Below, one piece after another: positions 1 to 64,000 of a DNA stretch of 64,000 nt. The notes under the pieces were generated by a model. That model worked only from the letters and a program-made list of their open reading frames with translations. It ran no database searches and had not been told where the DNA came from. The position numbers and the translations under genes were made by a program. The number at the start of each line of letters is the position of its first letter. Positions within the stretch are counted from its first letter, which is position 1. Location: NCBI RefSeq assembly GCF_000220525.1, contig NZ_AFPK01000014.1:1-64000 (forward strand), read 5' to 3'. This DNA comes from Ochrovirga pacifica. GTDB taxonomy: Bacteria; Bacteroidota; Bacteroidia; Flavobacteriales; Flavobacteriaceae.

Positions 1-2
1 AG

Positions 3-1991
3 GTAGATGCCAACCACTTTGTAAAAGCAACCGTGTTTAGCATGGAGTCTGACCTTGATGGACAGTTTTACATCAATCCAAAAAATGGCAAAAAGCTAGG
101 TGCTATTCCTCCAAAAAATGCTTTTTTTGAGTTTCTTACCAATTTTCATCGCTCCTTGTTTTTAAAAACTCCTGGACGAGTTTTTGTAGGAATTGTTTGT
201 TTTTTGTTTTTCTTAATTGCCATTACGGGACTTTTACTAGCCATAAAAAGGCAAGGGGGGATTGTAGCATTTTTCTCTAAAATAGTAAAAGATCAATCCA
301 TTCAATACAACCATGTTGCCTTAGGTAGACTTATGCTTTTACCTATTGTGATTATAGCACTATCTGGAACTTATCTTTCTATGGATCGATTTTCCTTGTT
401 GCCTAAAATTCAAAAACAAAACCTTGAGTCTAAACCTGCAACCAATCAAAAAGAAATTCCGTTTGCTGAGTTTCCTGTTTTTCAACAAACAAAACTAGAC
501 GAAGTTCGCAAATTAGAATTTCCTTTTTCAACGGATGAAGAAGATTATTTTGTTTTAAGCTTAAAAGATAGAGCTCTGAAAATTCATCAAAAAACAGGAG
601 CAATTGTTGAAGAAACAAACTATCCTTTTACTCAAATTCTACAAGCATATAGTTTTCATTTGCATACAGGAAGCGGTAGTATTTTTTGGTCTCTTGTGCT
701 GTTTGTAAGTTCGTTGTCTATCTTGTATTTTATGTACTCGGGTACTGTTATTTCTATTCAGAGATTGCGTTCTAAAATAAAGAACAAGTTTACTGCCCAC
801 CAAGCAAACATTGTAATTCTAATAGGTTCTGAAAATGGAAGCACTAAAAGATTGGCCAAAACACTATTACAGTCTTTATTAAAAGCGAACAAAAAAGTGT
901 TTTTAGATGATTTAAACAATTATCAAAACTACCCAAACATAGAGCAGTTAATTATATTAACCGCTACCTACGGACAAGGAGAACCGCCTAGCAATGCACA
1001 CTTGTTTTTAGACAAATTGCAACACACCAAAATAGACCGCTCTTTTGATTGTTATGTGATTGGTTTTGGCTCTTTTTCTTATCCTAAATTCTGTGAGTTT
1101 GCTAAGACTATTTTTAAACAAACCTCAGCACATCCACAAATAAATGTTCCTGCAGAAACACCATTGTTAATTCATAATCAGAATTACAAACAATTTAAAA
1201 ACTGGGCTATAAACTGGTCTCAATCTTTAGGAATTCAATTAGATTTACCAACCGAATTAGCAGCTAAAAAAACTAAGGAAACGACCTTTAAAATTATTGA
1301 CAAAGAAATAGTAAAAGACAACTACGATGAAACTTTTACGTTGACCTTGGCTTTGCAAAAAAGAAAGCGTTTTTTACCTGGTGATTTGCTAGGAATTGTT
1401 CCTCCTAACGAAGCTTCTGAAAGATTGTATTCTATTGGAAAAAATGCAAAAGGAGATTTGCTATTGAGTATTAAAAAACACACGCACGGAATTTGTTCTA
1501 ACTACTTACATCAGCTAAAAATTGGAAATAAATTTAATGGAACCATTCAACAAAACAAAGAATTCCATTTGCCTAAAACCAACAAAACCGTTACGTTAAT
1601 TGCCAACGGAACAGGAATTGCTCCTTTTTTAGGAATGATACATCAACCAACAAAAGCAAACCTTAATTTGTATTGGGGAACTAGAACTCATAGCTCTTTT
1701 AATTTGTACAAAGCAAGTATTTTAGAGGCTGAGCAAAAAGGTACTTTACAACAATATAACATTGCTTTTTCTAAAGAAGTTACGGAGTACAACTACGTTC
1801 AAAACCTATTAGCTAGAGATGAAAACACCATTGCAAATAGCTTAAAAAATGGTGGTTATTTTATGTTGTGTGGTTCTTTAAATATGCGTGATGCCGTTTT
1901 TATTCAGTTAGAAAAAATTTGTATAAAACATGGTTTACCACCTTTTGAAACTTATAAAAACAACGGACAAATTTTAACGGATTGTTATTAA
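3..1991 (+). CDS. PepSY-type membrane flavoreductase (5' truncated)
   Basis: The reading frame is open to the window edge, so the true start lies outside; an internal GTG at 33 is not convincing. In visible-fragment numbering from that GTG there are membrane segments near 50-71, 97-115 and 217-240, with histidines (FHRSLF, SFHLHTGS) that could bind haem as in PepSY_TM proteins. A flavodoxin-like domain follows (IGSENGSTKRLAK near 263, ATYGQGEPP near 313), then an FAD/NADPH reductase module (RLYSIG, ANGTGIAPFLGMI, YWGTRTHSSF). The order resembles the flavoprotein subunit of sulfite reductase fused to a membrane domain. An inner-membrane electron-transfer role, for example ferric siderophore reduction, is inferred; the upstream partner is not visible. 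Confidence 0.85.
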   Translation, partial: VDANHFVKATVFSMESDLDGQFYINPKNGKKLGAIPPKNAFFEFLTNFHRSLFLKTPGRVFVGIVCFLFFLIAITGLLLAIKRQGGIVAFFSKIVKDQSIQYNHVALGRLMLLPIVIIALSGTYLSMDRFSLLPKIQKQNLESKPATNQKEIPFAEFPVFQQTKLDEVRKLEFPFSTDEEDYFVLSLKDRALKIHQKTGAIVEETNYPFTQILQAYSFHLHTGSGSIFWSLVLFVSSLSILYFMYSGTVISIQRLRSKIKNKFTAHQANIVILIGSENGSTKRLAKTLLQSLLKANKKVFLDDLNNYQNYPNIEQLIILTATYGQGEPPSNAHLFLDKLQHTKIDRSFDCYVIGFGSFSYPKFCEFAKTIFKQTSAHPQINVPAETPLLIHNQNYKQFKNWAINWSQSLGIQLDLPTELAAKKTKETTFKIIDKEIVKDNYDETFTLTLALQKRKRFLPGDLLGIVPPNEASERLYSIGKNAKGDLLLSIKKHTHGICSNYLHQLKIGNKFNGTIQQNKEFHLPKTNKTVTLIANGTGIAPFLGMIHQPTKANLNLYWGTRTHSSFNLYKASILEAEQKGTLQQYNIAFSKEVTEYNYVQNLLARDENTIANSLKNGGYFMLCGSLNMRDAVFIQLEKICIKHGLPPFETYKNNGQILTDCY

Positions 1992-2031
1992 ATAAAAAAG
2001 CTCAACTTAAAAATTAAGTTGAACTTTTTTA
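1992..2031. terminator. Bidirectional terminator between convergent genes
   Basis: A 9-bp stem (TCAACTTAA/TTAAGTTGA, 2002-2010 and 2014-2022) with a 3-nt loop is flanked by A-rich sequence on the left and a T-run on the right. It can end the reductase mRNA and the gpmI mRNA arriving from the other strand. Confidence 0.85.
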
Positions 2032-2050
2032 TTTATTGTATATTTTTCAT

Positions 2051-3568
2051 TTACACCAAAGGAAATCTTGTCATCTCTTCTGGTTGCTCTACACCAATCA
2101 ATTTTAATACAGTTGGGGCTACATCTCCTAACACTCCGTCTTTAATTTCTTTGATTTCTTCATCTATCAAAATCATAGGCACTGGATTGGTTGTGTGCGC
2201 TGTATGAGGTGATCCATCAGGGTTCATCATCGTTTCACAGTTTCCGTGATCGGCAATTAATAGAGTAGAGTACCCATGCTTCAATCCTGTTTCTATTACT
2301 TCTTTAGCACAAGCATCAACAGCTTCACAAGCTTTAATCGCTGCATCCATATCACCTGTGTGTCCTACCATGTCTCCATTGGCAAAGTTCAAACACACAA
2401 AGTCTGCTTCTTCTTTGGCCAAATCTTCACACAAAGCATCTTTCAATTCGTAAGCACTCATCTCAGGCTTTAAATCATAAGTAGCAACTTTTGGCGAGTT
2501 TCTTAAAATACGAGACTCTCCTTCAAACGGCTCTTCTTGTCCTCCAGAAAAGAAAAATGTCACGTGAGGGTACTTTTCTGTCTCTGCAATACGGATTTGT
2601 TTTTTACCTGCCTTAGATAAAACCTCACCAATCGTATTTTTAATATTGTCGTTGTTGTAAATCACATTGATTCCCTTAAACGTTTCATCGTATAAAGTAA
2701 TGGTTGTAAAGTACAAGTCTAATTTTTTAGTGTCTTGCTCAGGGAAATCGTTTTGAGACAACATGTTTGTCAACTCTCTACCTCTATCTGTTCTGTAGTT
2801 AAAGAAAATTACAGCATCTCCTTCTTCTATTTTCGCTTTTGGGTTACCATCAGCATCGGCCATAATTACAGGCTTAATAAACTCATCAGTAACTCCAGCT
2901 TCGTAGTTTTCTTTTAGTGTAGCAACCGCATCTGTAGACAATGTTCCTTCTGCTTTAACGACAGCATCATACGCTAATTTTACACGTTCCCAACGGTTAT
3001 CTCTATCCATTGCGTAGTAACGTCCTGTCATACTTGCCAACTCCCCAGTTGTAGCTGCCATGTATTCTTGAATCTCGTTGATAAAATACGCTCCAGATTT
3101 AGGATCTGTATCTCTACCATCGGTAAAAGCGTGTAAGTATAAATCTTCTATTTCATTTTCCTTAGCTACATCTAACAAGCCTTTAATATGATCTATGTGT
3201 GCATGAATCCCCCCATTAGAAACCAATCCTAATAAGTGTACTTTTTTGTTATTTTCTTTAGCATATTTGTACGTATCTACCAATACTTTTTCTTGTCCTA
3301 AAGTTTTATCTCTAACCGCCATGTTAATTTTTGTTAGGTTTTGGTACACAATTCTACCAGCCCCTAAGTTCATGTGTCCCACTTCAGAGTTTCCCATTTG
3401 TCCATCAGGCAAGCCAACAAACTCTCCATCGGTACGCAATTGTGCATTCGGATATTTGTTATACAAAGAATCTATGTAAGAAGTGTTTGCGTTATAAACT
3501 GCCGATACTTTTGGATCTTGGGTAATTCCCCATCCATCAAGAATCATTAAGATGACTTTTTTGTTCAT
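2051..3568 (-). CDS. gpmI: 2,3-bisphosphoglycerate-independent phosphoglycerate mutase
   Basis: Interconverts 3- and 2-phosphoglycerate in glycolysis and gluconeogenesis through a phosphoserine intermediate, using Mn2+. At 505 aa it has family length. The N-terminal metal-binding motif ILDGWG (Asp11) and the catalytic serine in GQMGNSEVGH (Ser61) are intact, and the C-terminal alkaline-phosphatase-type metal motifs ADHGNCE and HTAHTTNPVP are present. The gene is monocistronic: it ends at the bidirectional terminator and has a TATATTTG -10 element upstream of its ATG. It is a cytoplasmic housekeeping enzyme with no unusual residues. Confidence 0.97.
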   Translation of the reverse strand: MNKKVILMILDGWGITQDPKVSAVYNANTSYIDSLYNKYPNAQLRTDGEFVGLPDGQMGNSEVGHMNLGAGRIVYQNLTKINMAVRDKTLGQEKVLVDTYKYAKENNKKVHLLGLVSNGGIHAHIDHIKGLLDVAKENEIEDLYLHAFTDGRDTDPKSGAYFINEIQEYMAATTGELASMTGRYYAMDRDNRWERVKLAYDAVVKAEGTLSTDAVATLKENYEAGVTDEFIKPVIMADADGNPKAKIEEGDAVIFFNYRTDRGRELTNMLSQNDFPEQDTKKLDLYFTTITLYDETFKGINVIYNNDNIKNTIGEVLSKAGKKQIRIAETEKYPHVTFFFSGGQEEPFEGESRILRNSPKVATYDLKPEMSAYELKDALCEDLAKEEADFVCLNFANGDMVGHTGDMDAAIKACEAVDACAKEVIETGLKHGYSTLLIADHGNCETMMNPDGSPHTAHTTNPVPMILIDEEIKEIKDGVLGDVAPTVLKLIGVEQPEEMTRFPLV

Positions 3569-3594
3569 GATTAGATACGTTTTAATTTTAATTA

Positions 3595-3602
3595 CAAATA
3601 TA
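3595..3602 (-). promoter_or_regulatory. TATATTTG -10 element of gpmI
   Basis: Perfect TAnnTTTG on the minus strand, about 26 nt upstream of the gpmI ATG. No clear TTTG was found at the expected upstream spacing, so only the -10 half is supported. Confidence 0.55.
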
Positions 3603-3756
3603 AACAGACAACTGTATATACATAGGTTAAATGATGGTTAAACATTGAAAACCTTTTCGGTGGCTCAGCCATTTTTTTATGAATCGTAAAAACGCAAGTG
3701 CAACATCATTCTCACCAATAAGCAAATCTACAGATCAACAAATAAATAGTACCATT

Positions 3757-3935
3757 AGGGCACTTCCAAAGGTCGGGCTTTCATTACTCGCTTTTTGTTT
3801 TGTTTTTAGGATTCAGGAGTTAAGGAGTAGAGTAGTTAAGAATCTCAGAAACTCCTTTGACTTCTTAACTACTCATATTCTTAAATTCTAAAAACAAAAC
3901 AAAAGAGCTCAAACAAACCATTCAATCCCTAGTGC
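3757..3935. repeat. Folded repeat-like element in the gpmI-acs gap
   Basis: Nested inverted repeats fill much of this 465-bp gap. About 20-bp near-perfect outer arms (3790-3809 against 3888-3908, T-rich against A-rich) enclose an 11-bp perfect inner pair GAGTAGTTAAG/CTTAACTACTC (3830-3840, 3864-3874) and AGGAGT/ACTCCT pairs. At the ends, AGGGCACT (3757-3764) and CCCTAGTGC (3927-3935) can pair, partly as GCACT/AGTGC and partly as AGGG/CCCT. No protein is convincing here. From memory, unverified, similar conserved flanks around a variable hairpin recur in flavobacterial genomes. It could be a non-autonomous repeat or a structured RNA. The rest of the gap (3603-3756, 3936-4033) shows nothing I recognise. 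Confidence 0.5.
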
Positions 3936-4033
3936 ATTCACAATAAAAAACAAATTCTTCTAATTGATTTGAAATCTTTTTTGAATTTGACTGATATTCT
4001 GCTAAATTCATAACCTCAAAAAAATGAATTTCC

Positions 4034-5932
4034 ATGAAAATAAAATCCTACAGACAATACAAAGAAGATTATAAAAATAGCATTCAAAATCCCGAAGTTT
4101 TTTGGGCCGACATTGCCCATCAATTTACTTGGAGAAAAAAATGGGACAAGGTGTTAGAGGCAGATTTTTCCAAACCCGAAGTCAAATGGTTTTTAGGAGG
4201 TAAACTGAACATTACCGAAAACTGCTTGGATCGACATTTAGAAAAACAAGGAAACAAAACTGCCATTATTTGGGAGCCTAATAACCCTAAGGAAGAATCT
4301 AGACATATTACGTACAGGCAATTGTATTACAAAGTATCCGCATTTGCCAATGTGCTTAAAAACAAAGGAATTCAAAAAGGAGATCGCGTGTGTTTGTACA
4401 TGCCCATGATTCCAGAACTAGCCATTGCTATGTTGGCCTGTGCAAGAATTGGAGCGGTGCACTCTATCGTTTTTGCAGGTTTTTCAGCATCTGCCTTAGC
4501 CAGTAGAATCAACGATTCTGAATGTAAATTATTAATTACTGCTAACGAAGTTTACAGAGGTACCAAACCCATCAACCTAAAAGCTGTTTGTGATGAAGCC
4601 TTAAAAAGCACTCCATGTATAGAAAATGTAATTGTATACCGCAGAACAGTAGAACCTACAGCAATGCAAGAAGGTAGAGATACGTTCTGGTTTGACGAAT
4701 TGCAAAAAATAGAAGATGATTACTGCCCTGCTGTAGATATGGATAGCGAGGATCTGTTATTTATCTTATATACTTCTGGCTCTACAGGAACTCCCAAAGG
4801 AATGGTACATACTTGTGGAGGCTATATGGTAGGAAGTACGTATACGTTCCAAAATGTGTTCCAAGCCAAAAAAGGCGATGTATATTGGTGTACTGCCGAC
4901 ATTGGTTGGATTACAGGACACTCGTACATTATTTACGGTCCTTTGGCTAGTGGAGCAACCACAGTCATGTTCGAAGGAGTACCTTCGTACCCAGACTATG
5001 GACGTTTTTGGGAAATTGTAGACAAACTAAAAGTCACCCACTTTTACACCGCTCCTACCGCCATAAGAGCCTTGGCAAAACAGCCTTTGCACTTGGTAGA
5101 AAAACACAAACTGAATAGTTTAAAAGTTTTAGGATCGGTAGGCGAACCCATCAACGAAGAAGCCTGGCACTGGTACAACGACCATATTGGAAAAGGAACC
5201 TGCCCTATTGTAGATACTTGGTGGCAAACCGAAACCGGAGCTATTATGATTGCTGCTATGGCAGGAATTACTCCGTTACGTCCTACTTTTGCCACACAAC
5301 CTTTGCCAGGAGTACAACCTGTTTTGTTAGATGAAAATGGAAAAGAAGTAACAGAGTCACCCGCAGAAGGGAGTTTGGCCATTAAAGGAGCATGGCCTAG
5401 TATGGCACGTACCATTTACGGAAATCATCAACGTTATAAAGACACCTATTTTTCTGCTTTTCCTGGCTATTATTTTTCTGGTGATGGGGCTTATAGAGAT
5501 GCTATGGGGAACTACAGAATTACAGGACGTATGGACGATGTGATTATTGTATCTGGACATAATTTGGGAACAGCACCCATAGAAAATGTAATTAACGAAC
5601 ACGAAGATATTGTAGAATGTGCCATTGTTGGCTTTCCGCACGACATTAAAGGAAATGCCTTGTACGCCTATGTAACCAAATACAACGATGTTACCACTGA
5701 TGAAGATGTATTGAGAAAAGAAATTAACGCTTTGATTTCTAAAACCATTGGAGCGATTGCTAAGTTGGATAAAATTCAGTTCGTAAGCGGATTGCCAAAA
5801 ACACGTTCGGGTAAAATTATGAGACGTATTTTAAGAAAAATTGCTGCTAACGATGCCGAAAACTTAGGAGATATTTCTACACTGTTAAACCCCGAAGTGG
5901 TAGAAGAAATAAAAGAAAATGTGATTTTGTAA
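4034..5932 (+). CDS. acs: Acetyl-CoA synthetase (AMP-forming)
   Basis: Activates acetate to acetyl-CoA through acetyl-AMP. The 632-aa protein has the family architecture: P-loop YTSGSTGTPKG (246-256), the acyl-pocket TWWQTETG motif (395-402), the hinge region SGDGAYRD (about 482) and the C-terminal LPKTRSGKIMRR with the catalytic, acetylation-prone lysine (Lys594). One departure stands out: the usual SGHR(L/M)GTAE reads SGHNLGTAPIE (507-517), so the arginine is Asn510. The tryptophans of TWWQTETG fit an acetate/propionate-sized pocket. The gene is monocistronic with a strong terminator after it. Confidence 0.93.
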   Translation: MKIKSYRQYKEDYKNSIQNPEVFWADIAHQFTWRKKWDKVLEADFSKPEVKWFLGGKLNITENCLDRHLEKQGNKTAIIWEPNNPKEESRHITYRQLYYKVSAFANVLKNKGIQKGDRVCLYMPMIPELAIAMLACARIGAVHSIVFAGFSASALASRINDSECKLLITANEVYRGTKPINLKAVCDEALKSTPCIENVIVYRRTVEPTAMQEGRDTFWFDELQKIEDDYCPAVDMDSEDLLFILYTSGSTGTPKGMVHTCGGYMVGSTYTFQNVFQAKKGDVYWCTADIGWITGHSYIIYGPLASGATTVMFEGVPSYPDYGRFWEIVDKLKVTHFYTAPTAIRALAKQPLHLVEKHKLNSLKVLGSVGEPINEEAWHWYNDHIGKGTCPIVDTWWQTETGAIMIAAMAGITPLRPTFATQPLPGVQPVLLDENGKEVTESPAEGSLAIKGAWPSMARTIYGNHQRYKDTYFSAFPGYYFSGDGAYRDAMGNYRITGRMDDVIIVSGHNLGTAPIENVINEHEDIVECAIVGFPHDIKGNALYAYVTKYNDVTTDEDVLRKEINALISKTIGAIAKLDKIQFVSGLPKTRSGKIMRRILRKIAANDAENLGDISTLLNPEVVEEIKENVIL

Positions 5933-5940
5933 CCATAAAA

Positions 5941-5968
5941 AAAGCAGTGAGTAATCTCACTGCTTTTT
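5941..5968. terminator. Bidirectional terminator of acs and the GH16 gene
   Basis: Perfect 9-bp stem AGCAGTGAG/CTCACTGCT (5943-5951, 5956-5964) with a TAAT loop, a T-run to the right and an A-run to the left. It serves the convergent acs and GH16 genes. Confidence 0.88.
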
Positions 5969-5991
5969 CTATTTATTGTTTAGCTGTCATT

Positions 5992-6978
5992 TTATTCCGC
6001 TTTCAATCGCCAAGTTCTTACCCAATCTACTCGCATGGTATTAATGCTATCGTCTAACAATTCTTCTTTTTTGGGCAAACCTCCTACCCACGGGGAGTCT
6101 TGTGTCCACAAGTCCCAAATTAAGTATTGCTCCAAAGTAAAAGACTGCTCTGTAGTTACACTACCAGATGGTTCTCCATCTAAATAAAACTGAACATTGT
6201 GAGCATCTTTCCACCAAGCTCCTACTACATGGTAAGCTTCGTTCCAAGCCACACCTTTTAAGGTATTCCCATCAGACAAATTTTTATTACTAGAGTTTCC
6301 TTTTGCTCTTTCTGTAACTCCATTTTTTACAATAAAGTATTGAGAATTCATTTGCCAAGGATATTCATCCAAAGCAAAACTATTTGTGGGTGCTAAAGTG
6401 GGTTTAGAGTTGTTTTCTATAATGTCAATTTCATCTCTGTTCTTACTATCTCCATTATTTAACCAAAAGGTATTAAATGCAGAAATATGTGCTGTTTTAA
6501 TACGACATTCGGTGTACATCGGAAACTTTATTTTGTTTTTTGATCGCACTCTAGAGGTCTCAAACCACTGGTCTTCACTGTCTGCATCTAACGTTGCTTT
6601 AATCCACAAATTCCCATTGGTAACCCCAGAATTGGAATTGATCATGTTCACTGGCGTATCTCCGTAATTCCAATTGGTTTTGGTCCATTTGTTACTATCC
6701 CAAGTATCAAATTCATCTGACAATTCCGTTACTTTTTCCCAAACCATTCCTTCTGGTGTGGTATCGTCAAAAGAAGTAAATGTAGGTTTAGTAGGGTTGG
6801 CCTTATTTACATCTATTAGTTTAGCAGTAGGCTCTTCGTCTTTGTTAGGATCTTCTATAGGATTTTCATCAGTAGGAGGCACAAATACATCGGCATTGTC
6901 GTTGCCGCAACTTATAAATACAATTAACAAGCAAAATAAGGGTTGACTTATTTTTTTGATGAGTGTTTTTTTGAACAT
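5992..6978 (-). CDS. GH16 glycoside hydrolase lipoprotein (agarase/porphyranase-like)
   Basis: A 328-aa predicted SPII lipoprotein (lipobox near LIVFISC, Cys24) with an acidic, proline-containing linker to about residue 75, followed by a GH16 jelly-roll domain. The retaining catalytic signature E-x-D-x-x-E is intact as EIDIIE (Glu183, Asp185, Glu188). Surrounding features (SDEFDTWDSNKW, FNTFWLNNGDS, QFYLDG, VDWVRTW) recall marine galactanases of the agarase/porphyranase branch more than laminarinases, but the exact substrate cannot be fixed by eye. It lies just downstream of a galactose-catabolic operon, which supports a galactose-containing polymer. It has its own probable promoter. Confidence 0.85.
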   Translation of the reverse strand: MFKKTLIKKISQPLFCLLIVFISCGNDNADVFVPPTDENPIEDPNKDEEPTAKLIDVNKANPTKPTFTSFDDTTPEGMVWEKVTELSDEFDTWDSNKWTKTNWNYGDTPVNMINSNSGVTNGNLWIKATLDADSEDQWFETSRVRSKNKIKFPMYTECRIKTAHISAFNTFWLNNGDSKNRDEIDIIENNSKPTLAPTNSFALDEYPWQMNSQYFIVKNGVTERAKGNSSNKNLSDGNTLKGVAWNEAYHVVGAWWKDAHNVQFYLDGEPSGSVTTEQSFTLEQYLIWDLWTQDSPWVGGLPKKEELLDDSINTMRVDWVRTWRLKAE

Positions 6979-7003
6979 GATTTTCTAATTTTAAGATGTA
7001 TCT

Positions 7004-7031
7004 CAAAATTAAAAGTGCTTACTGTTACAAA
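7004..7031 (-). promoter_or_regulatory. Probable promoter of the GH16 gene
   Basis: On the minus strand TTTG (7028-7031) and TAATTTTG (7004-7011) are separated by 16 nt, a near match to the Bacteroidota/flavobacterial consensus. It lies beyond the galT terminator, so the GH16 gene can be transcribed alone, with a leader of roughly 22 nt. Confidence 0.6.
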
Positions 7032-7103
7032 GGGGCACAGATTCTGAAAAGAACAGAACAAAACAGCAATACAACTTTACAAACTAGACAAAACTAAACA
7101 TAA

Positions 7104-7143
7104 AAACCCCCTTAAAAAGCTGAATATTTTTTAAGAGGGTTTG
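7104..7143 (-). terminator. Terminator of the galactose operon
   Basis: Inverted repeat AAACCCCCTTAAAAA/TTTTTTAAGAGGGTTT with one mismatch, followed on the minus strand by a T-rich stretch. It lies 18 bp after galT. Confidence 0.7.
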
Positions 7144-7161
7144 GTAAAAAAATAGTACAGA

Positions 7162-8184
7162 CTACAACAAGTCTCTTAATCTTTTTGCTGCACCTTCGGC
7201 AGTAATATCACGTTGAGGTGTTCCAAACATTTCGTAACCTACCATAAACTTTTTAACAGTAGCACTTCTTAGCAATGGCGGATAGAAGCTCATGTGCCAG
7301 TGCCAATGAGAATTGTCTTCTCCGTTGGTTGGAGCTTGATGAATTCCTGCAGAATACGGGAACGAAGTGTTGAATAATTTATCGTACGTTTTGGTTAAAA
7401 CAGAAATAGCATCGGCATACAAAGTTGCTTCTTCTGTTGTCATATCCAAAATAGAATTTAAATGTCTTTTAGGAGCAATCATTGCTTCAAAAGGCCAAAC
7501 TGCCCAAAAAGGAATCAACACCACAAAAGCATCGTTTTCATAAATAATACGTTCTTTATCTCCGCTTAGTTCCTGAGCTAAATAAGTTCCTAACAAACTC
7601 GATTTTTTATCAGCAAAGTACGCACGTTGCTTATCGTCTTTCTTTTGTACTTCGTTTGGCAAGGTAGATTGTGACCAAATTTGCCCATGTGGATGTGGGT
7701 TGCTACATCCCATTACTGCTCCTTTGTTTTCAAAAATTTGTACGTAGTTAATCATATCGTTACTACCCAATTCTTTGTATTCTCTTTGCCAAGTTTCTAC
7801 TACTTCTGTAATTTTATCTACATCCATATCAGCCAAACTCTTAGAGTGGTCTGGGCTAAAACAAATTACTTTACAAATTCCTTTTTCGCTTTGTGCTTGC
7901 AACAAACCATCGTTTACCTCGAACTCTGGAGAATCGCTTTGCAAAGCAGCAAAATCATTGGTAAACACATAAGTACCTGTGTAGTCTGGATTTACTTCTC
8001 CGTTTACTCTAGTGTTTCCAGGACATAAATAACAAGATTCATCGTAAGAAGGTCTTTTTTCGTTATTTACAGCTTCGTTTTGTCCTTGCCATGGTCTTTT
8101 GGCTCTGTGTGGCGAAACTAACACCCATTCTCCTGTTAAGATATTGAGTCTCTTGTGTGAGTAATCTTCTAAGTATTGATTCAT
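7162..8184 (-). CDS. galT: Galactose-1-phosphate uridylyltransferase
   Basis: Leloir-pathway enzyme exchanging UMP between UDP-glucose and galactose-1-phosphate. The 340-aa protein carries the active-site triad as [10 protein letters not shown] (His164, nucleophile His166), an N-terminal CYLC metal-site pair (Cys51, Cys54) and the second histidine cluster [13 protein letters not shown]. It is the last gene of the GntR-galM-galK-galT transcription unit, 26 bp after galK. Nothing is missing relative to the family. Confidence 0.97.
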
Positions 8185-8210
8185 TTTAATTTATTTTTCT
8201 TGGTTTTGTA

Positions 8211-9374
8211 TTAAATTTTATGAGTTCCATCAGACAAAGCAACCTCGTATGGTGAACAAGCATGTCCGAATTTTTCTGTATAAGCAGCTACTGCTTTTTC
8301 TTTAAAGTCTGCCACCGCTGTTTTTTTAATTAAGTTGATGGTACAACCACCAAAACCTCCACCCATCATTCTAGCTCCTAACACTTCAGGGGTTTCTTTG
8401 GCCAAATCCACTAAAAAGTCCAATTCATCACAACTTACTTTGTACTGGTTTTGCAATCCGTTGTGAGAACCGTAAATCAATTTTCCTAACTCTTCTAGGT
8501 TTCCTTCTTTCATCGCAACTGCTGCAGCTTGAGCTCTGTTGTTTTCTTGTACTACATATACTACTTTTTGGAAATCTTCTTCTGACAATTGATCTTTTAC
8601 TTTTTCTAAATCTTCTTCTGTAGCATCTCTTAGGGCTTCAATTCCTAACAACTCTGCTGTTTTTTCGCACACAGCACGTCTGTCGTTGTAGGCACTGTCC
8701 GATAATTTATGTTTTACATTGGTATTGAACAACAACAATTGGTAGTCTCCAAAATCAATAGCAAAAGGTTCTGCTTTAGCCGTTCTACAATCTAACAATA
8801 AGGCACTGTTTTCAATTCCGAACATAGATGCATATTGATCCATAATTCCACATTTTACACCTACGTAATTGTGTTCTGCTGCCTGAGAAATTAAAATCAT
8901 TTCGTATTTCGTTAAACCTAGCTCAAACAACTCGTTAATTCCAAACACTACACTATTTTCTAGGGCTGCAGACGAGGACATCCCCGCACCATCTGGTATA
9001 TTCCCTCCAAAAACAATATTAAAGTTCCCTACTTCTTTTCCTAATTTTTGCGTTTCTGCTACGACCCCAATAACATAGGCATGCCAGCTAGACAAGTTTT
9101 CTGTATTTAGATTGTTGGTGTCAAAATAAATAGTTTCATCCATATCAATAGCAGTGGCAGTAGAGCGGTCTTTTGGACTTCCTTTTTGTGCATCTACTTT
9201 TTGAATGGCAGCAACAATTCCTTTATCTATAGCAGCAGGAAAAACAAATCCTGCATTGTAATCTGTATGTTCTCCAATAATGTTGATTCTACCTGGTGAA
9301 TAAATCAACACGGGTTCTCCTGAAAAATTTTGGGCAAAGTTTTCTGAAACTTTTTTTACTAAACTCTTATCCAT
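8211..9374 (-). CDS. galK: Galactokinase
   Basis: Phosphorylates alpha-D-galactose at C1 with ATP. The 387-aa GHMP-superfamily kinase has all three signatures: GRINIIGEHTDYNAGFVFP near the N-terminus (sugar binding), the phosphate-binding loop PDGAGMSSSAALE in the middle, and MMGGGFGGCTINL near the C-terminus. The Leloir order galM-galK-galT in one operon indicates that galactose is the substrate. It is 38 bp downstream of galM. Cytoplasmic. Confidence 0.97.
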   Translation of the reverse strand: MDKSLVKKVSENFAQNFSGEPVLIYSPGRINIIGEHTDYNAGFVFPAAIDKGIVAAIQKVDAQKGSPKDRSTATAIDMDETIYFDTNNLNTENLSSWHAYVIGVVAETQKLGKEVGNFNIVFGGNIPDGAGMSSSAALENSVVFGINELFELGLTKYEMILISQAAEHNYVGVKCGIMDQYASMFGIENSALLLDCRTAKAEPFAIDFGDYQLLLFNTNVKHKLSDSAYNDRRAVCEKTAELLGIEALRDATEEDLEKVKDQLSEEDFQKVVYVVQENNRAQAAAVAMKEGNLEELGKLIYGSHNGLQNQYKVSCDELDFLVDLAKETPEVLGARMMGGGFGGCTINLIKKTAVADFKEKAVAAYTEKFGHACSPYEVALSDGTHKI

Positions 9375-9412
9375 GATCTACTTTTGATTTTTTTTTGTTT
9401 TTTTGATTCCAC

Positions 9413-10294
9413 TTATATTTTTATACTCCAAGCCAATTGATAACTAGCTCCTGAAGGTAATTCTTGCACTCCCATTTGATTGTTAAAACTATCCGAAACT
9501 CCTGTTACGGGCTCTAGTGCTATGGCATTTTTTACAGGAGGAGTGTACATCTGAAAGAAATTTTCTGATGCAGTACTGTCTATCATCATTTGGTATTTTG
9601 GAGTTTTAAAAACCACCTTACTATCTGATAAAACATAGCAATTATCTAATTGTTGATCTTTAATTTCTAAAGGCATGGGTACCGCACCATTTACTACCTG
9701 TTTGGTAATCATACGCTCATCAAAAGCAATCGTTTTGTTGCTTTTAAACGTTAGACTGCTTTTATACAAATCATCACTTAAAAAATAAGGATGCCACCCT
9801 AATGTAAAAGGAAATGCTTTTGGGTCTTTGTTTGTAACTTTTAATTGCAGTTCTAGTCCTTTTTCTGATAAAGTGTAAGTTACTACTAACAAAAAGAAAT
9901 AAGGAAAACCTGCAAACGGTTTGTTGTTTTCGTAGGTTAACGTTACCGATGCACTTTCTGTAGCTACTTTTGAATCTGCTACTTGAAATAACTGATTATA
10001 AACCAACCCGTGTAAGGCATTGTTTAGGTTTTCTTCGTTACATTCTAATTGAAACGTTTGGTTGTTATAAGTGTACTTACCATCTTTGATTCTGTTGGCA
10101 AAAGGAAACAAAATAGACGATGCATAAGTGTCTTTATAACTTAGCGGATGTAAATCTGCCAAAAGTGAAATGTTATTTAACGTTAATGTTTCTAGAGCGG
10201 CACCTCTAGACAAACATATACTGGCTTTAGACGTAGCTCCTGTAAGCTCTACATAATCTAAGCCCTCTTTTTGTGTTTGAGTGATTGTATACAA
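9413..10294 (-). CDS. galM: Aldose 1-epimerase family protein (GalM-like mutarotase)
   Basis: Supplies alpha-galactose for galactokinase by interconverting sugar anomers. The 293-aa protein has a galactose-mutarotase beta-sandwich with the conserved histidines in ALHGLVYN and TLGWHPYF and a late acidic residue in ALEPVTGVSD. It is shorter than E. coli GalM and closer to the YeaD/Bacteroidota branch, so a hexose-6-phosphate epimerase is possible in principle. Position between the GntR regulator (17 bp upstream) and galK favours a galactose role. No signal peptide. Confidence 0.88.
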   Translation of the reverse strand: MYTITQTQKEGLDYVELTGATSKASICLSRGAALETLTLNNISLLADLHPLSYKDTYASSILFPFANRIKDGKYTYNNQTFQLECNEENLNNALHGLVYNQLFQVADSKVATESASVTLTYENNKPFAGFPYFFLLVVTYTLSEKGLELQLKVTNKDPKAFPFTLGWHPYFLSDDLYKSSLTFKSNKTIAFDERMITKQVVNGAVPMPLEIKDQQLDNCYVLSDSKVVFKTPKYQMMIDSTASENFFQMYTPPVKNAIALEPVTGVSDSFNNQMGVQELPSGASYQLAWSIKI

Positions 10295-10311
10295 TGTTTT
10301 TCTTTTTTTTC

Positions 10312-11310
10312 TTATAGTGAGTTTCTAAGAATAAGTTGATTTCTATTCTCTATTTGCAAATGCTCATTTTTGTTAATCATTTGAGCCAGACGTTTTCCCA
10401 TAGCCTTAAAATCTGTTGAAATAGTTGTGATTCCACCTTCTACAATTTCTTTTAGCAGAGTTTCGTTGTAAGAAATAATTCCGATGTTTTGAGACAACAC
10501 TAAGCCCTGTTCTTTGATTTTTTTTACTACTCGGATTAAGTTTTTATCATCAGGAATGATGTAAATTTCTCCAGGCAACAACTCTCTATCTTCAGCTGTA
10601 GGCACAATATCGTAATCCATTTGGTATTGATTACAGAACATTTCAAATCCTTTTTTCATTCCCTCAGGTTGCACTTTCGGATTGAATATTAACACCAAAG
10701 AACTATATTTTTGAATTTTGGACAAACTATTGGTTAAGTTGCTTAAAATGTCCTTTTCAAAATTTTGATAGATTGCTGCATAAGCATGCAAGTCTTCGTG
10801 TAATTGATCTAAAATATACACCTTATCTTGCGGTAGTTTTTCAATAATATCTACCGTATTTTTTAAGTTTGCTGGCATGATAACATACGAACTATAATTT
10901 CCTATGTTTTCATAAATCAATTTGGTAAAAACAGCAGGATTAAAATGATGGAAATAAATATCTACCTGTGTATTTTCGTCCAATCCTTCTAAAAAATTAC
11001 TGTACAAATCTTCTTTAAAAGAGTTCAATTCATCAAACAATAAGAACACTTTTTTTTCGGTTCCTACATCTTCGCTAAGTACATAATAACCTTTTCCGGC
11101 TATAGATTGTACAATACCACGAGTCTTTAACTCATTTAAAGCCGTAAGAACCGTGTCTCTAGAAACTTTGTTTTCTTTTTGTATTTTACTAATAGAAGGT
11201 AGTTTATCGCCTTTGTTCAGTTTTTTTTCTACAATAGCTTCTATAACAGCATTGATGATTTGCTTGTATTTAGGAATTCCTAGTTTTTTTTCTATGGGTG
11301 CTAAAGTCAT
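10312..11310 (-). CDS. GntR-family regulator with periplasmic-binding-like sensor domain
   Basis: A 332-aa one-component regulator. Residues 1-80 form a GntR winged helix (PKYKQIINAVIEAI, KGDKLPSISKIQKENKVSRDTVLTAL cut short here, GIVQSIAGKGYYV). The remainder resembles a LacI/ribose-binding-protein type sugar-sensing domain (IMPANLKN, IGIISYNETLLKEI). As first gene of the galM-galK-galT operon it is the likely galactose-responsive regulator. A perfect 16-bp palindrome lies 20 bp upstream of its ATG, suggesting autoregulation. The inducer is not determinable from sequence. Confidence 0.9.
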   Translation of the reverse strand: MTLAPIEKKLGIPKYKQIINAVIEAIVEKKLNKGDKLPSISKIQKENKVSRDTVLTALNELKTRGIVQSIAGKGYYVLSEDVGTEKKVFLLFDELNSFKEDLYSNFLEGLDENTQVDIYFHHFNPAVFTKLIYENIGNYSSYVIMPANLKNTVDIIEKLPQDKVYILDQLHEDLHAYAAIYQNFEKDILSNLTNSLSKIQKYSSLVLIFNPKVQPEGMKKGFEMFCNQYQMDYDIVPTAEDRELLPGEIYIIPDDKNLIRVVKKIKEQGLVLSQNIGIISYNETLLKEIVEGGITTISTDFKAMGKRLAQMINKNEHLQIENRNQLILRNSL

Positions 11311-11314
11311 ACAA

Positions 11315-11322
11315 CAAATATA
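11315..11322 (-). promoter_or_regulatory. TATATTTG -10 element of the GntR-gal operon
   Basis: Perfect TAnnTTTG on the minus strand ending 4 nt before the regulator ATG. If transcription starts at the usual distance the mRNA would be essentially leaderless. The -33 zone is occupied by the adjacent palindrome instead of a TTTG. Confidence 0.5.
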
Positions 11323-11329
11323 ATAAAAA

Positions 11330-11345
11330 ACCAGTATGTACTGGT
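11330..11345. promoter_or_regulatory. Palindromic operator candidate for the GntR regulator
   Basis: ACCAGTA-TG-TACTGGT is a perfect 7+2+7 inverted repeat 20 bp upstream of the regulator start and just upstream of the -10 element, where bound protein would block RNA polymerase. Family habit (GntR-type dimers on short palindromes near their own gene) supports an operator. Confidence 0.65.
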
Positions 11346-11484
11346 ATGATTTTGTGTTATCTTAATTTTTACCTTGCATTTAGTATAAATTCCCTGTATT
11401 CTTAGTTGATTTTTTTATACATCAGCAGTAATCTTTGTATACATTTACATGTTTATTCTTTTAACAAACTTCTAAGAATCAACT

Positions 11485-11522
11485 AAAAAAGCTGCCTTAA
11501 CCTCTAAGTCAAGACAGCTTTA
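11485..11522 (-). terminator. Terminator of guaC
   Basis: Imperfect hairpin with AAAGCTG/CAGCTTT outer arms and inner CTTGACTTAGAGGTTAAGG on the minus strand, followed there by six T. It lies 25 bp after guaC. Confidence 0.7.
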
Positions 11523-11546
11523 TACACTATTTTGTTGTCTAAAAAT

Positions 11547-12587
11547 TTATTTAGTATATATTCTATTTTCTTGTTCTGCTACCCTAATAAAGGTAGTTCT
11601 TTTGGTAAGTTCCTTAAGTCTTTGAGCTCCTACATAAGTACAGGTACTTCTAATTCCTCCTAAAATGTCTTGAATGGTTTGTAATACTTTTCCTTTGTAA
11701 GGTACTTCAACAGTTTTTCCTTCGCTTGCACGATACTCAGCCACACCTCCTACATGTTTTTCCATAGCAGTAGTAGAACTCATTCCGTAAAATTGTTTGA
11801 ATTTTTCTCCGTCTTTTTCTACAATTTCTCCGCCACTTTCATCGTGTCCTGCCAACATACCTCCTAGCATTACAAAATCAGCAGCTGCACCAAAAGCTTT
11901 GGCAACATCTCCAGGAATGGCACATCCTCCATCACTAATTATATGCCCTTTTAGACCATGAGCTGCATCAGCACACTCTATTATAGCAGACAATTGCGGA
12001 TATCCAACCCCTGTTTTTACACGTGTGGTACATACAGATCCTGGACCAATCCCTACTTTAATGATATCAGCTCCAGACAAAAGCAATTCTTCTACCATTT
12101 CTCCTGTAACCACATTTCCAGCAATAATTACCTTATCCGGATAAGTTTGACGAGTTTGTTTTACAAAATCTACAAAATGTTCAGAATAGCCATTGGCAAC
12201 ATCAATGCATATAAATTTTAGATGCTTACTTAAGTCTAAAATCTCTTTTATTTTTTCTGCATCCTTAGGTCCTGTTCCAGTGCTTACCGCAACATATTCT
12301 ACGATTTCTTTGGGAGCTTTTTCTAAAAACTCCCTCCATTGTGCCACAGTATAATGTTTCTGAATGGCCGTAAACACCTTTTTACTTGATAAAGCCAAAG
12401 CCATCTCAAAAGTTCCTACAGTATCCATGTTGGCAGCCATAATAGGCACTCCTTTCCAGGTAGCTTTGCTGTTTAAAAACTTATATTCTATTTCTAAATC
12501 TACTTGGGAACGGCTTTTTAGGGTAGATCTTTTTGGGCGAATCATAACGTCCTTAAACCCAAGTTTTATATCATATTCAATACGCAT
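11547..12587 (-). CDS. guaC: GMP reductase
   Basis: NADPH-dependent deamination of GMP to IMP in purine salvage. The 346-aa protein is an IMPDH/GMPR-type TIM barrel without CBS domains. The active-site loop [11 protein letters not shown] places the catalytic cysteine at Cys186, and [22 protein letters not shown] and [11 protein letters not shown] are typical of GuaC rather than GuaB. Length also matches GMP reductase. Monocistronic with its own terminator, divergent from the glycosylase gene. Confidence 0.95.
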
Positions 12588-12698
12588 ACACTTAACTTTT
12601 GTTGACTACTTAAATGTAAGATTTCTTTAAATAATTCAACTTTACTTATGTAAAATAAATCAACAACTTTTTATCATAATTATTAGGTATATTCACTT

Positions 12699-13271
12699 AT
12701 GCAACAACTCTTAGACCAAATTAAAAATTGCACCCTTTGTCAGCCTTTTTTAGAGCATCGAGTTAGACCTGTAATTGAGGCAAGTACGCAAAGTAAAATA
12801 GCCATTATCGGCCAAGCTCCAGGCACTGTTGTTCATCGTACTGGAATTCCATGGAACGATAAAAGTGGTGAGCGATTAAGGTCTTGGCTTGGGGTAGACC
12901 ACAATACCTTTTATAACAAAGAAATATTTGCTATTGTTCCTATGGGATTTTGTTATCCTGGAAAAGGAAAAACAGGTGATTTGCCTCCAAGAAAAGAATG
13001 TGCTCCTGCTTGGCATCCGCAAGTATTCAATCAACTAAAGCAAATAGAACTTATGATACTAATTGGAGCCTATGCTCAGAATTACTATTTAAAACAACCA
13101 GAAAAAACACTAACTGCCACAGTTAAAAACTTTCACAATTACTGGCCAAACTTTTTGGTGTTGCCTCATCCATCTCCCCGAAACAATATTTGGTTAAAAA
13201 GGAATGATTGGTTTGAGAAGCAAAATCTTCCTTTTATTCAAAAAAGAATTCAACAAATTATAAACCCTTAA
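12699..13271 (+). CDS. Uracil-DNA glycosylase family protein, Fe-S type pattern
   Basis: A 190-aa protein of the family-4/5-like uracil-DNA glycosylase superfamily. It has a motif-1 equivalent IIGQAPG (commonly GEAPG) and a motif-2 equivalent LPHPSPRNN. Four cysteines spaced C11-x2-C14 and C85-x15-C101 match the 4Fe-4S ligand layout of family-4 enzymes. The segment between (HRTGIPWNDKSGERLRSWLG) differs from classical UdgA. Uracil excision is inferred, and substrate range is open. DoxX follows after 4 bp, probably co-transcribed but functionally unrelated. Confidence 0.8.
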   Translation: MQQLLDQIKNCTLCQPFLEHRVRPVIEASTQSKIAIIGQAPGTVVHRTGIPWNDKSGERLRSWLGVDHNTFYNKEIFAIVPMGFCYPGKGKTGDLPPRKECAPAWHPQVFNQLKQIELMILIGAYAQNYYLKQPEKTLTATVKNFHNYWPNFLVLPHPSPRNNIWLKRNDWFEKQNLPFIQKRIQQIINP

Positions 13272-13275
13272 AAGT

Positions 13276-13686
13276 ATGATACAACACAAACAAACCGCTT
13301 ATGCTTTGTTAAGAATTAGCATGGGTGTAAATTTTTTAGCACATGGTTTGGTAAGAATCCCCAGGCTAACAGGTTTTAAAACCTGGATGCTTTCTGAGTT
13401 TAAAAACAGTTTACTTCCTAATTGGTCTGTCTCTGTTTGGGCATCAATTCTTCCTTTTTTAGAACTTATTATTGGTCTTTTACTATTGATTGGTTATCAG
13501 ACTTATAAAACTAGTATTACTGGTGCTTTTGTAATTGTGCTTTTGCTGTTTGGCTCTTGCATGATAGAAAAATGGGATTGGGCATCTACACAAATGCTGT
13601 ATGCACTCTTTTATTATTTTTTGATAGCGTACAATTCTCAAAATCGATTTGCAGTAGATGTATTGACACAAAAAAACCGAGATTGA
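13276..13686 (+). CDS. DoxX family membrane protein
   Basis: A 136-aa integral membrane protein with about four hydrophobic segments (near 8-26, 52-72, 78-94, 103-122), matching the DoxX/SURF4-like four-helix fold. The segment GVNFLAHGLVRI is typical. The family is tied loosely to redox or thiosulfate metabolism, and no specific function can be assigned here. The last codons and stop lie inside the terminator hairpin that follows. Confidence 0.75.
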   Translation: MIQHKQTAYALLRISMGVNFLAHGLVRIPRLTGFKTWMLSEFKNSLLPNWSVSVWASILPFLELIIGLLLLIGYQTYKTSITGAFVIVLLLFGSCMIEKWDWASTQMLYALFYYFLIAYNSQNRFAVDVLTQKNRD

Positions 13687-13700
13687 TCTCGGTTTTTTTA
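13671..13700. terminator. Terminator overlapping the DoxX stop codon
   Basis: Perfect 7-bp stem CCGAGAT/ATCTCGG (13677-13683, 13686-13692) with A6 before and T7 after. The TGA stop lies in the loop and descending arm. It also serves accA from the opposite strand. Confidence 0.88.
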
Positions 13701-13720
13701 CTTTAATTTATATAGTGTTT

Positions 13721-14677
13721 TTAGTTTTCTTCATAAACTCCCATGTTTGCGTATTTCTCAATACGTTCATTTACCATGTTACTTACTTCTTTTTGCTTTA
13801 ATTCTTCAAATGATTTTAAAATGGTTTCTCTTACCGTATTAAAAGTAGTTTCTCTATCCGCATGAGCACCACCTAAAGGTTCTGGAATTACACCATCTAC
13901 CAACTTTAAAGCACTCATATCTTTAGAGGTTAATTTTAAAGCAGCAGCAGCTTTTTCTTTAAACTCCCAAGATCTCCATAAAATGGTAGAACAGTTTTCA
14001 GGAGAAATTACAGAATACCAAGAGTTTTCCATCATCAATACACGGTCTCCAACACCAATTCCTAAAGCACCTCCAGAGGCACCTTCTCCAATAATAATGG
14101 TAATAATTGGGGTTTTTAACACACACATTTCAAAAATGTTACGCGCAATTGCTTCTCCTTGTCCTCTTTCTTCTGCTTCTAAACCTGGATAAGCTCCTGG
14201 AGTATCTACAAAAGTCACCACAGGAAGTCCAAATTTTTCAGCCATACGCATTAAACGCAAAGCTTTTCTATATCCTTCTGGGTTAGCCATTCCAAAGTTT
14301 CTGTACTGTCTCATTTTGGTATTGATCCCTTTTTGTTGACCAATAAACATAAAACTTTGGTTTCCTATTTTACCCAATCCACCAACAATTGCTTTGTCGT
14401 CTTTTACGGTTCTATCCCCATGCAACTCCATAAAGGTATCTCCCGCTAAAGCTTTGATATAATCTAAGGTATAAGGTCTATTAGGATGTCTAGACAATTG
14501 AACCCTTTGCCAAGGTGTCAAGTTTTCAAAAATCTCTTTTTTTAATTTTATGATTTTATCCTCTATCTCTTTGCAAGTATTGGTAACATCTACTTCACTT
14601 TCTTGACCAATGGCAGCACATTTTTCTAACTGATCTTCTAGGTCTTTAATTGGTAATTCAAAATCTAAATATTCCAT
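13721..14677 (-). CDS. accA: Acetyl-CoA carboxylase carboxyltransferase subunit alpha
   Basis: Transfers carboxyl from carboxybiotin to acetyl-CoA with AccD, the committed step of fatty acid synthesis. The 318-aa protein has the AccA N-terminal coiled region ([15 protein letters not shown]), then a crotonase-type core with [39 protein letters not shown] and [13 protein letters not shown]. Length is normal. It stands alone, ends at the bidirectional terminator, and has a TATATTTG element upstream. Confidence 0.97.
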
Positions 14678-14699
14678 GGTTATAAATTTTGGCTGACGA

Positions 14700-14707
14700 C
14701 AAATATA
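14700..14707 (-). promoter_or_regulatory. TATATTTG -10 element of accA
   Basis: Perfect TAnnTTTG on the minus strand, 22 nt from the accA ATG. No TTTG at standard spacing was found. Confidence 0.5.
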
Positions 14708-14824
14708 CTAACTTCAATTCATTAACTCTTAGTTTTGAATTGTTTTTAATCAAAAGCATATTTAGTTAGAATTTTAGTTAGATTATTTTTAAGTATTTTT
14801 GGAACACCTAAATAAGTTGCTACA

Positions 14825-15565
14825 ATGCTTTTTTTCAATAAAAATATTTCACCAAAAGATTTTTTTCCTGCAAATTCAGTAGACATGCACTCACACATAC
14901 TTCCTGGTATTGATGATGGTGCAAAAACTATAGATGATTCTATCCTTTTAATAGAACAACTAAGCTCGTTTGGCATTACCAACTTTAGGGTTACTCCTCA
15001 TGTATTGGGTGGGGTTTGGGAAAACAGTTCGGAGATTATTAAAGAAAAAGAAGCTTTATTAAGAAAAGAATTAGACGCTAGAGGAATGCAACACATAAAC
15101 CTACATGCTGCTGCAGAATACTTAATGGATTCTCTGTTTAGCAAACGACTGGCAGATGATGACATTTTACCATTAAAAGATAATTATATTTTGGTAGAAA
15201 TGTCTTTTTTAAATCCCCCTATTAATTTGGATGAAATTCTATTCGAAATCCAGTTAAAAGGATATCGACCTGTGTTGGCACATCCTGAACGTTATTTGTT
15301 TTACCATCAAGATTTTTCTAAATATGAAAAACTGATTCAAGCGGGTTGTTTGCTTCAGCTAAACTTATTTTCTATAGCAAATCATTACGGAAAAGATGTT
15401 GGAAAAGTAGCTCATCAACTTTTAAAAAAGAACATGTACACTTTTGTAGGAACGGACATTCATAAGGAAAGGCATTTGCCCATTATTAAACAATTGGCAA
15501 CCAAAAACAATAAAAAGCTATTAACACCACTTTTTGAAAACAATAGCAATACTTTTTCTTTTTAA
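14825..15565 (+). CDS. CpsB/CapC-type PHP phosphatase
   Basis: A 246-aa PHP-domain metal-dependent phosphatase. Metal-binding motifs run in order: DMHSHILPGIDDGAK (His22, His24), TPHVLGG, AAEYLMD, AHPERYLFYHQ and VGTDIHKERH. In capsule and exopolysaccharide systems such proteins are tyrosine-protein phosphatases opposing a BY-kinase. No polysaccharide genes are visible here, so the target is unknown. Single gene with its own terminator. Histidinol phosphatase is a less likely alternative, since CpsB-like spacing of the motifs fits better. Confidence 0.83.
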   Translation: MLFFNKNISPKDFFPANSVDMHSHILPGIDDGAKTIDDSILLIEQLSSFGITNFRVTPHVLGGVWENSSEIIKEKEALLRKELDARGMQHINLHAAAEYLMDSLFSKRLADDDILPLKDNYILVEMSFLNPPINLDEILFEIQLKGYRPVLAHPERYLFYHQDFSKYEKLIQAGCLLQLNLFSIANHYGKDVGKVAHQLLKKNMYTFVGTDIHKERHLPIIKQLATKNNKKLLTPLFENNSNTFSF

Positions 15566-15567
15566 AC

Positions 15568-15598
15568 AAAAAAGCAACTTGTTGAGTTGCTTTTTTTT
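15568..15598. terminator. Bidirectional terminator between PHP phosphatase and pseudouridine synthase genes
   Basis: Stem AAAAAAGCAACT/AGTTGCTTTTTT with loop TGTTG. Its T-run overlaps the stop codon of the minus-strand pseudouridine synthase gene. Confidence 0.85.
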
Positions 15599-16481
15599 AT
15601 GAATTGAAATTCTTTAGATTGATAACTTCTTGATTGGTTAAATGTCGGTAGTGTCCTCTTGGCAAATCTTTTTTAGTTAAGCCCGCAAATACAACTCGAT
15701 CCAATTTAACTACTTTGTATCCAAAATGTGCAAATATTTTACGTACAATTCTGTTTCGTCCAGAGTGAATTTCTATTCCCACTTCGTTTTTAGACTGTCC
15801 TTGCACATAAGATACATCGTCTACCCACACTTTTTTTCCTTCAATTTCAGGATTTTCTGCAATGGCCTGTAAATCTTTCAGTGTTAGCTTTTTATCCAAA
15901 GTAGCATGGTACAATTTTCGTTTGTTATGCTTTGGATGTGTTAGTTGCTTAGCCAACTCTCCATCGTTGGTAAAAAGCAACAATCCAGTAGTATCTCTAT
16001 CTAATCTTCCTACAGGGTAAATACGCTCTTTACATGCTTTGCTTACAATATCCATAACCGTTTTTCTTCCACGTTCATCCTCCATGGTCGTAATATAGTT
16101 TTTGGGTTTGTTTAGCAATACATATCTTTTGGTTTCTGGGTTGATAAGCACACCGTCAAAACGAACCTCATCGGTAGGCTGTACACGGTACCCCATCTCG
16201 GTAATTACTTTTCCATTTACTGTGGCACTACCTGTTTGTATGTACATATCTGCATCTCTTCTAGAACAAATTCCAGCATTAGAAATGTATTTGTTTAAAC
16301 GAACACCAGACTGACTTGTGGTTGCTCCTCCAGTACTTTTGGCCACACTTGTTTTTTTAACAGGATTAGCACTGGTTGGATATTTCTTTTTAGAAAATGG
16401 TTTGGATCCATTGGCCGAAGTCGGTTTTTGTTTCGCTCCGCTTTGTGGTCGTCTTCCCGACGATTTTTGATTTCTAGGCAT
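15597..16481 (-). CDS. Pseudouridine synthase, RsuA/RluB family
   Basis: Isomerises a uridine in ribosomal RNA. The 294-aa protein starts with about 60 basic, low-complexity residues (rich in K, S, G, P), then an S4 RNA-binding domain (VRLNKYISNAGICSRRDAD) and a catalytic domain with the aspartate in VGRLDRDTTGLLLF and the family motif EIHSGRNRIVRKIF. RluB (23S) is the likeliest specificity, though RluE/RluF/RsuA cannot be excluded. It follows the UbiA gene by 48 bp on the same strand. Confidence 0.88.
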   Translation of the reverse strand: MPRNQKSSGRRPQSGAKQKPTSANGSKPFSKKKYPTSANPVKKTSVAKSTGGATTSQSGVRLNKYISNAGICSRRDADMYIQTGSATVNGKVITEMGYRVQPTDEVRFDGVLINPETKRYVLLNKPKNYITTMEDERGRKTVMDIVSKACKERIYPVGRLDRDTTGLLLFTNDGELAKQLTHPKHNKRKLYHATLDKKLTLKDLQAIAENPEIEGKKVWVDDVSYVQGQSKNEVGIEIHSGRNRIVRKIFAHFGYKVVKLDRVVFAGLTKKDLPRGHYRHLTNQEVINLKNFNS

Positions 16482-16529
16482 ATCTTAAATTTTGAACCAC
16501 AAAACTACGAAACAAAAAACAATAATAGA

Positions 16530-17438
16530 TTAGATTTTTACACCTTTTAACAGTTTGATTAACAAGACAGAAGTATCTATCAAACTTAGGCTAAAAACCC
16601 CTACAACCAACACAATTCTAATAAAGTTATGCAAGGTAAAATAGTCTTTGTTCTTAGTTGCTTTGCTTAATAAATAGCAAAAGACAGGAATCCATACAAA
16701 ACCTGCATAAAAGTAATAACGCATCCATCCTACTTCGGGGAGTTGTAACAGGTAGTATGTAGGAAAACCTAACATGATTAAAAAAAGATACATGCTATTT
16801 TTCACTTTGTTTTCTCCGTATTTTAGAACCAATGTTTTTCTATTCATCACAATCGCTCCCTTATCTCTTTCAAAATCCTTTATCAATTCTTTAAGCAGCA
16901 AAACTAGGTACAGATACAAACCGTGTGTTAAAATTAACATCGATAAGTTTTCGTAAAACACAAAGACAACAAAAAAAGGAAACATGTCTAATATTGACAC
17001 AAAAAATATACGGATGTCTGGGTTTTTTTGAAGCTTATGAGAATAAAGCCAAATTAAAAAAATATAGCTAGAAAAAAACAATGCTGCTTTCCAAGAAATC
17101 AACACACCTAAGAAAAAAGCAATAAAATTAAAGGCAAAGTAAACTTGTAGTTTGGTTTTTTGGCTAATCCAATTTCCCATTTGTGTTTTGATGGGCTTGT
17201 TTACCACATCCATTTTAGCATCGTAAAAATCATTGATGATATAACCTGCGGAAACCACACAAATTGTTGCCAACACCACAAAATGCAAATGCCAGTTTAC
17301 AAGGGTTTCGTACAAACTTTCTCCAACATCAAACACAAAAATGGCAGATAAATATTGGGCAATGGTTAACAAAATAATATTGTTTCCTCGAACAACCGAA
17401 AAAAGCCCTACAAATTTGTGTTTATTAATTGCTGCCAT
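16530..17438 (-). CDS. UbiA-family prenyltransferase
   Basis: A 302-aa integral membrane protein with about eight or nine hydrophobic segments and both Asp-rich motifs of UbiA enzymes: NDFYDAKMD (about 69-77) and the second motif around KDFERDKG. These bind Mg-diphosphate of a polyprenyl donor. It begins 8 bp after the mevalonate kinase gene, so it is likely translated with the isoprenoid cluster. Family members include DGGGP synthase-like enzymes and quinone or haem prenyltransferases. A glycerolipid-type (DGGGPS-like) role is plausible from the neighbourhood but unproven. Confidence 0.85.
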   Translation of the reverse strand: MAAINKHKFVGLFSVVRGNNIILLTIAQYLSAIFVFDVGESLYETLVNWHLHFVVLATICVVSAGYIINDFYDAKMDVVNKPIKTQMGNWISQKTKLQVYFAFNFIAFFLGVLISWKAALFFSSYIFLIWLYSHKLQKNPDIRIFFVSILDMFPFFVVFVFYENLSMLILTHGLYLYLVLLLKELIKDFERDKGAIVMNRKTLVLKYGENKVKNSMYLFLIMLGFPTYYLLQLPEVGWMRYYFYAGFVWIPVFCYLLSKATKNKDYFTLHNFIRIVLVVGVFSLSLIDTSVLLIKLLKGVKI

Positions 17439-17446
17439 CCTCTGAT

Positions 17447-18373
17447 TTAGAATCTATACACCAATTCTAAATCGTGGCCAACTAAAGATTTTTTTGCTTT
17501 TTCAAAATCGGGGGCAAATCCTAAAATATAGCCTCCGCCTCCAGAACCACAAAGTTTTAAATAGTAATCGTTAGACTCTATTCCTTTTTTCCACAACGCG
17601 TGAAACTGTGCAGGAATCATTGGCTTGAAATGATCTAACACTACTTTGGATAATTTTTTTACATTCCCAAATAAAGATTTGGCATCTCCTTTTAAGAAAT
17701 TTTCAATACATGCATCGGTATGGGTTACAAACTCATCGCTTAACATTTTACGGAAACCTTCATTTTTCATTTTCTCCATAAAAATATTTACCATGGGTTG
17801 TGTTTCACCTATCATTTTTGAATCTAACAAAAACACTGCTCCTTTTCCATTTTGCTGGTAAGGAATCCCTACCGACTCTATATCGTCTTTGGATTGTATC
17901 AAAATTGGTAAACTTAAGTAACTATTAAGAGGATCCAAACCAGAGCTCGTACCGTGAAAATACGATTCCATCAAACCAAAAATAGCTTTAAGCTTTAAGA
18001 GTTTTTCTTTGGTTAGGTTTTCTAATACCGTAATTTTATCCTGAGCGTATTTTTCGTAGATAGCGGCTACAATTGCTCCTGAACTTCCTACTCCATACCC
18101 TTGTGGTATGCTAGATTCAAAATACATTCCGCTCTGAATATCTTGCTGTAATTGCTGTAAATCAAACTGAACCAAGTCGGTTTTTAAATCACGCAAATAT
18201 TCGTAGTACTTTTGTAAGTATTGATTGGACTGCCATGCTTCCCCTTCTAAGACCGCTGCTTGTTTAAAAGCTCCTTTGTAAAAATTATAAGGAATCGCCA
18301 AACCTTTGGAGTCTTTGATAATACCGTACTCTCCAAATAATAAAATCTTTGCGTAAAATAATGGTCCTTTCAT
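17447..18373 (-). CDS. Mevalonate kinase-like GHMP kinase
   Basis: A 308-aa GHMP kinase with an N-terminal YAKILLFGEYGIIKDSKGLA motif, the ATP loop SIPQGYGVGSSGAIVAAI and the C-terminal CGSGGGGYILGF. Between mvaD and UbiA it most likely phosphorylates mevalonate (mevalonate kinase), although phosphomevalonate kinase cannot be ruled out by eye. It starts 39 bp after mvaD. The mevalonate route to isoprenoids is usual in Flavobacteriia. Cytoplasmic. Confidence 0.83.
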   Translation of the reverse strand: MKGPLFYAKILLFGEYGIIKDSKGLAIPYNFYKGAFKQAAVLEGEAWQSNQYLQKYYEYLRDLKTDLVQFDLQQLQQDIQSGMYFESSIPQGYGVGSSGAIVAAIYEKYAQDKITVLENLTKEKLLKLKAIFGLMESYFHGTSSGLDPLNSYLSLPILIQSKDDIESVGIPYQQNGKGAVFLLDSKMIGETQPMVNIFMEKMKNEGFRKMLSDEFVTHTDACIENFLKGDAKSLFGNVKKLSKVVLDHFKPMIPAQFHALWKKGIESNDYYLKLCGSGGGGYILGFAPDFEKAKKSLVGHDLELVYRF

Positions 18374-18412
18374 AACCGTCTAATTATAGGGCAAATATAA
18401 CCATTCTCATGA

Positions 18413-19498
18413 TTATTTTTCTATTTTTTTTGCTCCCATTCCCACCTGATCATGGATAAACTCACCATTTTTACAATAAACTGCCAATTCATTGGTAATA
18501 AATTGCTGTACGCTTTCTTTTTCATGTTCCGGATACAACACATGTACATTGGCACCCGCATCCAAGGTAAAACAAACTTTACTTCCTGTCCCATTTCTAA
18601 ACTCCCATATTTTGTTTATCACCTCCAAAGTATTGGGTTTCATCAAAATAAAGTAAGGTTGACTGGTCATCATCATGGCATGTAAGGTAAGTGCCTCACT
18701 TTCTACAAGCTGAATAAAATCATCAATAGCTCCTTGAGCAAAAATTTGTTTGATATTGGTAATGTTTTCTTGAGCCTGAGCAAAACGTTGTGGTGCAAAA
18801 GGATGTCCGTGCATTAATCCATGTCCTACGGTACTACTTACTTGTTTTTCTCCTTTATCGATGAGCAAAATCGTATCTTGGTAATTTTTAAAAACTGAAT
18901 CTACAACATCGGTAAATTCTACTCCATACAAATCTGAACTTTCTTGTATTTCAGGGTGATTTCCCCAAACCACCAATTCACCTTTTACACTTCTACAAGC
19001 ACTTCCTGAACCTAAACGAGCCAAAAATGAAGCTTTTTGATAGAAATAAGTCTCCGTTAAGGTTGGATTTAACTCTTTTTCCAAACTCATTAAACACAAA
19101 GCAATGGCACTCATACCACTAGCAGAAGAAGCAATTCCACTACTGTGTGGAAAAGAATTGGAAGATTCAATTACAAACTCGTAGTCTTTTAAGAAGGGTA
19201 AATACGTTGCTACTCTTTTGAAAAAAGTTTGAATTTTAGGTTTAAACGCTTCCTTTTTTTCTCCTTCAAAAATAACTTCAAAAACAAAATCGTCACTAGG
19301 AGTTTGTTTTTTTTCAAAACTCAAACTTGTAGTCGTATGGCAGTTGGAAAGCGTAAAACTGATAGAAGTATTTTCTGGCAACTGAGGTTCTCTTTTTCCC
19401 CAATATTTTACCAAAGCAATATTGCTTGGGGTTTGCCATGTTACTTTTCCTTTTTCTGTTGATGCTGTTAAACCATTCGGAATAAATTGCTGCTCCAT
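18413..19498 (-). CDS. mvaD: Diphosphomevalonate decarboxylase
   Basis: Makes isopentenyl diphosphate by ATP-dependent decarboxylation of mevalonate diphosphate. The 361-aa GHMP protein has the signature NIALVKYWGKREPQLPEN near residue 26, the ATP loop SFPHSSGIASSASGMSA, LGSGSACRSVKGELVVWG and the catalytic-aspartate region FTLDAGANVHVLYP. It heads a minus-strand unit mvaD - mevalonate kinase - UbiA - pseudouridine synthase. A TATATTTG element lies 20 nt upstream. Confidence 0.95.
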   Translation of the reverse strand: MEQQFIPNGLTASTEKGKVTWQTPSNIALVKYWGKREPQLPENTSISFTLSNCHTTTSLSFEKKQTPSDDFVFEVIFEGEKKEAFKPKIQTFFKRVATYLPFLKDYEFVIESSNSFPHSSGIASSASGMSAIALCLMSLEKELNPTLTETYFYQKASFLARLGSGSACRSVKGELVVWGNHPEIQESSDLYGVEFTDVVDSVFKNYQDTILLIDKGEKQVSSTVGHGLMHGHPFAPQRFAQAQENITNIKQIFAQGAIDDFIQLVESEALTLHAMMMTSQPYFILMKPNTLEVINKIWEFRNGTGSKVCFTLDAGANVHVLYPEHEKESVQQFITNELAVYCKNGEFIHDQVGMGAKKIEK

Positions 19499-19518
19499 AC
19501 TGCCTATTAATTTTAATG

Positions 19519-19526
19519 CAAATATA
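19519..19526 (-). promoter_or_regulatory. TATATTTG -10 element of the mvaD operon
   Basis: Perfect TAnnTTTG on the minus strand, 20 nt from the mvaD ATG; no good upstream TTTG. Confidence 0.5.
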
Positions 19527-19571
19527 CTTCTCTATTGATGGATAAAAAATTTTATTCCGTCCATTCCTTTT

Positions 19572-19579
19572 TATCTTTG
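19572..19579 (+). promoter_or_regulatory. TATCTTTG -10 element of the 78-aa gene
   Basis: TAnnTTTG ending 4 nt before the ATG at 19584, which would give an almost leaderless mRNA. It fixes the start codon, since no in-frame start further upstream would lie on this transcript. Confidence 0.5.
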
Positions 19580-19583
19580 CCCT

Positions 19584-19820
19584 ATGAGAAAAATAAAACT
19601 GATTTGGGATTTTAAAGGTCCTACAGGCTTAGGAACTGCCAAACACCACTGCATTCACTTAAAAGAATTTGCTGAAGCGGAACAACTAATCTATCACGAA
19701 ATAGACCATACCGAAGTAAACCAAATGTGGGCTACCGCTTTTATTGTTGTTGATGAAGCCGATATGAAAATTTATAGAGATGCTTTAAGACCTCATAGAG
19801 GGGAAATTGCTAATGGTTGA
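19584..19820 (+). CDS. Small conserved-looking protein of unknown function (78 aa)
   Basis: Not a family I can name. The 78-aa soluble protein has no signal peptide or membrane segment and is rich in charged residues and histidine (AKHHCIHLKEF, YHEIDHTEVNQMW). It reads as a real gene: normal codon use, a -10 element directly upstream and a terminator 60 bp downstream. Histidines and one cysteine could bind metal, but this is speculation. It is transcribed divergently from the mevalonate cluster. Confidence 0.7.
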   Translation: MRKIKLIWDFKGPTGLGTAKHHCIHLKEFAEAEQLIYHEIDHTEVNQMWATAFIVVDEADMKIYRDALRPHRGEIANG

Positions 19821-19878
19821 TGATTATGAAAAATCGTGAGTCTAAATTCCATAATCTTATCTAGAAATAGACGGATAA

Positions 19879-19912
19879 AAAAATACCAACTCCTAAAAAA
19901 GTTGGTATTTCC
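19879..19912 (+). terminator. Terminator of the 78-aa gene
   Basis: Stem AAATACCAACT/AGTTGGTATTT with an A-rich loop, short T-tract to the right and A-run to the left. Confidence 0.75.
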
Positions 19913-20018
19913 ATTATATACTCGCGTTTGGAAACGTATTTTATCATAAAGACTCTCTGCAAAGCTAAGCACCAGAGTATCTGATACTAAAAGGCTAAAA
20001 AAAACGCTATGTTATGTC

Positions 20019-20555
20019 TTACTTCGTCTTTTTTGACTTAGAAGAAGACAAAAACCAACTAGGTCTTATTCCCACCAACTCTAAAGTAAGCCTACAAGCT
20101 TCATAAAAATTATATTCCTTTTCTTTTGAGGGATTTGAAAGCCCATAAGAAACAAAAACCCTACTATCACCATATTTTATTGATACCAGTCTACCGTGAC
20201 CTAACATAAAAAAATGCCTTTTTATAGAATCGCTTTGAATTTCAAATAAATTTGTACAAACCTTAGAGAATTGTTTTTTAGAAACCCCAATGATAGTATC
20301 TGTTGTATAACTCTTATTCGGAAAATTATGGAAACATTTAACATTGGCTAAAACTGTATCTTTTTTAGGCATATAGTTTAGAATAATATCGACTTTATTG
20401 TATGAGTATAAACGAGAATTACTCATTTTAAAATGTACATCTTTAACTGTACCTTGTGAGGATTTTATCTCAACACCATTAATCTTAAATGACTGAGAAT
20501 GGGCTGTTTGTTTAAAAACAAAAACCAACACTAGTATAATCTTAATTATTTTCAT
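20019..20555 (-). CDS. Secreted protein of unknown function (178 aa)
   Basis: Unrecognised. An N-terminal signal peptide (hydrophobic KIILVLVFVFKQTAHSQS, predicted cleavage near residue 20) precedes a beta-rich, basic domain ending in a lysine/serine tail (SSSKSKKTK). Two cysteines (in VKCFHN and KVCTNL) could form a disulfide, and a third lies in EACRLT. It is downstream of the pentapeptide gene on the same strand but separated by 106 bp. Function unknown; periplasmic or secreted location is inferred from the signal peptide only. Confidence 0.65.
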   Translation of the reverse strand: MKIIKIILVLVFVFKQTAHSQSFKINGVEIKSSQGTVKDVHFKMSNSRLYSYNKVDIILNYMPKKDTVLANVKCFHNFPNKSYTTDTIIGVSKKQFSKVCTNLFEIQSDSIKRHFFMLGHGRLVSIKYGDSRVFVSYGLSNPSKEKEYNFYEACRLTLELVGIRPSWFLSSSKSKKTK

Positions 20556-20568
20556 ATAGTATCTTTAT

Positions 20569-20661
20569 TTATAATTCATTCATTTCATCTTCTGCATCCG
20601 CCTGTTCCAATTCTTCCAACTCTTCTAACTCCTCTTGTTCACATATTGCTTCATATGTCCG
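20569..20661 (-). other. In-frame acidic extension after the pentapeptide-protein stop codon
   Basis: Reading on in the pentapeptide-protein frame past its TAA gives about 30 codons that end in TAA, with a low-complexity acidic core (EQEELEELEELEQADAEDE). The DNA is a degenerate repeat of GAAGAGTTG-like units. It has no start codon of its own except a late ATG. It may be a former C-terminal tail cut off by a nonsense mutation, or repeat DNA that is coding by accident. Confidence 0.45.
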
Positions 20662-21231
20662 TTACCCTATAACTATTTCATAATCAACCAACAACCCCTT
20701 TACCTGCTCTAAAGAAAACTTAGCTCCCTTTATTTTATTTCTTTCCGGTGCTATTTGGTAATTAATTGCAGTTCTAAAATCTGCTTTTTCTAAAAAAGTA
20801 TTTTCAAAAATAGTTTTTGATAAATCACAATCAGCAAAGTTTGCCTTTTCTAAGTCTGCTTCTGTAAAATCTAAGTTCATTAGACTAGAACCTTTAAAAC
20901 TAGCTCCCTTTAATCTTACTTGGTAAAAAGAAGAATGATCTAACTGACAGTTTTCAAAATTGACCGAAAATCCAAAATCATTACATTCTTCAAAAGACAA
21001 ACCTAATAGTTTGCAGTTTTTAAAAGTAATGTTCTGAAAAGAGGTGTCTTTTATAGTAATGTTAGATAGATTACAATCCACAAACTCACAATCTACAAAA
21101 ATAATTTTATACAATCGATCCTGAGTAAAATCTACATTTATAAACGTACACTGTTCGTACTCTCCTTGTTCAAACTCACCCTTAACGTAGGTTTTGCTTT
21201 TTATGGTTATTTCATCAAAATATGCATCCAT
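20662..21231 (-). CDS. Pentapeptide-repeat protein (Qnr/McbG-like shape)
   Basis: A 189-aa protein consisting almost wholly of pentapeptide repeats A(D/N)LxX / xxFxx (FVDCEF VDCNLSN, FTEADLEKANFADCDL), which predict a right-handed quadrilateral beta-helix. The C-terminal part (ADFRTAINYQIAPERN, IKGAKFSLEQVKGLL) is shared by Qnr-like proteins that mimic DNA and protect gyrase, but many such proteins have other or unknown roles. Co-directional with the flavoprotein gene, 4 bp apart. After its TAA stop the same frame continues for about 30 acidic codons. Confidence 0.8.
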   Translation of the reverse strand: MDAYFDEITIKSKTYVKGEFEQGEYEQCTFINVDFTQDRLYKIIFVDCEFVDCNLSNITIKDTSFQNITFKNCKLLGLSFEECNDFGFSVNFENCQLDHSSFYQVRLKGASFKGSSLMNLDFTEADLEKANFADCDLSKTIFENTFLEKADFRTAINYQIAPERNKIKGAKFSLEQVKGLLVDYEIVIG

Positions 21232-21235
21232 AGTT

Positions 21236-22453
21236 TTAAGAATACGCTATCGTTTCAGAAATTACCCAACCACCCGTCCATGCATTCTGAAAATTGAAAC
21301 CTCCTGTAACTGCATCTATATTTAAGATTTCACCTGCAAAAAACAAATTTGGGTGTAGTTTACTTTCAAAACGTTTAAAGTTCACCTCTTTCAATTTAAC
21401 ACCTCCCGCAGTTACAAACTCATCTTTAAAAGTACTTTTTCCTTGTGCATGAAACACTGTATTCGTGAGTTTTTCTGCTAGCGCTTCAAGTTTTTTATTG
21501 GAAATATCTGCCCACTTAGTTTGTCCATTTATAGCACAAACCTCTAAAAATCGATGCCACAAACGTTTGCTGATAGTTTCAAAAGGGCTATACTTTTCTA
21601 TAATAGATTTTGCTTGTTTCTTTTTCATCTGAAACAATACATCTAAAGCATGTTGCCCGTTACAATTCAACCAATTTACTTTTACTTGGTATTGATAGTC
21701 TTTTTCTGCTAACAAAATAGCTCCAAAAGCCGACAACTTTAAAACTGCTGGCCCACTAGTTCCCCAATGTGTAATTAACAAAGGACCTGTACTTGTTAAC
21801 TTGGTATCTTTTATAGAAACCTCAACATTCTGAACGGAAACCCCTGGTAAATCTTGCAACAAAGGATCTTTGATGTTGAAGGTAAACAACGACGGAACTG
21901 GTTCCACAACATTGTGTTCTAAACTCGCTAACAACTTCCACATTTGTTTGCTACTTCCTGCCGTAATCACCAATTTATTACACTCAAATTCTGATTCTTT
22001 CGTACTTACTTTCCAAACATCTTCTATTTTATCAATAGCAGTCACTCCAGTATTTTTTAATACCTCAATCCCCAACTGATGGGTTGCATTTAGAAAGCAA
22101 TCTATAATAGACTGAGAAGAATTGGACTGAGGAAAAATTCTATTGTCTGCTTCAATTTTTAAAGGCACTCCATGATTTTCGAACCATTCCATAGTATCTC
22201 CTGTCATAAACTGATGGAAAGGCCCTAACAGCTCTCTTTTCCCTCTTGGGTAAAATTCGGTAAGTTCTTTAGGTTCAAAACAAGCGTGAGTAACGTTGCA
22301 ACGTCCACCTCCTGAAATCTTAACTTTTTGGAGTACTTCTTTCCCTTTTTCTAAAATAGCCACAGAAAGAGACTCGTTTTTCTCTTTGATGTTAATCGCT
22401 GTAAAAAATCCAGCTGCACCACCTCCTACTATTATTACATCGTATTGCTTCAT
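21236..22453 (-). CDS. HI0933-like NAD(P)/FAD-dependent oxidoreductase
   Basis: A 405-aa flavoprotein of the YhiN/BaiN group. The N-terminal Rossmann motif VIIVGGGAAGFFTAI is followed by the family hallmark KISGGGRCNVTH and the C-terminal FAD motif GEILNIDAVTGGFNFQNA. Physiological substrates of the family are mostly unknown. Its start codon directly abuts the stop of the upstream HAD gene, and the pentapeptide gene follows after 4 bp, so the three form an operon. Confidence 0.88.
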   Translation of the reverse strand: MKQYDVIIVGGGAAGFFTAINIKEKNESLSVAILEKGKEVLQKVKISGGGRCNVTHACFEPKELTEFYPRGKRELLGPFHQFMTGDTMEWFENHGVPLKIEADNRIFPQSNSSQSIIDCFLNATHQLGIEVLKNTGVTAIDKIEDVWKVSTKESEFECNKLVITAGSSKQMWKLLASLEHNVVEPVPSLFTFNIKDPLLQDLPGVSVQNVEVSIKDTKLTSTGPLLITHWGTSGPAVLKLSAFGAILLAEKDYQYQVKVNWLNCNGQHALDVLFQMKKKQAKSIIEKYSPFETISKRLWHRFLEVCAINGQTKWADISNKKLEALAEKLTNTVFHAQGKSTFKDEFVTAGGVKLKEVNFKRFESKLHPNLFFAGEILNIDAVTGGFNFQNAWTGGWVISETIAYS

Positions 22454-23119
22454 CTACTCTGATACTAATTCTTGATACGCTTCTAATAAAGTAGGAAAAA
22501 CTTTAACTGCACCGTTTGCTTTTAGTTCTTCTTCTGAATACTGAGTTAACAAACCAATAGCCACCATCCCTGTAGCAGCAGCAGCTTTAATCCCTGTTAA
22601 ACTATCTTCAAAAATTAGCGTTTCTTGAAAATCCTCTTCTTTTATTCCCAATCTCTCAGCTAAAGTCCAATAAGGAACAGGACTAGGTTTAGGCTCATCA
22701 AACTGATCTACTCCCATACAAACAGGAAAAGGAAGACCAGCGTGTTTTAAGGAGTTTTCTACAAAAGCCGTATAAGCATTACTAGCAATACCAAAAGGAA
22801 TATTGTTGGTTTCTAAAAAAGATTTTATTTCTTTTACTCCTGGCAATAAATCTGGAGGTAAGGCAGATGTTATCACATGCTTTTGCTTTAATGCGTTTAG
22901 GGCTTTGGCTTTAGAAGGATCTCCGCCATACTCTGCAAAGTATTGTGCAATTAAGTACGGAGCTTTTCCTGCGTGAGTTGCTTCTGGAAACGGACAAATT
23001 TCTTTAGAAAACAATTCACGAAAAGCAGAAGACCAAGCTCCATAATGACTTTTAAAACTATCGACTATTACACCATCAAAATCGAACAAGACGGCTTTTG
23101 GAAAAGGTATTTTTTTCAT
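22454..23119 (-). CDS. HAD-family phosphatase, beta-phosphoglucomutase-like
   Basis: A 221-aa HAD subfamily I protein. Motif I is FDFDGVIVDS (nucleophile and acid aspartates), motif II GIASNAY, the lysine of motif III lies around PKPSPVPYW, and motif IV is IFEDSLTGIKAA. A helical cap lies between residues 20 and 90. Sugar phosphate or phosphoglycolate-type substrates are typical; the exact one cannot be set. First gene of a three-gene operon, after the terminator of the oxidoreductase gene. Confidence 0.85.
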   Translation of the reverse strand: MKKIPFPKAVLFDFDGVIVDSFKSHYGAWSSAFRELFSKEICPFPEATHAGKAPYLIAQYFAEYGGDPSKAKALNALKQKHVITSALPPDLLPGVKEIKSFLETNNIPFGIASNAYTAFVENSLKHAGLPFPVCMGVDQFDEPKPSPVPYWTLAERLGIKEEDFQETLIFEDSLTGIKAAAATGMVAIGLLTQYSEEELKANGAVKVFPTLLEAYQELVSE

Positions 23120-23137
23120 TTTGTTATTTATACTTAA

Positions 23138-23171
23138 AAAAACAGCCTAAAAGAGTGTTCTTTTAGACTGT
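23138..23171 (-). terminator. Terminator of the mazG-like/oxidoreductase unit
   Basis: Hairpin ACAG-CCTAAAAGA / TCTTTTAG-ACTGT with a short loop, followed on the minus strand by seven T. Confidence 0.75.
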
Positions 23172-23176
23172 CTATT

Positions 23177-24490
23177 TTATTTTACAAACAATCGTTTTAG
23201 GTATTCATTTAAAAACTTTCCTTTGGGATCGAGTTGTTTTCTTATAGCTTCAAACTCATTCCACTTAGGATACATTTTGGACAACTCTTTGTTTTTTGCT
23301 TTAAATCTTTTGGCCCAATGAGGTTTTCCATCGTATTTCAAAAACACCTCTTCTATCAAATCAAATGCTTCGTAAGCATCGGCTGCTTCGGCATTTCTAC
23401 ACACACATCCCATAGTTACTACATCAGCATTGTATGCGTTGCTTAGCCAAACACCGTCCTTTTTTAAAAAACGTACATCCATAGGAATATGTGCATATGC
23501 ATTGTTAGCTTTATCATCTAACTTTTCTTTTAACTCAGCAAATAAAGTTTTAAACTTAGTATAATCAACAGTCCATTCTGCCAACTCCATAGTTCCCGCT
23601 CTAGATTTTGTTACGGTAGCATCGTACAAAGAACCTAAGTGCTCTTTTTTGGGTGTAAAAAACAGATGGTACAAAATTTTGTTGGCTCTAACAGTAAATC
23701 GTGGTTTTTTACTGGCTTTTTTATAAAGCATTTGAGACGTTTTTCTTCTATGTTTAAGATAACTTGGATACGCTTTTTCTTCTAGTTTAAAATCGTTTGC
23801 TACTTTCATTCCTAAAATAACATACCCATGATTGGTATGTGGAAGCCACAACACTCTAACAAAATCGTAGGTAGCTAAATACAAATCTAAGTTATTAACC
23901 CAATCTTTATCTTTCATGGGTTCTTCTTTTAGATGTAATTTGTAATCCGATTCACACTTAAAAGTAACTTCTGAAATAACCCCCAACATTCCTAACGAAA
24001 GTCGAACAGCTTCTATTTCATCATCTTCTTCGGTATATTCGTGCACCGTTCCATCTGCATGAATCATTCTAAATTTAGACACGTATTTAGCAAGAATATA
24101 TCCGTTGGTACCATGGGTTCCTGTGGCAAGGGCTCCTCCTACGGTAACTTTATCTATGTCTGGCAAACAGGGAATACACCATCCGCTTGCTCTTACTACA
24201 TTTAGTAGCTTTTCTAGTGTAGCTCCTGACTGAATGGTTACCTCTTTGGTTTGCATGTTTATTCTTACAATTTTATCATAAGTTGTAATATCAATCAAAG
24301 CACGAGTACCTGCACAGATGTCTGAAGATGAAAATCTATTTCCAAAAACTCGAACAGAATCGTGTTTAGAAACAGCTTTTATCAACTCTTGTTCTTTGGT
24401 AACTTTAACAATAGTTTCGTATGGATGCTGAACGTTTTTGTTCCAACTCACCCATTTTTTTTGTTTTTTTGGGGCTGTAATTTTTTTCAA
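23177..24490 (-). CDS. Aldonolactone oxidoreductase-like FAD protein (GLO/ALO family)
   Basis: A 437-aa VAO-type flavoprotein resembling L-gulono- or D-arabinono-1,4-lactone oxidase. The N-terminal FAD-binding half contains LPDIDKVTVGGALATGTHGTNG (cut here) and the C-terminal half the ALO motif PHWAK (His391, Trp392, Lys394). The place where oxidases carry the covalent-FAD histidine (GHSFS) reads GNRFS (50-54), so FAD is probably non-covalent, as in plant galactonolactone dehydrogenase. No signal peptide. It follows the MazG-like gene by 19 bp. Substrate not determinable. Confidence 0.8.
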   Translation of the reverse strand: MKKITAPKKQKKWVSWNKNVQHPYETIVKVTKEQELIKAVSKHDSVRVFGNRFSSSDICAGTRALIDITTYDKIVRINMQTKEVTIQSGATLEKLLNVVRASGWCIPCLPDIDKVTVGGALATGTHGTNGYILAKYVSKFRMIHADGTVHEYTEEDDEIEAVRLSLGMLGVISEVTFKCESDYKLHLKEEPMKDKDWVNNLDLYLATYDFVRVLWLPHTNHGYVILGMKVANDFKLEEKAYPSYLKHRRKTSQMLYKKASKKPRFTVRANKILYHLFFTPKKEHLGSLYDATVTKSRAGTMELAEWTVDYTKFKTLFAELKEKLDDKANNAYAHIPMDVRFLKKDGVWLSNAYNADVVTMGCVCRNAEAADAYEAFDLIEEVFLKYDGKPHWAKRFKAKNKELSKMYPKWNEFEAIRKQLDPKGKFLNEYLKRLFVK

Positions 24491-24509
24491 AACAGAGTTT
24501 TAAATCAAT

Positions 24510-24896
24510 TTATTTTTCCAGAATATCTGCAATATTAGGCTTAAAATAATTCGGTCCTTTTAGCACTTTACCATCTTCTCTGTAAATAGGTTCTCCATCT
24601 TCTCCTAACTTGCTCATATTGCTACGTTGTATTTCATTAAATACTTCTTCTATTTTGTCTTGCATACCATGTTCTATAATGGTTCCGCACAAAATATAAA
24701 GCATATCTCCCAAAGCATCTGCAACCTCTACCAAATCTCCTTTTTTTGCAGCCTCTAAATATTCTTTGTTTTCTTCGTCCATTAAATTGTATCGCAAGTC
24801 TATTTTATCGTTTCCTATTGCAGCAATGGGTTCTTTTTTATATCCCAACTTGTATGCAGTGTGAAATTCTTGAACAGCTTTGATTTTGTTTTTCAT
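24510..24896 (-). CDS. MazG-like / phosphoribosyl-ATP pyrophosphohydrolase superfamily protein
   Basis: A 128-aa all-alpha NTP pyrophosphohydrolase-like protein. The metal-binding pattern appears as DEENKEYLEA and, about 20 residues later, EVADALGDMLYILCG (E..D type), typical of the PRA-PH/MazG/dCTPase clan. It may cleave a nucleoside triphosphate or house-clean modified nucleotides; HisE is less likely because no his genes are near. Its ATG is 31 bp from the divergent small membrane gene. A TAGATTTG element lies 46 nt upstream. Confidence 0.78.
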   Translation of the reverse strand: MKNKIKAVQEFHTAYKLGYKKEPIAAIGNDKIDLRYNLMDEENKEYLEAAKKGDLVEVADALGDMLYILCGTIIEHGMQDKIEEVFNEIQRSNMSKLGEDGEPIYREDGKVLKGPNYFKPNIADILEK

Positions 24897-24912
24897 TTGT
24901 TTCGTAATTTTG
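24885..24912 (+). promoter_or_regulatory. Promoter of the 62-aa membrane protein gene
   Basis: TTG (24885-24887) and TAATTTTG (24905-24912) with 17 nt between them. The predicted start at about 24916 lies downstream of an alternative ATG at 24880, which favours the ATG at 24928. Confidence 0.6.
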
Positions 24913-24927
24913 AAAAAAATATTCTTT

Positions 24928-25116
24928 ATGTTTTCAACAGGACAAATCTACTTTGCCATATTTTTTGTTGTTGCCTTTACTGCTGCTATGATTTGGAGCT
25001 ATCGTAAAGATTTAAAACTTCATAAAATCCATTATAAAAATGCAGCTATTAAGGTATTTATAGCAGGTATTGCGGTAACCGTTGCGTTTATATTGATTCG
25101 AATTTCTCTGCACTAA
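24928..25116 (+). CDS. Small two-helix membrane protein (62 aa)
   Basis: A 62-aa protein with two hydrophobic segments (about 6-22 and 43-59) joined by a basic loop (SYRKDLKLHKIHYKN). The start at 24928 is chosen because the promoter lies inside the longer reading and because the longer form would overlap the divergent MazG-like gene. Function unknown; similar small proteins are common in flavobacteria. Its stop codon is 1 bp from the stop of the KirBac gene. Confidence 0.68.
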   Translation: MFSTGQIYFAIFFVVAFTAAMIWSYRKDLKLHKIHYKNAAIKVFIAGIAVTVAFILIRISLH

Positions 25117-25117
25117 A

Positions 25118-26032
25118 TTACATTTTTTCTATTTGATTTAAAGCATGATGATTTACAATCGTAAACCCATCATCATCAAATCGATATGACTCACCAAACT
25201 TGTAATTAATTTTCAACTGACTAAAATCGTACGAATGTAGTTGGTATAACTGCTGATTAAAAGCTTGCTCGTGGTATTTAAAAAGCAAGTAAATTTCAAC
25301 CTCTAGATTTTTTAATTCTTGATTGGTGTATTTTTTTAGTGGACTTTTGTCATCAAATTTATGAACTAATGTCCACATGGTAGGCAAATACATTACTTTA
25401 TTTCTTTGCAATTGTAAATCGTAAAACTGTCGTGTAAATTGACCTTCCGATTCTTTTTCAGTGATGGTAATTACAGCATTTAATTCTGGTTCTATCATCA
25501 AATTGGTTCTTTTGTTCATTACCCTAAACATTAAGGCTCTACTTTCTTCAAAATCTCTAACAACCAAGTGCTTTGAAAATCTAATTTTTGCCTTAGGCTT
25601 AGAAAAACGTCCGTACAACAATCCTGTAATAAACGAAAAAGACATTAAGCCCACCAAAGCCTCTAGAGAAGAAACATACCCTGCCCAAATTCCATTAGGT
25701 GCTATTGCTCCATAGCCCACTGTGGTAATGGTTTGAGCACTAAAGAAAAAGAGGTACGAAAAATCTTCCCATAAATTGCCCGTAGAAGACATAAAGTCCT
25801 GAACACCAATAGTCATATAAACAGCTGCAAATAGTATGTTGATTAGCAGATATCCCACCAAAACATAAAGCAAAAACAACCACCAAGAGACTCCTATTAA
25901 ATAAGTATATAAATCGTCTAAACTTTTAGGTTTATTGATGTGCTTTACGTTAGACTCTCCATTAACAATCATTCTTTGTGCCCCTTTGTTAGATTTGTAC
26001 CCAACTCCTGGATCTTTTAACTTGGTTGCCAT
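25118..26032 (-). CDS. Inward-rectifier-type potassium channel (KirBac-like)
   Basis: A 304-aa protein with two membrane helices (about 49-72 and 118-140) around a pore helix and the K+ selectivity filter TTVGYG (103-108), followed by a cytoplasmic beta-sandwich (residues about 150-300) typical of Kir channels. It probably acts as a tetramer in the inner membrane. It begins 20 bp past the terminator of the PPIase operon; no clear -10 element is seen, so its promoter is uncertain. Confidence 0.9.
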   Translation of the reverse strand: MATKLKDPGVGYKSNKGAQRMIVNGESNVKHINKPKSLDDLYTYLIGVSWWLFLLYVLVGYLLINILFAAVYMTIGVQDFMSSTGNLWEDFSYLFFFSAQTITTVGYGAIAPNGIWAGYVSSLEALVGLMSFSFITGLLYGRFSKPKAKIRFSKHLVVRDFEESRALMFRVMNKRTNLMIEPELNAVITITEKESEGQFTRQFYDLQLQRNKVMYLPTMWTLVHKFDDKSPLKKYTNQELKNLEVEIYLLFKYHEQAFNQQLYQLHSYDFSQLKINYKFGESYRFDDDGFTIVNHHALNQIEKM

Positions 26033-26051
26033 ACGTTGTTAATTTGCAGTT

Positions 26052-26083
26052 AAAAAAAACAGCCTTGAGATTACAAGGCTGTT
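26052..26083 (-). terminator. Terminator of the DUF493/PPIase operon
   Basis: Perfect 10-bp stem AACAGCCTTG/CAAGGCTGTT (26058-26067, 26074-26083) with a 6-nt loop and eight T on the minus strand. Confidence 0.88.
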
Positions 26084-26089
26084 GCTAAT

Positions 26090-27442
26090 TTAATGTTTCC
26101 AATTGTATTTGTAATTACAATTTTGATGAGTACTATTCAGTTTTACATAAGTATCTTTTATTCTAGATTTGTACCACTTATCTAGCGTTTCTTGTTCCTT
26201 TTTTTTAAGTGCCAGTTCTTGTATTTTTACATAATCTTTTACCAAATCTGCTTCATGTGCATCTGTTCTTTTGGTTACCTTAATTACCTTGTACATTTTT
26301 TCTCCTTCTCTACTTTCTTCATAAAAAACTTGGGTCAAATCTCCTTCTTTTAACTTATCTACTTTAGAGAATAACTTTGCATCCATCTTGTTCAGTTCAA
26401 ACTTTGCATCGTTTGTGTAAGGATTTACTAACTTTCCTTGATTTAACCTAGTGGCTTTATCATCTGAAAATTCGGAAACTGCTTTTTCAAAAGTTATTTC
26501 ACCTGCTAAGATTTGAGCCCTGATAGACTCTAACTTTTCTTTTGCTGCATTTAGTTTTGCTTCCTCAATTTTAGGTTGCAATAAAATATGTCTCACATCT
26601 CTTTGTTGTCCTTTAACTTTTTCGACTTGCAAAATATGATATCCAAATTGGGATTTAAAAGGTTCCGAAACCTCACCTTCTTCTAAGCTAAATGCTGCTT
26701 CTTTAAATTCTTTTACAAACGGGCTTTCTCTTGTAATTGTATATTTCCCTCCGTTTTGTGCAACTCCTGGATCTTCCGAGTACAAAATGGCTTTTAATCG
26801 CATGCTGTATCCATTTTCCACATCGGACTTTATTTGATTTAATTTTTCCAACACTTCGTCTATAGCTTGTTGTGTAGGGTTGGCATTTAGAGTAATTTGT
26901 GAGAGTTCTACCTCTATTCCAAAGCTTGGTAAATCTCCTTTTTCTTTTAAGTCGTTGTAAAAATACCTAACCTCTTCAGGAGTTACCACTACTTCTTGCG
27001 TTACGCTATTGCGTTCTCTTTGTATAAGTGTATTTTCTCTTTCTATACGTGTTAATTCAGTTCTTAAATCTTCCAAATCATCAAAACCGTAAAGAGACAC
27101 TACTTTATCCATGCTACCTACTTGCGATTTAAAGTGTTCTAAAGTTCGCTGTACACCTGCTTCAACTTCAGCATCAGACACCAAAACACTATCAATTACG
27201 GCTTGATGTGCCAATAATTTTTGAGTCATAATATCCTCCATGATCTCGCAATCATCAAAGCTCGCTTTTCCTTCAGAACTATTCTCTATTTCTTGCTTAT
27301 ACTTTACAATATCCGAGTCTAGAATAATCTTATCTCCAACCACGGCAGCAACTCCATCAATCTTAATTTTTTCTTGGGCAAACATTCCGTTTAAACCCAA
27401 CAAAAGCACCCCAACTACGTGGCATTTTTTAATAAACTTCAT
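26090..27442 (-). CDS. SurA-like periplasmic peptidyl-prolyl isomerase/chaperone
   Basis: A 450-aa exported protein (signal peptide about 1-22 ending in GMFAQ) with a SurA-type helical N-terminal domain (DGVAAVVGDKIILDSDIV) and parvulin domains, the first with YSEDPGVAQNGGKY and FKSQFGYHILQVE, the second starting at VRHILLQPK and less typical. It should assist folding of outer-membrane proteins. It overlaps the preceding lipoprotein gene by 14 bp and closes a four-gene operon. It is the best SurA candidate of the three related genes. Confidence 0.9.
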   Translation of the reverse strand: MKFIKKCHVVGVLLLGLNGMFAQEKIKIDGVAAVVGDKIILDSDIVKYKQEIENSSEGKASFDDCEIMEDIMTQKLLAHQAVIDSVLVSDAEVEAGVQRTLEHFKSQVGSMDKVVSLYGFDDLEDLRTELTRIERENTLIQRERNSVTQEVVVTPEEVRYFYNDLKEKGDLPSFGIEVELSQITLNANPTQQAIDEVLEKLNQIKSDVENGYSMRLKAILYSEDPGVAQNGGKYTITRESPFVKEFKEAAFSLEEGEVSEPFKSQFGYHILQVEKVKGQQRDVRHILLQPKIEEAKLNAAKEKLESIRAQILAGEITFEKAVSEFSDDKATRLNQGKLVNPYTNDAKFELNKMDAKLFSKVDKLKEGDLTQVFYEESREGEKMYKVIKVTKRTDAHEADLVKDYVKIQELALKKKEQETLDKWYKSRIKDTYVKLNSTHQNCNYKYNWKH

Positions 27443-28274
27443 ACTTCTTTTGTTTTACTGCATCCTCAATCAAAATTTGTTCCATTTGATTAAAGAACTT
27501 TAACTTGTTTTTATGTAATACTATGTTTTTTATGGTTGGTTTTACATACTCTAGCGGAGCTATCTCACCATCTTTTAATATCTTGTTCAAATATATGTAA
27601 TAGATGCTTTTATCTGCCAAACTTACTTCTATGAATCTATCTTCTTTTGTTAATTGATATTCTGTTAACAACGGAAACTCTGGCCTTTCATCATACACAC
27701 TTTTTAACGACACCCAAGTTGAATCGTTTAAATAATAATCTTCTAACACATCGTATTCGTTTAGTAGTTCATTTTTATCTAAGGGATCTTGGGACAAAAA
27801 CAACTTTTTTAACGCATATTTTTTTCGAGTATCTGGCTCTAAATGTATGTATTTAAACTGAATTAAAGTCTCGTTTAACCTAAAGTTGGCTTTATTTCTT
27901 ACATAAAAAGTATCTATTTCTTGTTGCACAACCATGGTATCTAATTTTTGATTGACCAAAGCATTTTTGTAATAAGATACATACAAATCTTGCTTGTAAT
28001 CTGCTACCATTTGATCTAGTTCTTCTGTATTATCTAAATTGATCAATGCATTTTGGTAAAGCAATTTTTGTTTTGCCCAAGCTTCTATGTATTGTTGTGT
28101 TACTTTTAAACTATCTACAATAGAGTTGGTTATAGGAATGTGCTTTTTTAACTCTTCTTTAGTCAGTGTATAATTGTACACCTTTGCCACTATATTATTG
28201 GTCGCTTTGTCATTATTGTTTTTGCATCCAACTAGCAAAAACAAAAACATCCCTATAATTAGAATACTCCTCAT
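27429..28274 (-). CDS. SurA-N-like lipoprotein without a clear parvulin domain
   Basis: A 281-aa predicted SPII lipoprotein (FLFLLVGCKNNND, Cys17). It begins like a PPIase chaperone (VAKVYNYTLTKEELKKHI; AWAKQKLLYQNALIN resembles SurA helices) and ends in a charged helical region (LKFFNQMEQILIEDAVKQ). The parvulin signatures GYH and SDD..GG seen in its neighbours are absent. It shares 1 bp with the upstream and 14 bp with the downstream PPIase gene, implying translational coupling and a joint role in outer-membrane protein biogenesis. Confidence 0.75.
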   Translation of the reverse strand: MRSILIIGMFLFLLVGCKNNNDKATNNIVAKVYNYTLTKEELKKHIPITNSIVDSLKVTQQYIEAWAKQKLLYQNALINLDNTEELDQMVADYKQDLYVSYYKNALVNQKLDTMVVQQEIDTFYVRNKANFRLNETLIQFKYIHLEPDTRKKYALKKLFLSQDPLDKNELLNEYDVLEDYYLNDSTWVSLKSVYDERPEFPLLTEYQLTKEDRFIEVSLADKSIYYIYLNKILKDGEIAPLEYVKPTIKNIVLHKNKLKFFNQMEQILIEDAVKQKKYEVY

Positions 28275-29872
28275 TACTCTGCTGTTTTTCTTAGCTTTTT
28301 AATAGCTCTTTTGTTGTATATTATGTGGCTATTTTTTTTTAACTCTTGCAACCATTCTTTTTCTATCATTTCCTGATAGTCACTTTCTACATAACCTTTC
28401 ACTTCATCAAAACTAGCCCCTTTTTGTGCATATTTTTGTGGATGTGATAAATAATAAGCTTTTACTTTTTCGGTTTCATTTTTAGGTACGTCCCAAACAT
28501 GATTCTTCATCAATTCAAAAATAACCAAGCCTTTTTTGTAAGTATCTATGGTTTTCCTAAAAGCTGCACTTTCGTCTTCTAAATGCTCTATTACAAACTC
28601 TTTTAACTTTGCATTTTTAAAATTTTCTACATCAGACAATAGATTTTTTAGCCTTTTATATTTTATGTGATTTAAATAATCTTCTTGCAAATAATTTTGA
28701 TGATCGATGCTTAGAAAAACCTGTTGCAAACTGTCTTTAGGATAGGTTAATACATATTTACTTTTAAAAACCTCTTGTGCTTTTGGATAAAACTTTACGT
28801 TGTGTTTGCGTTCTATTTTTGCAAAAGCAGCCTCTTTGGCAAGAGCACCTCTGTCTCCTGATAGTACTTTTTCTCTAAACTCTTTTTTAACTTTTTGATA
28901 GACTGGAATTTCTTCTTTTCCTAGATATTTAACAATGTGCCATCCGTAAGGTGTGGTAAAGGGTTTGGAAACAGCCTGATTATTAGACAGAGAAAAAGCA
29001 ACTTCTTCAAAAGAAACAGGCAGCTCTCCTTTAGCAAAAGGTTTTAGAGCACCTCCTTGATGCTTACTCCTTCTATCATCAGAATATGTTTTGGCTAATT
29101 GTTCAAAAGCAATTCCGTTGTTTAGTTTTTGATAAACACTGTCTATTCTTTTTTGTTTTTCGATTCCTAAACCAGAAATCATAATGTGTGCCACTTTTAC
29201 TTTCCCTTCCGATTTTCTTTTGTTAACAACCTTTATTAAATGATATCCATAACTGGTTTTTACAGGTTCCGAAACAGAATTAACAGCCGTAGTATAGGCA
29301 GCAGTTTCAAAAGGATACACCATTCTAAACACAGAAAAGTATCCTAAATCTCCTTTATTTTTCACAACACTTTTATCATCAGAATGTTCTAAAGCCAGTG
29401 TTTCAAAATCAGCTCCATTTGTCAACTGTTTTTTTAGTTCTTGTACTTTTTGCCAAGCTTTTAGCGTGTCTGTTGCCTTAGTTGCAATTAGAATATGACT
29501 TGCCTTTACCTGCCACAAACTTCGATCATATGCCTCTTTGGTTAAACTATCCAGTACTTTTTCATCTATTAAATAAGGAGTAGCAAGATCTGTTTTGTAT
29601 GTTTTTAATTCTTTCTGAATACTCTCTAAAGTATCCAAACCTTCTAAACGAGCTTGCTTTAACTTTAGTTTGTAATTTACCATTAAGTCTAGATTTTCAT
29701 CAAAACTAGTCTGAACAAGCGTGGCTTTATCTTGCTGAAACAATTCTTGAAACTCTGACACGTAAGTAGGTTCTGCATCTAAAGTAAACAACACTTGTGG
29801 TTGTTTAGGTTTTAAAAGAGAGCATGCTGTTAACAAACACAAACAAACAAAAAAAACAACAAACTTTTTCAT
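28274..29872 (-). CDS. PpiC-type lipoprotein with two parvulin domains
   Basis: A 532-aa predicted lipoprotein (LCLLTACSLLK, Cys17) with an N-terminal helical region, a first parvulin domain (KASHILIATKATD, HSDDKSVVKNKGDLGYF, YGYHLIKV), a second (KVAHIMISG, YSDDRRSKHQGGAL, YGWHIVKY) and a long helical C-terminal part. It likely acts as periplasmic, membrane-tethered peptidyl-prolyl isomerase and chaperone. First of three overlapping PPIase-like genes, 16 bp after DUF493. Confidence 0.88.
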   Translation of the reverse strand: MKKFVVFFVCLCLLTACSLLKPKQPQVLFTLDAEPTYVSEFQELFQQDKATLVQTSFDENLDLMVNYKLKLKQARLEGLDTLESIQKELKTYKTDLATPYLIDEKVLDSLTKEAYDRSLWQVKASHILIATKATDTLKAWQKVQELKKQLTNGADFETLALEHSDDKSVVKNKGDLGYFSVFRMVYPFETAAYTTAVNSVSEPVKTSYGYHLIKVVNKRKSEGKVKVAHIMISGLGIEKQKRIDSVYQKLNNGIAFEQLAKTYSDDRRSKHQGGALKPFAKGELPVSFEEVAFSLSNNQAVSKPFTTPYGWHIVKYLGKEEIPVYQKVKKEFREKVLSGDRGALAKEAAFAKIERKHNVKFYPKAQEVFKSKYVLTYPKDSLQQVFLSIDHQNYLQEDYLNHIKYKRLKNLLSDVENFKNAKLKEFVIEHLEDESAAFRKTIDTYKKGLVIFELMKNHVWDVPKNETEKVKAYYLSHPQKYAQKGASFDEVKGYVESDYQEMIEKEWLQELKKNSHIIYNKRAIKKLRKTAE

Positions 29873-29888
29873 ATGACTTTTATACTAA

Positions 29889-30170
29889 TTATAATGATAT
29901 CAATCCCTCAATATTTTCTACAGCGTGGTAATTCTGAATAACCTCATCGGCATTTTTGACATTTATTTTGATAGAAACGCTTACGTACTTTCCGTTTCTT
30001 GAAGCTTTTTTTGACAAGGTTATCTTTTTTCCCTGAAAGGCTTCTTCCACCTCTTTCTCTTGATTTTTAGTCGTTGGCACAATAAACTTATACAAATAAT
30101 CACTTGGAAAACGTGTATTTTCCTCTAGTTTTACTTTTAAATCTTTATAGAATGTTTCTTTTTTACTCAT
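29889..30170 (-). CDS. DUF493 (YbeD-like) protein
   Basis: A 93-aa cytoplasmic protein of the DUF493/UPF0250 group: a ferredoxin-like ACT-type fold is expected, with conserved segments RFPSDYLYKFIVP and GKYVSVSIKINVKNADEV. Function in bacteria is not settled; the E. coli relative YbeD neighbours lipoate genes, which are not present here. It is the first gene of the PPIase operon, with a TAGTTTTG element upstream. Confidence 0.85.
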   Translation of the reverse strand: MSKKETFYKDLKVKLEENTRFPSDYLYKFIVPTTKNQEKEVEEAFQGKKITLSKKASRNGKYVSVSIKINVKNADEVIQNYHAVENIEGLISL

Positions 30171-30200
30171 GGTTAACCTTTCATATTCAATATCAAGCTA

Positions 30201-30208
30201 CAAAACTA
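30201..30208 (-). promoter_or_regulatory. TAGTTTTG -10 element of the DUF493/PPIase operon
   Basis: TAnnTTTG on the minus strand, 30 nt before the DUF493 ATG; no upstream TTTG at standard spacing. Confidence 0.45.
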
Positions 30209-30257
30209 TAATTATTTATTATTTTTACTTCTTTAGTACTCAATTTTATTTTGCAAT

Positions 30258-30803
30258 ATGCCATTAAAAATAGTTCTTACTGGTGCCCCAGGAACAGGAA
30301 AATCTACCGTAATTAATTTACTTTTAAAAGATGGTTTTTTTTGCATGGAAGAAATCTCTAGAGAAATTATAAAGGAAGCCGAGGAATTAGGAAAAAAGAA
30401 TTACTTTTTATCCGAACCTATAGTATTTAGTCAAGCTATTTTAGACAAAAGAATTGCACAATATCAAAAAAGTCAGCACAACAATGTAGATTTTTGTTTT
30501 TTTGACCGAGGAATTCCGGATGTTACTGCTTATTTAAATCATATTAACTGTGAGTTTCCTGAGCATTTTACCCAAGCATTAGAAACGCACATTTACGATT
30601 TGGTTTTTGTGTTTCCACCTTGGAGAGCAATATACACCAACGACAACGAGCGTTTTGAAACCTATGAAGAATCTATCTTGATTGACCAATCCATTGTGGA
30701 TGAATATAAAAAAAAGCACCCAAAAGTTATTTATGTTCCTTTTGGAACCCCTAAAGAACGTGCTTCTTTTATCTTAAAAGAATGTTATGCACATAAGCTC
30801 TAA
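30258..30803 (+). CDS. P-loop ATPase (AAA_28-type)
   Basis: A 181-aa protein with an N-terminal Walker A motif GAPGTGKST (about 8-16) and kinase-like features FFDRGIPDVTAYL and PPWRAIYTNDNERFETYEE. It matches small stand-alone AAA_28 NTPases found in many bacteria; some relatives are nucleotide or NAD-related kinases, but no substrate can be assigned. Its end abuts recQ, so AAA-recQ-fmt form an operon. Confidence 0.8.
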   Translation: MPLKIVLTGAPGTGKSTVINLLLKDGFFCMEEISREIIKEAEELGKKNYFLSEPIVFSQAILDKRIAQYQKSQHNNVDFCFFDRGIPDVTAYLNHINCEFPEHFTQALETHIYDLVFVFPPWRAIYTNDNERFETYEESILIDQSIVDEYKKKHPKVIYVPFGTPKERASFILKECYAHKL

Positions 30804-30804
30804 G

Positions 30805-32688
30805 ATGCTTAAAGAAACGCTAGAAAAATTTTGGAAGCATAGTTCTTTTAGACCTCTGCAGGAAGAAATTATTCACTCCATTTGCCATGAGCAAGATACT
30901 TTAGCTATTTTGCCCACTGGTGGTGGTAAATCTATCTGCTACCAGTTGCCTGCTTTGGTTCTAGAAGGCACATGTGTGGTTATATCTCCATTGATAGCAT
31001 TAATCAACGATCAAATTCAAAACTTAAAAAATAGAGAAATCGAAGCGGTTAGCATTCCAAGCAAATCGTCTACAGACAGTATTGTTTCATTGTTTGATAA
31101 GGTTCGAATTAAAAACATCAAGCTTTTATACATGTCTCCCGAAAGGTTTACCCAACCTTTGGTACAAGAAAAGCTAAAGCAGTTAAAAATTTCTTTTTTT
31201 GCGGTAGATGAAGCGCATTGTATTTCTCAGTGGGGTCACGATTTTAGACCCAGCTATTTAGAGCTACATCGTATTAAAAAAAACTTTGCTAAAACACCTA
31301 TACTTGCCGTAACTGCTACAGCTACAGCCAGCACACAACAGCAAATAATCGATTTGTTGCACCTACAAAAACCGCAACAATTTATCGGTTCTTTTTCTAG
31401 AAAAAATTTAGCTTTTCAGTTGTACAAAACTCCTCAAAAGTTTGATTTACTCTGCAAAATTTTATCAAAGAAAAAATGGCCTACCATTATTTATTTACAA
31501 AATAGGCTAGCAGTTACAGAACTCTCTAACCGTTTAACTTCCATCGGTTTTCATAGTACTTGTTTTCATGCAGGTCTGCCTAACTCCGAAAAAGAAAAGA
31601 ATTTTAAGGCATGGTTAACCGAAGAACAACACATTATGGTTGCCACCAGTGCTTTTGGGATGGGAATAGACAAAAGTAATGTACGACTTGTGATTCACCT
31701 AGAAATTCCGCCCAACCTAGAAAGCTATATTCAGGAAGCAGGAAGAGCAGGAAGAGATGGCGAAAAATCGTTTTCCTGTGTTATTTTAACGGAAAACGAC
31801 TATCCAAAGTTTAGTGAACGAATTCTGCACAATCAGCTAACTGCCAATTTTATAAGCGATGTTTATTCTAAATTAAATCAGTATTACCAAATAGCTTACG
31901 GGGAGTTGACCGAAGAAGTGTTTGATTTTGATCTGGAACAATTTTGCAACAAATACCAACTTCCGCCAGCAAATACACTCAAGGTATTACAAAAGCTAGA
32001 CACTTACCAAATTATTGATTTTACCAACACTAGCAAAAGTAGTACCTATGCTCGAGTAATATGTAGTAGCAAACAATTGCTTTATTTTTGTGAAACGCAT
32101 CAAAAATACCAAGATCTTGTAGAATGTATTTTAAGGAATTATACGGGTATCTTTGAAATAACAAAAAAATTAAACATTGCAAGAATTTCATCAAAAACAG
32201 GACTTTCGGCGAACAAAATAGAGCAAAGATTGCAATATCTTCAAGAAATTGACTTGTTAGAATATCAAAAAAAAGAAAACAACCAAACCCTTACATTTCT
32301 TGTACCTAGAGAAGATAAATTTACGCTAAATAAAGTTTTAAGAGATTTAAAAACACTAAACCAAATAGCACATCAAAAGTCTGAAAAAACCTTTCAGTAT
32401 TTTAAAAACCGTAATGTTTGCCGATCTAACATGCTTTTAAATTACTTTGATCAACAAGCACAAAAAAACTGTGGCATTTGCGATATTTGCCTTGAAAACA
32501 AAAAAGATCTTTTTACAGAAGAAAGAATTCAATTTGTAATAAATCTGTTAAAAAACAAACCACATACATTTAACGAACTAATGATTGCCTTAAAAAGCAA
32601 TGATATGGCCACTAAAAAAATATTAGACTACCTGATAAATGAAGCGATCATTAGTCAAAACTTTCAATATTATCAATACAAAACATGA
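30805..32688 (+). CDS. recQ: ATP-dependent DNA helicase RecQ
   Basis: A 3'-5' DNA helicase of recombination and repair. Helicase motifs are complete: LAILPTGGGKSICYQLPA (I), SPLIALINDQ (Ia), FAVDEAHCISQWGHDFRPSY (II), VTATAT (III), TSAFGMGIDK (V) and QEAGRAGRDG (VI). A zinc-binding RQC region follows (NVCRSNMLL, CGICDICL). I do not see a C-terminal HRDC domain. ATG at 30805 is preferred because the protein then begins MLKETLEKFW as in relatives; an upstream ATG at 30787 would add six residues and overlap the AAA gene. Confidence 0.95.
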   Translation: MLKETLEKFWKHSSFRPLQEEIIHSICHEQDTLAILPTGGGKSICYQLPALVLEGTCVVISPLIALINDQIQNLKNREIEAVSIPSKSSTDSIVSLFDKVRIKNIKLLYMSPERFTQPLVQEKLKQLKISFFAVDEAHCISQWGHDFRPSYLELHRIKKNFAKTPILAVTATATASTQQQIIDLLHLQKPQQFIGSFSRKNLAFQLYKTPQKFDLLCKILSKKKWPTIIYLQNRLAVTELSNRLTSIGFHSTCFHAGLPNSEKEKNFKAWLTEEQHIMVATSAFGMGIDKSNVRLVIHLEIPPNLESYIQEAGRAGRDGEKSFSCVILTENDYPKFSERILHNQLTANFISDVYSKLNQYYQIAYGELTEEVFDFDLEQFCNKYQLPPANTLKVLQKLDTYQIIDFTNTSKSSTYARVICSSKQLLYFCETHQKYQDLVECILRNYTGIFEITKKLNIARISSKTGLSANKIEQRLQYLQEIDLLEYQKKENNQTLTFLVPREDKFTLNKVLRDLKTLNQIAHQKSEKTFQYFKNRNVCRSNMLLNYFDQQAQKNCGICDICLENKKDLFTEERIQFVINLLKNKPHTFNELMIALKSNDMATKKILDYLINEAIISQNFQYYQYKT

Positions 32689-33629
32689 GTAAGTTAAAAA
32701 TTGTTTTTATGGGAACTCCAGATTTTGCTGTAACCATATTAGACCGTATTATAAGAGAAAACTATCAAGTTGTTGGTGTTATTACTGCCCCAGATAAGCA
32801 AGCTGGTAGAGGAAGAAAAATACATCAATCTGCCGTTAAACAATACGCTATTGCAAAAGGCTTAACTATTTTGCAGCCTACCAATCTAAAAGCTCCAGAA
32901 TTCCAGTCAGAATTAGAAGCACTTGCTCCAGATTTACAAGTGGTTGTTGCTTTTAGAATGTTGCCAAAATCTGTATGGAACCTACCAAAACAAGGAACGT
33001 TTAATCTACATGCATCATTGCTACCCGATTATCGCGGTGCTGCCCCTATCAACTGGGCTATTATGAATGGAGAAACTGAAACAGGAACCACTACTTTTTT
33101 CTTAGACGATAAGATTGATACTGGAGAAATTATTTTACAAAACAAAACTTATATAGCAAAAGATGAAACCGTAGGGCAATTACATGACAAGTTAATGTTT
33201 TTAGGTGCAGATTTGGTGATTGACACCTTAAAATTAATAGAAAAAGGTGATGTAACCACAACCCAACAAGCTATTGAAAGCAAAAAGCTAGCCTATAAAA
33301 TTCACACAGAAACCTGTAAAATTGACTGGAGTTGGACAAGTGAAAAAATATACAATCATATACGAGGCCTAAATCCTTATCCGGCAGCATGGACTACACT
33401 TGTAAGTCCTGATTCGGAGATAAATGTAAAAATTTACGACTGTAATATAGAAAACGAAACACACTCTTTACCCCCCGGAGCGTTGTTGATTGATAAAAAA
33501 AGTATTAAAGTAGCTACGCAGGACAGTTTTATAAACATAAAAAGCCTAAAGATTGCAGGAAAAAAGCTAATGAACACTGCAAGTTTACTAAACGGGTTCA
33601 ACATCCCAGACCAGTCTTTTATGAAATAA
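32685..33629 (+). CDS. fmt: Methionyl-tRNA formyltransferase
   Basis: Formylates initiator Met-tRNA with 10-formyl-THF. The 314-aa protein has the N-terminal IVFMGTPDFAV, the catalytic and folate loop NLHASLLPDYRGAAPINWAI (Asn, His) and FFLDDKIDTGEI, followed by the C-terminal tRNA-binding barrel. It overlaps recQ by 4 bp (ATGA), so it is translationally coupled. Normal length. Confidence 0.96.
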   Translation: MSKLKIVFMGTPDFAVTILDRIIRENYQVVGVITAPDKQAGRGRKIHQSAVKQYAIAKGLTILQPTNLKAPEFQSELEALAPDLQVVVAFRMLPKSVWNLPKQGTFNLHASLLPDYRGAAPINWAIMNGETETGTTTFFLDDKIDTGEIILQNKTYIAKDETVGQLHDKLMFLGADLVIDTLKLIEKGDVTTTQQAIESKKLAYKIHTETCKIDWSWTSEKIYNHIRGLNPYPAAWTTLVSPDSEINVKIYDCNIENETHSLPPGALLIDKKSIKVATQDSFINIKSLKIAGKKLMNTASLLNGFNIPDQSFMK

Positions 33630-33714
33630 TCATCAAAAATCAAGAAACCAAAGCTATTTTTATTAACATAATTTAAAAGTTATTAACAATGTAGTGTTTT
33701 TAAGGGCTAATCGC

Positions 33715-33744
33715 TTGTATACCCTATTATTCCTTATATATTTG
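33715..33744 (+). promoter_or_regulatory. Promoter of the HU gene
   Basis: TTG (33715-33717), 19 nt spacer, TATATTTG (33737-33744): a near-perfect flavobacterial vegetative promoter. Predicted start near 33748 leaves a leader of about 37 nt. Confidence 0.75.
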
Positions 33745-33784
33745 TTTCTAGATAAACTTATTATAATTTAACAACATAGTAGTC

Positions 33785-34057
33785 ATGAACAAATCAGATT
33801 TAATCGATGCAATTGCTGCTGATGCAGGAATTTCTAAAACTGCTGCGAAAGCTGCATTAGAATCAGTAACAAACAACGTAACTTCTACATTAAAAGATGG
33901 AGGTAAAGTTTCTCTAATAGGATGGGGTACTTGGTCTGTTTCTAAAAGACCAGCAAGAGAAGGAAGAAACCCACAAACTGGAGCTACCATCCAAATTGCT
34001 GAAAAAAACATCGTAAAATTTAAGCCAGGAGCTAGTTTATCAGATGCTGTAAACTAA
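33785..34057 (+). CDS. HU-family DNA-binding protein
   Basis: A 90-aa histone-like nucleoid protein: helical dimerisation part MNKSDLIDAIAADAGISKTA, then the beta-arm with the family signature (GWGTWSVSKRPAREGRNPQT) that intercalates DNA. It probably bends and compacts the chromosome. It has a strong promoter and strong terminator, consistent with high expression. HU is favoured over IHF because the arm and length are HU-like. Confidence 0.96.
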   Translation: MNKSDLIDAIAADAGISKTAAKAALESVTNNVTSTLKDGGKVSLIGWGTWSVSKRPAREGRNPQTGATIQIAEKNIVKFKPGASLSDAVN

Positions 34058-34079
34058 TTTCTAGAAGCTTTTAAGAACA

Positions 34080-34114
34080 TAAAACTCTTTACAAATTGTA
34101 AAGAGTTTTTTTTA
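34080..34114 (+). terminator. Terminator of the HU gene
   Basis: Perfect 12-bp stem AAACTCTTTACA/TGTAAAGAGTTT with a 3-nt loop and eight or more T. Confidence 0.92.
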
Positions 34115-34153
34115 TTCATTTTTTTTAGTAGCTTTATTGGAAACCCTTATACT

Positions 34154-34711
34154 ATGGCTTGTCTAAAACCATCCAAAGGAAGACTATTAATAGCAGAACC
34201 CTCTATTTTAGGTGATGTATCTTTTAACAGATCCATTGTGCTTCTTACTGAGCACAATAGCAACAGCTCTATTGGTTTTATTATTAACAAGCCTCTAGAC
34301 TACAGCTTGCAAGATTTGATTCCTGAAATTAATTGTGATTTTAAAGTATATCAAGGAGGCCCTGTTGAACAAGACAACCTTTATTTTATTCATAAAATAC
34401 CAGAACTCCTTCCCAATAGCATAGAGGTTACAAAAGGAATTTATTGGGGAGGTGATTTTGACAAGCTAATAGAGCTACTAAACAATGGCCAAGTACAAAG
34501 TCAAGACATTCGTTTTTTTCTTGGATATTCTGGATGGAGTAAGGGACAACTTTACCAAGAATGGAAAACAGATTCTTGGCTTGTAACGGAAAACAACCAT
34601 CAAAACATCTTTAACACTCATGACAAAGATTTGTGGAAAAACCACCTTTTGGAGTTTGGAAGCAAATATCAGTTTTGGATCAATGCTCCTAAAAACCCTA
34701 GCCTAAACTAA
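34154..34711 (+). CDS. YqgE/AlgH family protein
   Basis: A 185-aa protein of the YqgE/AlgH (DUF179) family: KGRLLIAEPSILGDVSFNRS, IGFIINKPL, YQGGPVEQDNLYFIH and RFFLGYSGWSKGQL are characteristic. Its biochemical role is undefined; AlgH in Pseudomonas was linked to regulation of alginate. No nearby alginate or yqgF gene. Its 3' end overlaps the convergent aminotransferase gene by 14 bp. Confidence 0.92.
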   Translation: MACLKPSKGRLLIAEPSILGDVSFNRSIVLLTEHNSNSSIGFIINKPLDYSLQDLIPEINCDFKVYQGGPVEQDNLYFIHKIPELLPNSIEVTKGIYWGGDFDKLIELLNNGQVQSQDIRFFLGYSGWSKGQLYQEWKTDSWLVTENNHQNIFNTHDKDLWKNHLLEFGSKYQFWINAPKNPSLN

Positions 34712-35516
34712 GTAAGTCTTCACGGATTTTAAGACCAAAGTTGGTAGAAAATTGTTTTTTCCTGTAGTTGGTAACAGGTTGCAATCCTACTATTACATTG
34801 GTCATAAAAACCTCATCTGCTTTTTGTATTGCAAAAGGAGAAATAGACTCTTCCACCAGTTGAATTTCTTTATTTTTAGACAACAGGTCTATTGTATTTT
34901 TTCTCATCACTCCTTTTACACATCCATCAGCAAGAGGAGGAGTTGTTACGGTAGTTCCTTTTATTAAAAAGATATTTCCATTCGTAAATTCAACCACATT
35001 TTTATTAGCATTTAGCAATACACAATTTTCCAAATCGTTTTCTTGGGCATAAATTCCAGAAAGTACATTTACCAACTTATTGTTACTTTTTATAGTAGCC
35101 AACAAATTAGGATGAATGGTAAAATCTTTATACAAATCTATCCTGTACATCTGTTTAGGGGTTATATCTACTTTTTTTACATCTATTATATAAGAAATTT
35201 TATTGGTAGTTGGGGCGTACAAACCTTCAGAGTCTCGGTAGACTGTAAAACGAACTCTGTTTTCATCTCCTTTATTAGCATTGATGGTTTTTAAAATTTC
35301 TGATTCAAAAAACTCTAACGTAAAATGCATGGGGATTTCCATACGCAACATACGCATAGAAGCCATTAATCTAAAATAATGGTCTTCGCAAAATAGCACA
35401 GCCTCGTTATTTACCTTTAGTGTCTCGAATAAGGCATCACCATATTTAAAACCTCTGTTATTATAATCAATTCTGTTGAAATCTTCCGCTATTATGTTTC
35501 CGTTAAAGTTTATCAT
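34698..35516 (-). CDS. Class IV PLP aminotransferase (PabC/BCAT/DAAT-like)
   Basis: A fold-type IV PLP enzyme: NRGFKYGDALFETL near the N-terminus, the internal-aldimine lysine region TIKSNNKLVNVL and the phosphate-binding GVMRKNTIDLL. Candidate activities are aminodeoxychorismate lyase, branched-chain or D-amino-acid transamination; no folate genes nearby decide this. I use ATG 35516 (MINFNG start, 272 aa) because the longer 35582 start would run through the terminator of the upstream gene; ATG 35522 is also possible. Confidence 0.83.
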   Translation of the reverse strand: MINFNGNIIAEDFNRIDYNNRGFKYGDALFETLKVNNEAVLFCEDHYFRLMASMRMLRMEIPMHFTLEFFESEILKTINANKGDENRVRFTVYRDSEGLYAPTTNKISYIIDVKKVDITPKQMYRIDLYKDFTIHPNLLATIKSNNKLVNVLSGIYAQENDLENCVLLNANKNVVEFTNGNIFLIKGTTVTTPPLADGCVKGVMRKNTIDLLSKNKEIQLVEESISPFAIQKADEVFMTNVIVGLQPVTNYRKKQFSTNFGLKIREDLLSLG

Positions 35517-35545
35517 ATTCATCAAAAATTTGAGCAAATTTAACA

Positions 35546-35574
35546 CAAAAAAAGCTTTGATTCTCATCAAAGCT
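35546..35574 (-). terminator. Terminator of the START-like gene
   Basis: 9-bp stem AGCTTTGAT/ATCAAAGCT (35553-35561, 35566-35574), loop TCTC, seven T on the minus strand. Confidence 0.85.
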
Positions 35575-35606
35575 CTTTTCATATTTATAGAGTTAGTTTG
35601 GTTAGT

Positions 35607-36002
35607 TTACGCTCCTATCAAATGCTTAAGTTCAGCAATTTGGTTTTCCCATAACATTTTGGCCTCATCCATTTCATCTTCTTCTGCAAAATCTGTAATA
35701 ATTAATGAAACATCTTTGGTTAAGGCATCTACCTGAATTTTAAATTCAAAATATGCTTCTTCACCTTCGTCGTCTGCCCACTGAAATTTTGCTCTATCAT
35801 CTACCTTAGAACTAATCAGCTTTGCTTCTTCTTCGCTTCCATCCCAAATAAAGGTAAACAACTCTCCTCTAGAGTTTACATTGTCTGCAAACCACTCTCC
35901 CAATCCCGAAGGGGTTGCAAAATATTGATATAACATTGCCGGAGAGGCATGTATAGGGAATTCTAATTGATATTTTTCTTTTGTCATGGTATTCGTCTTC
36001 AT
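35607..36002 (-). CDS. START-like (SRPBCC/AHSA1-type) domain protein
   Basis: A 131-aa single-domain protein with a helix-grip fold pattern: YQLEFPIHASPAMLYQYFAT, GEWFADNVNSRGELFTFIWD, then the C-terminal long helix (ENQIAELKHLIG). Such proteins bind hydrophobic ligands or assist folding; function is unknown here. The first ATG (36002) is preceded by TAAA, favourable in this lineage; an alternative start at 35987 (MTKEKYQ) would match relatives equally well. Confidence 0.82.
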   Translation of the reverse strand: MKTNTMTKEKYQLEFPIHASPAMLYQYFATPSGLGEWFADNVNSRGELFTFIWDGSEEEAKLISSKVDDRAKFQWADDEGEEAYFEFKIQVDALTKDVSLIITDFAEEDEMDEAKMLWENQIAELKHLIGA

Positions 36003-36061
36003 TTTAGGTGCTCGGAAAAGTAAGTATTTTTTTTTACTTAGAAAAACAAGTCTTTTAAAAG

Positions 36062-36748
36062 TTACTTCTTTTTTTCGATGTGAATTTCTTTTTGTGGATA
36101 AATATAATTGGCACTCTTTAACACCGAAGGTTCTCTAACCAATCTCCCTTTTTGAAACGCTTCTTGCAAAATTGCCTCTATCATAAAATCTTCCAATTCC
36201 GATTCTGGATGGTATTCTAAATCTAACTTAATTTTAAACAAACTTGCCGAAACTCGATACCAAAACGCCCTAAAATTACCTCGTTTGTCTTGTATGTGTT
36301 CATTTACCGTTGCCCCTGTTAATCTATGGATCAATTTAATTAAGATTCTCCCCTCTGTTCGGGTTAGTTTTTTAATATCTTCCGTAAACTGCTCTTCAAA
36401 AAAATCTTGTTTTTCTTTGATAAACTTCTTTCGTTTTCTTTTGGATGTTATGAGCTGAATAGAATCGTTTAACTGATTGATTTTATGCTTTGCCAATACC
36501 GCATAAGGGTAAGCTTTGTATGTTTTTTTGGCAAACCACAAATAATACCTCCTGTCGTAGTAAGTCTTAAAAGTAGGCTGCGGAAACAACACTACCGTGT
36601 CTAGAATAATTTGTTCATCAGGATGGCTAATTACATAATACCCTTCATATTTTTTTCTGAGTTTTTCAAAATCTATTTCTTGAGCAAAACTCCATTTTAT
36701 CCCCAACAAAAAAAGGGTAAAAACCAAGCACAAGGTCATTTTTTTCAT
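36062..36748 (-). CDS. DUF4294 exported protein
   Basis: A Bacteroidota-specific exported protein of unknown function. From ATG 36748 (229 aa) it has a signal peptide (MTLCLVFTLFLLGIKWSFAQ segment), then a basic helical domain with KTYKAYPYAVLAKHKINQLN, TRTEGRILIKLIHRLTG and FRAFWYRVSASLFKIKLDLEY, as in DUF4294. A longer start at 36865 is rejected because it overlaps the divergent peptidase gene and places hydrophobic sequence before the signal peptide. A TATTTTTG element ends 5 nt before the chosen ATG. Confidence 0.82.
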   Translation of the reverse strand: MKKMTLCLVFTLFLLGIKWSFAQEIDFEKLRKKYEGYYVISHPDEQIILDTVVLFPQPTFKTYYDRRYYLWFAKKTYKAYPYAVLAKHKINQLNDSIQLITSKRKRKKFIKEKQDFFEEQFTEDIKKLTRTEGRILIKLIHRLTGATVNEHIQDKRGNFRAFWYRVSASLFKIKLDLEYHPESELEDFMIEAILQEAFQKGRLVREPSVLKSANYIYPQKEIHIEKKK

Positions 36749-36829
36749 CACCTCAAAAATACATAAAACCACTGCTAAAAAACAACTTATCATATACATT
36801 ACATCTAAAATCAAAATTGTATTTTTGAG

Positions 36830-36837
36830 TTCTTTTA
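36830..36837 (+). promoter_or_regulatory. TATTTTTG -10 element of the M42 peptidase gene
   Basis: TAnnTTTG ending 9 nt before the ATG; predicted leader only about 6 nt. Confidence 0.45.
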
Positions 36838-36846
36838 AAAAGATAT

Positions 36847-37959
36847 ATGATGAGTGAACATACAATTTTAAACGACAAATCTATGGCGTTTTTGGAGCAG
36901 TATTTAAACAATGCTTCTCCTACAGGATACGAAAGTAAAGGACAACAAATTTGGATGGATTATCTAAAACCTTATGTAGACGAGTTTATTACCGATGCTT
37001 ATGGAACTGCAGTAGGAGTTATTAATCCACAAGCAAAATACAAAGTTGTAATAGAAGGTCATTCTGATGAAATTGCTTGGTACGTAAACTACATTACAGA
37101 CAACGGACTAATTCATGTAATTAGAAATGGAGGAAGTGACCACATTATTGCTCCATCTAAACGTGTAAACATACACACCAAAAAAGGAATTGTAAAAGGA
37201 GTTTTTGGCTGGCCAGCAATTCACACTCGCTTAAAAGGAAAAGAGGAAGACACCCCTAAAATAGAAAACATTACTATTGATGTAGGATGCGAAACCAAAG
37301 AACAAGTCTTGGCTTTAGGAGTGCATGTAGGATGCGTAATTACGTACCCTGATAAGTTTGAAATACTAAACGGAAACAAGTTTGTTTGTAGAGCTTTAGA
37401 CAACCGCATGGGTGGTTTTATGATTGCAGAAGTAGCTCGTTTAATTAAAGAAAACAACATAGACCTACCTTTTGGTTTGTACATTACCAACTCTGTACAA
37501 GAAGAAATTGGTTTGCGTGGTGCTGAAATGATTACTCAAAGAATCCAGCCTAATGTAGCCATCATTACAGATGTTTGTCATGACACTTCTACACCAATGA
37601 TAAAAAAGGCCGAAGAAGGTGACACCAAAATAGGATTAGGTCCTGTAATTTCTTACGCTCCTGCAATTCAACACAATGTTAGAGAACTGATTATTGATAC
37701 TGCAGAAAAAAATGAAATTCCTTTTCAAAGACATGCCTCTTCTAGAGCTACAGGAACTGACACAGATGCATTTGCATATAGCAACGGAGGAGTTCCTTCT
37801 GCTTTAATATCACTTCCTTTAAGATACATGCACACAACCGTAGAAATGGTACACAGAAATGATGTAGAAAATGTAATCAAATTAATTTTTGAAAGCGTTA
37901 AACAAATACAAGAAGGCGATGACTTTAGTTATTTTAAAGAAAATAGCTATAGTATCTAA
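36847..37959 (+). CDS. M42 family metallopeptidase
   Basis: A 370-aa cytoplasmic dinuclear aminopeptidase (PepA/FrvX/TET type). Metal and catalytic residues appear in EGHSDEIAW (His, Asp), RALDNRMGG (bridging Asp), VQEEIGLRG (catalytic and metal Glu), ITDVCHD and LRYMHTTVEM (last His). It probably trims peptides as a large oligomer; endoglucanase annotations of this family are historical errors. ATGs at 36847 and 36850 are both possible. Single gene with its own terminator. Confidence 0.93.
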   Translation: MMSEHTILNDKSMAFLEQYLNNASPTGYESKGQQIWMDYLKPYVDEFITDAYGTAVGVINPQAKYKVVIEGHSDEIAWYVNYITDNGLIHVIRNGGSDHIIAPSKRVNIHTKKGIVKGVFGWPAIHTRLKGKEEDTPKIENITIDVGCETKEQVLALGVHVGCVITYPDKFEILNGNKFVCRALDNRMGGFMIAEVARLIKENNIDLPFGLYITNSVQEEIGLRGAEMITQRIQPNVAIITDVCHDTSTPMIKKAEEGDTKIGLGPVISYAPAIQHNVRELIIDTAEKNEIPFQRHASSRATGTDTDAFAYSNGGVPSALISLPLRYMHTTVEMVHRNDVENVIKLIFESVKQIQEGDDFSYFKENSYSI

Positions 37960-37983
37960 CTCCTAATACATTTTTAATCTCTT

Positions 37984-38014
37984 AAAATCCGTTTATTTTT
38001 AAACGGATTTTTTT
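37984..38014 (+). terminator. Terminator of the M42 peptidase gene
   Basis: Stem AAATCCGTTTA/TAAACGGATTT with a short T loop and T-run. Confidence 0.88.
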
Positions 38015-38111
38015 ATTGTGATAAATTTCAATGTAAAACTGTTAAAATTTTTACGAAATCGTTGTAGTAAACTAAAAAAGTATGATATTTACCAAATAAA
38101 AACTAAGCTTT

Positions 38112-39122
38112 ATGTCATTTGAAAACAAAACCCTGGGAGAATTTATCAACGAAAACCAACACACTTTTAAGTATTCAACAGGAGAATTATCTAACCTTAT
38201 CAACTCTTTAAGACTTGCCGCAAAAGTCGTTAATCATGAAGTAAACCAAGCAGGACTGGTAGATATTATTGGAGCTGCTGGAGACACCAATATTCAAGGA
38301 GAAGATCAACAAAAACTTGATGTTTATGCAAATGACATTTTTATAAAAACATTAACCAATCGTAACATTGTTTGCGGAATTGCAAGCGAAGAAGAGGATG
38401 ACTTTGTTTGTATAAACAGTAAAGACAAAAACCATCAAAACAAATATGTAATTTTAATAGACCCTTTAGATGGGTCTTCTAATATTGATGTAAACGTATC
38501 AGTAGGTACTATTTTCTCTATTTACAGAAGGGTAACCCCTGTTGGATCTCCTGTTACCAAAGAAGATTTTTTACAAGAAGGTAACAAACAAGTTGCTGCT
38601 GGATATATTATCTACGGAACCTCTACCATGTTGGTGTACACAACAGGACACGGAGTAAACGGCTTTACTCTTAACCCAGCCATTGGTACTTTTTACCTAT
38701 CGCATCCTAAAATGCAATATCCTAAAGACGGAAATATTTATTCTGTTAACGAGGGTAATTACTTAGAATTTCCTGAAGGAATTAAAAAATACATCAAATA
38801 TTGTCAAGAAGTAACAGAAGACAGGCCTTATACCAGCAGATATATTGGTTCTTTAGTCTCGGACTTTCACAGAAACATGATCAAGGGAGGTGTATATTTA
38901 TACCCTAAAAGCACAAAAAACCCTAACGGAAAACTACGTCTGCTTTACGAATGCAACCCTATTGCTTTTTTAGCAGAACAAGCTGGGGGAAAAGCTACAG
39001 ATGGTTTTAAAAGAATTATGGACATAAAACCTACAGAACTTCATCAAAGAGTTCCTATTATTTGTGGAAGTGTAAATATGGTTGAAAAAGTAGAGGAATT
39101 TATGAGCAAATTCCCATCGTAA
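38112..39122 (+). CDS. fbp: Class I fructose-1,6-bisphosphatase
   Basis: Gluconeogenic hydrolysis of fructose-1,6-bisphosphate. The 336-aa protein has the class I signature: [20 protein letters not shown], the acidic pair SEEEDDF, metal site [12 protein letters not shown] with GTIFSIYR, the substrate loop [14 protein letters not shown] and [15 protein letters not shown]. Length is standard for bacterial class I enzymes. It is transcribed alone, with a terminator 20-60 bp downstream. Confidence 0.96.
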
Positions 39123-39145
39123 AATCCTATTTATTAATCGTTTTA

Positions 39146-39184
39146 AAAACTCTAAATATATAATGTTTGTTTAGAGTTTTTTTT
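39146..39184 (+). terminator. Terminator of fbp
   Basis: 11-bp stem AAAACTCTAAA/TTTAGAGTTTT with a 13-nt loop and T-run. Confidence 0.85.
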
Positions 39185-39258
39185 ATTTAAGAACATCTTA
39201 AAATACAAGAAAAATCCATAAAAAAACCCTTAAACACTATGTGATTAAGGGCTTGTTG

Positions 39259-39340
39259 TACCTAGGGCGGGAATCGAACCCGCACTTCCGAAGAAACTGG
39301 ATTTTGAATCCAGCGCGTCTACCAATTCCGCCACCTAGGC
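39259..39340 (-). tRNA. tRNA-Leu (anticodon CAA)
   Basis: On the minus strand a complete class II tRNA cloverleaf: acceptor GCCTAGG/CCTAGGT, D-arm with GGCGGAATTGGTAGACGC, anticodon stem CTGGA/TCCAG around loop TTCAAAA (anticodon CAA at plus positions 39304-39306, reads UUG), a variable arm containing TTCTTCGGAAG, and T-arm GGTTCGATTCC. The 3' CCA is not encoded. A TACATTTG element lies 18 nt upstream (39358-39365). Confidence 0.97.
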
Positions 39341-39357
39341 TTCTGAAATCGGTGGTG

Positions 39358-39365
39358 CAAATGTA
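39358..39365 (-). promoter_or_regulatory. TACATTTG -10 element of tRNA-Leu
   Basis: TAnnTTTG on the minus strand 17 nt before the mature tRNA 5' end; no upstream TTTG at the usual spacing. Confidence 0.5.
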
Positions 39366-39409
39366 AAAAAATATTTAACTTATCACACCATATCAAGAAA
39401 AAAAAATTC

Positions 39410-39417
39410 TATTTTTG
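39410..39417 (+). promoter_or_regulatory. TATTTTTG -10 element of prs
   Basis: TAnnTTTG 37 nt upstream of the prs ATG; only the -10 half is convincing. Confidence 0.45.
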
Positions 39418-39454
39418 CCTCGAAAATAATTCAACAACAACAACAATCATACAA

Positions 39455-40396
39455 ATGTCTGTAAATCAATTAACTCCTAAAGTTTTTGCATGTTCACAAA
39501 GTATAGAATTGGCAAAAGCTATTGCTAAAGAATACGGAACTGAACTAGGTGATTTGACTGTTGCAAGATTTAGCGACGGTGAATTTCAACCCGTAATTAA
39601 TGAAACCGTTAGAGGTAGAAGGGTTTTTATCATAGGTTCTACTTTTCCGAACTCTGACAACTTAATGGAGCTGTTACTAATTTTAGACGCTTGTAAAAGA
39701 GCCTCTGCCAAACATGTTACTGCTGTAATTCCCTATTTTGGTTGGGCAAGGCAAGACAGAAAAGATCAGCCACGTGTAGCAATTGGGGCCAAAATGGTCG
39801 CAAACCTACTAACTGCTGCGGGAGCTACTCGTGTTATGACTATGGACTTACATGCAGGTCAAATTCAAGGATTTTTTGAAAAACCTGTAGACCATCTATA
39901 CGGTTCTACCATCTTTTTACCTTACTTAGAATCTCTTAAGCTAGACAATTTAACCATTGCATCTCCTGATATGGGAGGATCAAAAAGAGCTTATGCTTAT
40001 GCAAAATACTTGCAGAGTGATGTGGTAATTTGTTATAAACACAGAGAAAAAGCCAATGTTGTTTCTCATATGGAATTGATTGGAGATGTAAAAGGCAAAA
40101 ACGTTGTACTGGTAGATGACATGGCAGACACAGCAGGAACACTAACCAAAGCTGCAGATTTGATGATGGAACGTGGTGCTTTAAGTGTAAGAGCGATTGT
40201 AACACACTCTATCTTATCAGGAAACGCTCATCAAAAAATAGAAGACTCTAAATTAACAGAGTTTATTACTTCAGACACAATTCCATTAAAAAAGGAAAAT
40301 TCTAAAATAAAAGTGCTATCTTGCGCTCCCTTATTTGCAGAGGTTATGGATAAGGTCCAAAACTTTAAGTCAATTACGGATAAATTTATCATTTAA
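39455..40396 (+). CDS. prs: Ribose-phosphate pyrophosphokinase
   Basis: Makes PRPP from ribose-5-phosphate and ATP for nucleotide, His and NAD synthesis. The 313-aa class I enzyme has [18 protein letters not shown], the ATP flexible loop [14 protein letters not shown], the metal-site region [13 protein letters not shown] and the PRPP loop [14 protein letters not shown]. It forms an operon with rplY, 8 bp downstream, a common arrangement, and pth lies just beyond. Confidence 0.97.
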
Positions 40397-40404
40397 TATA
40401 TATT

Positions 40405-40974
40405 ATGAAATCAATCACAATCAAAGGATCTCAAAGAGAAAGCGTGGGTAAGTCAGCGACTAAAGCCTTACGTAATGCTGGAAAGGTTCCTTGCGTTATT
40501 TACGGAGGGGATGAAACCATACACTTTTCAGCTGAAGAAAAAGCATTCAAGAATTTAGTGTACACTCCAAACGTATATACTGCTAAGATTGAATTGAATG
40601 GAAACACTTACGATGCAATTTTACAAGACATCCAGTTTCACCCAATTAACGACGAAATTTTACACGTAGATTTTTACCAGTTAAATGCTGATAAAGAAAT
40701 TTCTATGAATGTACCTGTAAAAGTAGTAGGTAAATCTAAAGGTGTAGCTATGGGAGGTGCTTTACGTCAAAACTTACGTAAGTTAAAAGTAAAAGCTATT
40801 CCTGCAAATTTACCAGATTTTGTAGAGGCTGATATTACAGATTTACAAATTGGTAACAAATTATACGTTTCTAAATTAAGAAACGATGAATACCAAATTA
40901 TGCACAACGATAATACTGTTGTTGCTCAGGTTAAAATGTCTCGTAATGCTGCTAAAGCTGCTGCAGAGTCATAA
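40405..40974 (+). CDS. rplY: 50S ribosomal protein L25 (Ctc/TL5 type)
   Basis: Binds 5S rRNA. The 189-aa protein is the long Ctc form: an N-terminal L25 domain ([26 protein letters not shown], shortened here; ILHVDFYQL) plus a C-terminal beta domain ([33 protein letters not shown]) and a short alanine-rich tail. Co-transcribed with prs and closed by a strong terminator. Confidence 0.95.
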
Positions 40975-40993
40975 GAAAAAACACATTGTTTTT

Positions 40994-41024
40994 AAAAAGC
41001 GTTACATTAGTAACGCTTTTTTTA
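40994..41024 (+). terminator. Terminator of prs-rplY
   Basis: Stem AAAAAGCGTTAC/GTAACGCTTTTT with a 4-nt loop and T-run. Confidence 0.88.
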
Positions 41025-41061
41025 TACACATCATTTTATCTTTGTGTCCAAAACACAAAAG

Positions 41062-41697
41062 ATGCTATTTAAAAACTGGTTTCGCCCAAAACAACATACT
41101 AACGAAACAGATTCCATGAAAAAATATTTAATTGTTGGACTAGGAAACATCGGTGCAGATTATACTAATACTCGTCATAATATCGGTTTTAAAGTTTTAG
41201 ATGAACTGGCAACACAACAAAACACTTCTTTTAGCACAGAAAAACTAGGTGATGTTGCTGTCTTTAAATTTAAAGGAAGAACTTTTATATTATTAAAACC
41301 CTCTACTTACATGAACTTAAGTGGAAAAGCTGTAAAATACTGGATGGATCAAGAAAAAGTTCCCCAAGAAAATATTTTAGTTATTTCTGATGATTTAAAC
41401 ATCGACTTTGGTACTTTTAGGCTTAAAGCAAAAGGAAGTGCAGGTGGTCATAACGGACTAAAAGACATTAACGAAAAACTAGGAAATCAAAATTATGCTC
41501 GTTTTCGTTTTGGAATTAGTGCTGTGTTTAGCAAAGGAAAACAAGTAAATTATGTGCTTGGAGAATGGAATAAGGAAGAAGAACGTTACTTACCCGAACT
41601 TTTAGACAAAGGAGCTAAACTAGTACTTAGCTTTGGTACTGCAGGTATTGGTAATACTATGAATACATATAACGGTAAGCAAATAGAAGAATTTTAA
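41062..41697 (+). CDS. pth: Peptidyl-tRNA hydrolase
   Basis: Releases tRNA from stalled peptidyl-tRNA. Core motifs: YLIVGLGNIGADYTNTRHNIG (shortened; catalytic His), LLKPSTYMNLSG, VISDDLNIDFG (Asp) and GGHNGLKDI. The 211-aa form from ATG 41062 has about 18 residues before the core, a lysine-rich extension seen in relatives; a GTG at 41044 would add six more and is less likely. Own terminator shared with queD. Confidence 0.95.
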   Translation: MLFKNWFRPKQHTNETDSMKKYLIVGLGNIGADYTNTRHNIGFKVLDELATQQNTSFSTEKLGDVAVFKFKGRTFILLKPSTYMNLSGKAVKYWMDQEKVPQENILVISDDLNIDFGTFRLKAKGSAGGHNGLKDINEKLGNQNYARFRFGISAVFSKGKQVNYVLGEWNKEEERYLPELLDKGAKLVLSFGTAGIGNTMNTYNGKQIEEF

Positions 41698-41740
41698 AAA
41701 AGCTTTTGCTCATTTTACTAACTAATGAGTAAAAGCTTTA
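41698..41740. terminator. Bidirectional terminator of pth and the queD operon
   Basis: 16-bp near-perfect stem AAAGCTTTTGCTCATT/AATGAGTAAAAGCTTT with flanking A- and T-rich sequence on both sides. Confidence 0.85.
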
Positions 41741-41752
41741 TACTTCTAAAAA

Positions 41753-42205
41753 CTAAACCTGATCGCTAGCAAACCATTCTGCGTAGGAACTTTCTGTTTC
41801 ATACAGTTTTAAAGAATGTAACTTAACATTTTCTGGTAACTGATTTTTTATTCTCTCTGCAAAATCAATAATCATCATTTCGCTTGTTGGTTGGTAATCT
41901 ACCAAAATAATATGATGCCCAGCTTCTATCAACTCCTTGGCTAAAGTTAGGTGCGGAGTATTTTTATTAAATACCATTGCATGATCAAACACATCTTCTA
42001 TTTCCGATTTTACAATTCTTTTTAAATCTGTAAAATCAATCACCATTCCGTGTTTTACATTATTGGTATCTGCAATGGGTTCTCCTATTACCGTAACAAA
42101 CAACTTATAACTATGTCCATGTAAATTTTTACATTTTCCATCATAACCATGCAAAGCGTGTCCTGCTTCAAAGTCGAATTTTTTGGTAATTCTTATTGTA
42201 TTCAT
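41753..42205 (-). CDS. queD: 6-carboxytetrahydropterin synthase-like (QueD/PTPS)
   Basis: Converts dihydroneopterin triphosphate to 6-carboxy-tetrahydropterin in queuosine synthesis. The 150-aa T-fold protein has zinc histidines in FEAGHALHG (His16) and LHGHSYK (His29, His31), the catalytic CKNLHGH cysteine (Cys25), a central VFDHAMVFNK and the late ETESSYAEW glutamate typical of QueD. Last gene of the five-gene AddB-hydrolase-MATE-ECH-queD unit, 3 bp after the hydratase gene. Confidence 0.92.
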   Translation of the reverse strand: MNTIRITKKFDFEAGHALHGYDGKCKNLHGHSYKLFVTVIGEPIADTNNVKHGMVIDFTDLKRIVKSEIEDVFDHAMVFNKNTPHLTLAKELIEAGHHIILVDYQPTSEMMIIDFAERIKNQLPENVKLHSLKLYETESSYAEWFASDQV

Positions 42206-42208
42206 TTT

Positions 42209-42967
42209 TTACTTCTTTTTAAATTTTAACAGTGCTTTTTTAGTTGCCTCAGACAGTACCAATTCCCCACTAACACTTGCTCTTTCTTTTAACAAAACTT
42301 CCCAGTTTTCCGTTTGCTTCCACAAGATTTTTTTCATTTCCGACAAAGCTATTTCGCTATAACTAGCCAACTCGTTCAGATAATTCTTTGTTCGTATGTT
42401 TAATGTTGCAAAATCATCACACACTTCTTGATACAAACCGTTTTCATAAGCCCATCCCGAAGATTTCCAGCAGGTAGGGTTTAAAGATAGTTCTGCAAAT
42501 TTACGATTTCCAATGGCTTTTGAGACCGCTGGTTCTATAACAAATGGGCCAATCCCTATACTTATTTCTGATAATTTTATACTTGCCGATTTTGCTGCTA
42601 ATACATAATCACTGGCAGCAGCAATTCCTACACCTCCTCCTACAACCTTGCCCTGAATACTTGTTACCACAATTTTACCACAAGTTCTTATGGCATTGAT
42701 AACATTGGCAAAACCCATAAAAAATTGAGTTCCTTTATTTACTTCTTCAATCTGCAACAATTCATCAAAAGAAGCACCCGCACAAAAAGCTTTTTCCCCG
42801 TCACTTTTTAAATGAATTATAGAAATCTGTTTGTTTTCTTTCTGTTGCAAAATAAGTGTGGTAAGTTTTTGCAATTGATTACTGGTTAACGAATTGCTTG
42901 CCGGATTATAAAACTCAATTTCTGCAATTTTACCAAGCTTTTTTAGTGTTACATATGCTGTTTTCAT
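42209..42967 (-). CDS. Enoyl-CoA hydratase/isomerase family protein
   Basis: A 252-aa crotonase-fold protein. The oxyanion-hole segments are GEKAFCAGASFDELL and VQGKVVGGGVGIAAASD-like (written IQGKVVGGGVG here), and the catalytic glutamate region is LSEISIGIGP. C-terminal helices (AYENGLYQEVCDD, EMKKILWK) are typical. Substrate unknown; no beta-oxidation genes nearby. 10 bp after MATE. Confidence 0.86.
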   Translation of the reverse strand: MKTAYVTLKKLGKIAEIEFYNPASNSLTSNQLQKLTTLILQQKENKQISIIHLKSDGEKAFCAGASFDELLQIEEVNKGTQFFMGFANVINAIRTCGKIVVTSIQGKVVGGGVGIAAASDYVLAAKSASIKLSEISIGIGPFVIEPAVSKAIGNRKFAELSLNPTCWKSSGWAYENGLYQEVCDDFATLNIRTKNYLNELASYSEIALSEMKKILWKQTENWEVLLKERASVSGELVLSEATKKALLKFKKK

Positions 42968-42977
42968 AAATTGCTAC

Positions 42978-44306
42978 TTAGGTGTTATGTTTGATTAGCT
43001 TTACAAATTTTAAATGCAAAAGTAAGGCTCTTATCAACATCCAAACAACAAAAGCAATCCAAATTGCAAATATTTGAAACTGAAAATAATCAAAAAATAA
43101 CAAAGCAGGTACAAACCCACAAAAAGTAGCAATTAGCTGTGTATTTCTTAGCGTTACGGCTTCAGCCATTCCTTTGTAAACATCATCGTACACAAAGGCA
43201 ATAGCATTGAGTGGTTGCATTACCAAAACCATCCAAAAAAAAGTTTGAAAAGTACCTATAACTTCTTGGTCTTTGGTAAAAAAGACACCTACTTTTTCGT
43301 AAAACAAAAAGAAAAAACCACTAAGCACTACAGAAATTACCACTGCATATTTACTAACCGTTTTCACCAACTGATGCAAACCTATATAGTTGTTTTCTCC
43401 TTTAAGCTTTCCTGATACAATTGCAGTTACACTGGCATATCCATCAATAAAAAACGCAAAAAACAACCATATTTGAAATGCAATAGTAAAAGCAGCGATG
43501 TACTGCGAACCGTATTTTGTTGCATAGGCATTGGATAAAATTAGACTTGTATTTAGAGCCACTGTTCTAACCAACATATTAAGACTAATAGCAAGGGTTC
43601 TTTTTAACTCTGGGTGAATTTTCCATATAATTTTTAGACGAAATGGCGTTTTTGCAAACATTAAAATTAAGGCCAAAACAAACATCATTATTTGAGAAAT
43701 AACACTTGCCCAAGCAGCTCCTTTAACATGCATAGCAGGAATCCAACCCTCTACTCCATAAACCAAAGCAAAGTCTAGCCCTATGTTTAATAAAGCCCCA
43801 CAACCACTAATCACCATTGGCCAAAAAGTATTTTGCAAACCTCTAAAAATAGAAAATACTGAAACTATAAATAATAAAAGAGGAAAGCCTAAAGCACGGA
43901 TTCTATAATATGAAACTGTATATTCTAGCACCATGTTTTCTGCATTGTATAATTTAAAAATCTGAATGGTTAACAAATACGTTACAGCATATACGATACA
44001 ACCTAAAATGGCATTGATAGCAATCATCTGTGCAGGTAAACCTATGATTTTATCCAGTTGTTTTTTACCCAAGTATTCTGCCACCAAAGCAACAATAGCT
44101 ACTTTGCTTTGGGTAAAAATCCATCCTAGTGTAGCAATAAAAGAGCCTGCTATACCTACAGCAGCAAGAGCTTCTTTTGCGTTTATTGATACATTACCAA
44201 TAACAGCAGTATCGGTTAACGATAAAATAGGCTCTACAACTCCAGAAACAATAGCAGGAACAGCAATACTGTTAATGTATTTAAAAGAAAATTTAGGATT
44301 GCTCAT
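42978..44306 (-). CDS. MATE family efflux transporter
   Basis: A 442-aa polytopic inner-membrane protein with about twelve hydrophobic segments in two pseudo-repeats. Features include the opening INSIAVPAIVSGVVEPILSL, DTAVIGNV, FRGLQNTFWPMVISG and in the second half MLVRTVALNTSLILSN. Most resemble the DinF-like branch that exports cationic compounds with Na+ or H+. It overlaps the hydrolase gene by 14 bp. Substrate unknown. Confidence 0.9.
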   Translation of the reverse strand: MSNPKFSFKYINSIAVPAIVSGVVEPILSLTDTAVIGNVSINAKEALAAVGIAGSFIATLGWIFTQSKVAIVALVAEYLGKKQLDKIIGLPAQMIAINAILGCIVYAVTYLLTIQIFKLYNAENMVLEYTVSYYRIRALGFPLLLFIVSVFSIFRGLQNTFWPMVISGCGALLNIGLDFALVYGVEGWIPAMHVKGAAWASVISQIMMFVLALILMFAKTPFRLKIIWKIHPELKRTLAISLNMLVRTVALNTSLILSNAYATKYGSQYIAAFTIAFQIWLFFAFFIDGYASVTAIVSGKLKGENNYIGLHQLVKTVSKYAVVISVVLSGFFFLFYEKVGVFFTKDQEVIGTFQTFFWMVLVMQPLNAIAFVYDDVYKGMAEAVTLRNTQLIATFCGFVPALLFFDYFQFQIFAIWIAFVVWMLIRALLLHLKFVKLIKHNT

Positions 44307-45138
44307 GAATAAAAGCTATGGTTTTTTGCACCACTTTTTGCAAATCTTCTGGCATTTCTTTAGCAACATATGGTTGTGTATTTCCTAAAGCATGATTCAT
44401 ATTTTCTATCCAAATTAAGGTACTATTTGGATTCCATTGATGTACATTTTCAGACTCTATAGGTTTTACAACCACATCTTCTGTACCATGTACTAACAAA
44501 TGATTTGCTTCTAGTTTCTTCACTGCATTTTGAATATTCAATCGCTCCTTATTGGCAAGAAAATCTTTGTAGAACGAAATATAATGTGGCATTTTTTGTT
44601 GAGTCCTTGCGTTTTTAATATATCCAACACCTCTTAATTTCCACCACAACAACTGAAAACCTTTGGGAAATCTAGATTCTAAATCTGACAAACCTGCCCA
44701 TGACACGATGTTTTTAACTCGATGATCTTCGCTTGCTTTTAGGGTAACAATTCCTCCTCCTCTAGAATGTCCTATCAAGGTAATATTGTCTAAATCTACT
44801 TCATTTTTAAAATCTTTATGTGTATACACATAGTCTATAACCGATTCTAAATCGTCTAATTCTTTAGTAAATGTATTTTCTCCAAAGGCTTTTAAATCTG
44901 GAAAATCTATAGGCTGTTCTGCAGTTCCTCCGTTATGAGAGAAACTAAATTTTACAAAAAAGAAATTTTGTTTGGCAAATTCAGTAGCCATTAAATTCCA
45001 CGCTCCCCAATCTTTAAAACCTTTGTAACCATGAGCAAAAATTACCACAGCTTTCTTGGTTTGGTTTTTTGTAAAGTTTACATCCGTTAAAATGGGTCTA
45101 CCATGTTTTCCTGACAGCTGAATATTTTTATAAATCAT
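44293..45138 (-). CDS. Alpha/beta hydrolase
   Basis: A 281-aa alpha/beta-hydrolase. The oxyanion-hole loop VIFAHGYKGFKDWGAW, the nucleophile elbow TLIGHSRGGGI (Ser), the acid in LLVHGTEDVVV and the histidine in NMNHALG are all present. Resembles dienelactone-hydrolase-like or acyl-peptidase-like esterases. No signal peptide. Its start abuts the stop of the AddB-like gene and it overlaps MATE, so it is translationally coupled. Confidence 0.88.
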   Translation of the reverse strand: MIYKNIQLSGKHGRPILTDVNFTKNQTKKAVVIFAHGYKGFKDWGAWNLMATEFAKQNFFFVKFSFSHNGGTAEQPIDFPDLKAFGENTFTKELDDLESVIDYVYTHKDFKNEVDLDNITLIGHSRGGGIVTLKASEDHRVKNIVSWAGLSDLESRFPKGFQLLWWKLRGVGYIKNARTQQKMPHYISFYKDFLANKERLNIQNAVKKLEANHLLVHGTEDVVVKPIESENVHQWNPNSTLIWIENMNHALGNTQPYVAKEMPEDLQKVVQKTIAFIHEQS

Positions 45139-47892
45139 CTAAGCTTCTTTTTTAAAATTTCGGTCTGTATTTTCTACAAAATTAAGCTTGTTGTCTAAAA
45201 TCTCATCAATCAATTGCAACAAACTGTCTTTAAATAGGTTTAGATTTTCTTCTGTTACCTTATATTCTTTTTTGTAATTATTTTCAGAAAAATTCATAGC
45301 CAAAAAACCAGATTTTAGATTTTTAAACGAATAAATTCCCGTTTGTAAATTACATTTAGTCCAGTCTATTTGTTCTTCGAAAGCATAAATAATTACGTAA
45401 AACAGTACTTGTAAAATTTTATGGTATTTGTAATCTGAGGTTGCCAAAGACACATCTCCCAATTTTAAATCAGAAGCTTCAACTTTTCCTGTTTTATAAT
45501 CAACAATTCGTAAGATTCCATCTACCTCATCCACACGATCTATTTTTCCTTTTAGTCTTATTTTGCTTCCTTTAGGTGTGGTTAAATCTACCTTACATTC
45601 TCTTTCCAATTCTTTGACCACTATATTTTTTCCTCTGTTGATTTGCTCTAAGTCTAAATTTAAAAAGTTAGTCACAAATTGTTTAGCAACTTCACTTATC
45701 AACTTATTTTTTCCTGTGCTGATGTCTCCTAATTTAAAGTACTCTTTAAATTTATCATTCACCATAACATCTGCTTGAATCTTCATTTGGTGAATGTCTT
45801 CTTTTGTTAAAATTCTACCTAAATAAGGAGTGTATAAAAATTCAAGAGAATCGTGTACAATGGTTCCTAAAGTATTCTCGGCTACTTCTTCTTCTACCTT
45901 TTCCGTTTCTCTGATTTTTAGAATCATTTTTTGGTAAAACTCAATCGGATCGTTAATATAATCGTTAACTCTGCTTGGTGAAACTCCTTTTTGAAAGTAG
46001 TCTAATAAAATTTTTTGAACAGCTTGTGTTTTTTTAACCTCAACAGGCTCAACCAAAGTGCTTATTACTTTAGTTGTCACTTTTTTGTGTAAAATTTCAC
46101 TTTCTTTATCAATTAACAAGCGTGTTAAAAAACGGCTCATTTCGCCCCCTCCAAAATCATCCATTTGTGTATTGTACAACAAATAAATATTTTCCGCTCT
46201 TTGTAAAAGTCTGTAAAAATGATATGAAAAAATCGCATCTTTAGCCAAATACGTGGGCATATCAAACTGTTTTTTTACATCAAAAGAAATAAACGAACTT
46301 TCTGTTTTTCCTGATGGCAGTACTCCTTCGTTTACCGAAGTAATAATGACATTTTTAAAATCCAAACATCTAGATTCTAAAACTCCCATTAGCTGAAGTC
46401 CCTCTAAAGCATCTCCTTTAAAATCAACCGTTTCTAATGATATCAACTTGTAAAACACTTTTGTTAATACCTTAAAATTATGGATGTATTGGTATTGATT
46501 ATTTAACTGAATTAGTTCCTGAAACACTTTTTTAAAACTCTCTAAATACAATATATCTATGCCTTTTAGAAAAGACTCTAAAAAAGAAATAAAATTCATT
46601 ACATTAAACAAAAATGCCATTACTCCATCCTGAAAATTAAAAAGCTGAATGGATGCTTTGTTAAATTTGTGTTCTTCTAATAACTGTACTAATTCTTGGT
46701 CCGAAACAAATACTTTATTGCTTTTGGTAATAAAACGGATTAATTTCTGACTTGCATCATGCTCTATTTTGGCAAAATAAGGGTGTCTTAGCAACGACAA
46801 AATATCTTTGTAGTACAATGCGTTTTTACCCAGTTTTTGTTTGTTTAACTGCATCTTAAACAACGACTGGAACAACCCATACATAGGAATATTATTTAAT
46901 GGATATCCCATTGTAATATTCACATTTTGAACGTTACTGGGGATGGAATTTAGAACAACTGGCAGTAAGCTTTCTTCTGCCAAAACCATTGCTGTTTGAT
47001 TCGGATTTACTTCATTTTTTAAAAAAGATGTAGCTGTTTTTATTCCTGTTACATTTAGTGGAGCTCCTAAAATTTGAATATTTTTTTTCTCTTGAAAACA
47101 GCTCTGAACCCAATTTTTTCTTTCCTGAATGTTAAGACATTCCCAATTATTAAAAAAAGTTCTTAAAAATGTACCTGCTTCGTGATTGCCTTGAAAATAA
47201 TACGAATCTACATCCCAATAAATTTTATTCTTGACATCGTTTAAAAAAGTTTTAAAAATACCTTCTTCAGCCTTATTTAAAGCATTAAAACCTATAAAGT
47301 GAAAAATTTTATCTTTATTCTTTTGGTGATATAACGAAACCTTTTGATAAGCTTCTCTATAGATCAAGCCTTGATAAGCTATTTTTTTTTTAGTTAAAAC
47401 CTTAGTAAATGCTTTGTAATACACATCTAAATCTTTGATAAAATTCAGATAATTTTTCACCGTTGCTGTTTCCTCTTCCTTATTTTCTGCCCAATCTTTT
47501 ATATTTTGAAGATCTGATAGGTAATTAAAAATTTCGGTAGCATTTACCAAATGTCTGTCTATTTCATTAAAATCTTGAATGGCAATAGTAGCCCAACCAA
47601 TAAACCTTTCGAAAGAATCTATCTTTTGATCTTTACAGTTTGATTTGTAAACATGATAGAACTCAAACAGCAAGGCAACCTGGCTCATGCTTTCAAATCC
47701 AGAAATTTCATTGATAAAGTTTTCAATACTTATAATTCTAGGTAAAAAGGTAGGATTGCCATGCAATCTATTTTTGAATGCATTTCTTAGATTAACACCA
47801 GCACGCTCACTAGGTATTACACAAACAGCTTTTTTCAAAACCGTTTGATTACTCACAATATCATCTACTACTTTCTCTAAAAATGTCTCCAT
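45139..47892 (-). CDS. AddB-like protein with C-terminal PD-(D/E)XK nuclease
   Basis: A 917-aa protein of the AddB/RexB-like group of Bacteroidota. The N-terminal two thirds resemble an inactivated helicase (VCVIPSERAGVNLRNAF in place of a Walker A; IITSVNEGVLPSGKTESSFI). The C-terminal nuclease contains GTIVHDSLEFLY and the catalytic IVDYKTGKVE. The Fe-S cysteines of classical AddB are not seen. It probably partners the AddA-like protein at 49.6-52.7 kb in double-strand break resection. First gene of a five-gene operon, beginning downstream of the OmpA terminator. Confidence 0.86.
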   Translation of the reverse strand: METFLEKVVDDIVSNQTVLKKAVCVIPSERAGVNLRNAFKNRLHGNPTFLPRIISIENFINEISGFESMSQVALLFEFYHVYKSNCKDQKIDSFERFIGWATIAIQDFNEIDRHLVNATEIFNYLSDLQNIKDWAENKEEETATVKNYLNFIKDLDVYYKAFTKVLTKKKIAYQGLIYREAYQKVSLYHQKNKDKIFHFIGFNALNKAEEGIFKTFLNDVKNKIYWDVDSYYFQGNHEAGTFLRTFFNNWECLNIQERKNWVQSCFQEKKNIQILGAPLNVTGIKTATSFLKNEVNPNQTAMVLAEESLLPVVLNSIPSNVQNVNITMGYPLNNIPMYGLFQSLFKMQLNKQKLGKNALYYKDILSLLRHPYFAKIEHDASQKLIRFITKSNKVFVSDQELVQLLEEHKFNKASIQLFNFQDGVMAFLFNVMNFISFLESFLKGIDILYLESFKKVFQELIQLNNQYQYIHNFKVLTKVFYKLISLETVDFKGDALEGLQLMGVLESRCLDFKNVIITSVNEGVLPSGKTESSFISFDVKKQFDMPTYLAKDAIFSYHFYRLLQRAENIYLLYNTQMDDFGGGEMSRFLTRLLIDKESEILHKKVTTKVISTLVEPVEVKKTQAVQKILLDYFQKGVSPSRVNDYINDPIEFYQKMILKIRETEKVEEEVAENTLGTIVHDSLEFLYTPYLGRILTKEDIHQMKIQADVMVNDKFKEYFKLGDISTGKNKLISEVAKQFVTNFLNLDLEQINRGKNIVVKELERECKVDLTTPKGSKIRLKGKIDRVDEVDGILRIVDYKTGKVEASDLKLGDVSLATSDYKYHKILQVLFYVIIYAFEEQIDWTKCNLQTGIYSFKNLKSGFLAMNFSENNYKKEYKVTEENLNLFKDSLLQLIDEILDNKLNFVENTDRNFKKEA

Positions 47893-47975
47893 ACTATCTG
47901 ATTCTAAACCTGCTTTCTACTTCTATTTTTTACAGCAATATAAAGTTTCTTAGGTTATTTTTAGTAAGAACAGAA

Positions 47976-48010
47976 AACAAAAAACCCGCTCTACAGAGCG
48001 GGTTTTCTTA
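47976..48010 (-). terminator. Terminator of the OmpA-family gene
   Basis: GC-rich stem ACCCGCTC/GAGCGGGT with a 4-nt loop, flanked by A-run and T-run. Confidence 0.9.
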
Positions 48011-48027
48011 TTTTAAAAAAAATTGAT

Positions 48028-49455
48028 TTATTTTTTCTTCATTTCAACGATAGAGATTTCAACTCTTCTGTTATCTGCTCTACCTTTTGCCGTGCTGTTA
48101 GAAGCTTTAGGTTTTGTTTCTCCCAATCCTAAAACAATCAATCTAGATTTGTCAATTCCTTTAGAAACCAAGTAATCTACAACTGCATCAGCTCTTTCTT
48201 TAGAAAGTTTAACGTTGTATGCTGCAGGTCCAGTACTATCTGCATGTCCTTCAACATACAATCCAGCTACTTTCTTTTCATCTAACAATGCTACAACATC
48301 GTCTAATCTATCTTTTACTCCTAATTTGAAAGAGTATGATCCAAAGTTGAATTCAACTGTTTTAATCAACTCTCCTTTTGTTCTTTCATATCTACTGTCG
48401 TTAAAGTCAGGTACTATTGGATCAGCACATCCTCCGTTTTCTTTCACTCCAACTTCGTTAGGACACTTATCGTCTTTATCAGCAATTCCATCTCCGTCTG
48501 CATCTGGACAACCTCCGGTCTCCATAGTTCCTGCTACATTAGGACAAGCATCATCTTTATCTGCTACTCCATCTCCGTCTGCATCTGGACAACCTTGTAA
48601 AGCTTTTAATCCTTTTACGTTAGGACAAGCATCATCTTTATCTGCTACTCCATCCTTATCTGTATCAGGACATCCTTTAGTGCTAGCGCTACCTGCTAAC
48701 TTAGGACAAGCATCATCTTTATCAACAATTCCATCTCCATCTTCGTCAGCACATCCAAATAATTCTTTTTTCCCTGGTGTTTCAGGACATAAATCTTCTT
48801 TGTCTGGCACTCCATCTTTGTCTGTATCTTTAGCTCCAAACTTGTATACAAAAGAAATAGAGTGTTGGAAATGGTAGTTTCCAATTCCTGCTACGTTTCC
48901 TGCATCATCCAAACCTAAGAAACTATTTCCTGCAAAGTGAGCTGTAGATTTATAACTAGTTTCAAAATTTAATCCAAATTTGTCGTTAAACCAAGTATTA
49001 AATCCAAATGCTGCTGATGCTGGAACCCCCCAATCACCATCTACAGAAACAATTCCCATTGCTAACTTAGCGTAAGGATCGAACCAACCAGTTTCACCAA
49101 TTACATTGTTTAGGTCATATCTTAAACCTAAATCCGTAGAGAAATAGTTTAAGTTATCTAAAACTTCTGATTCTCCATATTTTTTTTCTAATTGATTGTA
49201 TGCAAATGCAAAATCAACAGTAAAACTTCTATTTAAGTAACGTGCTACAGAAATTCTACTCAAAACAGGCACTGTGTTTGTATCTACAAATGGCCCTATG
49301 TAATCTTTAAATTGATCCCATGGATCTGTAACTCCATGTTGTGAAGCATCCGTAGTGTTTATCCCTACTCCAAAAGCCCAAGGCCTAGTTTCGTCTTGCG
49401 CATATGTGTTTACACACAGTAATGCAAAAGCAATAAGCAATAATTTTTTCATCAT
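48028..49455 (-). CDS. OmpA-family outer membrane protein with TSP3 repeats
   Basis: A 475-aa outer-membrane protein: signal peptide (MMKKLLLIAFALLCVNTYAQ, cleaved after AQ), an eight-strand barrel-like domain to about residue 205, five thrombospondin type 3 calcium-binding repeats (pattern DxDxDGVxDKxDxCP) to about 350, and a C-terminal OmpA peptidoglycan-binding domain (VEGHADSTGPAAYN, SKERADAVVDYLV, GRADNRRVEI). It probably anchors the outer membrane to the wall. The repeat DNA (about 48470-48790) is internally repetitive. TATATTTG element upstream and strong terminator. Confidence 0.95.
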   Translation of the reverse strand: MMKKLLLIAFALLCVNTYAQDETRPWAFGVGINTTDASQHGVTDPWDQFKDYIGPFVDTNTVPVLSRISVARYLNRSFTVDFAFAYNQLEKKYGESEVLDNLNYFSTDLGLRYDLNNVIGETGWFDPYAKLAMGIVSVDGDWGVPASAAFGFNTWFNDKFGLNFETSYKSTAHFAGNSFLGLDDAGNVAGIGNYHFQHSISFVYKFGAKDTDKDGVPDKEDLCPETPGKKELFGCADEDGDGIVDKDDACPKLAGSASTKGCPDTDKDGVADKDDACPNVKGLKALQGCPDADGDGVADKDDACPNVAGTMETGGCPDADGDGIADKDDKCPNEVGVKENGGCADPIVPDFNDSRYERTKGELIKTVEFNFGSYSFKLGVKDRLDDVVALLDEKKVAGLYVEGHADSTGPAAYNVKLSKERADAVVDYLVSKGIDKSRLIVLGLGETKPKASNSTAKGRADNRRVEISIVEMKKK

Positions 49456-49498
49456 TTTATTATTTTAATTTTAACCTCTTTTTAGCAACAAATATATA

Positions 49499-49506
49499 AA
49501 ATTAAC
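49499..49506 (-). promoter_or_regulatory. TATATTTG -10 element of the OmpA-family gene
   Basis: Perfect TAnnTTTG on the minus strand, 43 nt before the ATG. Confidence 0.5.
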
Positions 49507-49587
49507 ATCTATCGCATTAAAATTTATGTTATAAAAATGTAAAAGTCCCTTTACTAGCAACTCTAATGCATAAACCAGTATAACAAA

Positions 49588-52500
49588 CTACAAGGTTACA
49601 ATTTGAATTTCATCATTACAGTACACAATTTTTGTTTCTGCCACTTTGTAGCCCATTTTCACTAAAAGTGTTGCATAATTCTTTATTTGATCTTTATGTT
49701 TTTCTTCAACTTTACCTGTTTTATAATCTATAATAATTGCTTTATCATTTTTAAGTATCAAACGATCCAAGACAAGCATTTCTCCTTTTTCAGACAAAAA
49801 AGCTTGTTCATTAAAAACTTCTAAATCCTTTTGATAAAACTTTTCTAACAATGGATGATAAACTACACTCTTTAGGATATTTTTCGCCCTATCCCTCAAT
49901 TCGTTATCGACTATTTGAGTTTCTAAATATGAAAAAGCCAAAGCCAAATCATCATGAGTTGTTATTCTTTCGAAAGCTTTATGAATTGTGGTTCCAAATG
50001 TTCTAGACAAATCTTCTTTGTTATAATTCTCTACAATTTTGATATTATTTTCCGATTTATCTACACTTTCATAATGTTCTAAAACCAGCGACAATTCCTC
50101 TTCTTCCTTTTTTGATTTTCTTCCTGAATCTCCCAATTCAAAAAACAAATCACTCCCTTTACTTTCAATAAACTCTCTAAAAAAATCAGAATAATTTTTT
50201 AGTGTTCTTGTTTTGGACTTTTTAAAATCTGAAAACACATACAATTGCTCTTCGGCTCTTGTTAAAGCAACATATAATAAGTTAAAGTTGTCTAATTGAA
50301 TATTCTGACTTACTTTTTCTAACTCATTTACACCAGTTTCTCCATAATACTCCAGTTTTTTTGAAGCATTGATTCTAAAGCTCTCAAAGTCACCAAAAAT
50401 TGCCGTATTCTCTGTTTTGTACCAAATCTGTTCTCTTACAATATCTTCCGTATTCAAATCAAAAGGAAACAAAACCACAGGAAATTCTAATCCTTTAGAC
50501 TTGTGAATGGTCATAATTTGGACAGCATTATCACTAGTTGCCAATTCCACTTTTAACTTGTCTTTTTTCAAATCCCAGAACTCAAAAAACTGTTGTAAAG
50601 TTTCGGCTTCTTTTGTTTGAAATTTTAGTACCTGATCTAAGAAGGTTTGCACAAATACATCTACCATATTTGTTAACATAAAAGATCTGATAATGTATTC
50701 TAAGCCATCATATAAAGACAACGAAAAGAAGATTTCTCTAGAAAACGAAATTTGTAAATAGTTAAACAATTCTTTTTCTTCTAGAGCTAAATTTAGACCC
50801 ATAGCAAAAAAATCGTGCTTTTCTTTTGACACGTTTAAGTGTTTGTGCAAGTAAGTTAACACCTCAATCAACACTTCCTTGTCTTCGGAGTTTTCTATCC
50901 ATCTTAACAAATACACTAAAAACTGCACTGTCTGATTGTTTTTTAGCATTAAACTGTCTGGAGAAATAATTTCTACTCCTTTAGATGTTAAATAATCAGC
51001 AATAGCTACACCGTCTTTTTTCTTTCTTGTTAGTACACAAATGTCTCCTTTTTGAAATCCATTTTTTTCTATTTCCAGAATTTGATTGTAAATCTTAGCT
51101 CCATAAAACTCATACATTTCAAAATCTTCATCTCTTTCAAAAAGTTCTACACGCACATAACCTCCTTCTTTGCTGTTTTTTTGTTGATTTTTTTCTGCAA
51201 GATAAATTTCTTTGTATGCAGGGTTTTGTAGGTATTGTGCTACAAAAGAGAAAAATTCATTATTAAAATCAACAACATGACTATAGCTTCTATAATTTGT
51301 TCCTAAAGTGACAACCTCTTTTTCTACAAAAAATTGATTGGTTGCTTGTGAATCTGATAAATGAACAAACTGTGATGCTTTTCCTCCTCTCCATCGATAT
51401 ATGGACTGTTTGGCATCTCCTACCAACATCAATCCTCCTGTGTTCTGCGATAGAGCATTATGTATTAACGGAATTAAATTTTCCCATTGCAACTCTGATG
51501 TATCTTGCATCTCATCAATAAAAAAATACTGAAAACGTTCTCCCAAACGTTCGTATATAAAAGGCACTGGTTCATTTCTAATTTGTTTGCTTATAATTTG
51601 ATTGAACTCTGCATTAAGACGAATATTGTTGTCTTCTTTGTAATGAGTAAATTCTTTATGAATATAGCTAAGTACCGTTAATGGCACTAAGGTTTTTAAA
51701 ATTTTCTTAACTAATAAATACTGTCCAAATTGTTGATGACATAACTCTAATGACATGTTAAAGAGTCTAAAAATTTCATCCTGTATGGCATCTATTGCTG
51801 CTTTTTCTTCTGGTGTTCTAGATTTTGCATACAATACTCCTTTTTCCATATTGGCTTTCAAACGTGTTCCCAAAGGCCATTCTTCTTTTTCCAAGCAGCT
51901 ACCTAAAAACTTTTTAAAATAGTTAGGTAAATCTCCTCCTGAAAAAGATTTAGGATCAATGTTATGCATCGCTATCAAATCCAAAGCCTGACTCCCTACA
52001 CTTTTAAAAGCTTCTTCAATTTCTCCTAAGTAGTTTCTAAGTCGTTTTTCTAACTCTTTAAAATCAGACAAACTAGTGTTAATCAACTTAGATACTTCTA
52101 GCTCATTTTCTTCGTTTAGCAACAATTTTGCTACATCTACTAAGGCATTGGTAATGTTCCACGATTTATCGTCATTTACCTGATGCAATGCATAACTTAC
52201 CAAGACTTCTGTTAACTCTTTATCCTCTCCTATTCTAGAAACCAATAAATCAATGGTTTCTTTTAACATAGGGTCAACATCCATTTCTACTTCAAAATCT
52301 AAGGGAAGGCCTAAATCTAAAGAAAAAGTCCGGATCAACTTATGTGTAAAACTGTCTATGGTAATAATATGAAAACTTGCATAATTCTGTAAAATGGCAG
52401 TTAGTACTTTTTTTGATTTTTCTTGAATTTCTGCTACTGGAATTTTTGCTTCTTTGGCAATATCGCTAATAATGAGATTCTCTTTATTTCTAGAAGCTTG

Positions 52501-52689
52501 TTTTAACGTATTTAAGACACGTTCTTTCATTTCTCCTGCCGCTTTATTGGTAAAAGTAATGGCTAATATTTTTTGAAATTCAAACTCTCCACGCAGCAAA
52601 GCAACCTTTAAATATTCCTTTACCAAAGTGTATGTTTTTCCACTTCCTGCAGATGCATTGTAAACTTTAAAAAAACTTTCAGAATTCAT
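49588..52689 (-). CDS. AddA-like UvrD/Rep helicase with C-terminal nuclease
   Basis: A 1033-aa superfamily I helicase-nuclease. Walker A is ASAGSGKTYTLVKEY (from residue 11), followed by ITFTNKAAGEMKERV, the DExx box FFIDEMQDTSELQW, motif III VGDAKQSIYRWRGG, motif V IMTIHKSKGLEFPVV and motif VI YVALTRAEEQLYVF. The C-terminal nuclease motifs are GTTIHKAFERI and IIDYKTGKVEEKH. It should act with the AddB-like protein in RecBCD-type end processing. Oddly, a terminator hairpin ends about 10 nt upstream of its ATG. Confidence 0.92.
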   Translation of the reverse strand: MNSESFFKVYNASAGSGKTYTLVKEYLKVALLRGEFEFQKILAITFTNKAAGEMKERVLNTLKQASRNKENLIISDIAKEAKIPVAEIQEKSKKVLTAILQNYASFHIITIDSFTHKLIRTFSLDLGLPLDFEVEMDVDPMLKETIDLLVSRIGEDKELTEVLVSYALHQVNDDKSWNITNALVDVAKLLLNEENELEVSKLINTSLSDFKELEKRLRNYLGEIEEAFKSVGSQALDLIAMHNIDPKSFSGGDLPNYFKKFLGSCLEKEEWPLGTRLKANMEKGVLYAKSRTPEEKAAIDAIQDEIFRLFNMSLELCHQQFGQYLLVKKILKTLVPLTVLSYIHKEFTHYKEDNNIRLNAEFNQIISKQIRNEPVPFIYERLGERFQYFFIDEMQDTSELQWENLIPLIHNALSQNTGGLMLVGDAKQSIYRWRGGKASQFVHLSDSQATNQFFVEKEVVTLGTNYRSYSHVVDFNNEFFSFVAQYLQNPAYKEIYLAEKNQQKNSKEGGYVRVELFERDEDFEMYEFYGAKIYNQILEIEKNGFQKGDICVLTRKKKDGVAIADYLTSKGVEIISPDSLMLKNNQTVQFLVYLLRWIENSEDKEVLIEVLTYLHKHLNVSKEKHDFFAMGLNLALEEKELFNYLQISFSREIFFSLSLYDGLEYIIRSFMLTNMVDVFVQTFLDQVLKFQTKEAETLQQFFEFWDLKKDKLKVELATSDNAVQIMTIHKSKGLEFPVVLFPFDLNTEDIVREQIWYKTENTAIFGDFESFRINASKKLEYYGETGVNELEKVSQNIQLDNFNLLYVALTRAEEQLYVFSDFKKSKTRTLKNYSDFFREFIESKGSDLFFELGDSGRKSKKEEEELSLVLEHYESVDKSENNIKIVENYNKEDLSRTFGTTIHKAFERITTHDDLALAFSYLETQIVDNELRDRAKNILKSVVYHPLLEKFYQKDLEVFNEQAFLSEKGEMLVLDRLILKNDKAIIIDYKTGKVEEKHKDQIKNYATLLVKMGYKVAETKIVYCNDEIQIVTL

Positions 52690-52691
52690 AA

Positions 52692-52729
52692 ACCATAAAA
52701 AAAGAGAATGTCTAAATTAAACATTCTCT
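52692..52729 (-). terminator. Terminator of the TerB-like gene, abutting the AddA-like start
   Basis: 9-bp stem AGAGAATGT/ACATTCTCT (52703-52711, 52721-52729) with a 9-nt loop, followed on the minus strand by seven T that run almost to the AddA-like ATG at 52689. Confidence 0.8.
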
Positions 52730-52759
52730 CCTACTATTAACTGCAAATAACTAATTAAT

Positions 52760-53197
52760 TTAACCTTTGGTATTTGCTTTTTTCACCTCTTTTACAAACG
52801 TATCCATATCCACTTTTTGCTGAGCTAACTCTACTGCCACATCTACTACTTTTTCATGTGTATCTAACGGAAAACCAATTCCAACTGCCAATTTATTTAA
52901 CAGTCTTTTAGACAAGTTAAAAGAAGCTTGATCTACCAACAACATATAGGTTAATGCATACAAACGCTCTATTCGCTCTTCGTAGCTAGAGGGCGGATTG
53001 ATAGGATATAATTCAGGATTTCTTATTATTTTTCTAAAAGCGAGGTCGTTAATATTTAAATCTGCTTTTATTTTTTTTAATAGTCTTATTTCATCTCGAT
53101 TCAATTTTCCATCAGAACGAGCAATTTTAACAATATTGGCTAAGTGGCCTCTGTTTTTCTTTTGAGTACCACTCAAAAAAAGATTTACGATTGACAT
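52760..53197 (-). CDS. TerB-like helical protein
   Basis: A 145-aa all-helical protein of the TerB/tellurite-resistance-like group common in flavobacteria: ANIVKIARSDGKLNRDEIRLLKKIK (shortened) and LTYMLLVDQASFNLSKRLL. The acidic residues in ARSDGKLNRDE match the TerB metal-site motif. Function unknown; tellurite resistance should not be inferred. It follows the permease genes by 75 bp and ends at the terminator before the AddA-like gene. Confidence 0.8.
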   Translation of the reverse strand: MSIVNLFLSGTQKKNRGHLANIVKIARSDGKLNRDEIRLLKKIKADLNINDLAFRKIIRNPELYPINPPSSYEERIERLYALTYMLLVDQASFNLSKRLLNKLAVGIGFPLDTHEKVVDVAVELAQQKVDMDTFVKEVKKANTKG

Positions 53198-53272
53198 AAG
53201 CTGTTATTTTTTTGAGATGTTACCTAAATATAAGGGTTTTAGCAAATAAATCCCAAAAAACATACCAAATTA

Positions 53273-54430
53273 TCAACCCCTAAACAAGAAGAAACGTTGT
53301 TTTACTCCTTCTAACTCAGAATTTTTATTATCAGAAATATACGCAATAGCTTGTTTTGTAAAATCTAATCCTTTATTTGTTAGGCTGATGATATCGTTTT
53401 CTATAGCAATCATATTATTTTGATTGGCTAGCTTTAAAACCTTTTTTGCTCGCTGAGCACCCCAATTAATATGCTCTTGCAAATGGTTGATATTTCGCTC
53501 TTGTTCTTCATCATGATTGGCTAAATGTAACAAAAACACCAACAGAGCTACTTCTGTCTTTTGTTGCTTTTCTTTGTACCACTGAGAAAAATATCCTTTG
53601 CCTGGAGCTGTTAAATAAATGATAAAAAATACCAAACCCAATACACTAGCAATGGTTCCTGCAATAGACGTATCCCAAACCGATGCAAACCAATACCCTA
53701 CCAAAGAACACACAACCGCAAGCACGGATGAATATATCAATAGTTTTTTTAAGTTGTCTGTTAGCAAGTAAATACAAGCTGCAGGTACAATCATAAAAGC
53801 CACAACTAAAACAGCACCAATAGCATCAAAAGCTCCTACTGTGGTTATGGATGCAACCGTCATTAACCCATAGTGGATTGCCATAGGGACAAATCCCATA
53901 GAAGCTGCTAGACCCGCATCAAAAGTAGCTACTTTTAGTTCTTTGTAAAATAGCAACAATAGAGTTAGGATTAGCAAGAGTACAGTCCCCATCATCCATA
54001 AAGATTTAGGCCCCATGTCTGTCTCATTCCACATCCATCGGTCAAAAGGTGCAAAAGCGACTTCACCTAACAAAACCGCATCTACATCTAAATGCACATC
54101 TCCTGCATTTCTAGAAATCAAAATTACCCCAATACTAAACAATGATGGAAAAACCAAACCAATAGCAGTATCCTCTTTTACCAAACCTGTTTTTTGTATA
54201 TATTCCACCAAAACAACAGTAACAACCCCAGTAAGAGTAGCCATTAAAATTAGTAAAGGGGAAGCTAAGTCTTGGGTTATAAAAAACCCCACAACTATTC
54301 CTGGCAAAATAGAATGACTGATAGCATCGCTAATTAAAGACATTTTTCTAAGTACCAAAAAAACACCTGGAATAGCACAAGCAATGGCCACCAAACTTAA
54401 AATAATTTGTATTTCTATTTGTGCATTCAT
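53273..54430 (-). CDS. Metal ABC transporter permease with C-terminal winged-helix-like tail (second)
   Basis: A ZnuB/MntB/TroC-type permease (ABC-3 family). From ATG 54430 (385 aa) about eight hydrophobic segments are seen, with the conserved SDAISHSILPGIVVG and TTVGAFDAIGAVLVVAFMIVP (shortened). After about residue 290 a soluble tail (HLQEHINWGAQRAKKVLKLA, IISLTNKGLDFTKQAIAY) looks like a DtxR/MarR-type winged helix. ATG 54430 overlaps the upstream permease stop by 4 bp (ATGA), so the longer 54490 start is rejected. Last gene of the MntR-led operon. Confidence 0.87.
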   Translation of the reverse strand: MNAQIEIQIILSLVAIACAIPGVFLVLRKMSLISDAISHSILPGIVVGFFITQDLASPLLILMATLTGVVTVVLVEYIQKTGLVKEDTAIGLVFPSLFSIGVILISRNAGDVHLDVDAVLLGEVAFAPFDRWMWNETDMGPKSLWMMGTVLLLILTLLLLFYKELKVATFDAGLAASMGFVPMAIHYGLMTVASITTVGAFDAIGAVLVVAFMIVPAACIYLLTDNLKKLLIYSSVLAVVCSLVGYWFASVWDTSIAGTIASVLGLVFFIIYLTAPGKGYFSQWYKEKQQKTEVALLVFLLHLANHDEEQERNINHLQEHINWGAQRAKKVLKLANQNNMIAIENDIISLTNKGLDFTKQAIAYISDNKNSELEGVKQRFFLFRG

Positions 54431-55539
54431 GATTCTTGGTGACTGTATAAATTTTTTGCAACTTGATATCCCTTTTCTGTTAAAGACCAATTGCTTTTAT
54501 TCAATAAAATTAAATCTTCTGACTGTAGTTTTTTTAAACTCTTTTTGGTGTATCCTTGAAAATTATTTAGCAATTGAATTTTATGCGGATGTGAAATATT
54601 ATCGTGTGTCTTTACAATTTCATACATAAAAGAAAGCGTTTTCATTAACTTTAAGTCATTTCTATTTTTCCATAGTTTGATTTGCTTAAACAACAAACCA
54701 CGAATAGGAGAAAACACAAAAGAAAACACCACAAAGCCAGTAGCAATTAACACAATTACTGGACCTGTTGCTAGATGATTTGCACTAGCACTAATGGCGG
54801 TTCCAACCACACCAGAAATTGCTCCAAAAAGACCTGCTAAAAACACCATTGTAGCCAAACTATTTGTCCACTGTCTTGCAGCTGCAGCGGGTGCTAACAA
54901 CATGGCACTCATTAACACTACACCTACTGTTTGCAAGCCCATAATAATGGCTACTACAATCAACGATGTAATTAGCGTATCTACCCACTTTACATTAAAA
55001 CCCAACGTTAGTGTATAATCGGCATCAAACAATACAATTTTAAATTCTTTCCAAAACAACAATACTATGGCTACAGATATTGTGGTAATTGCAACCATCA
55101 ACCAAACATCACTAGCTAAGAGTGTAGCTGCTTGTCCAAAAAGATATTTTTCTAGTCCCGATTGATTGGCATTGGGTAGTTTTTGGATATAAGTTAACAA
55201 CAACATTCCAAATCCAAAAAAAGTAGACAAAACAATTCCCAAAGCGGTATCTGATTTTAAATGTGTTTTAGATATAATTCCTTTAATAAATACAGCACTA
55301 ATCAAACCACTAGCCAAAGCACCTAACAACAAACCATTGTTGTCTTTTACTCCTAATATTAAAAAAACCAAGGCAATTCCTGGCAAAGAAGCATGAGAAA
55401 TAGCATCTCCTAACAAGCTTTGCTTACGCAACACAGCAAAACTTCCTAACACACCACACAGTGCCCCTAGTACAGCTGTACCCACTGTAATAATTTGCAA
55501 AGTATAGTCTTTGAATAACAACTCTAAATATTGCTCCAT
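54427..55539 (-). CDS. Metal ABC transporter permease with C-terminal winged-helix-like tail (first)
   Basis: A 370-aa ABC-3 permease with about eight or nine hydrophobic segments, GDAISHASLPGIALVFL and GLQTVGVVLMSAMLLAPAAAA (shortened here). The last 80 residues are cytosolic and winged-helix-like (NRNDLKLMKTLSFMYEIVKT, KKLQSEDLILLNKSNWSLTEKGYQVAK cut short). Manganese or zinc is the likely cargo. It starts 14 bp after the ATPase gene and is coupled to the second permease by ATGA. Confidence 0.88.
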   Translation of the reverse strand: MEQYLELLFKDYTLQIITVGTAVLGALCGVLGSFAVLRKQSLLGDAISHASLPGIALVFLILGVKDNNGLLLGALASGLISAVFIKGIISKTHLKSDTALGIVLSTFFGFGMLLLTYIQKLPNANQSGLEKYLFGQAATLLASDVWLMVAITTISVAIVLLFWKEFKIVLFDADYTLTLGFNVKWVDTLITSLIVVAIIMGLQTVGVVLMSAMLLAPAAAARQWTNSLATMVFLAGLFGAISGVVGTAISASANHLATGPVIVLIATGFVVFSFVFSPIRGLLFKQIKLWKNRNDLKLMKTLSFMYEIVKTHDNISHPHKIQLLNNFQGYTKKSLKKLQSEDLILLNKSNWSLTEKGYQVAKNLYSHQES

Positions 55540-55553
55540 TGTTTTATTTTTAA

Positions 55554-56291
55554 TTATTGAACAATACTGGTTTTATAATTGATTCCGTAAGTCTTGGTTA
55601 AGTTATCGTCATTAAAAATATCAGCAACGGGACCCGTGGCAATTTTTTTAACGTTTAAAAAAGTGACCCAATCAAAATATTCAGGAACTGTTTGCAAATC
55701 GTGATGTACTACAACTACGGTTTTTCCTGCTTTTCTTAACTCTTTAAGTATCTGAATAATCGCTTTTTCTGTAGTAGCATCTACCCCTTGAAAAGGCTCA
55801 TCCATAAAGTAAATCGCAGCATTTTGTACCAAAGCTCTTGCTAAAAAAATACGTTGTTGTTGACCACCTGATAATTGTGAAATTTGACGGTTTTGAAATG
55901 GTAACATTCCTACTTTTTCTAAAGCTTCTAATGCTTGTTTTTTTTCGTTAATTCCTGGGCGTTTCATCCATCCTAAAGCACCATACGTTCCCATCATTAC
56001 CACATCCAAAGCCGTAGTAGGAAAATCCCAATCTACACTTCCTTTTTGAGGCACATACGCCACTAAAGAGCGTTGTTTTTTATAGGACTTTCCGTATACA
56101 GAAACCGAACCAGCCAAAGGCTTTATTATGTTTAATATAGATTTTAACAAGGTAGATTTACCAGCACCATTAGGCCCTACAATAGCCATCAACACTCCTT
56201 CTGGAATCTGTAAATCTATATCCCACAAGACAGGTTTGTAATTGTAAGCTACCGTTAAATCATCTACCGCTATAGCTATTTTCTGTTTCAT
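55554..56291 (-). CDS. Metal ABC transporter ATP-binding protein
   Basis: A 245-aa ATPase of the ZnuC/MntB/TroB group. Walker [14 protein letters not shown], signature [17 protein letters not shown], Walker [11 protein letters not shown] and the switch [11 protein letters not shown] are intact. It energises the two permeases encoded downstream and takes metal from the binding lipoprotein encoded 18 bp upstream. Confidence 0.95.
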
Positions 56292-56309
56292 ATTATTGCT
56301 ATTTTGCTT

Positions 56310-57224
56310 TTATTTTAAAGCATTTACGATAGTAGCCACATTGTAGCGATACATACCCACATAACTTCCTGTTTTTTCTGATGGATTTCCTAAAGCATCA
56401 GAAAACAACTCTCCTCCTATATTTACTTCTTGTCCTTTTGATTTGACAGCTGCTTGCAAAGCTTTAACCGTTCTTTTAGGAACCGAACTTTCTATAAAAA
56501 CAGCTTTTATTTGATGCCTAATGATAAAATCAGAAATACGTTGTACATCTTTTACTCCAGCCTCTGTTGCTGTTGACAAACCTTGCAACCCTACCACTTC
56601 AAAATCAAATTCTTTACCGAAATATGAAAAAGCATCATGAGCTGTTACTAAAATTCTTTTTTCTTTGGACAACACTGCAATGCTTTTTGCAATTTCTTGT
56701 TTTAAAGCCTGCAACTCTTGTACATATTCCTTTCCATTTTTTTCATAGATGTCTGAATTTTCAGGATTGATGTCGCTTAACTTTTTTACCAATTGCTCTG
56801 CAATCATTTTCCAGTTATCTATAGAAAACCAAATATGCGGATCGTGAGCACTGGCAAACATTTGAGAATGAATGATTTTTTCCTTAGGCAATAAGCTACC
56901 AACAGCAATCGTTTTTTTACCTATTTGATTCATTTTATCAAATACATCTACCAGCTTTCCTTCTAAATGCAATCCGTTGTACACAATTACATCTGCATCT
57001 GTCAATTTCTTTAAATCTCCTGCAGATGCTTTGTACAAATGAGGATCTACTCCTGCCCCCATCATTCCTTGTACCTCCACTGCATCACCTCCTAATATTT
57101 TTACCAAATCGGTAATCATAGTAGTGGTACAAACTATTGTAAATTTTTTATGTTTTTGTTTTTTAGGAGTATTACAGGATACAAACATCACACTTAACAA
57201 CCCTAATAGAACTATTTTTTTCAT
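56310..57224 (-). CDS. Metal-binding lipoprotein of ABC transporter (TroA/MntC/ZnuA type)
   Basis: A 304-aa cluster A-I solute-binding protein with SPII signal (VMFVSCNTPK, Cys17). Candidate metal ligands are the histidines in GAGVDPHLYK, SAHDPHIWFS and TAHDAFSYFG, and the acidic residue in LFSDALG near the C-terminus. There is no long His-rich loop of the ZnuA type, which leans toward manganese rather than zinc. 5 bp after the MntR-like gene, so in the same operon. Confidence 0.93.
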   Translation of the reverse strand: MKKIVLLGLLSVMFVSCNTPKKQKHKKFTIVCTTTMITDLVKILGGDAVEVQGMMGAGVDPHLYKASAGDLKKLTDADVIVYNGLHLEGKLVDVFDKMNQIGKKTIAVGSLLPKEKIIHSQMFASAHDPHIWFSIDNWKMIAEQLVKKLSDINPENSDIYEKNGKEYVQELQALKQEIAKSIAVLSKEKRILVTAHDAFSYFGKEFDFEVVGLQGLSTATEAGVKDVQRISDFIIRHQIKAVFIESSVPKRTVKALQAAVKSKGQEVNIGGELFSDALGNPSEKTGSYVGMYRYNVATIVNALK

Positions 57225-57229
57225 TTTTT

Positions 57230-57898
57230 TTAATCTTGTTGTTTCACATATAAATTGCTTGCTATTTGCTGAGAAATAGAAATTTGTTTTTTATCTATCC
57301 ACAACATCATAGAATTGTCAAAACTTTCTTTATGCAATACTTTAATAGCCGCTCCAAGCTTGATTTCTACTTTGTCTAAATATTTTAAAAACTCACTAGA
57401 ACTATCTTTAATTCCCACAATTTTACTTTCCTGACCAATTTTTAAGGAAGACAGTACAGCGACATCTCGTTTGGCAAAATTCCCTTCTTTATCTGGAATG
57501 GGATCCCCATGCGGATCGTATCTAGGAAAATCTAAAAAAGCATCCAAGCTATTGGTCAACTTCACAGACTTTACATGCTCTAACTGTTCAGCTACTTCGT
57601 GAACTTCGTCCCATTGAAATCCTAAGTGACGAACCAAAAACACTTCCCACAATCTGTGTTTTCTAATTACATGTATGGCAATTTCTCTACCGTTTTCAGT
57701 TAACGAAACTCCTTGATATTTTACATAATTCACCAATTCTTTTTCTGATAATTTTTTTACCATATCAGTTACAGAAGAAGCTTTAGTAGCTAGCTTTTCT
57801 GCAATTTTATTGGTACTTACCGCTTTGTTACTTACAACAAACAAGCTATAAATAGCCTTTAGGTAATTCTCTTCTGTTTGTGACAAATCAAATTTCAT
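57230..57898 (-). CDS. DtxR/MntR-family metal-dependent repressor
   Basis: A 222-aa regulator: winged helix (residues 1-70, with TNKIAEKLATKASSVTDMVK), dimerisation and metal domain, and a C-terminal SH3/FeoA-like domain (SLKIGQESKIVGIKD). Metal residues His81 and HEVAEQLEH (His100, Glu104, Glu107, His108) carry Glu where DtxR has Cys102, the MntR pattern; the first-helix ligand position reads Asn11. Manganese sensing is therefore likelier than iron. It leads its own ABC transporter operon and shares its upstream region, with a 28-bp palindrome, with a TonB receptor gene. Confidence 0.9.
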   Translation of the reverse strand: MKFDLSQTEENYLKAIYSLFVVSNKAVSTNKIAEKLATKASSVTDMVKKLSEKELVNYVKYQGVSLTENGREIAIHVIRKHRLWEVFLVRHLGFQWDEVHEVAEQLEHVKSVKLTNSLDAFLDFPRYDPHGDPIPDKEGNFAKRDVAVLSSLKIGQESKIVGIKDSSSEFLKYLDKVEIKLGAAIKVLHKESFDNSMMLWIDKKQISISQQIASNLYVKQQD

Positions 57899-57903
57899 TA
57901 TTG

Positions 57904-57911
57904 CAAATATA
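57904..57911 (-). promoter_or_regulatory. TATATTTG -10 element of the MntR-ABC operon
   Basis: Perfect TAnnTTTG on the minus strand ending 5 nt before the regulator ATG, implying a nearly leaderless mRNA. No TTTG at standard spacing. Confidence 0.5.
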
Positions 57912-57938
57912 TAAATTAATACAACAGTTTTGTTTAAA

Positions 57939-57966
57939 ATTTTTTTTAGACAAGTCTAAAAAAAAT
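57939..57966. promoter_or_regulatory. 28-bp perfect palindrome, MntR-type operator candidate
   Basis: A symmetric site centred on 57952-57953: core TTTAGAC-AA-GTCTAAA extended by runs of T and A to 13-bp arms. It lies between the divergent MntR-like operon and the TonB-receptor gene, overlapping the -35 side of the receptor promoter (-10 at 57970-57977). Size and shape fit a DtxR/MntR dimer site that could control both directions. A bidirectional hairpin terminator is less likely in a divergent promoter region. Confidence 0.7.
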
Positions 57967-57969
57967 ATA

Positions 57970-57977
57970 TAGATTTG
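57970..57977 (+). promoter_or_regulatory. TAGATTTG -10 element of the TonB-receptor gene
   Basis: TAnnTTTG 35 nt before the ATG, 3 bp after the palindrome; the -33 zone falls inside the palindrome. Confidence 0.55.
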
Positions 57978-58012
57978 CATAAAACAAATAAATTATTCAA
58001 AAAACTATTATA

Positions 58013-60328
58013 ATGAAAACTCTAATAGCCATCCTCATATCTCTATGCTGTTATACCGTATACGCACAAAAAAGCAAACTAACAGGTAAGGTAGAAAGTA
58101 ATGGCATACCTGTTTTGGCAACTGTTAATATTAAAGAAAACAACCTGACTACTGGTACCGAAATAGATGGAACATTTGCTATTGCTACTTCTCCTGGTAC
58201 CAAGACTTTAGAAATTTCGGCAATTGGTTACAAAACCTTAGAACTATCTGTTGTATTAAAAGAAGATCAAACCTTAGTTAAAAACATAGAACTAAAAGAA
58301 GATATTTTAGGACTAAACAAAGTTGTAGTAACTGCTACTAGAGGTTATCTAGACAGAAAAAAAGCCCCGGTAATTGTTACCGTGACCGATGCCAAAGTTT
58401 TGGAGGCTACCCAAGCAATTAGCCTATCTGAAGGGCTGAATTTTCAACCAGGCTTAAGAATGGAAACCAACTGTCAAAATTGTGGAACATCAGAAGTAAA
58501 GATGAATGGACTAAATGGCTCTTACAGTCAAATTTTAATTGACAGTCGACCTATTTTTAGTGCTCTTAACAGTGTTTACGGATTGGATCAAATTCCAGCA
58601 AATATCATCAAACAAATAGAAGTTGTACGTGGTGGAGGTTCTGCTTTGTACGGATCCAATGCCATTGCAGGAACCATCAACATTATTACCAAAGACCCTT
58701 TGGAAAATAGCTTTAGCATAGGAACTAATTTGGCACTGATTGATGGAAAATCAGAAGACAAAACATTGCTATTTAACGGAACTGTCATCAACAAAAATTT
58801 AGATACGGGAATTGCATTGTTTGGGATGAAAAGAGCTAGAGAGGCGTTTGATTATGACAACGATGGTTTTACTGAAATCACACAACTAGAAAACACTTCT
58901 TTTGGCCTAAAGGCTTTTACCAGACCTAACGACAGAAAAAAAATAACAGCAGAATTTAATGCGAATAACGAGTTTAGAAGAGGTGGTAACCAATTGAACC
59001 TACTGCCTTTTTTATCGGATGTTACTGAACAAATAGAATCTACCATTGTGTCTGGAGGGTTAACTTACGAATACTTAACCCCTTCTAAAAAAGACAATTA
59101 TTCTGTATATGCATCAACTTCTTTTTCTAAAAACAAAAACTTTTATGGAGGACTGGCAGGAAACCAAGCAACCGAAAGCAACATTGATGAAAGTATTGAA
59201 GGCTATGGAAATTCAGAAGATATTACTTTTGTAACTGGTGCACAATACGCACATAAGTTTGATCAGTTTTTAAACAACACAGGAACTTTTACAGGGGGGA
59301 TTGAATACAAATACAATGACATTGACGACCGAAAAGAAAACCCTGATTTTGAACCTATTTTACAAACAACACATTTAATAGGAGTATACGCACAACAAGA
59401 GTGGGTTGTAAACAACAACTTAAGAATTTTAGGAGGATTAAGAGCTGACAAACACAATTTGGTTAAGGAAAACATTATACTAAACCCTAGAGCCAATATT
59501 CTATACAACATTCATGAAAATTTACGTTGGCGATTTAGTTATGCCAAAGGCTTTAGAGCTCCTCAGATCTACGGAGAAGATGTACATGCCTCTTTAGCAG
59601 CAGGAGAAATTAGTAGAATTAGAAATGACGATGATTTAAAGTCGGAAACTTCGCACAGTCTGTTAACTTCGTTAGACTGGTCAAAAGAATTAAGTGAAGG
59701 TGATTTTTCATTAGTAACCGAAGCCTTTTACACCCAACTAAACGATGCTTTTGCTTTGGAACAAGGCCCTGAGACTGCTCCAGGTTCTAAAATTTTTGAA
59801 TGGATTCGAAGCAATTCTTCTGGAGCTAAAGTATACGGACTAAACATTGAAACAAAATACGCTCCCAACAAAAAATGGCTAGCTCAGGCAGGTGCCACCA
59901 TTCAGCGTGCTTTGTACGATGAAAAAGTTGCTTGGTCTGAAGAAGAACAAGATCAAGCTACAAGAGAATTTAACAAAACCCCTAATTTCTATGCTAATTT
60001 TGTGATTACACATGCTCCTATTAAAGAATTTCAAAACAACGTTTCTGGAGTTTTTACGAGCCCTATGCATGTACAACACCTAGCTGGATTTATTTCTAAT
60101 GATAAATTAGAAAAATCACCCAGCTTTTTTGAACTGAATTGGAAATCTTCTTATCAGTTTTACCTAAGCAATCATCAACATACTTATTTAGAGGTTTCAG
60201 CTGGAATTCAAAATATTTTTAATGCATATCAAAGCGATTTTGACCAAGGTGTAGATAGAGACGTTAGCTATATCTACGGACCTCAACGTCCAAGAACCGT
60301 TTTTGTGGGTTGCAAATTTGGATTGTAG
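58013..60328 (+). CDS. TonB-dependent outer-membrane receptor
   Basis: A 771-aa receptor. Signal peptide (1-18, ending TVYAQ), a carboxypeptidase-regulatory-like beta-sandwich (about 20-95), a TonB-dependent plug (LNKVVVTATRGYLDRKKAPV, cut here; IKQIEVVRGGGSALYGSNAIAGTINI shortened) and a 22-strand barrel ending in VGCKFGL. A CxxC-like pair (NCQNCG, near residue 155) sits in the plug. It is divergent from the MntR-ABC operon and shares the palindrome, which suggests uptake of manganese or another metal complex across the outer membrane. Ligand unknown; no terminator seen. Confidence 0.9.
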   Translation: MKTLIAILISLCCYTVYAQKSKLTGKVESNGIPVLATVNIKENNLTTGTEIDGTFAIATSPGTKTLEISAIGYKTLELSVVLKEDQTLVKNIELKEDILGLNKVVVTATRGYLDRKKAPVIVTVTDAKVLEATQAISLSEGLNFQPGLRMETNCQNCGTSEVKMNGLNGSYSQILIDSRPIFSALNSVYGLDQIPANIIKQIEVVRGGGSALYGSNAIAGTINIITKDPLENSFSIGTNLALIDGKSEDKTLLFNGTVINKNLDTGIALFGMKRAREAFDYDNDGFTEITQLENTSFGLKAFTRPNDRKKITAEFNANNEFRRGGNQLNLLPFLSDVTEQIESTIVSGGLTYEYLTPSKKDNYSVYASTSFSKNKNFYGGLAGNQATESNIDESIEGYGNSEDITFVTGAQYAHKFDQFLNNTGTFTGGIEYKYNDIDDRKENPDFEPILQTTHLIGVYAQQEWVVNNNLRILGGLRADKHNLVKENIILNPRANILYNIHENLRWRFSYAKGFRAPQIYGEDVHASLAAGEISRIRNDDDLKSETSHSLLTSLDWSKELSEGDFSLVTEAFYTQLNDAFALEQGPETAPGSKIFEWIRSNSSGAKVYGLNIETKYAPNKKWLAQAGATIQRALYDEKVAWSEEEQDQATREFNKTPNFYANFVITHAPIKEFQNNVSGVFTSPMHVQHLAGFISNDKLEKSPSFFELNWKSSYQFYLSNHQHTYLEVSAGIQNIFNAYQSDFDQGVDRDVSYIYGPQRPRTVFVGCKFGL

Positions 60329-60609
60329 TAGCCAAACACTTTTATTCCCTAAATTTTACGAATTGTTAATTCACTTTTTCTTTTTAGCACACAATATGCG
60401 CTGTACACATGCACACTTACTGAATTAAAAAAAAGGAATTAAAAGCACTGAAACTAAAAACCCAACAAAAAACTAATAATCAAACACTTAAAAAAACCTT
60501 AAGAAAAATAAACAGCTACTATTTACAAATAGGAAAAACACATCATTTTATTTTTTAAGCTTGATAAATTCGTATTTTAGCAGATATCAAAATACTATAA
60601 CAAATCATT

Positions 60610-61623
60610 ATGGCAAAAGAGAAAAACGAAAAGGATGACAAATTAAAAGCCTTGCAGCTTACCCTAGATAAATTGGATAAAACTTACGGAAAAGGAGCTG
60701 TGATGAAAATGGGAGACATGGCTGCACAAGATGTAGAAGTTATCTCTTCGGGTTCTTTAGGACTAGATTTGGCGTTGGGCGTAGGAGGCTATCCTAAGGG
60801 ACGAATTATTGAAATTTATGGACCTGAATCTTCGGGTAAAACCACCTTAACGATTCATGCTATTGCCGAAGCACAAAAGGCAGGAGGAATTGCTGCTTTT
60901 ATTGATGCAGAACATGCTTTTGATCGTTTTTACGCAGAAAACTTAGGAGTGGATATAGACAATTTAATTATATCGCAACCTGACCACGGAGAACAGGCTT
61001 TGGAAATTGCTGAAAACTTAATTCGTTCTGGAGCTATAGATATTATTGTGATTGACTCTGTTGCTGCCTTAACTCCTAAAAGTGAAATTGAAGGAGAAAT
61101 GGGAGACTCTAAAATGGGATTGCATGCGCGTTTGATGTCACAAGCTCTACGAAAATTGACAGGAACTATTAGCAAAACCAAGTGTACGGTTATTTTTATC
61201 AACCAATTGCGTGATAAAATTGGAGTTATGTTCGGAAACCCCGAAACAACAACAGGAGGTAATGCACTAAAATTCTACGCTTCGGTTCGTGTTGATATTA
61301 GAAGAAGAACTCAATTAAAAGACGGAGATACCGTAATAGGAAACTCTACCAAAGTTAAAATTGTAAAAAACAAAGTCGCTCCACCATTTCAACAAGCAGA
61401 ATTTGACATTATGTATGGAGAAGGAATTTCTAAAGTAGGTGAAATTTTAGACATTGGTGTAAACTACGGAATCATTAAAAAAAGTGGTTCTTGGTTTAGC
61501 TACGGAGACACAAAATTAGGACAGGGTAGAGATGCTGTAAAAAGCCTAATTAAAGACAATCCTGAATTGGCCGAAGAATTAGAAGCTAAAATTATTGAAG
61601 CGATTAAAAATCCTGAAGAATAA
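60610..61623 (+). CDS. recA: Recombinase RecA
   Basis: Homologous-recombination and SOS ATPase. The 337-aa protein has Walker [12 protein letters not shown], the catalytic-glutamate region FIDAEHAFD, Walker [11 protein letters not shown], loop L1 [20 protein letters not shown] (shortened) and loop L2 [20 protein letters not shown] (20 residues). The C-terminus ends in an acidic tail. The 281-bp gap before it is AT-rich; I find no convincing LexA box or promoter there. Strong terminator follows. Confidence 0.98.
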
Positions 61624-61639
61624 AAAAACTTCAACTCAA

Positions 61640-61682
61640 AAAACAGGCTGTATCTTTTTTTGATACAGCCTGTTTTTTTTAT
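61640..61682. terminator. Terminator of recA and gldC
   Basis: Perfect 14-bp stem AAACAGGCTGTATC/GATACAGCCTGTTT with a T-loop, A-run before and T8 after. It serves convergent recA and gldC. Confidence 0.92.
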
Positions 61683-61699
61683 CCCTTAGCTTTCAAAAA

Positions 61700-62050
61700 T
61701 TAAGCTTTTTTTGATTTGTCTTCTAACTCTAATTTTTCTGCAAAATAATCACAAAAATCACGCATGGTTGCAGACATCTTTTCATCATTCGTAGCTCTTT
61801 CAAACGTATCTGCCATTTGTACCAAAGTTTGATGAAAAAATACTTTCATTTCATCTACAGGCATTTTTTTTACCCACAAAGGCAAATACAAAGTTTCCTT
61901 GTCTTTGCTATCCCAAACACTAATCAACGTTGCCTTTGCACGGTCTTTGGTTACACCACCACCGGTTGCAGACCATTCTATGCTTTCAGGAACCTTGTTT
62001 TCATCTAAGCCTATTTCAAATTCTATTTTAGATTTATGTGCTACTGCCAT
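61700..62050 (-). CDS. gldC: Gliding motility protein GldC
   Basis: A small cytoplasmic protein of flavobacterial gliding. The 116-aa form from ATG 62050 (MAVAHKSKIEFEIGLDE) matches GldC length and sequence feel; a longer reading from 62104 adds residues without a plausible start and runs toward gldB. Conserved-looking features: IEWSATGGGVTKDRAKATLIS (shortened) and WDSKDKETLYLPLWVKKMPV. In F. johnsoniae gldC is downstream of gldB and stimulates gliding. Order gldB-gldC is kept here, 57 bp apart. Confidence 0.9.
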   Translation of the reverse strand: MAVAHKSKIEFEIGLDENKVPESIEWSATGGGVTKDRAKATLISVWDSKDKETLYLPLWVKKMPVDEMKVFFHQTLVQMADTFERATNDEKMSATMRDFCDYFAEKLELEDKSKKA

Positions 62051-62107
62051 CTTAATTTTGTTTTTGTCTTGTGCAAAGATAGGCAATACCAACGGAGTAC
62101 ACACTAA

Positions 62108-63067
62108 CTACTTTCTGGGTTTAAATTTAGATAAGTTTAAAATTTCCTGAGCATCCATTTTTATCATTTCTTGAACAGAAACTGAGTTGTTTTCCATAAA
62201 AGCTTTTACAATTTGCCACCCCATGTACACCCCTATTTGCCCTGAAGAATCCATATCGGCAGTAGTATAAAATTTAGAAAACGGAGCTGTATCTATAAAC
62301 CGTTCTTTTAAGTCTGAGCTGTTACTATACAACAAATCATTTTTAATAAAATAACTCCAAACAGCTGCTTCATTTTCTATAGCCCACTGCATTTTTTTGG
62401 CAGTATAACCCATCTTTATACCATTCGTAACATGTGGCAAATACAAATCCAACAGGTACATTTTTTTACCTTCAAAAACCATCTTCCCTAAAAAAGTACG
62501 ATTTCTATCAAACAATAATTGACGATCAATTATTGTTTTTGCTACCTGACTTGTCAAATGCTTGGGAGTAAAACTCTCTGCCAAATACGAGGCAAAACCT
62601 TGATAAATTTCGTGTTCTTTGCCTAAGAACATATCCAACGATATCAGCAACAAGTTATTGGCATACAACACACGATCTTGATAAGAAACCCCTGTAAGAT
62701 CTGTAACCACTGTAGGCAAAACAAAGTCTTTTTGATAAAATTTTATATGCTGAAACAAGTTTTTCAACTCTTTTTTTTGTGATGCAAAATCTCCATATAC
62801 TTTTCTTACTTCTTTGTACAAAAATTGCTGTATAGAGTCTTGCATTCTATTAACAACAACACTATCGGGCATTTGCACAGGAAACATGTATGGATATTCT
62901 TTTTTTAATTTTGGTAAATCTTTTGGAGTTGCTGTAAAAAGTGCATTGTGAAATAAATCAAACGAAACATCAATAGCTACTTTGCTGATTTTTTCTTCTT
63001 TTTTTGAGGTAGAATTACAGCCATATAGCAGAAAACTAACCAACAATAGACACATCCATTTTTTCAT
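62108..63067 (-). CDS. gldB: Gliding motility lipoprotein GldB
   Basis: A 319-aa lipoprotein required for gliding and type IX secretion-linked motility in F. johnsoniae. The start at 63067 gives a signal peptide with lipobox LLYGC (Cys17). The mature domain is helical (FDLFHNALF, TDLTGVSYQDRVLYANNLLLISLDMFLG shortened, VYMGWQIVKAF). The longer 63154 start is rejected because it overlaps nadE and places the signal peptide internally. A TATTTTTG element lies upstream. Divergent from nadE. Confidence 0.92.
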   Translation of the reverse strand: MKKWMCLLLVSFLLYGCNSTSKKEEKISKVAIDVSFDLFHNALFTATPKDLPKLKKEYPYMFPVQMPDSVVVNRMQDSIQQFLYKEVRKVYGDFASQKKELKNLFQHIKFYQKDFVLPTVVTDLTGVSYQDRVLYANNLLLISLDMFLGKEHEIYQGFASYLAESFTPKHLTSQVAKTIIDRQLLFDRNRTFLGKMVFEGKKMYLLDLYLPHVTNGIKMGYTAKKMQWAIENEAAVWSYFIKNDLLYSNSSDLKERFIDTAPFSKFYTTADMDSSGQIGVYMGWQIVKAFMENNSVSVQEMIKMDAQEILNLSKFKPRK

Positions 63068-63086
63068 ACAGTACCAGATTTTTAAG

Positions 63087-63094
63087 TAAATTTG
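63087..63094 (+). promoter_or_regulatory. TAAATTTG -10 element of nadE
   Basis: TAnnTTTG 33 nt before the nadE ATG, in the intergenic region shared with gldB. Confidence 0.5.
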
Positions 63095-63106
63095 TGTAAC
63101 TCGCAA

Positions 63107-63114
63107 CAAAAATA
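63107..63114 (-). promoter_or_regulatory. TATTTTTG -10 element of gldB-gldC
   Basis: TAnnTTTG on the minus strand 39 nt before the gldB ATG; overlaps the nadE leader on the other strand. Confidence 0.45.
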
Positions 63115-63127
63115 AGAAATAAGCAAT

Positions 63128-63916
63128 ATGGAGACTCAAAAGATCGCAGAACATATTAGTACTTGGTTAAAAGATTACGCTAACAAAGCAGGAGTAAAAG
63201 GTTTTGTTGTAGGGGTTTCTGGTGGAATTGACTCTGCCGTAACATCTACTTTATGTGCCAGCACAGGAATGCCAACAGTTTGTGTAGAAATGCCTATACA
63301 TCAACATCCAGATCAGGTAAGCCGTGCTCAAGAACACATTGCTCAGCTAAAAAATCGTTTTAACAATGTATGTGATGAACGTGTAGACTTAACCCAAAGT
63401 TTTGAGACTTTTAAAAATGCCGTTCCTAATTCTGATAACGAAGCAATTTTGAATTTAACCTTAGCCAATACTAGAGCAAGATTGCGAATGACTACCTTAT
63501 ACTATATTGCAGGATTGCACAGCAGTTTGGTAGCAGGAACAGGAAATAAAGTAGAAGATTTTGGAGTTGGCTTTTACACTAAATACGGTGATGGTGGTGT
63601 AGACCTAAGCCCTATTGCAGATTTGGTAAAAAGCGAAGTATATGCCTTGGGAGCATATTTAAAAGTTCCAGCAGCAATCCAAAACGCAGCTCCTACAGAT
63701 GGTTTGTTTGGAGATAGTAGAACTGATGAAGATCAATTAGGTGCCAGTTATGACGAGCTAGAATGGGCCATGAAACAACAAGACCTTGGAGCAACGTCGG
63801 CAGATTTTATAGAGCGAGAAAAAGAAGTGTTTGATATTTATAGCAAACTCAACAAGGTCAATCAACATAAAATGCAACCAATCCCTGTTTGTGAAATTCC
63901 ACCTGAATGGAAATAA
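63128..63916 (+). CDS. nadE: NAD synthetase (ammonia-dependent)
   Basis: Amidates nicotinic acid adenine dinucleotide to NAD+. The 262-aa protein has only the synthetase domain: PP-loop VVGVSGGIDSAV, SLVAGTGNKVEDFGVGFYTK, GDGGVDLSPIADLVKSEVY and TDGLFGDSRTDEDQLG. No glutaminase (nitrilase) domain, so free ammonia is the expected nitrogen donor. The nadE-gldB-gldC neighbourhood is typical of flavobacteria. The remaining 84 bp to the window edge show no gene. Confidence 0.96.
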   Translation: METQKIAEHISTWLKDYANKAGVKGFVVGVSGGIDSAVTSTLCASTGMPTVCVEMPIHQHPDQVSRAQEHIAQLKNRFNNVCDERVDLTQSFETFKNAVPNSDNEAILNLTLANTRARLRMTTLYYIAGLHSSLVAGTGNKVEDFGVGFYTKYGDGGVDLSPIADLVKSEVYALGAYLKVPAAIQNAAPTDGLFGDSRTDEDQLGASYDELEWAMKQQDLGATSADFIEREKEVFDIYSKLNKVNQHKMQPIPVCEIPPEWK

Positions 63917-64000
63917 CACCATAAACCTTACTCGCGGTTGTTGTTTATAACACGTTTTTTTCTTTAAAAAAACAAACTTTTACCAAAACAGTAGGTCTAA

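Follow-up and report, generated by a model that had tools for sequence, protein, structure and literature searches.

A dispersed three-way-junction element in flavobacterial chromosomes, conjugative plasmids, and phages that may act as folded single-stranded DNA

The divergent gap between gpmI and acs in Ochrovirga pacifica holds one member of a dispersed, noncoding family whose copies fold into a nested three-way junction with an exchangeable hairpin head. Paired positions covary among the copies, wobble pairs prefer one strand, heads have been replaced at orthologous sites, and homologs occur in marine phages and in conjugative plasmids, where they lie in the leading region in a fixed orientation. 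On balance, we consider it probable, if not strongly so, that the element works as folded single-stranded DNA (ssDNA) at which priming or transcription starts. This reading is favored because the wobbles are strand-specific, the plasmid copies (those of F among them) sit in the leading region, and their orientation relative to the entering strand is fixed.

The copy between gpmI and acs and its flavobacterial relatives

The window, that is, the whole stretch of 64,000 nucleotides analyzed from contig NZ_AFPK01000014.1, carries gpmI at 2051-3568 on the minus strand and acs at 4034-5932 on the plus strand, and a sequence-only reading had proposed a nested-hairpin element between them. We confirmed this element at 3758-3935, almost exactly where it had been placed, and no frame of at least 80 amino acids overlaps the gap, in line with the claim that no open reading frame explains it. 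The copy is of type B, and the R1 covariance model (below), BLAST relatives, and the wobble pattern point to the minus strand as the probable folding strand; letters are given 5′ to 3′ on the plus strand.

The window copy is a nested three-way junction (P1, P2, and P3) bearing a variable hairpin (P4/P5). The outermost helix, P1, pairs GCACT (3760-3764) with AGTGC (3931-3935) and covaries in relatives. Within it lie the mini-hairpin P2 (CC-AAA-GG, 3766-3772), which is far longer in other copies, its first two pairs being near-invariant and the later ones varying, and P3, formed by GGG-C-T-T (3775-3780) and A-A-T-CCC (3924-3929), where C3778 faces T3926 in a mismatch that the family keeps along with the pairing of two positions here called X/Y. 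The type B module has a 5′ half, ATTACTCGC (3783-3791), and a 3′ half, GAGCTCAAACAAACCAT (3905-3921), the latter kept among type B copies; its positions 3783-3784 and 3920-3921 form P4a, the short helix that opens P4 and that covaries within types. P5 is predicted to comprise an outer arm (3792-3809 with 3888-3904) and an inner arm (GAGTAGTTAAGAA at 3830-3842, with 3862-3874). These correspond to near-perfect outer arms previously put at 3790-3809 and 3888-3908 and to a perfect inner arm previously counted as 11 bp, which measures 13 bp here.

The terminal segments described earlier, AGGGCACT (3757-3764) and CCCTAGTGC (3927-3935), are both present, but the pseudoknot-like arrangement suggested for them is unneeded: GCACT and AGTGC make up P1, and the partner of CCC is the GGG of TCGGGC (3775-3777), which places P3 inside P1 and rules the pseudoknot out. 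The plus strand folds at −59.3 kcal/mol (z −7.4) and the minus strand at −55.1 kcal/mol (z −4.8), and in each case none of 200 shuffles was as good. Rfam returned no match in the gap at curated cut-offs and, at a permissive cut-off, only sub-threshold matches to miRNA and snoRNA families of eukaryotes and to an sRNA of archaeal type. The sole curated RNA family match in the window was a tRNA gene at 39259-39340.

The sequence-only reading had taken the element to be dispersed and structured, with conserved flanks around a variable hairpin that recurs in flavobacteria, and this proved right: a second, diverged copy lies at G000:C18:2451-2557 in the same genome, relatives hold many more, and paired positions covary among them. 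Of its open choice of class (repeat, recombination site, or RNA) less remains, as the evidence favors folded ssDNA instead. The 12-mer GGTCGGGCTNTC occurs once in the genome of O. pacifica and in 61 of 100 genomes (one per genus), with the highest counts in G044 (83) and G033 (79). Because the reversed 12-mer also occurs (27 of 100 genomes, at most five per genome), single matches are partly chance; the 12-mer is missing from 39 of the 100 genomes searched, and the element therefore has no essential role. At the level of the phylum, the bare 12-mer was in 232 of 395 genomes, and we claim no phylum-wide count, as outside the family the reversed control was often equally high.

By eye, 26 of 30 loci (one per genome; the exceptions were L014, L016, L026, and L031) had a common layout, namely (T)GGGCGTTACC, a variable hairpin, GGTCGGGCTTTC, a module, a variable hairpin, a module, and CAATCCCTAACGC. 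The R1 model, built from 34 type B copies that were all flavobacterial and chromosomal, was used to search 12 genomes, and identified 114, 128, and 113 copies in three congeneric species, 25 to 57 in eight other genomes, and two in O. pacifica. One of these two had an E-value of at most 0.01, and the window copy had 0.75, a weak score that may come from its long P5. Additionally, a type B pattern matched at least 118 stretches in the species collection, and the genera among the 80 matches listed included Algibacter, Mesonia, Lutibacter, Polaribacter, Tamlana, and Wenyingzhuangia, with others.

Fold, folding strand, and exchange of hairpin heads

A finder that scores P1 and ignores P3 recovered 197 copies in 289 loci, versus three in reversed sequence. 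X/Y of P3 were Watson-Crick in 188 of these copies (TA 144, AT 29, GC 13, CG 2), and the C × T mismatch inside P3 was kept in 196. Among 296 copies chosen without reference to complementarity, X/Y were Watson-Crick in 276, and an exact partner of the P1 3′ strand lay within 45 nt upstream of the core in 241, against a shuffled mean of 123 and maximum of 137. For copies with an uncommon P1, the exact upstream partner was present in 65 of 107, versus a mean of 2.1 and a maximum of 7 in 1000 shuffles; about half of the 42 misses (21 among the 40 listed) end in AAGCC, come mostly from G033 and a congener, and typically have one A·C in P1.

In the alignment of 34 type B copies picked with the finder or a pattern, pairing holds in 97.8% of cells, compared with at most 53% for slid partners, and double changes affect 33 cells versus 6.7 in shuffled alignments (0 of 500). 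X/Y show no double change there (28 T-A, 6 other), most rows having come from a pattern in which X is set to T. P4a covaries in types A, A′, B, and D. The pairing and covariation counts of P1, P3, and P4a are the grounds on which we describe a nested P1-P2-P3 three-way junction with a variable head. Two candidates were rejected: a competing pair, GGGCTT/GAGCTC, placed by RNAalifold where P3 stands in type B, shows no covariation, and a 3′ extension, YYKGCYA within 18 nt (34 of 281, with 3 and 6 in controls), looks like a neighbor and is mostly from one genus.

Wobbles in P4a, read on the plus strand, comprised 12 A·C cells and no G·T, which are G·U or G·T on the minus strand, and those in P1 comprised 35 A·C (28 of them at one position) versus 5 G·T, related copies being counted more than once in these cells. 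Moreover, the minus strand gave the more stable fold in 158 of 197 copies, although both strands had a like GU share in predicted folds (8.2% plus, 7.6% minus), and Rfam matches to Flavo-1 RNA in the family loci run opposite to the plus orientation used here, that is, on the minus strand. From these we infer that the minus strand folds. Chromosomal orientation is weakly tied to GC skew: in flavobacterial chromosomes, the folded strand was the G-rich strand in 36 cases versus 20 (p 0.044, with orthologues that are not independent), and in single genomes the bias was 16 of 23 loci in G033 (p 0.09) and 8 of 13 in G044 (p 0.58). If the G-rich strand is the lagging-strand template, the tendency is in the direction to be expected of a site that is used when ssDNA is exposed.

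With respect to genes, two of 107 copies (from two genera) lay mostly within simple ORF calls. Of the 103 copies that could be classed, 37 lay in convergent gaps (16 expected), 13 in divergent gaps (26 expected), and 30 and 23 in the two co-directional classes (30 and 31 expected), and the median distance was 29 bp to the left gene and 113 bp to the right. Three syntenic contigs of one genus held 19, 18, and 11 copies, with none in reversed controls, and some orthologous sites were occupied in one species and vacant in another. Across these three stretches (1.13 Mb) no gene-bearing or split copies were seen, the leftovers being degenerate copies or apparent chance words.

At several orthologous sites the junction was retained and the head differed. 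Specifically, G044:C2:150880 is type A and its G124 orthologue type D, and both have the uncommon P1 GCGCT/AGCGC; G044:C2:237187 is type D and its G124 counterpart type A, and both have the minority P3 pair A-T; and the third site of L085 bears heads E, D, B, and A across different species. Against 86 pooled copies from that genus, the G124 type D head was 96% identical to non-orthologous heads over all 54 nt, five further heads of the eight tested had partial non-orthologous matches of 92 to 100%, the G044 type A head (150880) reached at best 88% over 50 of 110 nt, and the G124 type A head at 308686 had no match in the 86-copy pool. Heads thus appear to have been copied between loci with the junction staying put, donors having been found for part of the cases, and such replacement prompts one to ask whether gene conversion operates through ssDNA. 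Some copies are of long standing: one sits, in both G033 and G115, between genes read by eye as thiC and thiE, and L018 and L021 have flanks that, again by eye, resemble those of the thiC-thiE copy.

Further repeats were seen beside or within copies. A second dispersed repeat, GGAGAGGTTCGTTTAACG ... TATACACNTTGTT, often directly follows the element in the genus of G044 (G044:C2:247483, 257042, 271788, and two more on the minus strand, with equivalents in G117 and G124), and the P5 loops of many copies (L173, L174, and others) hold the palindrome CCCGATAGCTATCGGG and repeats of the GTCATTGCGAGG type.

Relatives on conjugative plasmids and in phages

A 77-nt phage copy used as a blastn query matched 3685 plasmid records, with a query coverage of 80% or more in 134, and an 84-nt copy from an E. 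coli plasmid matched 1530, with that coverage in 586. Of these 1530 records, 1353 were conjugative, a raw share. Searched with R1, 18 sources from plasmids and phages yielded 14 matches (E 4e-7 to 0.007), comprising plasmids L588 (1), L589 (4), L593 (2), L594, L595 (2), and L599 and phage loci L187, L191, and L540. At E ≤ 1 the model found nothing in nine of the 18, including L590, L592, L596, L597, and L600, which have blastn or pattern support. A pattern search of eleven plasmid loci gave 11 matches, all in plus orientation and six of them not the copy by which the locus had been oriented; of these 11, 8 have a Watson-Crick X/Y and 7 an exact P1, with two of the failures wrongly anchored.

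Ten plasmid neighborhoods were read (pAsa5 was dropped, and the Rubrobacter plasmid was without informative genes). In nine, early genes lay on the plus strand of the element, including ssb, ardA, psiB, ccgA, and genes for ParB-like, methylase, antirestriction, TrfB-related, and DUF905 proteins, and the tenth had hypothetical proteins only. SprT and stb genes, where present, were on the strand opposite to the early genes, and transfer genes were 3′ of the element in all four neighborhoods that showed them (L588, L594, L597, and L600).

In plasmid F, R1 identified two copies of 82 nt each, at 58091-58172 (E 1.3e-6) and 63479-63560 (E 0.0013), the E-values being rough. From the first copy, ssb (58643) follows at a distance of 470 bp, and 5.4 kb separates the starts of the two copies. 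According to PMC9849209, Frpo2 is upstream of ssbF and some 5 kb from Frpo1, the downstream fusions tested lacked early expression when Frpo1 and Frpo2 were missing, and the T-strand is the template for the leading genes tested, ygfA being the sole exception. The T-strand templates the leading genes and early genes are on the plus strand of the element, which makes the entering strand the element's minus strand, in agreement with the folding strand picked out by the wobbles. Matched by published description, both F copies appear to fit the places of Frpo2 and Frpo1. Of two other papers, one gives Frpo a length of 328 bp and places its −10 and −35 boxes in a stem-loop (PMC8744291), and the other treats Frpo and ssi as one class (PMC11541004). 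The element may be a neighbor of the Frpo promoter hairpin, not the promoter itself.

Of 457 places in E. coli genomes, 418 were on plasmids and 39 were chromosomal. Among the matches listed, two of those 39 were the same CRISPR spacer, in arrays beside infA in two strains (L605 and L606), and it shares 27 identical nt with the form found on plasmids; a spacer against the plasmid form is what would be expected of a mark of invading DNA.

Turning to phages, an IMG/VR scan for the junction shell returned 31 stretches, and a variant-head pattern returned 74, of which 57 had an exact P1 partner and the upstream GGCTGT core, four more had the P1 partner alone, and 14 had a small-terminase-like motif within 2.5 kb. 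PHROGs placed the small terminase next to L187 and L191. The finder saw the element in 4 of 80 contigs with related terminases, so that, among the contigs listed, the pre-terminase slot is usually otherwise occupied. In many of the marine phage contigs L440-L519, a C/T-rich tract and TGTCAA/TTGACA words lie ahead of the slot that precedes the small terminase gene, and the slot itself is filled by this element or by hairpin structures unrelated to it. The type B subtype of the window had no exact match in viral contigs, Rfam reported nothing at cut-offs for 15 phage loci, and a type A consensus query drew a blank among phage records and matched a single plasmid record along just 27 nt.

With one phage copy as the query, blastn matched three phage records, two of them Microviridae, in both of which the listed genes are on the strand opposite to the match. 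Taking the Microviridae virion strand to be the coding strand, as we assume, the coding (virion) strand is therefore the minus strand of the element. R1 at E ≤ 1 found nothing in L544, the two Microviridae, or a phiX174 stretch, and the Microviridae relatives rest on blastn or pattern matches.

Candidate functions and comparison with known systems

These observations could be accommodated as follows. The minus strand, once single-stranded, would fold into the P1-P2-P3 junction with its exchangeable P4/P5 hairpin. On conjugative plasmids, F included, the element lies within the leading region and belongs to the strand that is first into the recipient, where the folded form would help RNA or primer synthesis to begin on ssDNA that is incoming or otherwise exposed, a role in single-strand initiation. 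Flavobacterial chromosomal copies, that of the window included, are dispersed relatives and may work on ssDNA at replication forks, or may alternatively be passengers spread through ssDNA-based exchange. A broader proposal, which we offer tentatively as a possibility that falls short of being probable, is that one ancient junction element lies behind Flavo-1, part of the F-like Frpo regions, the phage small-terminase sites, and possibly a complementary-strand start in some gokushoviruses, and that, after its entry into flavobacterial chromosomes, it increased in number to about a hundred ssDNA initiation sites, with heads swapped between loci and the junction staying. The compact fold and its invariants (P1-P3, C opposite T) provide a search handle for plasmids, phages, and chromosomes alike.

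Some family copies, the window copy excepted, are the Rfam orphan Flavo-1 RNA (RF01705). The core GGTCGGGCTNTC ... CNATCCCT is common to the window family and Flavo-1, type A and related copies match the model, and core and strand agree, but the Rfam model spans just the part from GGTCGGGC to CAATCCC, with P1 and P2 outside it. Flavo-1 matched 8 of 20 related loci, five at or above the 42-bit cut-off and none of the eight of type B, and the window copy was without a match at that cut-off and even at a permissive setting. Rfam counts were 0 in the genome of O. pacifica and 7 to 75 in eleven others. In the literature searched, Flavo-1 appears in a table of the original paper (PMC2864571), and a review counts it as one of the most abundant families of small RNA (PMC9029176). 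A printed link to Frpo, ssi, or repeats was not found within that scope. Under the folded-ssDNA reading, this abundant orphan Bacteroidetes "sRNA" family would gain a testable function and a tie to the early-gene ssDNA promoters of plasmids.

The Rfam filing as sRNA suggests instead a transcribed structured RNA, in which a minus-strand transcript folds as a cis element or sRNA. The fold, the covariation, and the purine-rich unpaired sites of the minus strand suit RNA, and the A·C-only wobbles would be G·U in it. A transcriptome study reports that several transcribed 5′ regions of F. psychrophilum overlap Flavo-1 matches, but also that matches lie sense, antisense, and outside transcribed regions (PMC9723704). 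The element also has no fixed gene partner, with convergent gaps in excess (37 versus 16) and divergent gaps depleted (13 versus 26), and the plasmid orientation makes the folded strand complementary to early mRNAs. We regard a role as RNA as unlikely.

Less likely still is a non-autonomous mobile repeat of MITE or REP-like kind, maintained only by transposition with a transposase in trans. High and uneven copy number, orthologous sites both filled and empty, and the lack of a gene within any copy in 1.13 Mb would suit such a repeat, but Y1/RAYT genes (14 of 28 genomes) do not track copy number: in G044 (83 12-mers) and G033 (79) just a single weak match turned up per genome, and there was none in G017, G039, G070, and G071 (12 to 16 12-mers). 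Furthermore, a word search found no element near 30 Y1 loci, two RAYTs examined closely carry other hairpins at their flanks, and no target duplication was seen, the flanks having diverged. RAYT mobilization, or membership among the REPs of a RAYT, was thus rejected, as copies neither flank RAYT genes nor follow their presence. The RAYT-like HUH genes seen (NHIH with YIHANP or YIHQNP) were at G000:C64:168013-168210 (L063) and in G057 (L051), with flanking hairpins GGTGCTCGAATCCCTTCGAGTACC and TACCGCCCGAATCCCTTCGGGTGGTA and the word AATCCCT in common with the element. Finally, a structural or terminator-like element at gene ends, serving termination or mRNA protection with the plasmid copies a separate use, is improbable: convergent gaps are enriched and the 5′ end lies near stop codons (medians of 29 bp for the left gene and 113 bp for the right), but the fold includes no T run, copies also occupy co-directional gaps and divergent ones such as that of the window, and promoter avoidance accounts for the same placement numbers.

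The folded-ssDNA reading sets the element beside several known systems. Flavo-1 is filed as an sRNA, whereas our results favor ssDNA and several types of head. For Frpo1 and Frpo2 of F, an 82-nt R1 copy is at each described place in the expected orientation. Frpo and ssi belong to the plasmid leading region on the transferred strand, where the plasmid relatives also lie; the window copy is instead chromosomal, between gpmI and acs. The phiX174 primosome assembly site, which we take to be an ssDNA region where complementary-strand synthesis starts, and the G4 complementary-strand origin annotated in its record are likewise regions of that kind, but identity with these priming sites was rejected: phiX174 2270-2410 and G4 3860-4060 have no P3 or three-way-junction shell and no R1 match. 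REP/BIME, ERIC, and BOX are dispersed, intergenic, hairpin-forming, modular repeats without genes. Unlike these, the present element has a conserved three-way junction with strict covariation, is common to plasmids and phages, and keeps a fixed strand orientation on plasmids.
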